From a virus: a stretch of DNA of 41,362 bases. The stretch is taken from positions 1 through 41,362 of IMG/VR virus record IMGVR_UViG_3300030104_004394. One strand, 5' to 3'. Numbering within the stretch: the stretch's first letter is position 1; each line of letters begins with the position of its first letter. Positions 1-41,362 of the stretch are shown here, in pieces. The position numbers and the translations under genes were made by a program. The notes under the pieces are model-generated. The model was not told where the DNA came from. It worked only from the letters and a program-made list of their open reading frames with translations, and did not search any database.

Positions 1-100
1 GCACAGGTATTCTAAATGTACCTGTTGTAATAACTGGATTACCAATAATAGAAGTTGAGTTATCAATAATATATCCATTAAATGAATAAGTTTTATCTGT
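1..100. repeat. Terminal overlap of a circular contig (left copy)
   Basis: Positions 3-100 are identical to 41265-41362, and position 1 also matches 41263. Position 2 is C against T at 41264. The overlap lies inside the gene 12 reading frame, which continues in phase across the join, so this is an assembly overlap of a circular or permuted genome rather than a natural phage end. The one difference falls on a third codon position (GTG versus GTA, both Val), as expected for population variation. Confidence 0.9.
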
Positions 101-2329
101 TCTATTATTATGTGAAACTGTTGCTTGAAAGAAACCAGTATTAACATAGTCAAAACTCATAGTTCTAACTTGTAATCTTCCACTTGTTAAAGCAGTTAAA
201 CCACCTTGTTTACCTGGTTCTCTTAAATATTGTGTTGATAATGTATATAAAGTTTGAAAGTTAAATCCTAAATATGCTGATGCAACATTACCTTTTACAG
301 TAACTGTTGTTCCAGATTGACTATTAATACTTATATCTGCGCCATCAGTTGCATTTATACATTGTAAACCTGTATTAACTGTATATGGCATTGTAAATGT
401 TGTAAGCCCAGTTCCAGCATTATAACTTCCATTTAGTTTAACTCTTTGATCTAAATAAATATTTATACCTAAAGTATCATCTTCTAAATTTCTTAAATCA
501 AGTTTATATAATTTACAATTTTGTCTTTCATTTGCTAAAATATAAACACTTGACTCATAAGTTATTGCACTAATAATTTGTACACCTGTAAATTCCCAGT
601 ATGACCAAGCACTTTGTACTTTTTCATTTGCATTCCAAAAGTATTTATAAACATATATTCGGTCTGCATTAGTTGGCGCAACATTACTTGAGGCTGTGTA
701 AGGTGCTAAATTACTATCAACACCATCATCAACTAAAGCTAAAATTGTATCTTCAATAGTATTTGAAATTAATTTATGACAATTAGTTGGTATTAAAGTT
801 GGTACTCCAACTGTTACATCTGCAGCATCATTATTTGAAGTATCTGGTTCTACAAAGTATTCTTGTACTGCTGTACTTGCACCTTTAGCTTGAGTAAAAT
901 AAATATAATTACCTGCACCTACTGGCGCAACTTTAGGGTCATGTTGAAATCTTGTTGATAAAGTTATACCTGTAGAAGATGGTGAATAACCTGTATCTGG
1001 AGCTTCAATTTTAAATTGAGCTCTGTCTGAAAAACAAAGTAATTCTTCATTATATGGAATTACATGTTTTAATATACTAACTTCATTTGAACTTGCAGCT
1101 AAATCAATTGGATCTGTATCTAATTGAGCTGCAACTGAAGTTGAAAAGAAATTGTAATAAGCTCCTGCTTCAGAAAATACTATATTTTCATCTGCTAATA
1201 AAATCATTCTATTTTTATAAAAAGAAATATTATTAACTGTTTTGCCTACAAAAGTTGGATCTGGGTTTGTATCACTATCCCCACTTGATCTATTTGTCCA
1301 AGTTAATGGAGCATAAGTAAATGAACCATTTGTTTCTCTAACTATTGCATGTGGCATTGTAGATGCATCAAGTGATGTTTTAGTTCCAGGTGCAATTGTT
1401 TCTGACCAAACACCATTACCTGAAAATGCTACATAATATTCTTGATCTGTTTCACCTTGGTCACCAGTAACTTTCATAATAGTTCCTATCGGCGCATAGT
1501 AAGGTAATTTTGTAAAATCATTTACTTCGTCTCTAACTGTGTACATTGCAGTATCACCTGCACCATCAGCTGACGTAATTGTAAAGTTAGCATTATTATC
1601 TGTGGGTTTAATATGTAATACAGAGTCATATTGAGTAACTGTAAAATAACTTGATATTGGTGATGCATTTAATGCAGTACCACCTGTAGTTCCCGGCGAA
1701 CCTCCACTATGAGTTCTAACTGCTGTTGCAATTTTAGCTGTATCTCTAAGTCCACCTTGAGTTGCGACGTTATCTCCTGGTGGCATTGTGAATGAACTTG
1801 TAATTGGATTGCCGCTGTTCATACTTGGATGACTTAAAGTTACACTATAAGTTCTACCGTAATTTGCATTTTTAAATGAAACTAAAGCTTCATTAACTTT
1901 TGCTGCTGTAGTTGTAGCAGTCATTGCTGGTACTTTAGATTTATTTAATATAAATGTATAATCACCAACACTAACAAATTTAAAGTCTTCTTTAGGATTT
2001 GTGGATGCTAAGTAGCTAGAGCCAGATGAAATAGTTGTAGTTTGCTCACTTCCACTAAGATTAAATACTTTAATTCCTCCATTATAAACAGTAATCATAT
2101 ATTGATTATTGCCGTCTCTTATAAATGGATGAACTGCTGTATTAGTTGAATACGCTTGGTTTGCTGAAATATTAGCTATAAATTCTAAAGGTGGTCTTTT
2201 AGTTAAACCTTTAACAATTGAACTTTGTGCATTTACTTGAGCTTCTGCTTGAGTAATATTTCTTTGCGTAGGATTTTGCTGCGATATTCCATTAACTAAA
2301 TTTGGAATAGACGTTGATACTACTGCCAT
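1..2329 (-). CDS. 12: Tail tubular protein B (T7 gp12-like), N-terminal 776 codons, continues across the join
   Basis: The frame opens at ATG 2329 (MAVVSTSIPNLVNGISQQNP) and stays open to the window edge. It resumes in phase at 41362 and stops at 41150, giving about 813 aa against 794 in T7 gp12. The N-terminus (PNLVNGISQQ, then AQVNAQSSIVKGLTKRPPLEF) is the typical start of T7-type nozzle proteins. Known role of the family: it forms the distal nozzle of the short non-contractile tail, below the gp11 ring, and opens on adsorption to let DNA through. Its ATG overlaps the stop of the gp11 gene, so the two tail-tube genes are translationally coupled. The gene appears broken only because the contig was linearised inside it. 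Confidence 0.93.
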   Translation of the reverse strand, partial: MAVVSTSIPNLVNGISQQNPTQRNITQAEAQVNAQSSIVKGLTKRPPLEFIANISANQAYSTNTAVHPFIRDGNNQYMITVYNGGIKVFNLSGSEQTTTISSGSSYLASTNPKEDFKFVSVGDYTFILNKSKVPAMTATTTAAKVNEALVSFKNANYGRTYSVTLSHPSMNSGNPITSSFTMPPGDNVATQGGLRDTAKIATAVRTHSGGSPGTTGGTALNASPISSYFTVTQYDSVLHIKPTDNNANFTITSADGAGDTAMYTVRDEVNDFTKLPYYAPIGTIMKVTGDQGETDQEYYVAFSGNGVWSETIAPGTKTSLDASTMPHAIVRETNGSFTYAPLTWTNRSSGDSDTNPDPTFVGKTVNNISFYKNRMILLADENIVFSEAGAYYNFFSTSVAAQLDTDPIDLAASSNEVSILKHVIPYNEELLCFSDRAQFKIEAPDTGYSPSSTGITLSTRFQHDPKVAPVGAGNYIYFTQAKGASTAVQEYFVEPDTSNNDAADVTVGVPTLIPTNCHKLISNTIEDTILALVDDGVDSNLAPYTASSNVAPTNADRIYVYKYFWNANEKVQSAWSYWEFTGVQIISAITYESSVYILANERQNCKLYKLDLRNLEDDTLGINIYLDQRVKLNGSYNAGTGLTTFTMPYTVNTGLQCINATDGADISINSQSGTTVTVKGNVASAYLGFNFQTLYTLSTQYLREPGKQGGLTALTSGRLQVRTMSFDYVNTGFFQATVSHNNRTDKTYSFNGYIIDNSTSIIGNPVITTGTFRIPV

Positions 2330-2931
2330 TAGTAAAACCTTCTGTGATTATTTCTAAATATGATACGATTTGCTACGTCTCCTTTTAGAATATTTTGTTT
2401 TTCATTAGCTGCATCTAATTGTTCACAAGTAGTAAGTGCTGCTAGTTCATCTTGTTCACTAAAACCAGCTAATTCTTTTGAACCTAAATATCTTGCTTGA
2501 AATCTACGACCAGCTACAGTTACCACATATCTTCTTGCAAATTCGGGTAATTCTGTAAATGGAAGTAAAATAATCATATCTACAAGTACAGCTGCATCAA
2601 ATATATCTGTGTGAGTTTCTTTGTTGTATAAAAATCCGTTTCTTATTATTACTTTTAAAGTTGAGTCTGCTGGTCTTGTTGTTAACCAAACACAATTTGA
2701 TGGTACAGGAACTTTATTATTACTATCTAAAGCTAAAGAATAACTTTCTTCTGTATTAAAATTCCAACCTTTACTTTGTACAGATACAGAACTTTCATCT
2801 AATATTTGTTTTGCTATAGAAACATCTGATCCAATATTAGTAGTAATAGAAGATACAGGCGCTTCACCAATAATACTTAAAATAGTATTAATAGCTTGTA
2901 ATTCACTTGTATTTGTTATTTGTGTAGCCAT
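2329..2931 (-). CDS. 11: Tail tubular protein A (T7 gp11-like)
   Basis: This 200-aa protein (T7 gp11 is 196 aa) has the family pattern: an early helical segment with ILSIIGEAPVSSI, the KGWNFNTEESYSL stretch, and FARRYVVTVAGRRFQARYLG near residues 130-150. In the T7 family it forms the dodecameric adaptor ring between the portal and the gp12 nozzle. Its stop shares bases with the gp12 start. It is the first gene after the terminator-like hairpin that follows the capsid gene, as in T7, where T-phi lies between genes 10 and 11. Confidence 0.93.
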   Translation of the reverse strand: MATQITNTSELQAINTILSIIGEAPVSSITTNIGSDVSIAKQILDESSVSVQSKGWNFNTEESYSLALDSNNKVPVPSNCVWLTTRPADSTLKVIIRNGFLYNKETHTDIFDAAVLVDMIILLPFTELPEFARRYVVTVAGRRFQARYLGSKELAGFSEQDELAALTTCEQLDAANEKQNILKGDVANRIIFRNNHRRFY

Positions 2932-2944
2932 ATATTTTTTTAAA

Positions 2945-2990
2945 AATTTTAATTAATTGAGAGGCGAGTTGTCTGTGTTAACCTCGCCTC
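2945..2990 (-). terminator. Intrinsic terminator after the capsid gene (T-phi equivalent)
   Basis: On the minus strand GAGGCGAG (2990-2983) pairs with CTCGCCTC (2968-2961), an 8-bp perfect stem. It is followed by an AT-rich tract ending in a run of T at 2949-2945. It lies in the 84-nt gap between the capsid and gp11 genes, the same position as the T7 late terminator that sets capsid mRNA above downstream tail mRNA. The + strand lacks an equally placed T-run, so I read it as acting on minus-strand transcripts. Confidence 0.75.
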
Positions 2991-3015
2991 CCATATAAAA
3001 AACGTAATATAAATA

Positions 3016-3993
3016 TTACGCTTCTTTGATACCTACTGCTGCTTCTGGTCTTAATACACCATGTCCCATAGCGTATTTAGCAACCATTAACGTACCTTGT
3101 CTTCTGATATCATATTCCATTTCAGTTGCTAGGTCCATTAACTGAACTGTTCCAGCCGCTGAAGGATGTGATACTAAACAAACAAAGTTAGATAAGTTAA
3201 CAGCTTGAGGGTTTGAACCACCCTGAGTTGCTGAACCTTGATCTACACCAGAGTTAACATTTGATGAAACGAAATGTGCAGTTGGAATTAATTCAATTCC
3301 AGCTACTTTCATAACTTTACCATCTGCTACTCCGCCGTTAGCTCCGCCACTAAAGTCGATGTTAACTGCGTTAGTTGCATTCGCTAACTTGTAGTATTCT
3401 TCAAGTCTTATAAACGCTTTTCTACCTTCTTTTGGAACGTAGTGAGAGTCTAAAGCTGAAGCTGCATCAAACAATGCATCAATCATTGCGTTTGCTGCTG
3501 TCGCTGCTGTTGCTGACGCAATACCTGTATTAGTTATTGCTGTTCCCGCATCTCCACCAGTGATATTAGCTGACGCTAATGTTGCTTGTCCAATAGTTTG
3601 TAAAACATGCTTATCTTTTTGGAAAGCTAATGCTCTTCCAATTTCATTACTGTAAGCACTTCTTACGTCCCAATGGTTCTTAGCTTCTTCGATATTTGAT
3701 AAGAATGCTGAACTTACAAGTAAGTCATTAATTGTAATAACTTTCTCGTTGTGGTTTACATCTGTACCATTTATCTCTGTGCCCGGTGTATGATAAGCCG
3801 CCGCAATTCTGCCCATTACTGGGAAGCTTGCTGACTTGCCCGAAGCTATGCTTCTAACCATTTCCGCGCCTTGCGTTACACTAGATCTTTCGAAAGCTGT
3901 TAAAACTTCTCCCGAAAAGACTTTAAGAAATAACGCATCTTCTGTTCCCGCTGCATTGACTCGTCCAATACTAGCAGGTGCTGCATTTGCCAT
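3016..3993 (-). CDS. 10: Major capsid protein (T7 gp10-like)
   Basis: This 325-aa HK97-fold capsid protein of the T7 type has an N-terminal segment with EDALFLKVFSGEVLTAFERSS and the RSIASGKSASFPVMGR motif near residues 47-62. The C-terminal part contains LMDLATEMEYDIRRQGTLMVAKYAMGHGVLRPEA, which is typical of podophage capsid subunits. The ATG at 3993 has a GGAG box about 8 nt upstream. It sits directly after the scaffolding gene and is separated from the tail genes by a terminator hairpin, which fits high expression. A 145-nt leader (3994-4138) precedes it and holds small imperfect hairpins but no gene I can support. Confidence 0.95.
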   Translation of the reverse strand: MANAAPASIGRVNAAGTEDALFLKVFSGEVLTAFERSSVTQGAEMVRSIASGKSASFPVMGRIAAAYHTPGTEINGTDVNHNEKVITINDLLVSSAFLSNIEEAKNHWDVRSAYSNEIGRALAFQKDKHVLQTIGQATLASANITGGDAGTAITNTGIASATAATAANAMIDALFDAASALDSHYVPKEGRKAFIRLEEYYKLANATNAVNIDFSGGANGGVADGKVMKVAGIELIPTAHFVSSNVNSGVDQGSATQGGSNPQAVNLSNFVCLVSHPSAAGTVQLMDLATEMEYDIRRQGTLMVAKYAMGHGVLRPEAAVGIKEA

Positions 3994-4138
3994 AATATAC
4001 TCCTATTTGTTATTATGATTGTTATTAATTAAAGAGAAACATTTTTTGTTTTATTTTCAGGGTTGTCGTCCGCAGACGGCCAAGTTTTATTATCTAATTA
4101 TGTTTGCTCAGTTGCCACCTATAAAGGTTGCACAACTA

Positions 4139-4885
4139 TCAAAGTTTGCTGTTACGTAGCTTACTTTGTATTTCTGCTTGATAAGCAGGGTCTTTAGCAT
4201 ATTTAGGGTCTTTCATTGCTTCTGTAACTTGAGCCCAAGACTCAAAGCCATTTGTAGAATTTGATGCTTTCCCTTGTACTAAATTTGGTTCTTGTCCAGC
4301 GTCCATACGAGCTTTTAATCCTGACACAGCTAACTTAACTGACGCAACATCTCTGCCATTAACTGTATTATTATAAGCTGATATTTCTTCTGCACTTAAA
4401 TTTTCTTTAGCCCATTCCATCATACCTTTGTAACCATCATGTCCACCAACGGTACTTTTAATATCTGTTTCAATATTTTGTGCTAAAGCAGTTTGGCCAT
4501 CAATGTAAGCGTCAATAACGCTTTTATCTATTCCAACTGAGGTTAATTTATCAATACTTGCTTTTGATAATTCACCATTTGTATCATATTCACTTTGTAA
4601 AGCTGTCATATCTAAACCAGCTTGAGCTACTGCTTCTTCTGCTTTAGCTTCAATTTCTAAACCTTTATCTTCAGTTTTAGTTTCTGCTTTAGGTTGACTA
4701 ACTTTTTTTTCTAACTCTTGATACGATTTTATTAAATCTTCTTGTGTATCAAACTTACCTAAAATTTTTTCTTGTTTAGGTTCTTCTGTTTTTACTTCAG
4801 TAGTTTTTTCAACTGGTGTTTCAACTGGTGTTTTAACCGTTGGTTCTACTGGTTCTGGTGTTTCCACCTGTACTTTTTCTACCAT
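4139..4885 (-). CDS. 9: Capsid assembly scaffolding protein (T7 gp9-like)
   Basis: This 248-aa, strongly acidic and Glu/Lys-rich protein has a low-complexity N-terminus (residues 1-45 rich in VET, PVE and EKT), a helical middle, and a basic C-terminus ending in QSKLRNSKL. T7-type scaffolds have this build: a disordered acidic N-terminus and a C-terminal helix that binds the capsid shell. Its position between portal and capsid genes supports the call. The start overlaps the portal stop by one base and has a strong GGAGG ribosome site. Confidence 0.9.
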   Translation of the reverse strand: MVEKVQVETPEPVEPTVKTPVETPVEKTTEVKTEEPKQEKILGKFDTQEDLIKSYQELEKKVSQPKAETKTEDKGLEIEAKAEEAVAQAGLDMTALQSEYDTNGELSKASIDKLTSVGIDKSVIDAYIDGQTALAQNIETDIKSTVGGHDGYKGMMEWAKENLSAEEISAYNNTVNGRDVASVKLAVSGLKARMDAGQEPNLVQGKASNSTNGFESWAQVTEAMKDPKYAKDPAYQAEIQSKLRNSKL

Positions 4886-6474
4886 TAATTTCCTCCAGGT
4901 ATTTGCTGTACAGCTTGTGATATTTGTTCAGGACTAACTGAACCGTCTCTAACTCCATCAACAGCACCTTGTATAGCAGGGCCCATACCTTGATCGATTG
5001 CAGCTTGACCTGCTTGATCGGCTTGAGCTTGCTGTTGTTCTTGAGCTATTTGTTCTTCGTCTTTAATTAATCCCTCAGTATCAATACCGTGTGAAGTTGC
5101 GATACGAGTTATTAAATCATTAATATTAATTAATTCAGCTGCTTGTGGATTTACTGTAGCTAATGCAGTCATGTCTTGAACAAACTCTCTTAATTTTTGT
5201 AAATCATTACCTCTACCTAAAGCTTCTACACCTGTTATAATTGTTGGTTGTATACTTCCTTTAGGTAATTTAGGTATCATCTGTTTTGCAGACAATCTTT
5301 TCATTAATAAATTAACTAAAGGTAATTGTAATTCTTGTGATAATAATGAATAAATGCCACCTAAAGCTGCTTCTAATTCATTTGCAAGCTTTCTAATTTC
5401 TTCTGCAGTTACTCTTTCAGCATCTCTAGTTACAGCACTTTGTAATAAAAAATCATAAGAAAGTCTTTCTGCTATTGTATTAATAGTTCTTTCAACTATT
5501 TGTAAATCATATTGTTTTTCAGTTTGTAAAACTGCAACATCATCTCTAACACCTGTAATAATATCACCATTGCTTGACTCAACTAAATCTCTTTTTTTAG
5601 TTAATGCATTTGGTTTAACCATAAATACAACTTTTGAAGATGCAGCTGCTGACTCTAATAAAGCTTTAGATAATCCCTCAATTGATTTTAAATCTCCAAG
5701 AAATTCCTCACAATAAGATCTTCCATAATCCTCATGGTCAACTCTAATCATACGAAGTGGAATATACGGTAAGTCGTCTTCTTTATATATACCGTAACTT
5801 CCAGGAATTTCTACTTTATTACATTCTTGATAACCTGAATATTTTCCATTTTCTTGTTTTTTAATACAAGTGTATATATCTATTTCTTCATCTTTTTCTT
5901 TTACTTGACAAATTGCTCTAACCTCTTCATTTAAACTTAAAGGCGAAACACTTTCTTTCATAACTATTTCTAAAAGACTACCTTCACTATCTCTTTTAAT
6001 ACAGTATTGACTTAAAGGATAAATTTTCATTTGTCCTTCTTTTGGAAAATGTACTAAAACATTACCAGTAATAATTAAATGTTTTAATGCACTAAAGACA
6101 GGTACACGTAATGCACTTTGTTCAATAGCATTCATTACTTCTCTTTCAATTTTAGCTAAAGATTTTTCTACACTAGTTTTTAATTTTGGGTCTTGCTCTA
6201 GTTCTTCTCTAACTCTACCAGATAAACTTAATCTAAAAAACGGTGCGTTTGGTGGAAGTAATAATAACAACAATTTAGAAGCTAAATTATTAACGCCTCT
6301 AGAACCTACTGATTGATATGGTGTATATAAACTATCACTATTACCAAATCCTTCATGTGGGAGTATAGCTGGTAAAGTTAACTCAGCACACTCTCTTCCT
6401 CTATCTAAAAATTCGTCTCTTTTAGCAGATAATTTTTCGTATAATTTACTTAAATTGTTTTCTTTTTCTAACAT
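4885..6474 (-). CDS. 8: Portal / head-tail connector protein (T7 gp8-like)
   Basis: This 529-aa protein is close in length to T7 gp8 (536 aa). Diagnostic stretches include SVGSRGVNNLASKLLLLLLPPNAPFFRL near residues 55-85, the central GRSYCEEFLGDLKSIEGLSKAL segment, and the RDAERVTAEEIRKLANELEAALGGIYSLLSQELQLPL block. The C-terminus is Gln/Ala-rich and probably flexible. In this family it forms the dodecameric ring through which DNA enters and leaves the head and on which the scaffold and gp11 dock. It is followed without a gap by the scaffolding gene. Confidence 0.95.
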   Translation of the reverse strand: MLEKENNLSKLYEKLSAKRDEFLDRGRECAELTLPAILPHEGFGNSDSLYTPYQSVGSRGVNNLASKLLLLLLPPNAPFFRLSLSGRVREELEQDPKLKTSVEKSLAKIEREVMNAIEQSALRVPVFSALKHLIITGNVLVHFPKEGQMKIYPLSQYCIKRDSEGSLLEIVMKESVSPLSLNEEVRAICQVKEKDEEIDIYTCIKKQENGKYSGYQECNKVEIPGSYGIYKEDDLPYIPLRMIRVDHEDYGRSYCEEFLGDLKSIEGLSKALLESAAASSKVVFMVKPNALTKKRDLVESSNGDIITGVRDDVAVLQTEKQYDLQIVERTINTIAERLSYDFLLQSAVTRDAERVTAEEIRKLANELEAALGGIYSLLSQELQLPLVNLLMKRLSAKQMIPKLPKGSIQPTIITGVEALGRGNDLQKLREFVQDMTALATVNPQAAELININDLITRIATSHGIDTEGLIKDEEQIAQEQQQAQADQAGQAAIDQGMGPAIQGAVDGVRDGSVSPEQISQAVQQIPGGN

Positions 6475-6487
6475 ATAATTTAATTAA

Positions 6488-6706
6488 TTAAGCTGGTATA
6501 TTTAAACCAGATTCTCCAGATGTCATTACGTCAGTTCTTAACGACTTTTTACCAAGTTTCTTTCTAGCTTTTTTCTTAACATTTTGATCCGTTGTTTCAA
6601 TTGCTAAGTCTAGATCAGGAACTTTAGTATCTGCTACTGGTGTTGGAACCGGAGCAGGAGCCGGAGGTGGTGGCGCAGGCATTCTTGGTCTTCTAGGTGC
6701 ACACAT
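6488..6706 (-). CDS. Small proline-rich virion-type protein with GLNIPA tail
   Basis: This 72-aa protein starts MCAPRRPRMPAPPPPAPAP, a Pro-rich N-terminus. A Lys/Arg-rich middle (KKKARKKLGKKSLRTD) leads to the C-terminal SGESGLNIPA. Small proteins that end in a basic GKxxLR segment plus GLNIP just upstream of the portal gene are common in T7-like marine podophages and are thought to be minor structural or tail-assembly proteins in the place of T7 gp7.3. The role here is inferred from position and that C-terminal pattern only. Confidence 0.7.
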   Translation of the reverse strand: MCAPRRPRMPAPPPPAPAPVPTPVADTKVPDLDLAIETTDQNVKKKARKKLGKKSLRTDVMTSGESGLNIPA

Positions 6707-6709
6707 AGT

Positions 6710-6901
6710 TTATTTCCTTTTTAATATATTGTCTGATTGTTTTGATTTTAAAAAATCTACAACTGAACGTTGACCACTTTTAAAAAAAATTGTTCGTTCA
6801 CTTTCCTTTATATCAGCACATTGATTAGGAAATAATTTGTCTAATTCTTTAATCAAATCGTCTGTTTTAATAGGTAAAGTAAAGTCTTCGTTTTTAGCCA
6901 T
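6710..6901 (-). CDS. Hypothetical 63-aa protein
   Basis: I do not recognise this family. The protein is small and Lys-rich, with no signal peptide or membrane segment. It contains KTDDLIKELDKLFPNQCADIKESERTIFF, where a helix and a short strand are likely. It lies between the exonuclease gene and the proline-rich gene. In T7 the matching gap holds genes 6.3-7.3, whose products include minor virion proteins. Confidence 0.65.
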   Translation of the reverse strand: MAKNEDFTLPIKTDDLIKELDKLFPNQCADIKESERTIFFKSGQRSVVDFLKSKQSDNILKRK

Positions 6902-6954
6902 AAATTGTTTATTTTTATCTAAACATGCTACTATTTATTAAGGTTTTTGGTTGA

Positions 6955-7689
6955 TTATGCATGCGGTTTCCACATTTTTATTTTTTTAGATTTAAAATTA
7001 TAATCTCCATGTTGCAATATATAAGCTAATCGAGCTTGTAATAGCGCATCTTCTTTAGTTAATTTAGCTTTAATAAAAGCATTTTCTACAGCTGGCCATA
7101 TTTGTTTAGTATTAAGTATAGCTGCTGCTTTAATAGGACCAATACCTGGCGCTCCTGGAAAATTATCTACAGAGTCACCACATAATGTTTGTAGTGCATG
7201 ATTATATTTTGCTTTCTTTTTAGTAATTTTTTCAACTGTTTCTAAGTCTACAGATATATTTCCAGGTATTGTTTTTAAATCTTTGTCTATAGAAACAATA
7301 ATTTTATTACCTTTTATATTTGGATCAGTTGCAAATATACCCATTAAGTCATCAGCTTCTAATCTTGGTTCACTAATAGCTTCATGTGTTTCAAATAAAT
7401 ATCTTTTTATTTGTGGTAAACAAACTGGTTTACGTTTATTAGTTCTATTTAATTTATACGCAGGATATATTTGTTTTCTAAAATTATGCGTATCAGATAA
7501 AAATATATATACTTTTTTTGCACTAAAATTATTAGTTACATTTTTAATATAATCTTCTATTTTTGTTTTGCACTCATTAAAGTCTGTGTGCAAAGTCCAA
7601 AAGTCATTGCCCCAGTTTATTGCTTGTTCACTATTACTAGCTATTGTATAAGCTAATATATCTCCGTCTATTAATAATACATTTTTCAT
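6955..7689 (-). CDS. 6: 5'-3' exonuclease (T7 gp6-like, FEN/PIN fold)
   Basis: This 244-aa protein has the metal-binding pattern of phage 5' nucleases: LIDGDILAY at residues 5-13, EADDLMG near 106-112, VSIDKDLKTIPG near 128-139, and the helix-hairpin-helix region LCGDSVDNFPGAPGIGPIKAA near 165-187. In T7, gp6 removes RNA primers, degrades host DNA to feed nucleotide pools, and acts in recombination and concatemer processing. It stands in the T7 order after the polymerase and before the structural genes. It is shorter than T7 gp6 (300 aa), but the catalytic acidic residues are all visible. Confidence 0.92.
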   Translation of the reverse strand: MKNVLLIDGDILAYTIASNSEQAINWGNDFWTLHTDFNECKTKIEDYIKNVTNNFSAKKVYIFLSDTHNFRKQIYPAYKLNRTNKRKPVCLPQIKRYLFETHEAISEPRLEADDLMGIFATDPNIKGNKIIVSIDKDLKTIPGNISVDLETVEKITKKKAKYNHALQTLCGDSVDNFPGAPGIGPIKAAAILNTKQIWPAVENAFIKAKLTKEDALLQARLAYILQHGDYNFKSKKIKMWKPHA

Positions 7690-7704
7690 TTTATTTCCTA
7701 TTGT

Positions 7705-7914
7705 TTATTTGCAGATACACCCATAAAAATCGCCAGTCCCATCTTTCATGACATGAACATTAAAAGGTGCTTCGTAATATGTTGTAAGATGTAATCTAAG
7801 AATATCACAAAGATCAAAGCAATCTACTTCTTGCATAATCTCGATGCCATCTGTCATAGTTTTTGTAACTTCTACTAAGAAATACAAACCATCATTTAAT
7901 AATATTAAATCCAT
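7705..7914 (-). CDS. Hypothetical 69-aa protein
   Basis: I do not recognise this gene. The protein is small and acidic (LVEVTKTMTDGIEIMQEVDCFDLCDILRLH) and ends in GDFYGCICK. There is no membrane segment. It sits between the HNH protein and the exonuclease with only a few bases on each side, so it should be co-transcribed with the replication genes. Four cysteines are present but not in a clear zinc-finger spacing. Confidence 0.65.
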   Translation of the reverse strand: MDLILLNDGLYFLVEVTKTMTDGIEIMQEVDCFDLCDILRLHLTTYYEAPFNVHVMKDGTGDFYGCICK

Positions 7915-7918
7915 ACTG

Positions 7919-8380
7919 TTATTGATTTTTTGTTATCCAATTTGCAAGCGTGTGTAATTCTTCAGCAGTTGCATCTCGTTTAAGTGAGTTTGCGCGCGCT
8001 GAAATCCATTGAACGTTACCTTTAATGTAACCTCGTAAATTATTAATTCTGTCTAATGAAGGGGAAAATTGATTTAAACCACCACCAAATATTAATTGGG
8101 TTTTAAAAACTGGGCACTTGTCATCTTTAGGATAAAGTTTTAATACTTGTAATAAAGTAATTGAGTGTTCTAATTTTTTTCTTTTAGCTCTGCGTTGCGA
8201 TGCCTGCCAAGCTTGTGTAATACATATTACTTTATAGTAATCAGATTTAACCCAACGTTCAGTAACTCGCGTTTTACGAGTTCTTAAATCTAAATATGTC
8301 CAACCGTTTTCTGTATAACCACGAGTTAAAATTCGACCACTTAAAGCTCTACTAATGTATTGCTTTCCAGGTGTGGCCAA
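7919..8380 (-). CDS. HNH-type endonuclease-like protein
   Basis: This 153-aa protein has a C-terminal segment PSLDRINNLRGYIKGNVQWISARANSLK (residues about 107-134). It matches the second half of the phage HNH fold, where the usual pattern is DRIDN, GY, GNVQ and N. The first half carries CPVFKTQL but not the full zinc-knuckle pairs seen in complete HNH nucleases, so activity is uncertain. Its start overlaps the polymerase gene end by 29 nt. T7 carries a homing-type HNH gene (5.3) just after the polymerase gene, so the location fits. It may be a free-standing homing endonuclease or a nuclease used in DNA processing. Confidence 0.75.
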   Translation of the reverse strand: MATPGKQYISRALSGRILTRGYTENGWTYLDLRTRKTRVTERWVKSDYYKVICITQAWQASQRRAKRKKLEHSITLLQVLKLYPKDDKCPVFKTQLIFGGGLNQFSPSLDRINNLRGYIKGNVQWISARANSLKRDATAEELHTLANWITKNQ

Positions 8381-10085
8381 TGTTGCTATCTCCAGTAAGT
8401 GGAACTCTGAGTTTAGATTTAACGCCAGCTCTTTCGATAGCTTTAATTACTTCTTGTTTAACAAATTCTTCTTTGCCTTTTTTAACTTCTAATATTAATT
8501 CATCGTGGATCCACGCAACTAATTTACAATCATTATTTAAAAATGATTTACATTCAGCTATCCAATATTTACTAACTACTGCTGCACCACTTTGTAATAA
8601 ACTATTTAATGCACTGTGTTGTGAACGACAAAATATTCGTCTACCATCAAGTGCACCTAGTTCACCTGTTGATGCTACTTCTTGAACTTTAGTTACAAGT
8701 TGTTTAAGTGCAGGTATCTTTTTTAAAAACTTGTCTTTTAATTTATAACCTTCTTCTGTAGTAGTGCCCATTACTTCACCTATTTTTTTAGCACCCCCTC
8801 CATAAAGCCAAGTGTACATAAATCTTTTTGCTTTCCATCTTTCTTCTTTTTTTAAACCTAAGGCTTCTAAAGTTCTTGTGTGAATATCACCATGCACAAC
8901 ATCATTTGCATAATCTCCGTTGTCATAAGCTGACATATAATGTCCTAAAATTCTTAATTCAATTTGGCTCATATCAGCACCAACTAATACATAACCATCT
9001 CTTGCGCAAAATAATGATCTGCACTCTGGACCATATTCTATAATTACTGCTGGTACTTGTGCTAAGTTTGGTGTGCTGTGTGTTGCTCTTCCAGTTACAG
9101 CTCCATTAGTATTTATTGAACCATAAACTCTATTATTTTTTTCTAATTTTAACCAAGCATTTTTACCTTCTGCTAATTGAGCTATACGTTTTTGTACCAT
9201 AAAATATCTAGATAATACTTTAGCTTCAGGCCATTCTAATTCTTTTAAAATTTCGTCATCAACTTTAGCTCTTCCGTCTGGTGTAAATTCTTTAGGTTTC
9301 CAATTACGATTATGCTTTAATCTAAAAGCTATATGGTCTCTAGAGTTTGGATTAAATTGTATTTCTTTCTTTTTAATAAACGCAACATTAGCTTTATACC
9401 CCATTCTTTTATTGTCTCTTTTAGGTATAAATGTTGTCTCTTCAATCCAAGGCGGAAAGTATTTTTGTAACTCTAATCCTAATTGTTCTCGCTCAGCTGA
9501 CAAATCAGAATATAATTTTTGTGCTGCTTTAGTATCAAAACCAATACCATTAGCCATCATTTCAGTACATAATAATTGTACATCATGTTCTAACTTTAAA
9601 GCTTCTTCTGAATATTCTTTGCTTAATATTTTATTATATAATGTATGTGTAACCTCCACATCTTGTTGACAATATACAAGCATTTCAGGTGTAAACGTTT
9701 CCCAAGATTGAGGCTTTTCACCTTTGTACATTTTAAGTCTATAACCCCAAGCTTTTAAAGATTGAGAACCAATTAAATTTTTTGGAAAATCTGTATGAAT
9801 TAATTTAAAATCAATTTCTTTAATATGTGCGTATATTAAACGGCATGCTACTAGTGTATCAAACAGTTCTGCTTTAGGTTTAAACTTTAATATTTTTTCT
9901 ATTACAGGAATATCAAATGCTATAATGTTATGGCCAATTAACATTTTTGCATTTTTAATTTTTTCAATACATACATTTAAGTCTGTAAAGATTTCATTTG
10001 TATTAATATCTTTTATTACTATGCAATGTATTTTAGTAACTTTGTCTAATAAATTATTACATTCTAAGTCTAATATATAATGCAT
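8352..10085 (-). CDS. 5: DNA polymerase, family A (T7 gp5-like) with 3'-5' exonuclease
   Basis: This 577-aa replicative polymerase starts with the exonuclease ExoI motif DLECN (D6, E8). GHNIIAFDIPVI is ExoII (51-62) and YCQQDVEVTHTLY is ExoIII. Polymerase motif A is GADMSQIELRI with D371. The O-helix R416-K420-Y424 followed by LYGGG is motif B, and WIHDE with H527-D528-E529 is motif C. It is shorter than T7 gp5 (704 aa), mainly because the spacer and thumb parts are smaller. The aromatic residue at the position called 762 in E. coli Pol I is Tyr, as in T7. It should work with the primase-helicase and gp2.5 at the fork. Its ATG overlaps the stop of the preceding 71-aa gene. Confidence 0.96.
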   Translation of the reverse strand: MHYILDLECNNLLDKVTKIHCIVIKDINTNEIFTDLNVCIEKIKNAKMLIGHNIIAFDIPVIEKILKFKPKAELFDTLVACRLIYAHIKEIDFKLIHTDFPKNLIGSQSLKAWGYRLKMYKGEKPQSWETFTPEMLVYCQQDVEVTHTLYNKILSKEYSEEALKLEHDVQLLCTEMMANGIGFDTKAAQKLYSDLSAEREQLGLELQKYFPPWIEETTFIPKRDNKRMGYKANVAFIKKKEIQFNPNSRDHIAFRLKHNRNWKPKEFTPDGRAKVDDEILKELEWPEAKVLSRYFMVQKRIAQLAEGKNAWLKLEKNNRVYGSINTNGAVTGRATHSTPNLAQVPAVIIEYGPECRSLFCARDGYVLVGADMSQIELRILGHYMSAYDNGDYANDVVHGDIHTRTLEALGLKKEERWKAKRFMYTWLYGGGAKKIGEVMGTTTEEGYKLKDKFLKKIPALKQLVTKVQEVASTGELGALDGRRIFCRSQHSALNSLLQSGAAVVSKYWIAECKSFLNNDCKLVAWIHDELILEVKKGKEEFVKQEVIKAIERAGVKSKLRVPLTGDSNIGHTWKAIH

Positions 10086-10300
10086 TAATTTAAACTCACA
10101 TATCTAACTTCAACTAAGAAAGCGTATCTGCTTACTGTTGAAAGTATTTCTAACATATCCATAATTTGTTCTGCGTCCTCTATTCTATATACATACAGTT
10201 GTTGTAGTTTGTTTTCTTTTTTGGCTGCTGTTATTGCTTTGCCAATTTGTTTCAAGATGTAATCGTTCCACTTAACACCATGATAATCAAATTTCTTCAT
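10085..10300 (-). CDS. Hypothetical 71-aa protein between primase and polymerase
   Basis: The family is not recognised. The protein is mostly helical by eye (WNDYILKQIGKAITAAKKENKLQQLYVYRIEDAEQIMDMLEIL) and has a net positive N-terminus. It overlaps the primase-helicase end by 14 nt and the polymerase start by 1 nt, so it is translated as part of the replication block. T7 has small genes 4.3-4.7 in this slot, mostly of unknown function. Confidence 0.7.
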   Translation of the reverse strand: MKKFDYHGVKWNDYILKQIGKAITAAKKENKLQQLYVYRIEDAEQIMDMLEILSTVSRYAFLVEVRYVSLN

Positions 10301-11846
10301 GCTCTTGTAAACGGCCTGTTGTTGGGTCGTAGTTTATTCTGCCACATAAACCTGTTTCGCCAGACCAACGATTTTTTAAAACTCTTACTGATGTAAGATT
10401 TTGTGTTTTTGCTGATTGCTGATTTCGTTCTAACCCAAGTACAATATCACTAAGTTGCGCTATTCCATGACTACCACGTAGTTGACCTAACGAAGTTGAT
10501 GCGCCTTCTTCGTGACCTTTGTCATTAAACGTTCTTCTTAAATGACTAACTACTATTAAACCTATTCCAGTTTCAGATACTAATGATCTTAAACCAGTCA
10601 TAATAGCATCTAAATTTCTTCGCTCATCTCCACTTTCATTACCTGAAATAACAATACTTAAATGATCTAAAAATATATATTCGCATTGTAAAGCTTTAGC
10701 TAGGTATCTTATTTTTGAAATTAAATGTCCTTGTTCTAAAGAACCAAAATGATTGTATAATAATACATTACCATTATTAAATAAGTTTTTAAAAGAAGCT
10801 GTAAGTTTTTTCTTGTCAATTTTTTCTGTTGTTAAATGCAAAGGTGTGTTTAATTCTAAACTTAATAAGCTTTCAGCAGATTTTTGTATACTTTCTTCTA
10901 ATGCAATATACCCAATTTTCTTTTTTTCTTTTATTAAATGGTAAGCTAACTCACGACAAAATTGACTTTTTCCAATCCCTGTTCCTGCTGTAACTGTAAC
11001 TAATTCACCTTTACGTAAACCTTTAGTTTTAATATTTAAAGATGGAAACGGATAATTAATTGTTTCTACAACTTCTTTATTAACAACTTTATCTAATAAT
11101 TCTGATGCTTCTACTATACCATCTGGTCTAAATACTTTAGCGTCCCACAAACAATTTAATAATTCTTTTGTGCGCCCAGCCACTAACATTTCATTTGCAT
11201 CTTTCATTGGAAGTGTTGCAATTTTAGCTTGGCCTGGTTGAAATAATTCTGCTACTTGTTTAGCTGCTTTAATTCCAGGTTCATCTTGGTCAAAGCAAAT
11301 TATAATTTCTGTGTAGCTTGATAAAAATTCTAAAGATTTTGTTACGTCTTTAACAGCTGAATGAGCACCATTTTTTAAAGATACACATGGCCATTGATTA
11401 CCATATACTTGACTTACACTAAGACAATCTAATTCGCCTTCAACAAGTGTTAATCTTTTTCCAGAATTTCTAAATAATTGTTCACCAAATAAACCAGTAT
11501 TTTTAGCATCACCTAACCACGAAAATCTTTTGTCTTTAAATCTTAATTTATAAGCGCCATTGCCATAATCAGCAACGTGCACTAATTCATTTTTATATTT
11601 AGCAAATTTGTAATTATATTTTTTGCAAGTATCAATTGTAATTTTTCTAGAAATTATTGGTTTGTATTCTTGTTCTGTAAGTTCAGTCATGTTTGTATTT
11701 TGTATTATTGGAGTTTGTGGCTCGGCGTGTTCGTAGTATTGGCAACCAAAACAATAAGCATGATTGTCATCATAACGAGCTAAATTGTCCTTTGAGTTAC
11801 ACGATGGACAGGGTTCGTGTCTTAAAAATTTTGCGGAAGTTTCCAT
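10287..11846 (-). CDS. 4: DNA primase-helicase (T7 gp4-like)
   Basis: This 519-aa bifunctional protein begins with a zinc-binding domain with C13-C16 and C32-C35 that reads template sites. A TOPRIM primase domain follows with E136 (LVEGELD) and D186-x-D188 (CFDQDEPG). The C-terminal RecA-like helicase has Walker A AGTGIGKS at 287-294, a Walker B FLDHLSIV stretch, the VVSHLRR sensor segment, and a C-terminal region with LGLERNQQ and LKNRWSGETG, as in DnaB/gp4 helicases. T7 gp4 is 566 aa. Unlike T7, no internal second start with a good ribosome site is obvious. It is preceded by an unusual 239-nt untranslated region that may fold as a three-way junction. Confidence 0.96.
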   Translation of the reverse strand: METSAKFLRHEPCPSCNSKDNLARYDDNHAYCFGCQYYEHAEPQTPIIQNTNMTELTEQEYKPIISRKITIDTCKKYNYKFAKYKNELVHVADYGNGAYKLRFKDKRFSWLGDAKNTGLFGEQLFRNSGKRLTLVEGELDCLSVSQVYGNQWPCVSLKNGAHSAVKDVTKSLEFLSSYTEIIICFDQDEPGIKAAKQVAELFQPGQAKIATLPMKDANEMLVAGRTKELLNCLWDAKVFRPDGIVEASELLDKVVNKEVVETINYPFPSLNIKTKGLRKGELVTVTAGTGIGKSQFCRELAYHLIKEKKKIGYIALEESIQKSAESLLSLELNTPLHLTTEKIDKKKLTASFKNLFNNGNVLLYNHFGSLEQGHLISKIRYLAKALQCEYIFLDHLSIVISGNESGDERRNLDAIMTGLRSLVSETGIGLIVVSHLRRTFNDKGHEEGASTSLGQLRGSHGIAQLSDIVLGLERNQQSAKTQNLTSVRVLKNRWSGETGLCGRINYDPTTGRLQEHEEI

Positions 11847-12085
11847 AGTACCTTTTTTAAATTTGAAATGCGAGCGAGGATATTATTATTACTTCAAAGC
11901 TATGTAATACTTAATCAAGTTAATAAGATTACGGTTGAACTAATTACGCGTCCTCGTCGCAGATCACTTTTCTCCAAGGTAGACTGCTAAGTCATCAAGG
12001 CGGTATTAAATATTACCCTTTGACGCGTATTTTATCAGGTGCACAAATCATATCGAAAGGCAAAATGATTGTAGGTCTTCACCTA
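11847..12085 (-). promoter_or_regulatory. Structured untranslated region upstream of the primase-helicase gene
   Basis: No gene longer than 12 codons is present. At the upstream end GTAGGT and ACCTAC (12086-12081 and 12076-12071) form a 6-bp hairpin at the preceding stop codon, without a clear T-run after it. Further on, TACGCGTC (12029-12022) can pair with GACGCGTA (11952-11945), 8 bp with no mismatch. These enclose a hairpin at about 12022-11996 and GACT/AGTC at 11993-11982, which gives a three-way junction of about 85 nt. Another small hairpin lies at 11932-11904. A 12-codon frame (MICAPDKIRVKG, 12051-12013) overlaps the fold and could be a leader peptide or chance. No known riboswitch class is recognised. 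Confidence 0.45.
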
Positions 12086-12529
12086 CTATGATTGCATACC
12101 GTCTAAAACTAATTGTTTTGTTGTTTCTTCAAGTGTATTTTTTAACAAACCTGTATCATTTTTTAATTCAGGCTTTTTAAAATTTTTACCTTTAACCATG
12201 TCTGGCATATTGAATGGGTTAGATCGTACTAAATTAATACCAGGAGTTTTTGACATATTTGAATTATGTATATTTTTCCAAGCTTTAGTTGTGTTGCACT
12301 GAAAAGCTTCTAATGTTCCTAAAGCTACAACTATAGTATCAATTAAACCATCTAATACTTCTACTCCATCTTTATTATAATAAGCATCTAAAGTTTCATC
12401 TACTTCTTCTTTAAGCAAATCTAATCTAAACTTTAAATATTTTTTTAAAGCAGATTTATTATTTTTATTTTTTGTAATAAATTCGGTAACTTGAAATTTG
12501 TCTTGTAGTTCTTTTATATTATCTAACAC
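12086..12529 (-). CDS. MazG-like nucleotide pyrophosphatase (possible dCTPase)
   Basis: This 147-aa protein has the all-alpha NTP pyrophosphatase signature. LLKEEVDETLDAYYNKDGVEVLDGLIDTIVVALGT (residues about 34-68) supplies the EExxE and ExxD metal ligands. It is followed by AWKNIHNSNMSKTPG, common in MazG/MazG-like phage proteins. Such enzymes split (d)NTPs to (d)NMP and pyrophosphate. It starts 1 nt after the ThyA-fold gene ends, and the cassette also holds a dNMP kinase. In T4 a dCTP pyrophosphatase works beside dCMP hydroxymethylase to remove plain dCTP and supply dCMP, so I infer that role here. General dNTP house-cleaning or alarmone breakdown are alternatives. Confidence 0.8.
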   Translation of the reverse strand: MLDNIKELQDKFQVTEFITKNKNNKSALKKYLKFRLDLLKEEVDETLDAYYNKDGVEVLDGLIDTIVVALGTLEAFQCNTTKAWKNIHNSNMSKTPGINLVRSNPFNMPDMVKGKNFKKPELKNDTGLLKNTLEETTKQLVLDGMQS

Positions 12530-12530
12530 G

Positions 12531-13316
12531 TTATTCCTTTAATAAATATTTTATATTGTTGTTATATTTGTAATTCATAATATCCAAATGCTCCGGCAAA
12601 AAAGTATACAAACTATTTTGTGGTTTAAATGTATACGCTGGTGAATGGTATACTTTGTTGTTTAATTGAGTTTCAACATTTTCAAAATGTTCTCGGTAAA
12701 TGTGTGCATCACCAACAACCATTTTAATATTTTGTGGTTGTAAGTTTGCTAAGCTTGCAAAACTTAAAAGCATCACGCAAGCTAAAATTATATCAGATGG
12801 AATACCAATCATCCAATCGCCGGACCTTTGGTTCCATAAAAGATTTAAGTTAATCCCATCACTCCAAAATTGATAACTGTAATGACAACAAGGTAAATCA
12901 ACTTTGGATAAATTTGATGGGTCCCAGCCAGAAATTAATAATCTTCTGCTTGTTGGGTTTGTTTTTAATTCATTTAATACTTGTTCATATTGATTTACTC
13001 CTCCCCAATTAATCCATTTGTTTCCATAATCAACATTAATATCACCGTCAACGTCAGCCCATTGGTTCCAATAATTACAATTAAATTCTTTAAATGTATT
13101 AATATGTTTTGGTTGTCTAACAAATGCAGCGTATTCGCCTAAAGCACTTTTATAAAAAATTTGTCTTGATGTTAATAAAGGAAAGTATTGTGAAATATTA
13201 AAATCTAAAGTTTGAAATGGTAAACGTTTTGTAACACCGTTTCTGCCTGATTGTGTAATACCTTTTTGTAGAATATTTGAGGCTACTGATAAGTAATCTA
13301 ATTCTACATGACTCAC
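12531..13316 (-). CDS. ThyA-fold pyrimidine C5-transferase, probably dCMP-specific (dCMP hydroxymethylase/methylase-like)
   Basis: This 261-aa protein has the full thymidylate-synthase framework: E61 in the GEYAAF segment, SRRLLISGWDP with the phosphate-binding Arg pair near 123-132, catalytic Cys144 in LPCCH, QRSGD at 163-167, and GDAHIYREH (the His and Tyr that bind the sugar). The residue 31 after the catalytic Cys is Asp175 (GIPSD), where thymidylate synthases have Asn (E. coli N177). In T4 dCMP hydroxymethylase the same place is Asp179, 31 after Cys148, and Asn versus Asp there selects dUMP or dCMP. I therefore prefer a dCMP enzyme making 5-hydroxymethyl- or 5-methyl-dCMP. Ordinary thymidylate synthase remains the alternative. 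It sits between the DUF1599 gene and the MazG-like gene. Confidence 0.82.
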   Translation of the reverse strand: MSHVELDYLSVASNILQKGITQSGRNGVTKRLPFQTLDFNISQYFPLLTSRQIFYKSALGEYAAFVRQPKHINTFKEFNCNYWNQWADVDGDINVDYGNKWINWGGVNQYEQVLNELKTNPTSRRLLISGWDPSNLSKVDLPCCHYSYQFWSDGINLNLLWNQRSGDWMIGIPSDIILACVMLLSFASLANLQPQNIKMVVGDAHIYREHFENVETQLNNKVYHSPAYTFKPQNSLYTFLPEHLDIMNYKYNNNIKYLLKE

Positions 13317-13320
13317 AATA

Positions 13321-13503
13321 TTAATCCCTTAACTTTAGGTTTTTGCAACTATAAACGTGCAACACACCTCTATCATCTTCAACAACAACTCTTATTGCAT
13401 TTGAAAGTTTTGGAAATATAGAAACAACTGTGCCATCAAAAGTATAATCTCCTCCAACTTTTGAAACTTTATCTCCTATTTTAAAAGTATTTTCATTTGA
13501 CAT
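13321..13503 (-). CDS. Possible internal start: free SH3-like 60-aa protein
   Basis: ATG at 13503 lies inside the longer DUF1599 frame and has an AAGAGG ribosome site 5 nt upstream. It would yield a 60-aa protein of SH3/KOW appearance (MSNENTFKIGDKVSKVGGDY). The strong internal ribosome site suggests that a once separate gene was fused in frame to the DUF1599 gene but still gives its own product. This is inference from the site and the domain border. Confidence 0.45.
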   Translation of the reverse strand: MSNENTFKIGDKVSKVGGDYTFDGTVVSIFPKLSNAIRVVVEDDRGVLHVYSCKNLKLRD

Positions 13504-13779
13504 ATTTACCTCTTGTTTTTTATTTTTAAGATACGCAGCAAACATGCATGCATAAACTGCCATATCCATTAATGTATCGTCTAAAGCTTCAAAGTTTGTT
13601 TTTTGATTACCTTCAATAATATTTCTCATTCTTAAATATTTAGTGTGCAACATGTGAGCATAAGATTTTTCTTTGTACGGAAAGTAATCAACTTCTTTCC
13701 ATGTGCTGCCTTGATAGTCTTGAGATTTTTTCTTTTTTAATTCAGCGGCTTCAATTAATAATTGTTCTGCAGTAATCAT
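13321..13779 (-). CDS. DUF1599 (nucleotide-modification-associated) protein with C-terminal SH3-like domain
   Basis: Residues 1-90 look like the DUF1599 family (KKKKSQDYQGSTWKEVDYF, then HTKYLRMRNIIE, then DDTLMDMAVYACMFAAY), a MazG-related helical domain often found near nucleotide-modification genes. Residues 93-152 (FKIGDKVSKVGGDYTFDG, then VVVEDDRGVLHVYSCKNLKL) look like a small SH3/KOW-type barrel that is usually a separate protein. Met93 (13503) is preceded by AAGAGG at 5 nt spacing, so a separate short product is likely made as well. The gene joins the kinase gene with a one-base overlap. The exact reaction is unknown. Confidence 0.78.
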   Translation of the reverse strand: MITAEQLLIEAAELKKKKSQDYQGSTWKEVDYFPYKEKSYAHMLHTKYLRMRNIIEGNQKTNFEALDDTLMDMAVYACMFAAYLKNKKQEVNMSNENTFKIGDKVSKVGGDYTFDGTVVSIFPKLSNAIRVVVEDDRGVLHVYSCKNLKLRD

Positions 13780-14252
13780 TATTTTTGTTCGTAAATTTCT
13801 TTTTTAATAAATTCATCAGTGTTGTTTTCTGCGTAATTAAAAATTTTAAAATATGGAAACATGTTTTTAAGCAAAATATATCCGTCATAAACTTTACCCA
13901 TTTGTTCAAAAGTTATGTTTGGATTATTACGTTCTTCAAATCGCGCTAGCACTTTAGCTTTAGGAGGTAAGCACAGAATAAATTTTGTATTAACATCATT
14001 TCTTCGCGCATCTTCTTCCATTTGATTTATATTATAAACAGGACCACTTCTAAAAACTGTTCCGTAAATTAATTCAGTGGGCCAATGCCTATCAATAATT
14101 ACATTAGTTAATTTTAAACTTTCTTTATGTGGGCCGTAGGCATGCTTGTACAAACCATGGTGTATATAAAGATAATCTGTTAATTTTTCTTTTAATGCTT
14201 CTGCAAGTCTAGTTTTGCCTGCGCAATCTGGTCCTTCTAAAATAATTTTCAT
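13779..14252 (-). CDS. Deoxynucleoside monophosphate kinase-like protein (thymidylate-kinase fold)
   Basis: This 157-aa P-loop kinase has EGPDCAGKT (residues 6-14) as the Walker A loop. IDRHWPTELIYG near residues 53-64 is like the DR(Y/H) substrate segment of thymidylate kinases, and RFEERNN near 104-110 could be the lid. It would phosphorylate a dNMP to a dNDP. In T4 the gp1 kinase performs this step for hydroxymethyl-dCMP as well as dTMP and dGMP, which fits the nearby ThyA-fold, DUF1599 and MazG-like genes. The ATG overlaps the stop of the gp3.5-like gene, so translation is coupled. Substrate choice cannot be read from the sequence. Confidence 0.8.
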   Translation of the reverse strand: MKIILEGPDCAGKTRLAEALKEKLTDYLYIHHGLYKHAYGPHKESLKLTNVIIDRHWPTELIYGTVFRSGPVYNINQMEEDARRNDVNTKFILCLPPKAKVLARFEERNNPNITFEQMGKVYDGYILLKNMFPYFKIFNYAENNTDEFIKKEIYEQK

Positions 14253-14650
14253 ATTCCTAACTCTCTTATTGTTGATTTTATTTGTAGTTGTCCGTACTTA
14301 AGTATTAAGTCGTTAACTAATTTGTTTAATGCTTTTGTTTGTAATTCGTTAAATTTATAGTGACCTACTAAAGCTATTCCAATAGTCTCACCTTTATCAT
14401 CATCTAGATTAAAACCTATTTGATCGACTGGTCTTCCCTTTTTTACATCACCATCAATTGTAATTATAAAATGAAAACCAATTCCTAATAATCCAGATTT
14501 TCTATGCTGCGCATCTATTTGTTCTTTTGTAACATCTAAATTTGTAGGTGTTTTTGTTGAGTCTATAAAAATATACTTAGTCGACTGACGGTTTTTTAGG
14601 CCTGACGTCTGCTTCAGCAATCCACTCTTTGGGTATTGTTTCTTTTGCAT
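14249..14650 (-). CDS. 3.5: Degenerate T7 lysozyme (gp3.5)-like protein, probably without amidase activity
   Basis: The core (STKYIFIDSTKTPTN, then IDAQHRKSGLLGIGFHFII, then IGIALVGHYKF) aligns by eye with T7 gp3.5. However, T7 zinc ligand His17 falls at Asp (IFID), catalytic Tyr46 is Phe (GFHF), and the protein ends at KSTIRELGI, before the T7 segment carrying His122, Lys128 and Cys130. Known of the family: T7 gp3.5 is both a zinc amidase and a binder and inhibitor of the phage RNA polymerase. I infer that only the regulatory role remains, with the separate GH24 lysozyme (28064-27639) doing wall lysis. The start is uncertain: ATG at 14650 or 14662, or TTG at 14620, all inside the endonuclease gene. 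Confidence 0.72.
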   Translation of the reverse strand: MQKKQYPKSGLLKQTSGLKNRQSTKYIFIDSTKTPTNLDVTKEQIDAQHRKSGLLGIGFHFIITIDGDVKKGRPVDQIGFNLDDDKGETIGIALVGHYKFNELQTKALNKLVNDLILKYGQLQIKSTIRELGI

Positions 14651-14990
14651 ACTTAAATCCATTTGTTTGACACCACTTAGCGTAAGTAGTTTTTGATATT
14701 TTACTGATACGTTGATTTGGGTTTGAAAATACAAATCTAATATCAATCGCTGGGTATTGAGCTTTAACTGAAAGATGTTTTTGTCTATCTTTCGTTAAAA
14801 ATCTGCCTTTTGCTTCAATGACAATGCCGTTAGGCAAAACAAAATCTGGCGTGTATCTAGAATTTTTGGCTGGTCTTAAGTATCTAATTGTAAATGTTTC
14901 ATAACTTACAGGAACGCCTAGCTTTTTTAATTGCTGAGCTATGCGTTCCTCAAGTCCACTTCTAAATAAAATCTTCTTTTGAAGTTTCAT
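14577..14990 (-). CDS. 3: Endonuclease I, Holliday-junction resolvase (T7 gp3-like)
   Basis: This 137-aa protein (T7 gp3 is 149 aa) has the catalytic pattern of the family. An early Glu lies in GLEERIAQQL, YTPDF supplies D49, and IEAKG supplies E59 and K61. The C-terminal part, including KTTYAKWCQTNGFKYA, is also typical. In T7 it resolves branched DNA before packaging and breaks host DNA. It overlaps the SSB gene by 29 nt at its start and the gp3.5-like gene at its end, a tight T7-like arrangement. Confidence 0.93.
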   Translation of the reverse strand: MKLQKKILFRSGLEERIAQQLKKLGVPVSYETFTIRYLRPAKNSRYTPDFVLPNGIVIEAKGRFLTKDRQKHLSVKAQYPAIDIRFVFSNPNQRISKISKTTYAKWCQTNGFKYAKETIPKEWIAEADVRPKKPSVD

Positions 14991-15570
14991 TTGTCTGTGC
15001 AGGTTTAGAGGGTTGTTCTTCTATGTCTTCATTTGCTGCATGCACATAACCTTTTTCTTCCTTAAATCCTAAGTTAGCCATGCTAGGCATTGGTTTTGTT
15101 TGCAGTTCCAATACTTGCACTCCAACTAATCTAAGTGAAATACCAGCTCCAGTTGTCGCAACATAATAAGGAACAAGGTCTGCAGATACTTTTACTTTGC
15201 TGCCACCATAAACAACTATGTCTGTCATTGGTTGACCTGAACTATCAATTACAACGGGTCTTATTTCTACATCTCCAATTTTTCCCTTCATTTTTATTTT
15301 AAATAAAGTTTTACCATTTTCAGAAATGTAAGGTTTTGGACCTGGTTTTATTGTCTTACCTTTATTTAGCTTTTTCTGTTCAGCTAAATTTTCAGTATAA
15401 GATTTGTCAATGACTGAAATTAAATCTTTAGCTTCAGCATCATCAACATAAATATTACAACTATAAATTCCTTTTTCTTTATCAAATTTATAATCTGCGT
15501 CTTTTAACCAAGGGTAACTTGCGACACCGACTGGAGTTGTAATACGTTCGTATTTTCTTTTACTTGCCAT
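14962..15570 (-). CDS. 2.5: Single-stranded DNA-binding protein (T7 gp2.5-like)
   Basis: This 202-aa protein is close to the T7 gp2.5 size (232 aa). It has an OB-fold-like strand pattern (GVASYPWLKDADYKFDKEKGIYSCNIYVDD, then KTLFKIKMKGKIGDVEIRPVVIDS). The C-terminal tail is rich in Asp, Glu and Thr and ends EDFI, like the acidic aromatic-ended tail through which T7 gp2.5 contacts the polymerase and helicase. It is the first replication gene after RNA polymerase, as in T7, and overlaps the endonuclease I start. Confidence 0.9.
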   Translation of the reverse strand: MASKRKYERITTPVGVASYPWLKDADYKFDKEKGIYSCNIYVDDAEAKDLISVIDKSYTENLAEQKKLNKGKTIKPGPKPYISENGKTLFKIKMKGKIGDVEIRPVVIDSSGQPMTDIVVYGGSKVKVSADLVPYYVATTGAGISLRLVGVQVLELQTKPMPSMANLGFKEEKGYVHAANEDIEEQPSKPAQTNETSKEDFI

Positions 15571-15626
15571 ATTTTCTCCTATAATTAATGTATCTATATG
15601 TGTATCTAATTCACGAGTGTATATAT

Positions 15627-18071
15627 TTAACTAAAAAAATACTTAGCTTTAGCTATTTCGTGAATATCCAATTTACCTTTTTCTGGTAAAGGTGGAATTT
15701 TGTGTCTCAGCTTTTCAGGTATCAAAGCTGTAATCTGGTCTTTAAAGTTTTCTAATGGATCCATCTCTGTATACATTTGTATAAATGCGGATCTAGCACA
15801 CTTATTTAAAATATCCATATCACAAGGTAATGTTGCATAACTATCATGGACCATTCCAAAATCTTTTAAACCATTTTGTAAACAATGATCTATTGTTAAA
15901 AACATGTGCGTAGCGTCGAGCGAATGCACAAAATTGGGAGAAATCCCATTAGCCTGTTTACGTTTATTAATTTTATCTGTGTTAGACCTAATTCTTATTC
16001 GGCCCATCATTTTAGTTTTCACAATCATATCTTTTTGAGAATAATATGCTTGCTTAACTGGAAAGCCTAAAGGTGTAGTCCAGTGAACAGGTGTTTTAGT
16101 TGCTGCGCAAAGTCTTGCAACTTTTTGTAACCAATCCATAGCTTCACGTGCTTTAATAACTGTATTACCAATACTATCCCAAATAATATTTGCTAAAAAT
16201 ATATTAGCTTTAGGTCTATCGTTAAATGGAACTTTGTCTCCTTTTTCTTCTCTATCAGAAACATATTCATCTACAAATTCTACACAAGAGTATCTAGTGC
16301 CACCATACGGTAATACCATAACACTTCTTTTAGTAGCTTTACGATCAATTCCCCAGGCCAACCATTCTTTTGCAATTGGATCCGAAGATAATTGTAATTT
16401 AGCTTTAACTGTGTCAGCTACAACTTGATAAATATCTTGTGGTATTTCACCATCTGTTAAATTAACTGCTTTACCTCCAACTTCATCTCTAAGCACAGCT
16501 GAAAAATTTTGAAGTCCATTACAAGAACCATCAATATTGCATGGTAAACCAGACTCATAACCTAATCCATAACGCATCATATTTTCAAATTCAAATGTAG
16601 CTGCTAAGAATTGCCAGGGTTTATCTGCATGTTCCCAAAATGAACTTTGAAATGGATCTCGTGCTGAAGCAATAATTGCATCTTTATTTTGATGAACCCA
16701 TTTTATTCTATCATTTAAAGAAATTTTATCTTGTCCATAAGTATTAGCTAATTGCAAACATAAATATTTTTCACCAATTTCACCTAAAGGTTTTTTATTT
16801 GAAAATAAATGTAAAGCTTTAGCTAAATCAGTTCCTTGTGGATTGAAATAACCAGTCACATAATAAAGTCTATCTCTAAAACAAAGCCTACCTACATGAT
16901 GTATTCTTTCTTCATCAACAAATTTATTAGCAATATAAATTGTATTAGCTTCGGCCAGGCGTTTTGATCGAAGTTTTTGATTTTGTGTATATACAATAGT
17001 AGCTTCAGATTTCCATTTAGAAAAAGCTCTTAGCTCTTCTTCAGTTTTATTTTTATTTTTAATACTTGCTGGTTTGTTAGGTAAATCCATTAATTTAGAA
17101 GTAATTAAACCTCCACGATTTCTGGAGTCATCATTAAATACAGTTTTAGCTACATTTAATATTTCTTTATTAACTTTCCAAGGTGTGTCCTGTATCATAT
17201 TTAATCCTTGGTACACTCCTGGCATATCAAAGTTTTTAAGCTCTTCTATATAAGTTCTATGACTAGTAATATTATTACCAGTGACCAAAAACATTGGTTC
17301 AATATGTTTACTTATATAACCTCCACCTATACTTGAGCGCCATTTTCGAGGCTTACAAACCATCGGATAAAATTCAGGGTCAAAAAATTGATTAAAGTCT
17401 CTAACATTTTTAATCCACTCTAAAGTTTTATCAGTTGCTGTTAGTACATTATAAGCTCGTTTTCTTTTAAATATCTTTTCAACCTGGACTAAGCCTGTTG
17501 CTTCAATAAATAAAGATATAAGTAATTCACCAACTAATAGCTTGTCTCGGACAGGCCATTTATCCCATTCAAATCCAGTTCTTTTTGAACTTAATAAAAG
17601 TTTCCACCTTCTATATTGATAATGATTAGACCTTTTGTCTAAATCTTTATTAACTTTATCAAATAAGGATTTATTATTTTCGCTAAAAGATTGAAAATAA
17701 AGTTCATCTTCAATTTTACTTCCAAGTGATATTGCTTGCGCTGTAAATTTTCTAACAGTTGTTACACTATCTATTATTTTTTTAGCTGCAATAACTGCAA
17801 CTAATTTAGGGTCTAACTGGTCTAAGTATTTTTTAGCTACAAATTTTGGCCCTCTATTTGTTTCTTTTAAAAATGCATCAATAGTTGTTTCATACTTATC
17901 AATACTAGCTTTAAGCAACTTTTTGCCGTGAGTAGTCATACTTTCACGTTCTTTTTCGATTGCTTTGTCTTCTCTATTTAAAGTCCTTTTGCCGCCACGA
18001 TTTCGCATTTCAGCTTCATTTTCGATTTCTTGCTCTACTTTTTTCTTATAGTCACTGATACTAGTCACCAT
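15627..18071 (-). CDS. 1: Single-subunit DNA-dependent RNA polymerase (T7 gp1-like)
   Basis: This 814-aa polymerase (T7: 883 aa) has all visible catalytic motifs: DGSCNGLQNFSA with the first catalytic Asp, KRSVMVLPYGGTRYS (the Lys and Tyr of the nucleotide site), and FVHSLDATHM followed by MVHDSYATLP with the second catalytic Asp. LRDEVGGKAVNL is also shared with T7. It should transcribe the replication and virion genes from phage promoters that I could not define with confidence. The ATG has a strong GGAGG site. Its leader contains the TTCATTAGTGTA element shared with the early gene at 21420. The degenerate gp3.5 may modulate it. Confidence 0.97.
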   Translation of the reverse strand: MVTSISDYKKKVEQEIENEAEMRNRGGKRTLNREDKAIEKERESMTTHGKKLLKASIDKYETTIDAFLKETNRGPKFVAKKYLDQLDPKLVAVIAAKKIIDSVTTVRKFTAQAISLGSKIEDELYFQSFSENNKSLFDKVNKDLDKRSNHYQYRRWKLLLSSKRTGFEWDKWPVRDKLLVGELLISLFIEATGLVQVEKIFKRKRAYNVLTATDKTLEWIKNVRDFNQFFDPEFYPMVCKPRKWRSSIGGGYISKHIEPMFLVTGNNITSHRTYIEELKNFDMPGVYQGLNMIQDTPWKVNKEILNVAKTVFNDDSRNRGGLITSKLMDLPNKPASIKNKNKTEEELRAFSKWKSEATIVYTQNQKLRSKRLAEANTIYIANKFVDEERIHHVGRLCFRDRLYYVTGYFNPQGTDLAKALHLFSNKKPLGEIGEKYLCLQLANTYGQDKISLNDRIKWVHQNKDAIIASARDPFQSSFWEHADKPWQFLAATFEFENMMRYGLGYESGLPCNIDGSCNGLQNFSAVLRDEVGGKAVNLTDGEIPQDIYQVVADTVKAKLQLSSDPIAKEWLAWGIDRKATKRSVMVLPYGGTRYSCVEFVDEYVSDREEKGDKVPFNDRPKANIFLANIIWDSIGNTVIKAREAMDWLQKVARLCAATKTPVHWTTPLGFPVKQAYYSQKDMIVKTKMMGRIRIRSNTDKINKRKQANGISPNFVHSLDATHMFLTIDHCLQNGLKDFGMVHDSYATLPCDMDILNKCARSAFIQMYTEMDPLENFKDQITALIPEKLRHKIPPLPEKGKLDIHEIAKAKYFFS

Positions 18072-18229
18072 TTTGCCTCCATAGTTGTATTAGTTACACT
18101 AATGAATACTTACATTTTAATACGATTGCTGCACAGCAATATACTGCTATACACCAGTGTAAATATCCATTAAGTGGATTTTAAGTCTGTTGGTATTACA
18201 AAAAACATCATAGAATAACAAACTTATTA
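18072..18229 (-). promoter_or_regulatory. Leader between integrase and RNA polymerase genes
   Basis: This 158-nt non-coding gap contains two inverted repeats: ATTGCTG/CAGCAAT at about 18126-18141 with a 2-nt centre, and ATCCA/TGGAT at about 18167-18181. The 12-bp element TTCATTAGTGTA (18106-18095, minus strand) also occurs before the gene starting at 21420. A GGAGG ribosome site leads into the polymerase ATG. The perfect short palindrome may be a protein-binding site, and a weak integrase-mRNA terminator is possible. Promoter positions are not decidable by eye. Confidence 0.45.
18095..18106 (-). promoter_or_regulatory. Shared leader element TTCATTAGTGTA (RNA polymerase copy)
   Basis: An exact 12-bp match to the element at 21443-21432, and a looser match to 23357-23346. 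In all three cases it lies about 15-50 nt upstream of a start codon. It may mark a promoter or an mRNA 5' end. The function is not established. Confidence 0.4.
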
Positions 18230-19261
18230 TTAAAATCCTATGACTTTTGCCACTTGGTCACCATTTAGGTCACTAGTATTTTCTAAAGCTTTACGAGCTT
18301 CAGTTTTATTTCGTGGAGCTAAATGAGCATATCTAAGTGTCATTTTAATTGTTTTGTGTCCCATTAATTCTTGTATCACAGTTATTCCAATACCTGCCTG
18401 TACTAATCTTGAAGCAAAAGTATGCCTAGTACAATGAAAAGTAAATTGTTTATCGTCCTGTAAACCTAATTTAATCTTAGCAAAATTCCAAGCTTTTCTT
18501 AAATGCTCATCAGATATATTTGCAAATGGGTATCTGCCTCTTCTTTTAAGTATTTTAAGAGCTCTATCTGTTAACTCAATATACCTTGGAAATGGAGCTT
18601 TAGCTTTAGTAGTCATAATAGTTAATACTCGGCCATCAATGTCTCGCTCCTGGTCTATTCTTTTAAGCTCAGATTTTCTACCACCACAATCATTACCAAA
18701 TGCCACTAAATCAGCCACATCATGATAACCTTCAGAATATAAAGCTGCTAAAAATCTATTTTCTTCTTCTAATCTAAAATATCTTATTCTGCCCTGGCCT
18801 TCTATAAACCATTCTATTTCAGGTTTAGATTTAATATAGTTTCTTTTTTTAGCATGACTTAATATTTTTGATAACGCTGCTAGTTTACGATTACAAGTGC
18901 TGTCTGCATTACCATCTGATTTCCAGTCTTCTATTAAGTGGTCTATTAGCTCTTCATCAATAGTAGTTATTTTTCTGTGCACACCTACTTGAATAACTAA
19001 ATTTTTAGCTGTTCTTAATCCATGTGGATCTTTCCATTTATGTTGCATTTGTGTAAATATTGCGTGAATGGATAAGTCTTTACGCGCTAAATCTAATTCT
19101 TTACAAATAAGCTGCCAACTTTTACCTTCTTTTAAACCTTTCTCGCAATGAGCTTCAGCTGCTTTAGCATCAGTTTCATCACCAAGTATCTGAGTTCTAT
19201 GTCTTTTTCCATTGTGTGTAATATCTAATTGAAAACCTTTATTTCTTTGTCTATAAGCCAT
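18230..19261 (-). CDS. int: Tyrosine-family integrase
   Basis: This 343-aa site-specific recombinase has the catalytic set in order: Arg195 (GGRKSEL), Lys near 219-221, His276-x-x-Arg279 (HCTRHTF), His302 (MGHK) and the nucleophile Tyr311 (LRYAHL). Residues about 60-150 look like the SAM-like core-binding domain, with the catalytic domain following. Its ATG is only 22 nt from the 5' end of a tRNA-Leu gene on the opposite strand, so attP is most likely inside that tRNA. Integrase-bearing pelagiphages are known to integrate into host tRNA genes. No separate excisionase is recognised; one of the small genes upstream may serve. Confidence 0.95.
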   Translation of the reverse strand: MAYRQRNKGFQLDITHNGKRHRTQILGDETDAKAAEAHCEKGLKEGKSWQLICKELDLARKDLSIHAIFTQMQHKWKDPHGLRTAKNLVIQVGVHRKITTIDEELIDHLIEDWKSDGNADSTCNRKLAALSKILSHAKKRNYIKSKPEIEWFIEGQGRIRYFRLEEENRFLAALYSEGYHDVADLVAFGNDCGGRKSELKRIDQERDIDGRVLTIMTTKAKAPFPRYIELTDRALKILKRRGRYPFANISDEHLRKAWNFAKIKLGLQDDKQFTFHCTRHTFASRLVQAGIGITVIQELMGHKTIKMTLRYAHLAPRNKTEARKALENTSDLNGDQVAKVIGF

Positions 19262-19283
19262 ATAATTACCTTTCTAAATGTTT

Positions 19284-19369
19284 GGCCTCATGCTGAAATT
19301 GGTAGACAGTCACGACTTAAAATCGTGTGGGTTTTACCCGTCCGAGTTCGAGTCTCGGTGAGGCCACCA
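19284..19369 (+). tRNA. tRNA-Leu (anticodon UAA), complete with CCA; probable attP core
   Basis: All arms fold. The acceptor is GGCCTCA (19284-19290) with TGAGGCC (19359-19365), then A and an encoded CCA. The D-arm is CTG/CAG with GGTAGA in the loop. The anticodon stem is CACGA/TCGTG around CTTAAAA, giving UAA. The long variable arm has GGGT/ACCC, and the T-arm is CCGAG/CTCGG with TTCGAGT. A long variable arm plus UAA identifies leucine. It is the only gene I find on the plus strand, between integrase and the MarR-like gene, which is the classic place of an attachment site. Most phages carry only the 3' part of the target tRNA; here the whole gene is present. Confidence 0.93.
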
Positions 19370-19386
19370 ACCTCAACATTTATTTT

Positions 19387-19737
19387 TTACTTTACCCAAA
19401 TATTTTCCAATGAATTATAAAACTGTTTACCTTTTGGTGTTAAGTAAACTAATTTACGTCTTCTTTCCATTGGGTCTTCTCTAGACGCTAATAAATTTGG
19501 ACCTTTAACTTTTTTTCTAGTCCAATCAGTAAAGAAAGCTACATTACGGCTGCAGCTAGCTTGACTTACACCTAAAGTATTCATTAAATCAGCCATTGGT
19601 ACTTTTTCTTTTTTATTCATAGCAATAGCTAAAAAGGTTTGCACTGTTTGAGCTTGAATTTCATTATCTAGTTTTCTAAACTCGCCCATAAACTCAAACA
19701 TAGCTTGTCCCGGTATTTTGTGTATTATCGACTTCAT
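19387..19737 (-). CDS. MarR-like winged-helix regulator (candidate lysogeny control)
   Basis: This 116-aa protein has a helix-turn-helix (MADLMNTLGVSQASCSRNVAFF, residues about 48-69) followed by a wing (LASREDPMERRRKLVYLTPKGKQF). This is the typical MarR pattern, with the Asp/Arg-rich wing tip and the final LTPKG. It would bind DNA as a dimer. It lies next to the tRNA/attP and the integrase, and no CI- or Cro-like repressor is visible elsewhere, so it is the best candidate for control of integration or lysogeny. That role is inference from position. Confidence 0.75.
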   Translation of the reverse strand: MKSIIHKIPGQAMFEFMGEFRKLDNEIQAQTVQTFLAIAMNKKEKVPMADLMNTLGVSQASCSRNVAFFTDWTRKKVKGPNLLASREDPMERRRKLVYLTPKGKQFYNSLENIWVK

Positions 19738-19790
19738 TTTTACCCCTTTCGATTAGTTAAGTCGTTAATTAAAATTAAAAACAAACTTTT

Positions 19791-19928
19791 TTAACAAGCA
19801 CGTGCGTCAGCGCTTACTCGCAAGCCTAAAGTTCTACCGTGTACTTTACCTTTATTGTGAAAAAACAAAGTAATAGCATAAAGCCAATATTTCGCATTAC
19901 GAAATTTCCACACAAAGTATTTATGCAT
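19791..19928 (-). CDS. Small basic 45-aa protein
   Basis: ATG at 19928 overlaps the stop of the upstream gene and has GGAGGAGGG just before it, an excellent ribosome site. The product is basic and aromatic (MHKYFVWKFRNAKYWLYAI, then FFHNKGKVHG) and ends RVSADARAC. The family is not recognised. The strong start signal and coupling to the upstream gene are the evidence that it is real. Confidence 0.6.
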   Translation of the reverse strand: MHKYFVWKFRNAKYWLYAITLFFHNKGKVHGRTLGLRVSADARAC

Positions 19929-20268
19929 TGCCCTCCTCCTTATTTGTTATTTTACAAGCTTTTTGAACATTCATAAATTTATTTTCTAATTGTTCTAAAG
20001 TTTGTAATTTTAGCATTTTACAATATTTAAAATATTCGCATTGATCTAAACATTGCAAAAATTGATTGCATTTATTTTCGCACTCAAATTTTACGATAGC
20101 GCAGCCGTCATATTCACTATTCATTTGAACACCACGTCTTAATACATAGCTGCCATCAAAAGATTTTGTAATCTTTTTTAATTCTGTAATTGTGTCAGAT
20201 TGTGATTTATTTCCTAAATGAGTTTTAAACGAATTACTAAATTTTCCTAAAATTAATACTTCACACAT
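19921..20268 (-). CDS. Hypothetical Cys-rich 115-aa early protein
   Basis: I do not recognise this gene. The middle part has several cysteines (CAIVKFECENKCNQFLQCLDQ, then CEYFKYCKML) and the rest is Lys-rich. There is no signal peptide. The cysteines suggest metal binding but do not form a clear known finger. It is part of the early small-gene run, with its end overlapping the next start. Confidence 0.65.
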   Translation of the reverse strand: MCEVLILGKFSNSFKTHLGNKSQSDTITELKKITKSFDGSYVLRRGVQMNSEYDGCAIVKFECENKCNQFLQCLDQCEYFKYCKMLKLQTLEQLENKFMNVQKACKITNKEEGNA

Positions 20269-20280
20269 AATTTGCCTTTC

Positions 20281-20556
20281 TTAAGTTAAAATATTACGAT
20301 ATTTATCCTTGTTTGTAAACGTTGCACTAAAGAAATTATTACACACACAAACAGGGCAATTTATACTACCTGTAGATGTATTTATATAATGATTTCCTTT
20401 ACATGTAGTACAAATGGTCTCTGTTTTTACTTCACCTTTACCCTCACAATCGTCACATTTTGCATGAACTTCTTCTTTAGCTAATGCATAATCTACTCTT
20501 GTAAAGCCATTTCCTTTGCAAGTTAGGCACTTACTTTTTGTTTTTTCCTGAGCCAT
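20281..20556 (-). CDS. DnaJ-type zinc-finger protein
   Basis: This 91-aa protein consists almost only of CxxCxGxG-like units: CLTCKGNG near residue 10, CDDCEGKG near 34, CTTCKGN near 49, and CPVC near 70. The pattern is that of the cysteine-rich zinc-binding region of DnaJ, without a J domain. Such small proteins are common in phages and may bind RNA or act as chaperone-like adaptors. The exact role is unknown. Its ATG overlaps the end of a small membrane protein gene. Confidence 0.75.
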   Translation of the reverse strand: MAQEKTKSKCLTCKGNGFTRVDYALAKEEVHAKCDDCEGKGEVKTETICTTCKGNHYINTSTGSINCPVCVCNNFFSATFTNKDKYRNILT

Positions 20557-20687
20557 TATAAAGCTCCCGGAAAATTAGCATAATAACAACTATCACTTAG
20601 AATACATAAAAACCAAGTCATAGCCCAAAAAAATCCAATAGTAGCTATTACACCTATTATTGAACCTATTGCTTTTAACATTTCCAT
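20556..20687 (-). CDS. Small single-span membrane protein, 43 aa
   Basis: ATG at 20687 with GGAG upstream. The product (MEMLKAIGSIIGVIATIGFF, then WAMTWFLCILSD) has one long hydrophobic segment from about residue 6 to 31. The stop overlaps the ATG of the zinc-finger gene. The family is unknown; an early membrane-acting protein is one possibility. Confidence 0.6.
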   Translation of the reverse strand: MEMLKAIGSIIGVIATIGFFWAMTWFLCILSDSCYYANFPGAL

Positions 20688-20691
20688 AATT

Positions 20692-20931
20692 TTATTCTCC
20701 AATGTGTATTAAATGCATAAGTGTATAAATTAAGAGACAAGGAAACATTAAAGCTGCCTTGTAGGACAACTTGCTTCCTTGCCTCAACACACACTGTACA
20801 TTTGTTAAATCGAAATTATTATTTAACAACGGTTTATTGCTGCCCACAATATTATTATTAACTAACAAAAGGAGCAATCCCTTGTGAGCATTAGGTAGTA
20901 ATAATTTCATTTTGTTGCTACCGTAATTCAT
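20692..20931 (-). CDS. Hypothetical 79-aa protein, uncertain
   Basis: The frame is open between two coupled genes, but the ribosome site is weak and the composition is odd, with runs of Leu and Asn (LLLLLVNNNIVG, then KPLLNNNFDL). The end, LMFPCLLIYTLMHLIHI, is hydrophobic and could be a membrane segment. An in-frame Met8 is an alternative start. I cannot name a family, and the stretch might be non-coding. Confidence 0.4.
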   Translation of the reverse strand: MNYGSNKMKLLLPNAHKGLLLLLVNNNIVGSNKPLLNNNFDLTNVQCVLRQGSKLSYKAALMFPCLLIYTLMHLIHIGE

Positions 20932-20932
20932 A

Positions 20933-21220
20933 TTAATTTTTCTGTTGATATTTAATTAAATCAATAGAATGAGTTTTGCCTGCATGATAATTCATGTGAG
21001 TATGTTTTCCAGGCATCTCACAATTCAAAAGCCAAATATAATTTGGATTAAGCATTTTGAATAAGTCGCCTATTGCACTTTTATAATCATAAGCTTTTAC
21101 ATTAAACTTAAACTCTTCTTTATTGATTGTATGACCAAAGAACCTGTATTTAAGTAATCCTTTATCAATTCGATTACTAACTTTATTAAGCTCAACGGTT
21201 TTGATATGGTTATCACTCAT
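20933..21220 (-). CDS. Hypothetical 95-aa early protein
   Basis: The family is not recognised. It is a soluble-looking protein with a mixed pattern (LLKYRFFGHTINKEEFKFNVKAYDYKSAIGDLFKMLNP) and a His-rich C-terminal part (GKHTHMNYHAGKTHSID). Its start overlaps the stop of the gene before it, so the two are coupled. Its position in the early block suggests a host-takeover or regulatory role, without direct evidence. Confidence 0.65.
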   Translation of the reverse strand: MSDNHIKTVELNKVSNRIDKGLLKYRFFGHTINKEEFKFNVKAYDYKSAIGDLFKMLNPNYIWLLNCEMPGKHTHMNYHAGKTHSIDLIKYQQKN

Positions 21221-21420
21221 ACGTTTGCCTCCGTTTTAGTTTTGCTGATATTTATAGTTTTTTTATTTTTTAAAAGTATTTTGATAAATGTTTTAAAACT
21301 ATTTAAAGGTAAATTTTCAATAGCTTGAATACCTTGTTTATATCGTTTTAAATCTTTATCTTTTTTTAATGCTTTTAAAAATAAAGCTCTTTTAGTTTTT
21401 ATAAGTGTATCATTTGCCAT
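21217..21420 (-). CDS. Hypothetical Lys-rich 67-aa early protein
   Basis: A very basic protein (KTKRALFLKALKKDKDLKRYKQ, then KILLKNKKTINISK) that is helical by eye. The family is unknown. It is the first gene after a strong terminator and two copies of the 17-bp motif, so it starts its own transcription unit. Its leader shares elements with those of RNA polymerase and of the first early gene. Confidence 0.65.
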   Translation of the reverse strand: MANDTLIKTKRALFLKALKKDKDLKRYKQGIQAIENLPLNSFKTFIKILLKNKKTINISKTKTEANV

Positions 21421-21424
21421 AAGG

Positions 21425-21443
21425 TAATTAATACACTAATGAA
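21425..21443 (-). promoter_or_regulatory. Shared leader elements TTCATTAGTGTA and GTGTATTAATTA
   Basis: These two overlapping 12-bp strings sit just upstream of the start at 21420. The first recurs exactly before RNA polymerase (18106-18095) and the second exactly before the early gene starting at 23313 (23351-23340). The shared position relative to starts suggests promoter or transcript-start function. Confidence 0.45.
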
Positions 21444-21484
21444 AAGATTAAAAGAACCTATATGTGTCCCTAATTAGCCCGCCA

Positions 21485-21496
21485 TATTGTCACGCC
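21485..21496 (-). promoter_or_regulatory. GGCGTGACAATA element, copy 2
   Basis: This exact 12-bp string recurs at 23398-23387, each about 50-60 nt upstream of the GTGTATTAATTA element. It could be part of an early promoter or an operator. Confidence 0.4.
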
Positions 21497-21511
21497 TGGA
21501 CAGGTATTAAT

Positions 21512-21528
21512 TTTGCTTAAGGTATACT
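21512..21528 (-). promoter_or_regulatory. 17-bp motif AGTATACCTTAAGCAAA, copy 2
   Basis: This is one of three exact copies in the early region. It joins two 6-bp palindromes (GTATAC and CTTAAG). Copies 2 and 3 are 47 bp apart in the same gap. It may be an operator for a phage regulator or a promoter; neither is proven. Confidence 0.5.
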
Positions 21529-21558
21529 GATATTGGTTTGAAATTAGTCTAGATTGAG

Positions 21559-21575
21559 TTTGCTTAAGGTATACT
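21559..21575 (-). promoter_or_regulatory. 17-bp motif AGTATACCTTAAGCAAA, copy 3
   Basis: This copy is identical to 22268-22252 and 21528-21512. It lies just after the terminator of the preceding unit and upstream of the gene starting at 21420. Confidence 0.5.
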
Positions 21576-21581
21576 GTGAGT

Positions 21582-21620
21582 AAAAAAAAATAGCCTTAAG
21601 CTATATACAACCTAAGGCCA
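21582..21620 (-). terminator. Strong intrinsic terminator
   Basis: On the minus strand GCCTTAGG (from 21617) pairs with the AGCTTAAGGC side (to 21593), with a loop of about 8 nt. A run of nine T follows at 21590-21582. It ends the unit containing the genes at 22236-21635, immediately upstream of the regulatory gap. Confidence 0.8.
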
Positions 21621-21634
21621 TTCTTGATATAGTT

Positions 21635-21859
21635 CTAAACTTTCTTTTTGTGTTTGTTTTTTAGTTTTTGTTTGTATTCATTAAAGCCTGACAAAGCATC
21701 GCTATAATAAGTATAGAAATTTTCATCAAAAGAATAATCGTTTTCAAATTTCCATTCCAGTAAATACATATTTTCAGGCTTGCTTCCATCTGCAAAATGC
21801 ACTTTAGAAATTTTGACATATTCGTCATTTATTTCAAATATTTTTTTGCATTCGCTCAT
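21635..21859 (-). CDS. Hypothetical 74-aa early protein
   Basis: The family is not recognised. It is a mixed-charge soluble protein (EINDEYVKISKVHFADGSKPENMYLLEWKFE) with a Lys-rich end. Its start overlaps the stop of the gene before it, and a strong terminator follows it closely, so it is the last gene of a short early operon. Confidence 0.68.
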   Translation of the reverse strand: MSECKKIFEINDEYVKISKVHFADGSKPENMYLLEWKFENDYSFDENFYTYYSDALSGFNEYKQKLKNKHKKKV

Positions 21860-22236
21860 TACTTGCCCTCCTTTAATGTTTCCTGGTGAAAGTCATAAGC
21901 ATCAATGCTTGCCCTCTCATAGTCCTTTCCATCGTTCCTGTGCTCGTCTATAAGTTCAACCTCACAATGCTTCTCAATTATATCTATAATTAAATCTGGA
22001 TTATTCATTCCAAATCTATCAAAGCTCGTTACATAGTCAGGTGTGTTTATTTGCGCTCCCTTTCGGTCCCATAAATAAAAAAGCAGATAATTTCCTGCCC
22101 TGTCTCTAACATAATTGACAATATCTCCCATATCGTTTTTATGATTGATTTTTACATCGTCAATTGCATGCACTTTAGTCAGTGCTTTTAAATCGTCTAA
22201 TTTAATAAAAGACGAAATTGCGTATGATGTACTCAT
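21859..22236 (-). CDS. Hypothetical 125-aa acidic early protein
   Basis: I do not recognise this gene. The product is rich in Asp and Glu (DDVKINHKNDMGDIVNYVRD, then IDIIEKHCEVELIDEHRNDG) and has no membrane segment. It starts with a good GGAGC site, and the 17-bp motif lies only about 16 nt upstream of its ATG. Small acidic early proteins in podophages often target host enzymes, but nothing here shows a partner. Confidence 0.68.
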   Translation of the reverse strand: MSTSYAISSFIKLDDLKALTKVHAIDDVKINHKNDMGDIVNYVRDRAGNYLLFYLWDRKGAQINTPDYVTSFDRFGMNNPDLIIDIIEKHCEVELIDEHRNDGKDYERASIDAYDFHQETLKEGK

Positions 22237-22251
22237 TTTGCTCCTTTTAAG

Positions 22252-22268
22252 TTTGCTTAAGGTATACT
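22252..22268 (-). promoter_or_regulatory. 17-bp motif AGTATACCTTAAGCAAA, copy 1
   Basis: An exact copy of the motif at 21528-21512 and 21575-21559, placed directly before the ribosome site of the gene starting at 22236. This position so close to a start would suit an operator or a promoter with a very short leader. Confidence 0.5.
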
Positions 22269-22274
22269 CAAGCA

Positions 22275-22340
22275 GATTTATTCATTTTAAATAAATCCTA
22301 AAGCCCACTTTAAAAATGGGCTTCAAGTCTTATTCAAAAA
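22275..22340 (-). repeat. Paired-hairpin element, copy A
   Basis: The minus strand has AAGCCCA/TGGGCTT (7-bp stem) followed by GATTTATT/AATAAATC (8-bp stem). The whole element of about 65 nt recurs at 22666-22730, where the second hairpin is identical and the first stem has a compensatory change. It overlaps the stop codon of the gene ending at 22330. It is probably a transcript-end or RNA-processing structure; no long T-run follows. Confidence 0.6.
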
Positions 22341-22650
22341 AGTGCTCGCCAATCAAAATTTGACCTGAGCAGATCCAATTAAATTGAGCATTAGTAATTG
22401 TTACTTTATCAATCTCAATAGCGTCTTTTGTGAGTTGTTTTGGAAGCTCATCAAAAGATTTATTGACAAAATGCCAATTGTGAATTGTGTCATCATTAAT
22501 TAATTTGCTTGTGATTTTCTTTTCTTTAATGTGACGCGTTACTTCTATTTTACGAGGTGTAATAACCTTATAAATAGATTTCTCTTCAATCCCTGTTACA
22601 ATATCTCCTACAACAAGTTTTTGTATATATGTACTATGTGCTTTTTTCAT
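22330..22650 (-). CDS. Hypothetical 106-aa early protein
   Basis: The family is not recognised. The start of the protein (YIQKLVVGDIVTGIEEKSIYKVITPRKIEVTRHI) looks like a small beta-barrel of the SH3/KOW kind. The rest is mixed (TKDAIEIDKVTITNAQFNW). It is framed by copies A and B of the paired-hairpin element, one at its end and one before its start, so it may form its own transcript unit. Confidence 0.65.
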   Translation of the reverse strand: MKKAHSTYIQKLVVGDIVTGIEEKSIYKVITPRKIEVTRHIKEKKITSKLINDDTIHNWHFVNKSFDELPKQLTKDAIEIDKVTITNAQFNWICSGQILIGEHFFE

Positions 22651-22665
22651 TGTGTTTGCCTTCCT

Positions 22666-22730
22666 GATTTATTCATTTTAAATAAATCTCAAAGCGCACT
22701 ATAAAATGCGCTTTAAGTCTCATTTAAAAA
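22666..22730 (-). repeat. Paired-hairpin element, copy B
   Basis: The minus strand has AAAGCGCA/TGCGCTTT (8-bp stem) and then GATTTATT/AATAAATC (8-bp stem). Compared with copy A one stem pair is changed from C-G to G-C on both sides, so pairing is kept. It overlaps the stop codon of the 55-aa membrane protein gene, the same placement as copy A. Confidence 0.6.
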
Positions 22731-22891
22731 TCTGGGTCTATTATCCCAAAAGCGTCCAATATCGTGAATATAAAGAAGCCCACTGAGCTCACCCACGACA
22801 AAGTCATTAATAAATGATCGTTAAGAATTAAACCAATTACAAAACCAGTAATTGAAATAATCATAAAACTTAGACAAGCTAATATTCTCAT
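22724..22891 (-). CDS. Small membrane protein with two spans, 55 aa
   Basis: ATG at 22891 overlaps the preceding stop and has a GGAGGGC ribosome site. The product (MRILACLSFMIISITGFVIG, then LSWVSSVGFFIFTILDAFGI) has two hydrophobic segments, about residues 2-23 and 31-51, with the short loop NDHLLMT. The family is unknown. As an early membrane protein it could act in superinfection exclusion or on host physiology; this is speculation. Confidence 0.6.
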   Translation of the reverse strand: MRILACLSFMIISITGFVIGLILNDHLLMTLSWVSSVGFFIFTILDAFGIIDPDF

Positions 22892-23313
22892 TATTTGCCC
22901 TCCTTATCTCGACCCTGTATCTCATACATTATAGAGCACATTGAATTGTACCCTTTAACGAAGCCCTTCATCTCTTCAACATGACTAAATCTCCAAAGGT
23001 CATTTGAATATTGAGAATATTCCTGATTTATAGAATATTTATGAAAAGAGATTTTTGAGCCCTCTATTCCTTCATAACCATAATTGGCACCAAATTTGTC
23101 AATATTAGTTCTGAATTGTTTAAATTGATTTGCCCAGTAATATTTATTATCACCAGTCAACCTAATACAAACGCCTCTTTTATTTAAAAGAAATTCCTTT
23201 TCATTCCTTTCAGATATTAAAGAAGAAGAGTCTATATTTTTCCAATCTCCAGACAGGATTGAAGTTATTTCGTTAACTCTTGTCTGAAGCTTTTCTATTT
23301 GTTTAGTTTCCAT
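22891..23313 (-). CDS. Hypothetical 140-aa protein, first early gene
   Basis: I chose ATG at 23313 (METKQIEKLQTRVNEI) because it has an AAAAAAGGAGC ribosome site 4-5 nt upstream; the frame can be extended 20 codons but without such a site. The family is not recognised. There is a helical start and then a region rich in Tyr and aromatic residues (LTGDNKYYWANQFKQFRTN, then EYSQYSNDLWRFSHVEEMKG). It is the first clear gene after the presumed left end, as T7 gene 0.3 is, so an early host-defence or takeover role is possible. Confidence 0.7.
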   Translation of the reverse strand: METKQIEKLQTRVNEITSILSGDWKNIDSSSLISERNEKEFLLNKRGVCIRLTGDNKYYWANQFKQFRTNIDKFGANYGYEGIEGSKISFHKYSINQEYSQYSNDLWRFSHVEEMKGFVKGYNSMCSIMYEIQGRDKEGK

Positions 23314-23339
23314 TTTGCTCCTTTTTTGTTTCGATAATG

Positions 23340-23475
23340 TAATTAATACACATCTGAATAGATAATGACGCAATCCATTTAGGTCGTATTGTCACGCCCT
23401 GTACTTCATAATGATTATAAAGAGTAATTAAGAATATATTAAAAAAGACTCAAAATAGGCCTAAGGTCTACATCA
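23340..23475 (-). promoter_or_regulatory. Leader of the first early gene, with candidate host-type promoter
   Basis: The minus strand has, in order: a terminator-like GGTTGT...CTATTTT block, TTAATA then TATAAT with 17 bp between (about 23437-23409), the GGCGTGACAATA element (23398-23387), and GTGTATTAATTA (23351-23340). The TATAAT with correct spacing is the best host RNA polymerase promoter candidate of the early region. Most of the blocks recur in the same order at 21620-21425. AATACGAC at about 23389-23382 resembles part of the T7 promoter, but the rest does not. Confidence 0.45.
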
Positions 23476-23745
23476 CAACCAATCTAAAATGTTGACCTGT
23501 GTCCTCCTGTGGAGCTCCGTTTTTGTCAGTTTTGATTGATTTTGAGGTTTTACTAGATTTGAAGTAATTAGAAGAGATTTAAAAAAATAGACTTTTAGAT
23601 TGATTTGAAGTGAGATTGAATTGATTTGAATTAGACTTGAAATAGATTTGAAGTGAGATTGAATTGATTTGAAGAGATATAAAGTGAATTGATTTGAGTT
23701 GATATAGAGTAAGCTTTGAGTTCTTTTGAAGTTCTTTGAGTTCAT
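23473..23745 (-). CDS. Possible repeat-derived 90-aa protein
   Basis: A perfect AGGAGG lies 7 nt before ATG 23745, the best argument that this frame is used. The product is, however, mostly translation of TCAAATC-type DNA repeats (SNQFTLYLFKSIQSHFKS, then INSISLQINLK), with no known domain. The region may function mainly as DNA (genome end or packaging). I keep it as a weak call. Confidence 0.3.
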   Translation of the reverse strand: MNSKNFKRTQSLLYINSNQFTLYLFKSIQSHFKSISSLIQINSISLQINLKVYFFKSLLITSNLVKPQNQSKLTKTELHRRTQVNILDWL

Positions 23746-24035
23746 TGCGCGTCCTCCTGTTCATACTAAGTTCAAAAAAACAGAAAACACCATACGAGAA
23801 AAGAAGAAGAAAAGAAAAGAAACAACAAAACCTGGCACCCAACCCACACAATAAAGAGCAATGGAGTTTTAATCCGTTGTTAAACCAGGCCAGGATTGAA
23901 AAGAAGAGAGATAAAGTCACCGAACGTGTGACCACGCGAGAAAAAAAGAGCCAGGCGTGCGCCCAAAAGTTAAGCGGGGTAACGCCCGGGTGGCGGGTAT
24001 CGATAGCCCTCTCACATTTTTTTACCAAATATTTG
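23476..24035. other. Mostly non-coding region; presumed genome-end (terminal repeat) and packaging region
   Basis: It lies between the last late gene and the first early gene, which is where the physical ends and terminal repeat sit in T7-like phages. Three sub-blocks differ in composition. About 23530-23720 is repeats of gatttgaa-type words. About 23760-23840 is almost pure purine on the plus strand. About 23890-24015 is clearly richer in G and C, with GTCAC/GTGAC (about 23915-23935) as a hairpin. Longer open frames cross it but lack a good start and family resemblance. Where the true ends lie cannot be read from the sequence. Confidence 0.5.
23602..23673. repeat. 29-bp perfect direct repeat within a degenerate repeat tract
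   Basis: Positions 23602-23630 and 23645-23673 are identical over 29 bp (beginning gatttgaagtgag), 43 bp apart from start to start. Shorter copies of the words gaattgatttga and gatttgaag surround them from about 23530 to 23700. Iterated short words of this type are common at replication origins, packaging sites and partition sites. Confidence 0.75.
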
Positions 24036-24398
24036 CTACTTACACTTACAAAGCTTGACGCTTAGTTGAGCTAGCAGCCAATCCTTGATTGAACTTCTAG
24101 TCCATATCTCGGTCCATAAGTTGGCATAAGCTGTAACTCTTACTTCCTCATCTGCATCATCTAAAGAACAAGCATACTCTACGTGATGATTAAGTTCGTG
24201 CATCACTAAGTTTAAAGCTACTGGTCCTCCTTTGTCTATTATAGTCTTATCTAAGTATATAATAGCTGGTGGTCCAGCTGAGTAAGAACCTAATTGATCC
24301 CCTACATTTGTTGCTAGTATTGTATCTAGTTGTATAAACTCTATAGTTTGATACCCTATTATAGTTGATGTAGGTAATGTAATCTTAGTGTTATTCAT
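24036..24398 (-). CDS. Putative zinc metallopeptidase-like protein (HExxH)
   Basis: This 120-aa protein has HELNHHVEYA (about residues 67-76), a canonical HExxH, with the acidic stretch DDADEEVRVTAYANLW about ten residues later that could give the third zinc ligand. AIIYLDKTII precedes the motif as an edge strand. This is a small gluzincin-like fold of the kind found in phages and toxin-antitoxin systems. Substrate unknown. It lies after the large terminase, at the very end of the late genes. In T7 this place holds gene 19.5 of unknown function. Confidence 0.65.
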   Translation of the reverse strand: MNNTKITLPTSTIIGYQTIEFIQLDTILATNVGDQLGSYSAGPPAIIYLDKTIIDKGGPVALNLVMHELNHHVEYACSLDDADEEVRVTAYANLWTEIWTRSSIKDWLLAQLSVKLCKCK

Positions 24399-24583
24399 AG
24401 TTCCTTTAGGTTACTTATAGTTAGACTTATAGTATACTTAGTATCTGACCCCCAAGGCACCATACCGATACGTGTACCTATTTAATTAGAGCTCCATAGA
24501 GCATCTAATCCACTTCTGTATAGGTTTAATAGCGTCTGGTGTTTGTTGTCAATCTGGGCTCAAATATGGGCCATTAAAGGCTA
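24399..24583 (-). other. Gap between terminase and metallopeptidase genes, with a possible broken small gene
   Basis: A frame starting MAHI at 24575 is stopped at once by TGA, yet continues in phase as AQIDNKHQTLLNLYRSGLDA and LWSSN, ending at TAA. A TGG-to-TGA change would explain this, so it may be a decayed short gene. A second short frame (MVPWGSDTKYTISL, 22 codons) overlaps the next start. TACTAAGTATACTATAAG upstream of the next gene recalls the 17-bp motif but is not a full match. Confidence 0.3.
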
Positions 24584-26233
24584 TTATATCCAAGATGTCT
24601 TGCTTGATTTCTTGCCGACTGCATGTTCCATAAATCGATCTAATTCTATACTTAATCTTTCATTCTTAGCTGCTCTTTCTGCTAGTATAACATCTTGGCC
24701 TAAATAATTGGTCCAATACGCCACAGCCATAGCTAATACGTCTATTAAGTCATCATGTTTTAAACACGATCGATCTCTAGTCAATCTACTCATTTGATAG
24801 AATAGTTGATGCTGCATATCGAGCTCGTAGTCTTTCCTAATTAACTCTTGGTCAACTACAAGTCTATGCGAGTTAAATACTGGTTCTAAAGTATCTATAA
24901 TTCTTTTTTCTTTTTGAACTGAACTTCTAGTTTCTTCAATAGTACACGGATGAATACGTGCTAATATTGGTTCTAATAATCTGTTAAACATTCCATCACC
25001 AAAGTTGCTTTCAATAGTGACATAAGACACATTTTGAGCTTTAGCTGCGTTTGCTAAATCTACTAAAGTCTTTTCTTCATAACCGCCTTCTAAAGAGCCA
25101 ATATCAGTTAAATATAAAATACCATTTAACATCTTTACAATAGCATAAGCTGTTCTATCTGCACCTCTACCTGCTGGATCGATTGACATAACTCCTCCTT
25201 GAAAAGGAAAGTAATCACTTGATACATGCATTGGTGCTACATAGTAATCACCTTTTAATCCAACATTAGGTATTTCTGGATCTAAGGCTTTTATTTGATC
25301 TAAACTATTTGCCCATTGTATTTTACCTGGAGCTTCTTTCCAAGATGAAACTCCTGACATAATAATTAAGTCATTAAGTTTAAGTGGGTATTTATTTACA
25401 TCAGATAAAGTTGTATCTAACATAAATTGTAATGAAAATCCTGAACGTCCATAAGACGCTTCTCTTTCCATTAAATCTACATCATCAAATCTATCTGGAT
25501 CTAAAGCTTGACCAGGTTTAAACTTATCTTTTTCTTTTAAAATTTCTTTAGCTAACTTATGACCATAATTTAACAAAGCTTTACTTTCAGGAAACCTTGC
25601 AGGCCATATTTGAGTTTTAAATCCTCTTTCTTCTAACTGATTATAAATAGATAATTCTGTTTGTGGTGTTCCCAAAAATACAATTCTACCTACTTCAGGT
25701 TTAATAATAGAGTCAAATTCTTTAATTGTTTCTGATAGTCTATCTCTCATTAATTGTGTTTGAGAGTTGTTAGCTGACTCAACGTCATCAGCAATAATTA
25801 AATCTGCTCTAGAACCTGTAAGTTGACTGGTAATACCCATTGATTTACAACTAGGTGCATGTGATGCTCTAGCAGGACCAACGTCAAATGATACTTTACT
25901 TGACCTTTGATCGTCATTAGGTTTTAAATGTTCTAATATCGGCAGCTCATGAATTAATCTTTGAGTAAACGTTGAGAAGTCATCTGCTCTAGTTTTAGAC
26001 GCAGAGACAACTAAAATATTTTTTTGAGGATCCATTAACCAATTCCAACAAGCAAATGCTGAAGTAATCCAGGATTTACCTGCACCTCTAAAAGCTTGAA
26101 TACAAGCACGCTTAGGACCATATTGTAAATAGTCCGCCATTTGATATTGTATTTTAGTTGGCGGTGGTAATTGTAAATGTTTCCAAGCTAAATATAAAAA
26201 ATTCTTAAAAATTTTTAACTTAGCCGGGACCAT
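24584..26233 (-). CDS. 19: Terminase large subunit (T7 gp19-like)
   Basis: This 549-aa packaging motor has the Walker A loop FRGAGKSW (residues 48-55) and the Walker B DLIIADDVESANN. FLGTPQTE is the coupling motif. A C-terminal RNase-H-like nuclease has SIDPAGRGADRTAY with its first Asp, IESNFGDGMF with the middle acidic residues, and KHDDLIDVLAMA with the last Asp pair. T7 gp19 is 586 aa. It cuts concatemers and drives DNA into the head with the small subunit, whose gene ends one base before. Genome ends in this family are formed near this gene. Confidence 0.96.
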   Translation of the reverse strand: MVPAKLKIFKNFLYLAWKHLQLPPPTKIQYQMADYLQYGPKRACIQAFRGAGKSWITSAFACWNWLMDPQKNILVVSASKTRADDFSTFTQRLIHELPILEHLKPNDDQRSSKVSFDVGPARASHAPSCKSMGITSQLTGSRADLIIADDVESANNSQTQLMRDRLSETIKEFDSIIKPEVGRIVFLGTPQTELSIYNQLEERGFKTQIWPARFPESKALLNYGHKLAKEILKEKDKFKPGQALDPDRFDDVDLMEREASYGRSGFSLQFMLDTTLSDVNKYPLKLNDLIIMSGVSSWKEAPGKIQWANSLDQIKALDPEIPNVGLKGDYYVAPMHVSSDYFPFQGGVMSIDPAGRGADRTAYAIVKMLNGILYLTDIGSLEGGYEEKTLVDLANAAKAQNVSYVTIESNFGDGMFNRLLEPILARIHPCTIEETRSSVQKEKRIIDTLEPVFNSHRLVVDQELIRKDYELDMQHQLFYQMSRLTRDRSCLKHDDLIDVLAMAVAYWTNYLGQDVILAERAAKNERLSIELDRFMEHAVGKKSSKTSWI

Positions 26234-26526
26234 TATAATTTCCTATCTTCGTTATCAAAAGGTAATTCACTAACAATATCTATATCGTTATTTGATTGAA
26301 TACCTGTGCCGTAGGTTTTACAAACATCTAAACAAACTTTCATTTCTGATGCTGTTAGGTCTTCACCTGATTTTAATTTTGTATGCGCTTGAGCTATAAG
26401 CATATCTACTATTTCATTTGCTTTTTCTTTAGTAGTTAGCTCTTTTGGTTTAGTAGGTTTTTGTTCTTCTAAATCAAATTTAACTTCATCTTCAAATGTT
26501 AAATCTACTGACTTTTCATCACTCAT
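26233..26526 (-). CDS. 18: Terminase small subunit (T7 gp18-like)
   Basis: This 97-aa acidic protein (T7 gp18: 89 aa) has the pattern KEKANEIVDMLIAQAHTKLKSGEDLTASEMKVCLDVCKTYG in the middle, as in T7-type small terminases, with acidic ends. It would recognise the concatemer and hand DNA to gp19. It overlaps the large-subunit gene by one base, as in T7-like phages. Identity is based on size, place and the helical middle. Confidence 0.85.
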   Translation of the reverse strand: MSDEKSVDLTFEDEVKFDLEEQKPTKPKELTTKEKANEIVDMLIAQAHTKLKSGEDLTASEMKVCLDVCKTYGTGIQSNNDIDIVSELPFDNEDRKL

Positions 26527-26529
26527 AAT

Positions 26530-26745
26530 TTATTCTAATATAAGAGACGTAATTTTTTTTTCGCCCATATATATTTCTATGTTTGCTTTAGATTGTATAC
26601 ATTTGTAAACAACTCTATCTCCAGGGTTTTTGTCTTTCATAGCGTAACGTTTAGCTTTAAGGCATTTTGATAATGACTCGTGATAACGGTGTTCTATAAT
26701 TTTGTGATCTTGTAAAAGTAAAAGTGCAAATACCATTTCTATCAT
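26530..26745 (-). CDS. Hypothetical 71-aa protein in the spanin position
   Basis: The protein starts MIEMVFALLLLQDHKIIEHR, a short hydrophobic start that may be a weak signal or anchor. A basic Lys/Cys-containing part follows (CLKAKRYAMKDKNPGDRVVYKCIQSK). T7 has its spanin genes beside gene 18, the same place. There is no lipobox, so an outer-membrane spanin role is not shown. It overlaps the preceding gene by one base. Confidence 0.6.
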   Translation of the reverse strand: MIEMVFALLLLQDHKIIEHRYHESLSKCLKAKRYAMKDKNPGDRVVYKCIQSKANIEIYMGEKKITSLILE

Positions 26746-27128
26746 TAGTGACCGTTCCCATTTCTAATTAATGTTTCTATATCAACCTGTAGTTTTGATA
26801 CTTGTTCTTTTAAAAAATCTATATTAATTTTATTATTTCTCATTCCTTTTAGCTCTTCATCCATAGACTCAATTAAACCCGACATGTGTTCTACAAGCAT
26901 AAATAATTCGGCCTCACCGCTTGATTGGCCTAATTCACCTCTAGGGTATTTAATTCTAAATTCTGAGTTAGCTGCTAAATCTTTTTCCATTAGCTCTAAC
27001 TTTGTTGAATGTTTGTTAAGTGTTTCTACTACACCAAAATATGCCCATACTCCTACTGCAACAGCAATAACTATGCTAATTAGATTTTTCATTGGCATAC
27101 TTACAGAAGTATTTTCACTTATTTTCAT
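26745..27128 (-). CDS. Membrane-anchored coiled-coil protein (possible inner-membrane spanin)
   Basis: In this 127-aa protein residues about 13-34 (MKNLISIVIAVAVGVWAYFG) form one N-terminal membrane span. The rest is long helical coiled coil (VETLNKHSTKLELMEKD, then INIDFLKEQVSKLQVDIETL). One N-terminal anchor plus a periplasmic coiled coil is the Rz (T7 gp18.5) layout, and it lies next to the terminase small-subunit gene, as in T7. The call is inferred from topology and place; the sequence itself is not clearly Rz. Confidence 0.6.
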   Translation of the reverse strand: MKISENTSVSMPMKNLISIVIAVAVGVWAYFGVVETLNKHSTKLELMEKDLAANSEFRIKYPRGELGQSSGEAELFMLVEHMSGLIESMDEELKGMRNNKINIDFLKEQVSKLQVDIETLIRNGNGH

Positions 27129-27262
27129 TTACGTTTTTTCTTTTTTGGGCACTCTTTTTCTTTGCAATTTGGAAATTGAAAAGTTAAAACGTCAACTACT
27201 TTTTCGTTAAGTGAGTCTATCCAACCAAAAAACTTTAAACATATTTTATCTATAATGTTCAT
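27125..27262 (-). CDS. Small basic 45-aa protein
   Basis: ATG 27262 overlaps the stop of the holin-like gene (ATGA), and its own stop overlaps the next ATG (ATGA). The product (MNIIDKICLKFFGWIDSLNE, then CKEKECPKKKKRK) has an amphipathic start and a very basic Cys-containing end. The family is unknown. The tight coupling on both sides supports that it is translated. Confidence 0.65.
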   Translation of the reverse strand: MNIIDKICLKFFGWIDSLNEKVVDVLTFQFPNCKEKECPKKKKRK

Positions 27263-27639
27263 TTTTTACCTTTAAATATTTGTGTTCCTTTAATCCCATA
27301 GATACTAGCTACAACTAAAATCCATAAGTTAGTAAACCATGATGGAAGTTGTTGAAATTGTTCAAAAAACTCTTTTATTTTTTGAGATGCATTTGGGTCA
27401 TCACTAAAAACACCGTATGCAATTACTAAAATTGGCAAAGTGAGAATTATCAAAACTGCTTCGTCTTTCCAGTCTGATTGTCTTGCTTCTAATAATTTAC
27501 CAGAATATTCTAATTCTCCATTGGCCATTTTTTCAGCATGTTTTGCTTGAGCATTTGCCATCATCATTTTAGTTTCTTGTTTCTTTTTATAAATATGACT
27601 TCCAGCATTTAATGCTAATTTTATTGCGCTAAACCACAT
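27259..27639 (-). CDS. Holin-like membrane protein
   Basis: This 126-aa protein has a basic helical N-terminus (KKKQETKMMMANAQAKHAEKM). Two hydrophobic segments follow, about residues 60-76 (EAVLIILTLPILVIAYGVF) and 101-118 (FTNLWILVVASIYGIKG), and the tail is Lys-rich. It directly follows the lysozyme gene with a one-base overlap. Size, spans and neighbour fit a holin that releases the GH24 lysozyme, but another candidate (28954-28709) is near. Confidence 0.7.
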   Translation of the reverse strand: MWFSAIKLALNAGSHIYKKKQETKMMMANAQAKHAEKMANGELEYSGKLLEARQSDWKDEAVLIILTLPILVIAYGVFSDDPNASQKIKEFFEQFQQLPSWFTNLWILVVASIYGIKGTQIFKGKK

Positions 27640-28064
27640 TACACACTCCTCATAGTTTCTGCTAAAGACTCACATCTTGTTGTGGTCTGTTTATGCCATG
27701 CGCTGTCAATCATTTCGTCAGCGGCTTTGTTCCAGTCTTGATTTCTTATACCTTCCCACATTTTTTTAAATTTCATAACTCGTGGTTTTCCAAGCTGAAA
27801 GCACATTTCCGTAATTATACCTAAAACAGTTTCTGGTACATCTAATCCTTCAAGTAAGTTTTGTGCAGATGTAAGAGCAATTTGAAAATCTTTATCAAAC
27901 AAAATATCAAGCTCTTCTTTACTATACTCAACACCTTCAATAAAGTTATCGGTAGGTAATACCAAATGACCATAACCAATTGTAGCAAAACCCAAACTAT
28001 CGGAATAGACAGAACGCCTAAACCCTTCATGTTGTTTAATTCTTTCTTTAAGTGTTGTATGCAT
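27639..28064 (-). CDS. Endolysin, T4-type lysozyme (GH24)
   Basis: This 141-aa muramidase has E13 (QHEGFR), D22 (YSDSLG) and T28 (ATIGYGH), with exactly the T4 lysozyme spacing (E11, D20, T26). The later helix with ITEMCFQLG and the end TTTRCESLAETM also fit the family. It hydrolyses the murein glycan at lysis. There is no signal peptide, so it needs the nearby holin. T7 itself uses gp3.5 for lysis. Here the gp3.5-like protein has lost its zinc ligands, so this enzyme is most likely the only lytic one. Confidence 0.93.
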   Translation of the reverse strand: MHTTLKERIKQHEGFRRSVYSDSLGFATIGYGHLVLPTDNFIEGVEYSKEELDILFDKDFQIALTSAQNLLEGLDVPETVLGIITEMCFQLGKPRVMKFKKMWEGIRNQDWNKAADEMIDSAWHKQTTTRCESLAETMRSV

Positions 28065-28083
28065 AATTTTTTTGTCCTTCTAA

Positions 28084-28206
28084 TTACAGTAAAAATAAAA
28101 TTACAGACCAAACAACAAATAAGCCGAATGCAAATTTGTTTGTGTCTGCCCAATATATTTTTGCTTTATTTTTCCATGTAGTCAGTGTGTCGCCATATAT
28201 TATCAT
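28084..28206 (-). CDS. Small membrane protein, 40 aa
   Basis: ATG 28206 overlaps the preceding stop (ATGA). The product (MIIYGDTLTTWKNKAKIYWA, then FAFGLFVVWSVILFLL) ends in one membrane span. It sits just before the lysozyme gene. A membrane protein in a lysis cassette could be a holin helper, but no family is recognised. Confidence 0.6.
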   Translation of the reverse strand: MIIYGDTLTTWKNKAKIYWADTNKFAFGLFVVWSVILFLL

Positions 28207-28433
28207 GTTGGTTCCCCTTTTTTAAGTTCTGTTTGTTCTACGCAAATAAATTTAATATAAAATTTATTCTTATTAACTTCTTCTTTGCCTATGTCTGTTA
28301 TTTTAAGAATACTTTGTTCATTTCCTGCAATCATACAAGAGTAACCGTCATCAAATAACTCTGGGTATTTATAAGGTGGAAGGCAGCTATTAGCTAACCC
28401 AGAACATAAAATTAAATTAAGAACAAAATTCAT
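28203..28433 (-). CDS. Small secreted-type protein, 76 aa
   Basis: The start MNFVLNLILCSGLANSCLPP looks like a signal peptide or a lipoprotein-type leader, with Cys at 10 and 17. The following part (YKYPELFDDGYSCMIAGNEQ, then YIKFICVEQTEL) has two more cysteines that could pair in the periplasm. It lies in the lysis region. An outer-membrane spanin role is possible, but the family is not known to me. Confidence 0.6.
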   Translation of the reverse strand: MNFVLNLILCSGLANSCLPPYKYPELFDDGYSCMIAGNEQSILKITDIGKEEVNKNKFYIKFICVEQTELKKGEPT

Positions 28434-28573
28434 TTTTTGTGTTGTCTCCTTTTGTGTTTATTCATAGAAGACCATTTAATTCGTGAAGGATTTTTTGATA
28501 TGCTAGTTTTTTTAAATCTTGATCGTGTTTCGTGAGCCTCTTTAGTTAAAAGGCTATTTTTCTTTTTAGCCAT
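28430..28573 (-). CDS. Very basic 47-aa protein
   Basis: ATG 28573 shares a base with the stop before it (TAATG), and its stop overlaps the next ATG. The product (MAKKKNSLLTKEAHETRSRF, then NPSRIKWSSMNKHKRRQHKK) is strongly basic and would bind nucleic acid or acidic surfaces. The family is unknown. Coupled starts on both sides are the evidence. Confidence 0.65.
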   Translation of the reverse strand: MAKKKNSLLTKEAHETRSRFKKTSISKNPSRIKWSSMNKHKRRQHKK

Positions 28574-28719
28574 TAAGGTAAGCCACGCTCAAATTCGTCT
28601 TCTTCTTCTACTTCTTCAATTTTGTTTTTAACTTTTTGTAAACTATCTGAAGCTTCTGCTAATTTATCTTCAGCATCTTCAATTAGTTCTGAAAGTGATT
28701 TTTCTTTTTTAAGTGCCAT
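28573..28719 (-). CDS. Acidic helical 48-aa protein
   Basis: ATG 28719 overlaps the upstream gene end by 11 nt. The product (MALKKEKSLSELIEDAEDKL, then QKVKNKIEEVEEEDEFERG) is a highly charged coiled-coil helix. The family is unknown. It is next to a very basic 47-aa protein, so the two might interact; that is speculation. Confidence 0.6.
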   Translation of the reverse strand: MALKKEKSLSELIEDAEDKLAEASDSLQKVKNKIEEVEEEDEFERGLP

Positions 28720-28954
28720 CGAATGAAAAGTAACCTATTAAAGCAGCTATAAAACTACCAATTAATATTAATGCAGAAACTGCACCTTTACCTTTCGAAA
28801 CGTCTTGTCTTAAACTTTTAACTTCTTTTTTTAATTCATTAATATTTTCATTTAGTATTTTCATGCGTTCAGCACAAATACGTTCGTGAGAAGAAAGTCT
28901 TACTCCTGCTGATACTTCAGCAAATTGTTTTGGAGTAATCTTTTTCTTAGCCAT
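28709..28954 (-). CDS. Small tail-anchored coiled-coil protein (alternative holin)
   Basis: This 81-aa protein has a soluble helical region (ERMKILNENINELKKEVKSLRQDV) and then one C-terminal membrane span (ALILIGSFIAALIGYFSF, about residues 60-77). This layout recalls XhlA-type hemolysin-like proteins found in phage lysis cassettes. T7 has its holin gene 17.5 in the same slot, after the tail fibre. It overlaps the last tail protein gene by one base. It may be the holin or a helper. Confidence 0.6.
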   Translation of the reverse strand: MAKKKITPKQFAEVSAGVRLSSHERICAERMKILNENINELKKEVKSLRQDVSKGKGAVSALILIGSFIAALIGYFSFDGT

Positions 28955-30459
28955 TAATAACCAAACCTAGTCGCATATCTGTCATAGATAGAATCACTAT
29001 CTGCTTGTGAAATAACTCCATCATACCACCAAGCTACACCTATTGTATGTGATGAAGCATTGTCATCATAAGGATCGCCAAATATTCCAAATTGACCTGC
29101 ACTATGTCCATTAATAGTACCACCACCTGAAGCAAGTGAAGTTTCAAAAGTTGATTTATTAAGTGATGTGGAAACTAATCCATTTGAAGCAATACGAATT
29201 ACATAATACCAAAAATCACTAGCATAACCACTTACTCCTGTTATGTAATTAGCCATATCAGAACTATTGTATTTACTTGTAGTCCAAGTGTCTGTACCAC
29301 TTACATCTTTACCAAAATTAAAGTTATAAGCTGTTCCACTAATACCATCTCTTACAAAGAAGTGATTATTTGTTGAAGTATCTCCATAATAAATAACTCC
29401 TTTATTGGTATTACCGTCTAGTTTAACCCAACAACCCATTGAGATTTCACTTTTTGAACCTATTAATCCTGATGCTCTAACATTTGTTGTAGAACTTCCT
29501 ATAATAACTCCACCATTTGCAGAATTGTATGATGCATTTCCAAGAGGTAAATCTTTATTTCTACTTGTTAAATCTTGTAGTGTTGAAGTGCCATCATAAG
29601 ATTTGCCTGAAGCAAAATCAAAGAAAGCTAAAGTATTTGAATTATTTTCTAACCTAGCTTTAGTTATATAACTGAATGACCTATCAACAGTTTTGCCACT
29701 TGCTGTTGCTCTTAAATCAAAATTATTTGTTGTATCTGAAGTAACATCTGTTGGGTCACCTGAAATAACACCTGTAGAACTATTTAAAGATAAACCTGCT
29801 AAAGAACCTGATTGTAAAGTGTAAGCTATTGTATCACTATCTGCATCACTTGCAGCTACTGTAAAATGGTTTCCTGTTGCATTATCAATAATTGAACCTA
29901 AACTACCTGCGTTTGTAGTCCAAGTTGGCGAAGTATCAACACTAATTAATCCACTAGCACTTGTGCCTTGTACTCCACTTGTTGAAGCAAATTTAATTTT
30001 ATAAGGTTCTTGTGCATTTAAAAATGATGCTTTAGGTGCAACTGCTGTAACTTGTGTTGCACTATTATATGTTGTCGTTGCCGCATTAAAATTTGCACCT
30101 GAATTTCCTACAAAAGTAATTGTTCCACCACTAGAAAAATTTGTTCCTGTTACAACAACAGTTTGGTTTCCACCTGCACCACTATCTACTTCTGAAACAT
30201 CAACACTTGCAACTGTTGGTGTTGGTTCTAATGTTGAAAAATTACCTGAATTATTCCTACCCTCAAAATATCCAGTTGTAGTATTATATCTCCATTGACC
30301 AGTAGTAGACCCTCGTTGTGCAGTTGTACCTACAGCAACTTTAGTACCTTCAGTACCAGTATCACTTATGTTTTCAAATGATACATTAACATCTGAACTA
30401 GCGATTTTACCACCACTAACTGCTCCTGCTATATCTGCGAAGTCTCTTGCTTTTGTCAT
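28954..30459 (-). CDS. Modular tail/adhesin protein with TIG, Ig-like and LamG-type domains
   Basis: This 501-aa protein starts MTKARDFADIAGAVSGGKI, a start typical of marine phage fibre accessory proteins. Then come an IPT/TIG domain (TVASVDVSEVDSGAGG, then VTGTNFSSGG, about 80-175), a putative-Ig unit (AGSLGSIIDNATG, then LSLNSSTGVISGDP, about 182-265), and a concanavalin-like beta domain to the end. The order TIG then Ig-like is also present at the C-terminus of the fibre protein, so the modules were copied or swapped. It probably helps bind host surface sugars or proteins; this is inferred. Confidence 0.75.
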   Translation of the reverse strand: MTKARDFADIAGAVSGGKIASSDVNVSFENISDTGTEGTKVAVGTTAQRGSTTGQWRYNTTTGYFEGRNNSGNFSTLEPTPTVASVDVSEVDSGAGGNQTVVVTGTNFSSGGTITFVGNSGANFNAATTTYNSATQVTAVAPKASFLNAQEPYKIKFASTSGVQGTSASGLISVDTSPTWTTNAGSLGSIIDNATGNHFTVAASDADSDTIAYTLQSGSLAGLSLNSSTGVISGDPTDVTSDTTNNFDLRATASGKTVDRSFSYITKARLENNSNTLAFFDFASGKSYDGTSTLQDLTSRNKDLPLGNASYNSANGGVIIGSSTTNVRASGLIGSKSEISMGCWVKLDGNTNKGVIYYGDTSTNNHFFVRDGISGTAYNFNFGKDVSGTDTWTTSKYNSSDMANYITGVSGYASDFWYYVIRIASNGLVSTSLNKSTFETSLASGGGTINGHSAGQFGIFGDPYDDNASSHTIGVAWWYDGVISQADSDSIYDRYATRFGY

Positions 30460-30478
30460 AATTATTTATTTTCTCCTT

Positions 30479-31534
30479 TTATCTCGCTGTACATGGTACG
30501 TTGTTTGTTCCTCCCACTAATGGTTGTCCTACTGCATAATAAACCATTAAATTTGCATTTGCATTGGTTTGATTGCCAGTATTTTTTAAACGAAAACCAT
30601 TTGAAAATATATCTACTTCTGTAATGTCACTTTCAGCATGATCTAGGTCCATTAATAATTTTTCATTACCTGCTGTATTGTAACCATTTCTTTTGTTGTC
30701 ATAAATAACCCATTCTTGAGATGCATCTCTATTCTTGATAAGTATAAAACTTGGCTTAAACCCACAGTAAATAAATGGGTATTTTTCATTTGCAGAAGCT
30801 CCACTCATACCAACATAACCACCTATTTGTGAATAGCCAACTTTTGAAGCAAAACAATACATCATATAATTATCACTCTGATTAACTCCAGTATCATTTC
30901 CTAAAGTTACAACTGAACTTGTAGGTGCAGTATCATTAAAGTAACCTGTTCCTGATGCTCTTGCATTACTTCTGTCTGTTTTCATGTGATAAGTAGCTCC
31001 ATTTTCTTTATGATAAACTACCATACCATCATGGTTACCTATTCTTTTGATCCATATCATTTCAGGAACAACACCTAATCCATGCCCAACTGTTGCACCT
31101 GATGTAGAATTTCCAGCATATTTTGAAATTGAAAAACCTGCTGCAGAATTAACAGAAGTTGATGCAGTATTAATTGTTCCATCTGTATTTGAAGAACCTG
31201 CTGCATTACCAGCTTTCCAACACCAAGCTACTCCGGTTGCTCCAGAAACATTTGCATCATCTCCAGAGTTTAAAGTAAAACCATCTGTGCCAAATGCTTC
31301 AAAAGCAGAATTTGTACCATTACCACCTTGTGCATTAGTTAAGTTAGGATATAAATAACGACCAACTCCACGAGCAACATCATATAATAAATGATTTGCC
31401 GCACCATTTCGTTTTTTGGTCCACACCATATCGGGTTGAAATCCTAATCCTGTAATTGCTTGTGTAGAATTGTTCCCAGTTATAAGTATATTATTTTGAT
31501 GTGTTGAAGATTTATTTGTAAAACAATAAGCCAT
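30479..31534 (-). CDS. Repeat-containing tail-associated protein (DUF7483-like)
   Basis: This 351-aa protein has three related units. Each begins with a segment like GLGFQPDMVWTKKRN (about 30), GLGVVPEMIWIKRIG (about 151) and YCGFKPSFILIKNRD (about 257), followed by YD or YH, and then a GF-containing strand. Such repeats occur in proteins near marine phage tail fibres and look like beta-rich receptor-binding modules. It lies between two other adhesin-like genes with almost no gap. No enzymatic motif is visible. Confidence 0.72.
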   Translation of the reverse strand: MAYCFTNKSSTHQNNILITGNNSTQAITGLGFQPDMVWTKKRNGAANHLLYDVARGVGRYLYPNLTNAQGGNGTNSAFEAFGTDGFTLNSGDDANVSGATGVAWCWKAGNAAGSSNTDGTINTASTSVNSAAGFSISKYAGNSTSGATVGHGLGVVPEMIWIKRIGNHDGMVVYHKENGATYHMKTDRSNARASGTGYFNDTAPTSSVVTLGNDTGVNQSDNYMMYCFASKVGYSQIGGYVGMSGASANEKYPFIYCGFKPSFILIKNRDASQEWVIYDNKRNGYNTAGNEKLLMDLDHAESDITEVDIFSNGFRLKNTGNQTNANANLMVYYAVGQPLVGGTNNVPCTAR

Positions 31535-31535
31535 A

Positions 31536-32876
31536 TTATGTATTTAATCCTTTCGTACAAAGTGCTGTAAAATTTGCTGGAACATCATATTCAAATATTC
31601 CATTTCCTGATGCATTAGTTCCTGCGCTAGATACTGCAGTAGAACCAAAATATCCATTCCCAAAGTTAAATTGATAAATAGGTGCGCCTCCACTACCTGC
31701 TTCATAAACAGAACCTCCAGGTACATAACAACTAAAAGATGAAGAAACACTTATAGCACCTGTTCCAGTAGAACCTGAAGTAGGATCTCCTGAATTTTGC
31801 CATGTGCCATTTTTACCAAAATATAATTTTAAATTATCCATATCAAAAGCTACTGAAATTATGTCGTTAGCTGCCCAAGTATTTCCATAAGTAGAAGCAC
31901 CTGCAGGTACATTTTTTCTTCCATCATGCATATAAGCATAACCTGAACTTTTATTTCCTATATAATCATCAGCATCAAAAGCATCTGGTGATATAATTCC
32001 TATTTGTGGAAAGTCACCTCCTGAATGAACTGTTGGTTTAAACTCCCAGTAATATTTACCTTTTGTTATTCCCAATGATCCCATAAACATTCTCCAGTTA
32101 GAAGTTGAACATTTAAAAGAATTGTTTGCATTTTCAAAACTACAGTCACCTGCCATTGGCATATTTGTATTTAAAACACAATAATTATTATCTGGATTAT
32201 CTTCTGATTTTGTAAGTGTGCCTGAACCTAAAGTTAAATTGTTTCCTTGACCACTTCTATCTGTTAATGCCGCATCATTTTTTAAAACAAAGAAACCGTT
32301 AGTTCCATAAGATACACTTGGAGCAGTTTTTATTTTCCACTCACCAGTATCTGTATCTGTTTCGCCATAGCTACTTGCAGGATAACAATAACCATCTGTA
32401 ACATGAAGATGTGATATAATACACGGATTACAAATAGTTGAACCTTCTCTTAAAGAACCAACTAATTGAGTAATATCTGTTCCAAAGAAATTATATGTTC
32501 CATTTTGTGATGGTTGGCTATTTGTTGCCATACTTGTTTCTTGAACCCCATTAACCCATATTTTTATTCTGTCATTTGCTGTGCTTTGACTGCTGTCAAA
32601 CTCAATACATAAATGGTAAAATGCACATGGATCTTTTAATAATCTATTTGTTTCTACTTGAAAACTATAACTACCATCATAATACCCTACTTGTATTTTA
32701 TCATCAGATGTTATAAATATTCCTCTTAAATTTGCAGTAGTATCAGATTTTGATGAACAATATACTGGTTGAGATATACTTGTACCAACACCACCTAATT
32801 TAACCCAAGCAGAAGCACCCCATTTAGTTTGGCTTCCTGCTGATGATATAGTTCGTTTAAGTTCTGTTGTTGCCAT
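31536..32876 (-). CDS. Tail-associated protein with LamG-like and SPRY domains
   Basis: This 446-aa protein begins with a concanavalin/LamG-like domain (WGASAWVKLGGVGTS, then IKIWVNGVQET, residues about 15-185). A SPRY-type domain follows (GKYYWEFKPTVHSGGDFPQIGI, DIISVAFDMDNLKLYFGKNG, then YQFNFGNG, about 275-420). Both folds bind surfaces, and phages use them in receptor binding. It comes straight after the tail-fibre gene, so it is likely a second fibre or tip component. Confidence 0.78.
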   Translation of the reverse strand: MATTELKRTISSAGSQTKWGASAWVKLGGVGTSISQPVYCSSKSDTTANLRGIFITSDDKIQVGYYDGSYSFQVETNRLLKDPCAFYHLCIEFDSSQSTANDRIKIWVNGVQETSMATNSQPSQNGTYNFFGTDITQLVGSLREGSTICNPCIISHLHVTDGYCYPASSYGETDTDTGEWKIKTAPSVSYGTNGFFVLKNDAALTDRSGQGNNLTLGSGTLTKSEDNPDNNYCVLNTNMPMAGDCSFENANNSFKCSTSNWRMFMGSLGITKGKYYWEFKPTVHSGGDFPQIGIISPDAFDADDYIGNKSSGYAYMHDGRKNVPAGASTYGNTWAANDIISVAFDMDNLKLYFGKNGTWQNSGDPTSGSTGTGAISVSSSFSCYVPGGSVYEAGSGGAPIYQFNFGNGYFGSTAVSSAGTNASGNGIFEYDVPANFTALCTKGLNT

Positions 32877-32878
32877 AA

Positions 32879-35134
32879 TTAATTAAATTGTCCTCCACCT
32901 GATGCGCCAAAGCTAGAAGATAAACTAAAACTTCTGTCTGCTGTTTGATTTTCGGCATCTGTTATTCTGATTGTAAAATTATATGTTGTAGGTGTCGTTG
33001 ATGCACCACCGAAATCGGTAGTAGTCAATGCACCTGTTGATGTATTTAAAGTCACTCCTGCGCCACTTAAATTAGAAGTAGTTTCAGAGTATGCTATTGT
33101 GCTGTCTGATGAACCTGCAATTGTTGCAAGTGTACCAGAAAAATTTCCTTGGAATGTTCCTAATGAACCTGCTGATGTACTAAATGTTGGTGCTACAGAA
33201 GCAGTAATAATATTATTTGTGCTTCTGCCTGCATTACCATCAGGATTTTCAATTCTGACATAATAGTTTCCTGTAGCTACAGTACAATTAACTGAAAGTG
33301 ATGTTGCACTTGTAAATGAAACTGTATTTGCTCTAGTCACAGCACCAGTAGAACCATTAACAAAGTCTACTTGTGGTATTGATACAAAGTTTGTACCTGT
33401 AATTGTAATAGTTGTAGCTGTTGCAGGTGCTATTGTTTGTGAAACATCTGCTACTGTTGGTTTAGTTTCTCCAACTGATACACTTCCACCTAAAGCTACT
33501 GCTGAACCATTAATAGTAATACTTGAATTTGCTAATTTAGCATTTGCAATTGAACCTGCTAATTTATCATTAGAGATCGAACCTGCTAGTTTAGCATTTG
33601 TAATACTTGGTAATCTGTCTATGTTAATTGTTCCTGCATTAATAGCTGAACCATTAACTGCAGCTACATTAAACGTACCATACCCAACTACATCTAAAAT
33701 ATCTCCTGCAGCTGCGCCACTTGCGAGTACTACAGAAGTACCAGAAGTAATTGTTATATCTGCTCCGGATAAACGCACTCCATTAAGATACACATCCGCA
33801 AATCCTGCGTCGTAAGCCAATGTATTTCCAGCTGTGTCTGCACCAGTAAATGTAGTTTGATTTGCTGTTGCTGTATAATTAAATCTTGCTGAAGTTCCGT
33901 TTACTGTAGAACCAGCAGCTGCCCATCCACTTGATTTGTAAACTTTTAATTCATTAGCTGTTGAGTCAAAATATAAATCTCCAATATCATTTGAAGAAGT
34001 TGGTGCAGAACTTGCAATTCTATATCTATCAGCAAAACTATTAACTCCAGTAATATTAGTTGCAACAGTTCCAATATTTGTGTTTGCACCTGCAACTGTA
34101 TTAATATTTGTGTTATTACCGGCTACTGTATTAATATTTGCAGAATTTGAATTTACTGCATTTATATTTGTTGAATTATTATTTACAGCTGTTACTGCTG
34201 CACTAATTCCTGCAACTGATGTAACATTTGATGAAATTCCAGCTACCGTATTAATATTTGTATTATTTCCAGCAACAGTATTAATGTTACTTGAATTTGA
34301 ATTAACTGCGTTTATATTTGTAGAATTACCAGCTACTGAATTAACATTTGATATACTTCCTGCTACTGTATTAACATTAGCTATATCAGCTCCAACTGTA
34401 TTTACATTTGTAATTGCGCCTGCAACTACATCTATTTCTGAACTTGTTTCGTTTAAATCATCTGCAACTGTTTCAATTTCTGAAACGGCTTCTGCTAAAT
34501 CATTTGCTACAGCTACAACTTTTGTAATATCTCCAGCTACAGTATTAACTGAGCCAATATTTGTAGCTACGGTGTTAATATTTGTAGCATTAGAAACTGC
34601 TGAATTTATATTTGATGCATTAGAATTAACTGCATTAATATTTGATATATTTGAATTAACTGAATTTAAAGTAGCTTTGTCTGTAGCTGATAACCAAGTA
34701 TTTTCAATATAATGTTTTGTAGCTGCGTCTTGTGCTGAAGTTGGGTTTGCAACATTTGTAATTCTTTTATTAAGCGCATCAAATTGAAAGTTAGCCGTAC
34801 TTTGACCCATTTTAGTTCCAATAGTATCAAGACCTTCTTGTCCCATAAAGAAAGCTTGTTTACTATCTGTATCTAAATCTTCTTCTTTTAATACTGAACC
34901 TGCTACGTAATCTGTTAATCTTGTTGCTTGTGATGTAGTTCTTGTAAATCTAATTGCTGCTCCACTTGCTGGCGCTGATCCAAGAGTTGCTGTAGCTCCT
35001 CCATTGCTTAAAGTAAATGATGTAGATACACCATTAACTGTACACGCAATATGTGATGCGTCTAAATAATCAAATGTGATCGAAAAGGCAGTTGTGCTGC
35101 CATTACCTGTGTACTCTAAATATGAATTAGCCAT
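32879..35134 (-). CDS. 17: Tail fibre protein (T7 gp17-like N-terminus, decapeptide-repeat shaft)
   Basis: In this 751-aa protein residues 1-150 match the T7-type fibre anchor (YLEYTGNGSTTAFSITFDYL, then RTTSQATRLTDY and VLKEEDLDTDSKQAF) that attaches to the tail tube. Residues about 160-370 hold some 20 degenerate ten-residue repeats of the NINTVAGNNT type, forming a shaft; two spacings of 14 residues break the phase near 206-234. Then come a domain with NELKVYKSSGW, a TIG unit (TVADVSQTIAPATAT) and an Ig-like unit near the end. It binds the host and decides specificity. Confidence 0.9.
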   Translation of the reverse strand: MANSYLEYTGNGSTTAFSITFDYLDASHIACTVNGVSTSFTLSNGGATATLGSAPASGAAIRFTRTTSQATRLTDYVAGSVLKEEDLDTDSKQAFFMGQEGLDTIGTKMGQSTANFQFDALNKRITNVANPTSAQDAATKHYIENTWLSATDKATLNSVNSNISNINAVNSNASNINSAVSNATNINTVATNIGSVNTVAGDITKVVAVANDLAEAVSEIETVADDLNETSSEIDVVAGAITNVNTVGADIANVNTVAGSISNVNSVAGNSTNINAVNSNSSNINTVAGNNTNINTVAGISSNVTSVAGISAAVTAVNNNSTNINAVNSNSANINTVAGNNTNINTVAGANTNIGTVATNITGVNSFADRYRIASSAPTSSNDIGDLYFDSTANELKVYKSSGWAAAGSTVNGTSARFNYTATANQTTFTGADTAGNTLAYDAGFADVYLNGVRLSGADITITSGTSVVLASGAAAGDILDVVGYGTFNVAAVNGSAINAGTINIDRLPSITNAKLAGSISNDKLAGSIANAKLANSSITINGSAVALGGSVSVGETKPTVADVSQTIAPATATTITITGTNFVSIPQVDFVNGSTGAVTRANTVSFTSATSLSVNCTVATGNYYVRIENPDGNAGRSTNNIITASVAPTFSTSAGSLGTFQGNFSGTLATIAGSSDSTIAYSETTSNLSGAGVTLNTSTGALTTTDFGGASTTPTTYNFTIRITDAENQTADRSFSLSSSFGASGGGQFN

Positions 35135-35137
35135 GCA

Positions 35138-38100
35138 TTAATATAATAAAATCTTCTCCAAATCTTGTTTATTTTTATCTAAACGTGACCCCGATTTTGA
35201 TTTTAAAAGTTGTCCTTTAAGTTGTTCTGTTTCTTTAATTGCTGTTTTAACTTCAGGGTATTTTTTAAGCATCTCAGCGTAGGCTTTGTCTACAAAAGCT
35301 TTATGCCAAGCTTTAATTAACATTTGCTTACTACCTATAAAATTTTCATCCCCTGTAGTTCTTGCATCCCATGAAGGCCCTGACATTTTTAACTCTAAGT
35401 ATTTATCAATAGTTAAACCATTTAACTTAACTTTACCTATTTGTTCTTGCCAGTAATCATAAGCTGACTGCTTACCATTTGTTTCGTTTCTTTTATTTTT
35501 ATAGTCTCTTAAATCTATAATTTTATTTTTAATAGGTTTTGGTGGTTGCAAAGATATTTTTAAAGATGCTATTTCTAATAATACTTTATTATCAATTTCA
35601 TCTTTAGCATTCCAAGCTTCTACCTCAGACTTTAAACCAAGACCCCAAGGCCCCATAAAATACGAACCCCAACCATCTAAGTTGTTGTAAAACCCAGTTG
35701 TTTTCTTATTTATAAGTTTGCCAAATGCGTCTCTTTTTTGTTCTAAACTATCAGTCCAAGGTGTTTTACTTAAAATTTTATCTATCCAATCTCTTGTTTC
35801 GTAAACTGTTGTGTCTTTACCTTTTATAAATGGAATAGATTGATTTCTAAATGAAGCATAAGGTATAAAATTACCTATAATATTACCTGCTAACTTTTCT
35901 GCATTTTCTGGTGTAGCGTCGCCAACAAATTCAAATACTTCAGCTATACCTCTAGTATAAGACTTATCACCTACGCCTTTCATAACAGATAAAATTGCAG
36001 CTAATGCTACGCTGTGTTTAGTTTGCTCATCAATATTTCTGTCGTTTTCAACTAAATCAGCTACAACACCTAGCATAAAAAATCTAGGATCAAGTCTATT
36101 GTAAGCTTGATATTCGTATTTACCATTACCTAAATCAACTAAAACTGAATAAGGTTGCCATCCAGTTTTTCTCCAAATATTTTTAATGTTTCTATCACTT
36201 GGACCATCACCTGTTAATTTTGGTAATTTTGCAATAACTTCACCTTTGTCGTTTTTAATTTCAACAAAACTCGTTGCTAAATCATAAGCATAAAATGTTG
36301 CTGAAATACCAAACAATTGACGTCCTATAACTTCTGCTCTAGCTCTTGGATCACCTGATTTCCATAAGTCTCTTACTTGCTTTGTAAATAAACCTAAGCC
36401 TGGTACTCGCGTTCCGTAATGTCTAAATAAATTTGTTGGTGTTCTAATAAATGGCGCCATAAATCTTAATTGCGGAACTCTATTAAAAAAGTTTTCAATT
36501 GCTGATCCAATATTAAACCACGAGCCATCTTTAAGTGGATTTGTAAATGTTGAAACTCTAGCAAAATTAACTGCGTCTTTTACCATTGGTATTTCTACAT
36601 TAGCTTTACCATTTGGTAATAAACCATTTTCCATTATGTTTTTAATATTTTTGTGACCTTCTTTAGAATTAATTTTATAACCTTTTTCTAAACTGTTATT
36701 AACTGCATTAGCGTAAAGTCTACTATTAAAGTTTATTTGTTTTAACATTTCGTCACCTGTTAAAAGTAATCTTGAGGGTAGTTCTAAAAAGTTTCCTATC
36801 CAATCTACTAAGGTTCCAACTTTTCCATTAAATCCTAAATTAGATGCTGAAATTGGTCTTATAGCTTTCCCGCCAACAATTTGTAAGTTATCTTGAGTTC
36901 TCATTAAAGGATCTAATACAGCATCACCTTGTCTAAAAGCTAAAGCTGTCATTTTCCAAGTTTGTTGAAAATTCATAATCATACCTTTATATTGAGCAAA
37001 GCCTAATCTAACTGATTTTAAATCTGCTCTTAAAGCACCACCACCAATAATTTCTAATGGTCTGTAAGCTATTTCAAATAAACCTGAACTAAAGTTAACT
37101 GCATTTGTCCAAAAACCTGATAGTAAAGAGTTAATATAAAGACTGTTTGCAACTTCAACTATTTTTTGTCCTTTAGTTTTTGCTAAAGCATCTAAAATTT
37201 CTTCTGGCTTTTTCATGTTAGCAACTTTGTTTGCCATTGCTGCAGCATCACCTGAAAAATCTATTATAATATCTGATAAATCTGTAACATCAATTACTTG
37301 ACCTGTTTTAGAAACTTTTGCTCTACCTGCTTGTGTAGTTCTTGCAGCTCCTCTAACTTGTTTTTTTAAAGAGATAACAGTTTCTCGAATTACTTGTGCA
37401 TTTAAAGCTACTTCTTCTAAGGCATGTTTAGACCAATTTTTTCTATCTTTACCAAATTGTTTAGAATATTTAATTGACACAGTTCTAAATTGTGCAGCTA
37501 AATCCTGTAAAACTATTTTAGTTGCAAGCATACGTATTGTTGCTTGATCCGCTTCTTGCGAAATTTTAGGTAAAGCTTTTAAAAAAGTTTCTGGTTCATC
37601 TGCTGTTAACTTAGCTAAATCTTTTGCAATTGAGTTTTTTAATACATCATCTTTTAAATAAGTCTTTAATACATCATCAAAATTTTCTGCTATTTGATTT
37701 ATTGTATGCAAAACATGTCTGCCAGACGCAAAAGACTTTGTATTTAAAATACTTTTTAAAAAAGACTCTGCATCTTTAGCTGCTGTTTTCTTTTTAATTT
37801 TAATATCTTTAGCAGCTTTTTTAACGTTAATAGCTTTGTTATCTTTGAGTTCTACTTTAGTTATCTTATTAGTTAATTTTTGGATTTTCTTAGTTAACTT
37901 ATCAATTTCAACTTTATCAGTTTCATCTGCTAATTGTTTTGAAGCTTTAATTAATTCATCTCTAGTTTTAACTATTTTTCTAATTTCTTGTTTTGCTGTA
38001 ATTGCTTCGCCAGCTTCTTTATATATACTTTCTTTTTCTTTAATATTTTTGGTTGCTTTAGCTTTTTTAAATGCTCTAAATGCAATAAATGCTTCTGCAG

Positions 38101-38782
38101 CAATTCCAGGTATTGCGCCTTCTAATACATTTTTTAATGCTGCTTCGTTTGCTGTATCGTCTGGATCTGAAGCTAAATAATTGGTAACTTTATTATTTAA
38201 TAATGGTGAGTCAAATTCAATTAACCAGTCTGACAATCTACCTTCATTTGGGTCCCAAACTGTAGCATCTGCAATAGCTCCTGTAGTTACACCTCTTACA
38301 ACTGTTTTAGCTATAGTTCCTTCTAAACCAGCTGCTCTTAAAAATTTTGATGGACCAATTATACCAAATATAAATCTAGCAACTCTTTCAGTCATATCCC
38401 CTTGCCAAGTTTCAGCTTTGTGAAAATGCGGCATTTGTCTGTCGTTTACTGAAAAATCTTTTTTTTCCTGATCCGTCATTAATCTAGGAACAAAATCATT
38501 CCATTCCCATTTTTCATTACCCCAAGTTTCAAAATGAAGACCACCAATATTTTCAGTTTTAGCAAAGTCTGGTGCATTTCTTTCTAAAAAATCTCCAGTA
38601 TATTCAATAAAGTTAAGCCCAGCTTCTGGTATTGATAGAGCCATATCTTTACTAATATCCCACCAATTTGGATTTTCTTTAGTAACGTTTTTAACTAAGC
38701 CATCATCTTTGGGTATAATAACACCTTCTTCATTTTTTAAACTTTCTAAAATATCTAAGGTTTCTTGATCTAAGGTTGCCAT
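35138..38782 (-). CDS. 16: Internal virion protein, large (T7 gp16-like)
   Basis: This 1214-aa protein (T7 gp16: 1318 aa) is long and mostly helical, with a Lys-rich helical part near 270-340 (KIVKTRDELIKASKQL, then KLTKKIQKLTNKITK). Hydrophobic segments are near 565-580, and the region WFNIGSAIENFFNRVPQLRFMAPFIRTP is often seen in podophage ejection proteins. In T7, gp16 enters the cell envelope with gp14 and gp15 and forms the DNA channel. I do not see the N-terminal lytic transglycosylase (ESxxN motif) of T7 gp16. Gene order and size support the call. Confidence 0.85.
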   Translation of the reverse strand: MATLDQETLDILESLKNEEGVIIPKDDGLVKNVTKENPNWWDISKDMALSIPEAGLNFIEYTGDFLERNAPDFAKTENIGGLHFETWGNEKWEWNDFVPRLMTDQEKKDFSVNDRQMPHFHKAETWQGDMTERVARFIFGIIGPSKFLRAAGLEGTIAKTVVRGVTTGAIADATVWDPNEGRLSDWLIEFDSPLLNNKVTNYLASDPDDTANEAALKNVLEGAIPGIAAEAFIAFRAFKKAKATKNIKEKESIYKEAGEAITAKQEIRKIVKTRDELIKASKQLADETDKVEIDKLTKKIQKLTNKITKVELKDNKAINVKKAAKDIKIKKKTAAKDAESFLKSILNTKSFASGRHVLHTINQIAENFDDVLKTYLKDDVLKNSIAKDLAKLTADEPETFLKALPKISQEADQATIRMLATKIVLQDLAAQFRTVSIKYSKQFGKDRKNWSKHALEEVALNAQVIRETVISLKKQVRGAARTTQAGRAKVSKTGQVIDVTDLSDIIIDFSGDAAAMANKVANMKKPEEILDALAKTKGQKIVEVANSLYINSLLSGFWTNAVNFSSGLFEIAYRPLEIIGGGALRADLKSVRLGFAQYKGMIMNFQQTWKMTALAFRQGDAVLDPLMRTQDNLQIVGGKAIRPISASNLGFNGKVGTLVDWIGNFLELPSRLLLTGDEMLKQINFNSRLYANAVNNSLEKGYKINSKEGHKNIKNIMENGLLPNGKANVEIPMVKDAVNFARVSTFTNPLKDGSWFNIGSAIENFFNRVPQLRFMAPFIRTPTNLFRHYGTRVPGLGLFTKQVRDLWKSGDPRARAEVIGRQLFGISATFYAYDLATSFVEIKNDKGEVIAKLPKLTGDGPSDRNIKNIWRKTGWQPYSVLVDLGNGKYEYQAYNRLDPRFFMLGVVADLVENDRNIDEQTKHSVALAAILSVMKGVGDKSYTRGIAEVFEFVGDATPENAEKLAGNIIGNFIPYASFRNQSIPFIKGKDTTVYETRDWIDKILSKTPWTDSLEQKRDAFGKLINKKTTGFYNNLDGWGSYFMGPWGLGLKSEVEAWNAKDEIDNKVLLEIASLKISLQPPKPIKNKIIDLRDYKNKRNETNGKQSAYDYWQEQIGKVKLNGLTIDKYLELKMSGPSWDARTTGDENFIGSKQMLIKAWHKAFVDKAYAEMLKKYPEVKTAIKETEQLKGQLLKSKSGSRLDKNKQDLEKILLY

Positions 38783-40143
38783 TAACTACCGCCTTTTTCT
38801 GCTTTTAATATTTTTAAATAATTAGAAAGAAAATCAACAACACCTTGTTCTGTGTCCGGATAACCATTAAGTTTAGCTAACGAATACCAAGTTTTATTTG
38901 TTTCTCGATCAGTAATACCTACTTCAGTAAAGTTTACAAGTGCTTCGCCAATAACAGTTATTTCTCTTTGAATATTAAATTTATTTTTTCCAGGTGCATA
39001 TAAAGATACATTTTTAATTTGTGCATTTTCATATTTATTAACTATGTCTTGTCTTAATTCTACTAAGTATTGTTTCTTTTCAAGTAGCGTAGCATTATCA
39101 TTTAATTTTAACCATTCTCTTGCACGCTGTTCATATTCGTCAGCTGACGCATCTGCTAGTTGTTTACCTTCAGTTCCACCTTTACTTTTAAGTGGATCCC
39201 AAAAACTTAATCTTAATGTTTTTTCTTCTTGGTCATACCATTCAACTACATCATTATCTTCTGCTACTTTATTTACAGCGTTGTCATGTTGTATTTGTTC
39301 TACTACTAATTTTTGTTTTAAATCATTAATTTCTTCTACATTTTTACCAGTAACTACCATTGAACCATTAGCTCTTTTAAAATTAATTAATTCATCTACT
39401 AGTTCAATAGCTGTCTCGTAATCAGAACTTGCATCACCTTTAATAGTTAATGCTGCAATTTTATTTTTGTAAGCTTGAATAACTGAACCATTAAAATCTT
39501 CTTTAGTTAAAAATCTACTTAAATTAGTTTTAACATCTAATTCTGCTATTTTAGCTTTAACATCTCCATTGCCAATAGTAGCTTCAATAATTTCAATAAC
39601 GTTATTTTTACCTTTAGTTTTTAATTTGGTAGCATTAGCTTGTGCATAGCTTGCACCTAAGTTAGCATTAGTACCTTTAATAAAGCCTTCTAAACCTTTT
39701 AAATAAAAATTAGATTGATTTTTGTTTGCTTCTAAATATTTAGAGTCAAACTCTGAGGACCAGGCTTGAAATAATGAGCCATCAAAATCATCATTTTCTA
39801 CATTTTCTGCCCACCATTCATTATAAGCAATCGCTTTTGAAGTTTGAAATTCTGCCCCTGCATTTTGTCCTTTAATATTATCGTATACTGAAATCCAAAA
39901 TTCTGATTGAGTTCCATCTAATTTACCGCTATCAACACCTTCTTGATAAGATTTTAAGTTATCTAATCTTGCAGCTTTTTCTGCTTCTTGTGTTGTTTTT
40001 TCTGTAATTTTTTCACCTTTAGCTCTGGCTAATGTATCAAAACCTTTAGCAAAAGTATTTAATCCATCAACTAAAGCTGCAGCTTCGCTGTCTGAAGAAA
40101 CTCTTTGTGAGCCTATAAAACCTGATTGATATTTAATAGCCAT
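38782..40143 (-). CDS. 15: Internal virion protein (T7 gp15-like)
   Basis: This 453-aa protein is much shorter than T7 gp15 (747 aa). It is soluble and helical (FAKGFDTLARAKGEKITEKT, YLEANKNQSNFYLKGLEGFI, then LDVKTNLSRFLTKEDF). Its start (SGFIGSQRVSSDSEAAALVDGL) and its place between gp14 and gp16 support the call. In T7 the protein forms the middle ring of the core and the ejection channel. It overlaps its neighbours by one base on both sides. Confidence 0.82.
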   Translation of the reverse strand: MAIKYQSGFIGSQRVSSDSEAAALVDGLNTFAKGFDTLARAKGEKITEKTTQEAEKAARLDNLKSYQEGVDSGKLDGTQSEFWISVYDNIKGQNAGAEFQTSKAIAYNEWWAENVENDDFDGSLFQAWSSEFDSKYLEANKNQSNFYLKGLEGFIKGTNANLGASYAQANATKLKTKGKNNVIEIIEATIGNGDVKAKIAELDVKTNLSRFLTKEDFNGSVIQAYKNKIAALTIKGDASSDYETAIELVDELINFKRANGSMVVTGKNVEEINDLKQKLVVEQIQHDNAVNKVAEDNDVVEWYDQEEKTLRLSFWDPLKSKGGTEGKQLADASADEYEQRAREWLKLNDNATLLEKKQYLVELRQDIVNKYENAQIKNVSLYAPGKNKFNIQREITVIGEALVNFTEVGITDRETNKTWYSLAKLNGYPDTEQGVVDFLSNYLKILKAEKGGS

Positions 40144-40676
40144 TATGTTTGTCCGTAATAACCGCTTTCATATTTACCGTAACTATCCGCACCGGCACCA
40201 GCGATTTTAAGAGCCATAGCAGTTTTACTTGGCATGACAGGTTGTTTAAGAGATGCATAAGATTTTTCCATAGCTTTATAAGCATCACTGTAACCAAATA
40301 TTGTTTGAGTATTTATATCTTCAACTGCTGCTTTCTGATTTAAGAACTCAGATTGGTACTCGTAACCAATGTCTCTTAACACAGCATTAATATTTGCATT
40401 ACCTTTTTCAAGTCCTGCTAAATAACCTTCGCTTTGTTTTTTAATTAATTCTGTTTCTTTTTCTTCTTTAGCTATAGCAATTTCTTTTTCTTTTTGTTGT
40501 TGTTCAATATCTAACTTGCCTAAGTCTGACAAATAAGCTATTTGAGATGACTTTCTAGCTTTATCGTTATTTTCTTTTTGTAAACGATACCTATCTTTAG
40601 CGTCGTCATATTCAGCTTTTGCTGATATTGTTTGAATAGCAAAGTTAGTTACTGCTAAGGCTGTTGGATTACACAT
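40143..40676 (-). CDS. 14: Internal virion protein (T7 gp14-like)
   Basis: This 177-aa protein (T7 gp14: 196 aa) starts MCNPTALAVTNFAIQTISAK, typical of the T7 gp14 group. A long charged helix follows (KQSSQIAYLSDLGK-type region with EQQQKEKEIAIAKEEKETEL), then NAVLRDIGYEYQSEFLNQKA. In T7 it goes into the outer membrane at ejection and starts the channel. Its start overlaps the gp13-like gene end. Confidence 0.87.
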   Translation of the reverse strand: MCNPTALAVTNFAIQTISAKAEYDDAKDRYRLQKENNDKARKSSQIAYLSDLGKLDIEQQQKEKEIAIAKEEKETELIKKQSEGYLAGLEKGNANINAVLRDIGYEYQSEFLNQKAAVEDINTQTIFGYSDAYKAMEKSYASLKQPVMPSKTAMALKIAGAGADSYGKYESGYYGQT

Positions 40677-41196
40677 TATTATTTTTTCTTTCCCTTGATA
40701 TTAATATAAAATTTTTATTTTTAAGTCCGATTTTAACTTTTTTAATTGCTTTAAAACCACATAGTTGCAACCATTTTAAAGACAACCAGTTTTTTTCATA
40801 AACATAATTATAAATAACTTCATAGTCTTGTTGCAATATGTCTAACCAATACTTACTTTCTGTATAAAAACGTCTTGGAAATTTTTTAAGTTCTTCAGAA
40901 CAAAGCAACCAAATAACTCCATGACCTTTAGTTTTTAAACAATCACTTACACCAAACATTGCATAAACATAACCATCGTCATCTACAATTGAATAATTAA
41001 TATTGTTAGGTGTTTGAAACGCCGACATTAAAGCAGCTAAAGGTATTGTATTATGCGAATATTTAATTTCTAATTTATCTAATTTTCTTACATGCTGCGC
41101 TAATACTATTGCGTCTTCTAGTATAGCTTTGCGAACAAACGGTACTGCATTATGCACGTGCAGATCTTCTGTAATAAAACCCTTCCATTTCTGCAC
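40669..41196 (-). CDS. 13: T7 gp13-like protein (DUF2833; GNAT-like appearance)
   Basis: This 175-aa protein uses GTG at 41196 (first residues MQKWKGFITEDLHVHNAVPF), 47 bases inside the end of gene 12. The middle VYAMFGVSDCLKTKGHGVIWLLCSEELKKFPRRFY and the end NWLSLKWLQLCGFKAIKK are typical of the gp13/DUF2833 group, which looks like acetyltransferases of the GNAT kind. In T7, gp13 is needed for proper core assembly but is not part of the mature particle. It follows gene 12 and precedes gene 14, as in T7. Confidence 0.87.
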   Translation of the reverse strand: MQKWKGFITEDLHVHNAVPFVRKAILEDAIVLAQHVRKLDKLEIKYSHNTIPLAALMSAFQTPNNINYSIVDDDGYVYAMFGVSDCLKTKGHGVIWLLCSEELKKFPRRFYTESKYWLDILQQDYEVIYNYVYEKNWLSLKWLQLCGFKAIKKVKIGLKNKNFILISRERKNNNV

Positions 41197-41362
41197 CTAC
41201 AATATTAGCTGGTAAATAAGAAGAAGTTTTTAATGTTACAGAGTGTTGTGTATTTTGTGCTTGTACAGGTATTCTAAATGTACCTGTTGTAATAACTGGA
41301 TTACCAATAATAGAAGTTGAGTTATCAATAATATATCCATTAAATGAATAAGTTTTATCTGT
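41150..41362 (-). CDS. 12: Tail tubular protein B, C-terminal end of the gene cut at the window edge
   Basis: This is the continuation of the gene that starts at 2329. The frame reads TDKTYSFNGYIIDNSTSIIG, then TFRIPVQAQNTQHSVTLKTS, then YLPANIVGAEMEGFYYRRSA and stops at 41150. The first 100 bases of this piece repeat positions 1-100, so only 41150-41262 is new. The last codons overlap the gp13 gene. Confidence 0.92.
   Translation of the reverse strand, partial: TDKTYSFNGYIIDNSTSIIGNPVITTGTFRIPVQAQNTQHSVTLKTSSYLPANIVGAEMEGFYYRRSARA
41263..41362. repeat. Terminal overlap of a circular contig (right copy)
   Basis: This copy equals positions 1-100 with one difference (T at 41264 for C at 2). 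It should be removed once when the genome is closed, giving about 41.26 kb. Confidence 0.9.

Follow-up and report, generated by a model that had tools for sequence, protein, structure and literature searches.

A putative cytosine-modification cassette with a dCMP-type thymidylate synthase-fold enzyme in a Votkovvirus-type pelagiphage

A four-gene nucleotide cassette in a small pelagiphage

The window analyzed here is the whole 41,362-base stretch of an IMG/VR virus record. It carries a T7-type gene set (RNA polymerase, T7 endonuclease I, SSB, primase-helicase and family A polymerase) as well as head-tail connector, capsid and tail genes and an integrase gene. Its closest cultured relatives are the Pelagibacter phages HTVC119P and HTVC200P (genus Votkovvirus). 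The window phage is a small Votkovvirus-type (Autographiviridae) pelagiphage, in agreement with a preliminary description of the sequence as a T7-like marine phage. Pelagibacter is an abundant ocean bacterium, and its phages are among the most numerous marine viruses. The features of the cassette are as follows:

12086-12529, minus strand: MazG-like protein (ORF call; PF01503 and acid cluster)
12531-13316, minus strand: thymidylate synthase (TS)-fold, or ThyA-fold, enzyme (ORF call; PF00303, AlphaFold2 model)
13321-13779, minus strand: DUF1599 protein (ORF call; phrog_18404 and a conserved motif)
13779-14252, minus strand: P-loop nucleotide kinase (ORF call; GPDCAGKT and DRHWP motifs)
12138-13783, minus strand: exchanged block, 81% identical to siphophage Kolga, with flanks ~84% identical to HTVC119P

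The four ORFs follow each other with a 1-nt gap, a 4-nt gap and then a 1-nt overlap, the tight joining that had been described before. The DUF1599–TS–MazG set also occurs in three further window-type contigs and in Kolga-type contigs, where DUF1599 is absent only if the contig begins at TS. In a third group (L033-L035), the three are separate genes within one neighborhood. The association is therefore kept across three phage backgrounds; no cellular relatives were found in a search of genome contigs.

A TS-fold enzyme with Asp in place of the canonical Asn

The TS-fold protein has 261 amino acids and matches PF00303 with E=3e-62. Its AlphaFold2 model (pLDDT 87) has a TM score of ~0.9 against solved TSs, and the nearest PDB folds are methylating TSs. 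The fold and the catalytic residues (C144, R164, S165, D167, H205 and Y207) are those of canonical ThyA, but the Asn at E. coli position 177 is replaced by Asp175. Cys144 and Asp175 align with Cys146 and Asn177 in E. coli and with Cys148 and Asp179 in T4 gp42; both the 31-residue spacing and the T4 parallel pointed out in the preliminary description thus hold. Asp occupies this position in 37 of 37 clade sequences aligned, at identities down to 38-45%, an invariance far above chance expectation. A local alignment shift at Asp175 was considered and rejected, because no gap is needed to align the stretch from Cys144 to Asp175, which contains QRS.D, with E. coli ThyA, and because the Asp is invariant. 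Asn-to-Asp substitution at TS position 177 is known to shift the enzyme toward dCMP, N177D/N229D variants preferring dCMP; Asp177 TS genes also mark contigs enriched for modified cytosine, in which TS co-occurs with PF01503 (PMC8670742).

A phylogenetic tree, suggested as a check in the preliminary description, was built from 39 rows with the trait columns masked. The window enzyme falls into a clade of its own with Kolga, KF-1, VPMS1, PH1, Amaethon and others (support 100/100), and the N177 ThyA group (94/96) excludes this clade. Asp96-Tyr97 lies within a '(V/I/L)DYG' motif that corresponds to E. coli positions 93-94. Asp96 is invariant across the window clade, whereas all canonical TSs aligned have Val or Ile there. 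The Ser167 and Arg126 equivalents are retained in the window enzyme, as in enzymes for deoxy substrates. From these residues, the protein is predicted to be a dCMP-type C5 enzyme, probably a dCMP methylase and less likely a hydroxymethylase.

In sequence as in fold, the closest characterized relatives are TSs, and phages commonly carry a TS, as would be expected of an ordinary thymidylate synthase that has a neutral Asp substitution and supplies dTMP for phage replication. We consider this reading very improbable. Every clade member aligned has the Asp, and so do two unrelated enzymes of the same genomic slot (see below); the published N177D/N229D variants prefer dCMP (PMC8670742), the N177 clade does not include this one, and a second active-site position, Asp96, is changed too.

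Different TS-fold enzymes with Asp177 occupy the same slot

The flanking DNA of HTVC119P and HTVC200P is 82-84% identical to the window. The window follows HTVC119P at ~84% identity as far as the stop codon of the kinase gene (13779) and once more from ~12145 onward; between those points it matches the Pelagibacter siphophage Kolga at 81% identity, other Kolga matches in the compared region being short. The DUF1599–TS–MazG block has replaced an HTVC119P-type enzyme in the window lineage with near base-pair precision. At 12086-12145 (minus strand), the MazG gene of the window is chimeric at its 3' end, where the final codons, QLVLDGMQS, are those that close the HTVC119P TS-fold gene; judged from the sequence, this ending is a recombination scar.

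The same slot holds a different TS-fold enzyme in HTVC119P and HTVC200P (22-23% identity to that of the window) and a third one in the relative S28C10 (31% identity). Asp177 is present in these enzymes as well, and all of these phages, the window type included, have the same kinase beside the slot. We regard the retention of Asp177 and of this kinase across such different enzymes as the best single argument for a role of the slot in dCMP modification.

The best solved relative of the HTVC119P slot enzyme is the CMP hydroxymethylase MilA, and the enzymes of both HTVC119P and HTVC200P combine Asp177 with an Asp three residues before the catalytic Cys (Cys-3). They are predicted to make 5-hydroxymethyl-dCMP, the product favored by these residues. 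Pelagiphages of one genus thus seem to exchange cytosine-modification kits. The two genes concerned are annotated as TS (1494-2342 in HTVC119P, L044; 1355-2173 in HTVC200P, L045) and look like cytidylate hydroxymethylases.

Active-site residues favor 5-methyl-dCMP as the product

The hydroxymethylase signature defined in T4 dCH consists of Asp/Glu at Cys-3 and Ser/Thr94-x-Tyr96, with the C-terminal tail missing; the D145N mutant is inactive, and Ser94 (E. coli Val93) touches Asp145 and binds the proton-relay water (PMC6400193). The window enzyme shares Asp at T4 position 179 (Asp175) but otherwise departs from this signature. Cys-3 is Leu141, a Leu as in TS throughout the window clade. The residue two before the catalytic Tyr is Val95 rather than Ser/Thr, and the relatives have Ile/Leu/Val there followed by the invariant Asp. 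A C-terminal tail is present, in which NNNIKYLLKE aligns with E. coli HPGIKAPVAI. In comparison, Asp is found at Cys-3 in T4 gp42, SPO1 gp29, MilA, HTVC119P/200P and AXL3, and Asn in the XP12 group, represented here by AXL1 and DoCa10. A simple T4 homologue was rejected from the signature and the tree. Thus, the modified-cytosine reading of the preliminary description gains from the dCMP-type residue and the nucleotide-cassette context, but its T4-type scheme is not supported if hydroxymethylation is meant.

The residues better match an XP12-type dCMP methylase, with Asp177 and no acid at Cys-3, although in the tree the window enzyme is on a separate branch from the XP12-group enzymes and nearer canonical TS. 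Given the Leu at Cys-3 and the TS-like C-terminal tail, the most likely product on residue evidence is 5-methyl-dCMP, which we hold to be about twice as probable as 5-hydroxymethyl-dCMP.

The invariant Asp96 counts against methylation, since it lies in the pocket of the T4 dCH reactive water and could, as a displaced acid, restore hydroxymethylation. The window enzyme would then be a third type of dCMP hydroxymethylase, in which the water-activating acid has moved from Cys-3 (T4 Asp145) to Asp96 in the same pocket to give 5-hydroxymethyl-dCMP. The clade-wide conservation of Asp96, its absence from the canonical TSs aligned, the contacts of the equivalent T4 Ser94 with Asp145 and the relay water, and the presence of signature hydroxymethylases in the same slot of sister phages all speak for this. 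Hydroxymethylation also gives back THF and so does not depend on a DHFR, a gene not found in the window. It is nonetheless an unlikely alternative, though one to be taken seriously: Cys-3 is Leu as in TS, T4 D145N is inactive, the TS-like tail is present, and the nearest PDB folds are methylating TSs. More tentatively, and at somewhat less than even odds, the window clade may be a third, undescribed dCMP-specific TS-fold class with its own acid, Asp96, and pelagiphages of a single genus may switch their cytosine between a 5hmC type (HTVC119P/200P) and a 5mC type (window lineage) by trading one gene block with an unrelated siphophage that infects the same host group.

MazG, DUF1599 and kinase partners

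The MazG-like protein scores 34.5 bits against PF01503 (cut-off 21.3) and has an intact EExxE...ExxD acid cluster (E41, E42, E45, E57, D60 and D64), which substantiates its earlier designation as a MazG-like pyrophosphatase. Its nearest solved relative is DR2231. We predict from these matches that it removes dCTP, perhaps also dUTP, and supplies dCMP.

The DUF1599 assignment made in the preliminary description is supported by a phrog_18404 match (7e-14) and a strongly conserved shared motif, but the PF07659 score of 23.6 bits is below the Pfam gathering cut-off of 25 bits. DUF1599 is nucleotide modification associated domain 1, and the protein has in addition a small C-terminal domain (residues ~95-150). 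In phrog_18404, MazG matches the first part and DUF1599 the second. MazG and DUF1599 are fused in XP12-group proteins encoded beside TS, and the window DUF1599 protein is homologous to the C-terminal half of these fusions. Serratia phage SP1, which is T4-like, has a DUF1599-like gene just ahead of gene 42, its dCMP hydroxymethylase gene. The small C-terminal domain (13321-13490, minus strand) also occurs on its own, separate from DUF1599, in Rhizobium phage RHph_N1_10, where it lies immediately upstream of an Asn177 TS gene, as well as in Erythrobacter phage R6L and Ruegeria phage Tedan.

The kinase is a P-loop nucleotide kinase by its motifs, though its family matches are sub-threshold. A PDB profile search returned SPbeta YorR (1.1e-8), followed by TMK-like proteins above 0.02; T4 gp1 was not among the matches listed. 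The earlier dNMP kinase call is compatible with a P-loop nucleotide monophosphate kinase whose nearest solved relative is YorR rather than T4 gp1. The structure model (pLDDT 54) was too poor for use. We predict from its position and motifs that this kinase phosphorylates modified dCMP; the lack of a match to any dNMP kinase with established hmdCMP specificity counts against the proposal below.

A proposed cytosine-replacement pathway

The genes, their conserved residues and synteny, the fusion and the cassette swap are all directly established. Our interpretation, which we consider likely, is that the cassette encodes a pre-replicative cytosine-replacement pathway whose product is most likely 5-methyl-dCMP, with C in virion DNA partly or wholly replaced. 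The MazG-like enzyme, probably together with the DUF1599 protein, would hydrolyze dCTP to dCMP, thereby excluding ordinary C and making the substrate; this dCTPase activity is one that we infer. The TS-fold enzyme would use Cys144 and methylene-tetrahydrofolate to put a one-carbon group on C5 of dCMP, Asp175 reading the cytosine N3/N4 edge, and most likely release 5-methyl-dCMP. Phosphorylation by the P-loop kinase, and next by the NDP kinase of the host, would yield the modified triphosphate for incorporation by the T7-type DNA polymerase of the phage. With some or all of its C replaced, virion DNA might be shielded from host nucleases. Substrates, product, step order, DNA content and protective role are all predicted here from residues, synteny and published relatives. 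Counted against the proposal, no phage DHFR for dihydrofolate recycling was seen in the window, while XP12-group phages have one beside TS. Counts of 4-base palindromes revealed nothing diagnostic. As already noted in the preliminary description, the window ORFs searched include no glucosyltransferase or other tailoring enzyme.

MazG and DUF1599 could also serve pool sanitation, and the cassette might then be a pool or regulatory module in which 5-substituted dCMP is made, or dCTP merely removed, without stable incorporation into virion DNA. This is quite improbable in our judgment, as the kinase beside the enzyme is retained through every slot replacement, and the XP12, T4 and AXL3 groups, which have related modules, possess modified or digestion-resistant DNA.

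Comparison with known systems

Among the closest known systems is the XP12 group (Bradleyvirinae: XP12, AXL1 and DoCa10), which shares Asp177, the lack of an acid at Cys-3, and adjacent MazG and DUF1599. XP12 DNA has 5-methylcytosine (PMC7653180, PMC9206674). The XP12-group enzymes differ in being only 19-20% identical to that of the window, on another tree branch, with Asn at Cys-3 and Pro after the Cys; AXL1 also has DHFR and dCMP deaminase genes beside TS, neither of which was found in the window. The T4 pathway (gp56 dCTPase, gp42 and gp1 kinase) resembles the proposed one in dCTP removal, dCMP C5 modification, a kinase step and the Cys-Asp spacing of gp42. In contrast, the window enzyme is 21% identical to gp42, lacks the Asp145 and Ser94 equivalents and has the C-terminal tail, and the window has a kinase nearest YorR and no glucosyltransferase found.

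The MilA/SPO1-like enzymes of HTVC119P, HTVC200P and AXL3 share Asp177 with the window enzyme but carry the hydroxymethylase signature, with Asp at Cys-3, no tail and no E. coli Trp80 equivalent. In HTVC119P and HTVC200P the slot and the adjoining kinase are the same, but no DUF1599 or MazG adjoins the slot enzyme. AXL3 encodes an HTVC119P-like TS, ThyX, a kinase and a pyrophosphohydrolase, and its DNA resisted every one of the 35 enzymes tested whose sites contain G/C (PMC7504290). The 'thymidylate synthases' of KF-1, VPMS1, PH1 and Amaethon belong to the window clade, have the Asp96 and Asp175 equivalents and are followed by a nucleotide pyrophosphohydrolase; they differ in their identity of 38-45%, their gammaproteobacterial hosts and, for several, an encoded dCMP deaminase. 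The literature searched contained no restriction tests on KF-1, VPMS1 or PH1 DNA and no enzyme assay or nucleoside analysis of the window clade.

No report of cytosine modification in Autographiviridae pelagiphages was found in the literature searched, and cytosine substitution seems unreported for Pelagibacter phages. The only proposal found concerns thymine hypermodification via TS in HTVC023P-type pelagiphages (PMC9599517), a different phage group with a thymine target and an aG/PT-PPlase route. If the proposed pathway exists, these phages may be underestimated by metagenomic methods in which modified DNA is lost, and defenses that depend on modification may come into play in marine hosts. 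The CMoRE nuclease, for example, cleaves 5hmC but not 5mC DNA (PMC12923530), and a phage might therefore escape by changing from one modification to the other. Since cultures of HTVC119P, HTVC200P and Kolga exist, the idea is open to direct test.

Other features of the window

The 239-nt gap between the MazG and primase genes (11847-12085, minus strand) is 90% identical across 12 relatives and is a candidate structured RNA. Its fold has 60 consensus pairs with 98.8% of cells paired, and 14 compensated (two-sided) pairs versus 0-3 in slid controls; no Rfam match was found. The element terminates at the primase ribosome-binding site and is present in HTVC119P/200P-type phages from both sides of the cassette swap. 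The GAAAGG immediately ahead of the primase start codon is part of its outer helix, and the element may accordingly regulate in cis by masking the ribosome-binding site.

The region 18230-19369 holds the integrase gene beside a complete tRNA-Leu(taa) gene (19284-19369, plus strand). This site is a probable attP, and the window phage may therefore be temperate; a 54-nt exact tRNA-Leu pattern searched for the host attB gave no host match. A 91-aa protein (20281-20556, minus strand) with a DnaJ-type CXXCXGXG zinc-finger region and weak matches to anti-termination Q-like/Anti-TRAP proteins is a possible regulator. Two lysis-type genes encode an amidase_2 (14249-14746, minus strand) and a phage lysozyme (27639-28064, minus strand). 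The listed start of the amidase_2 gene is a TTG that gives an overlap of ~170 nt with endonuclease I; it is probably too early, because the HTVC119P homologue has 297 nt.
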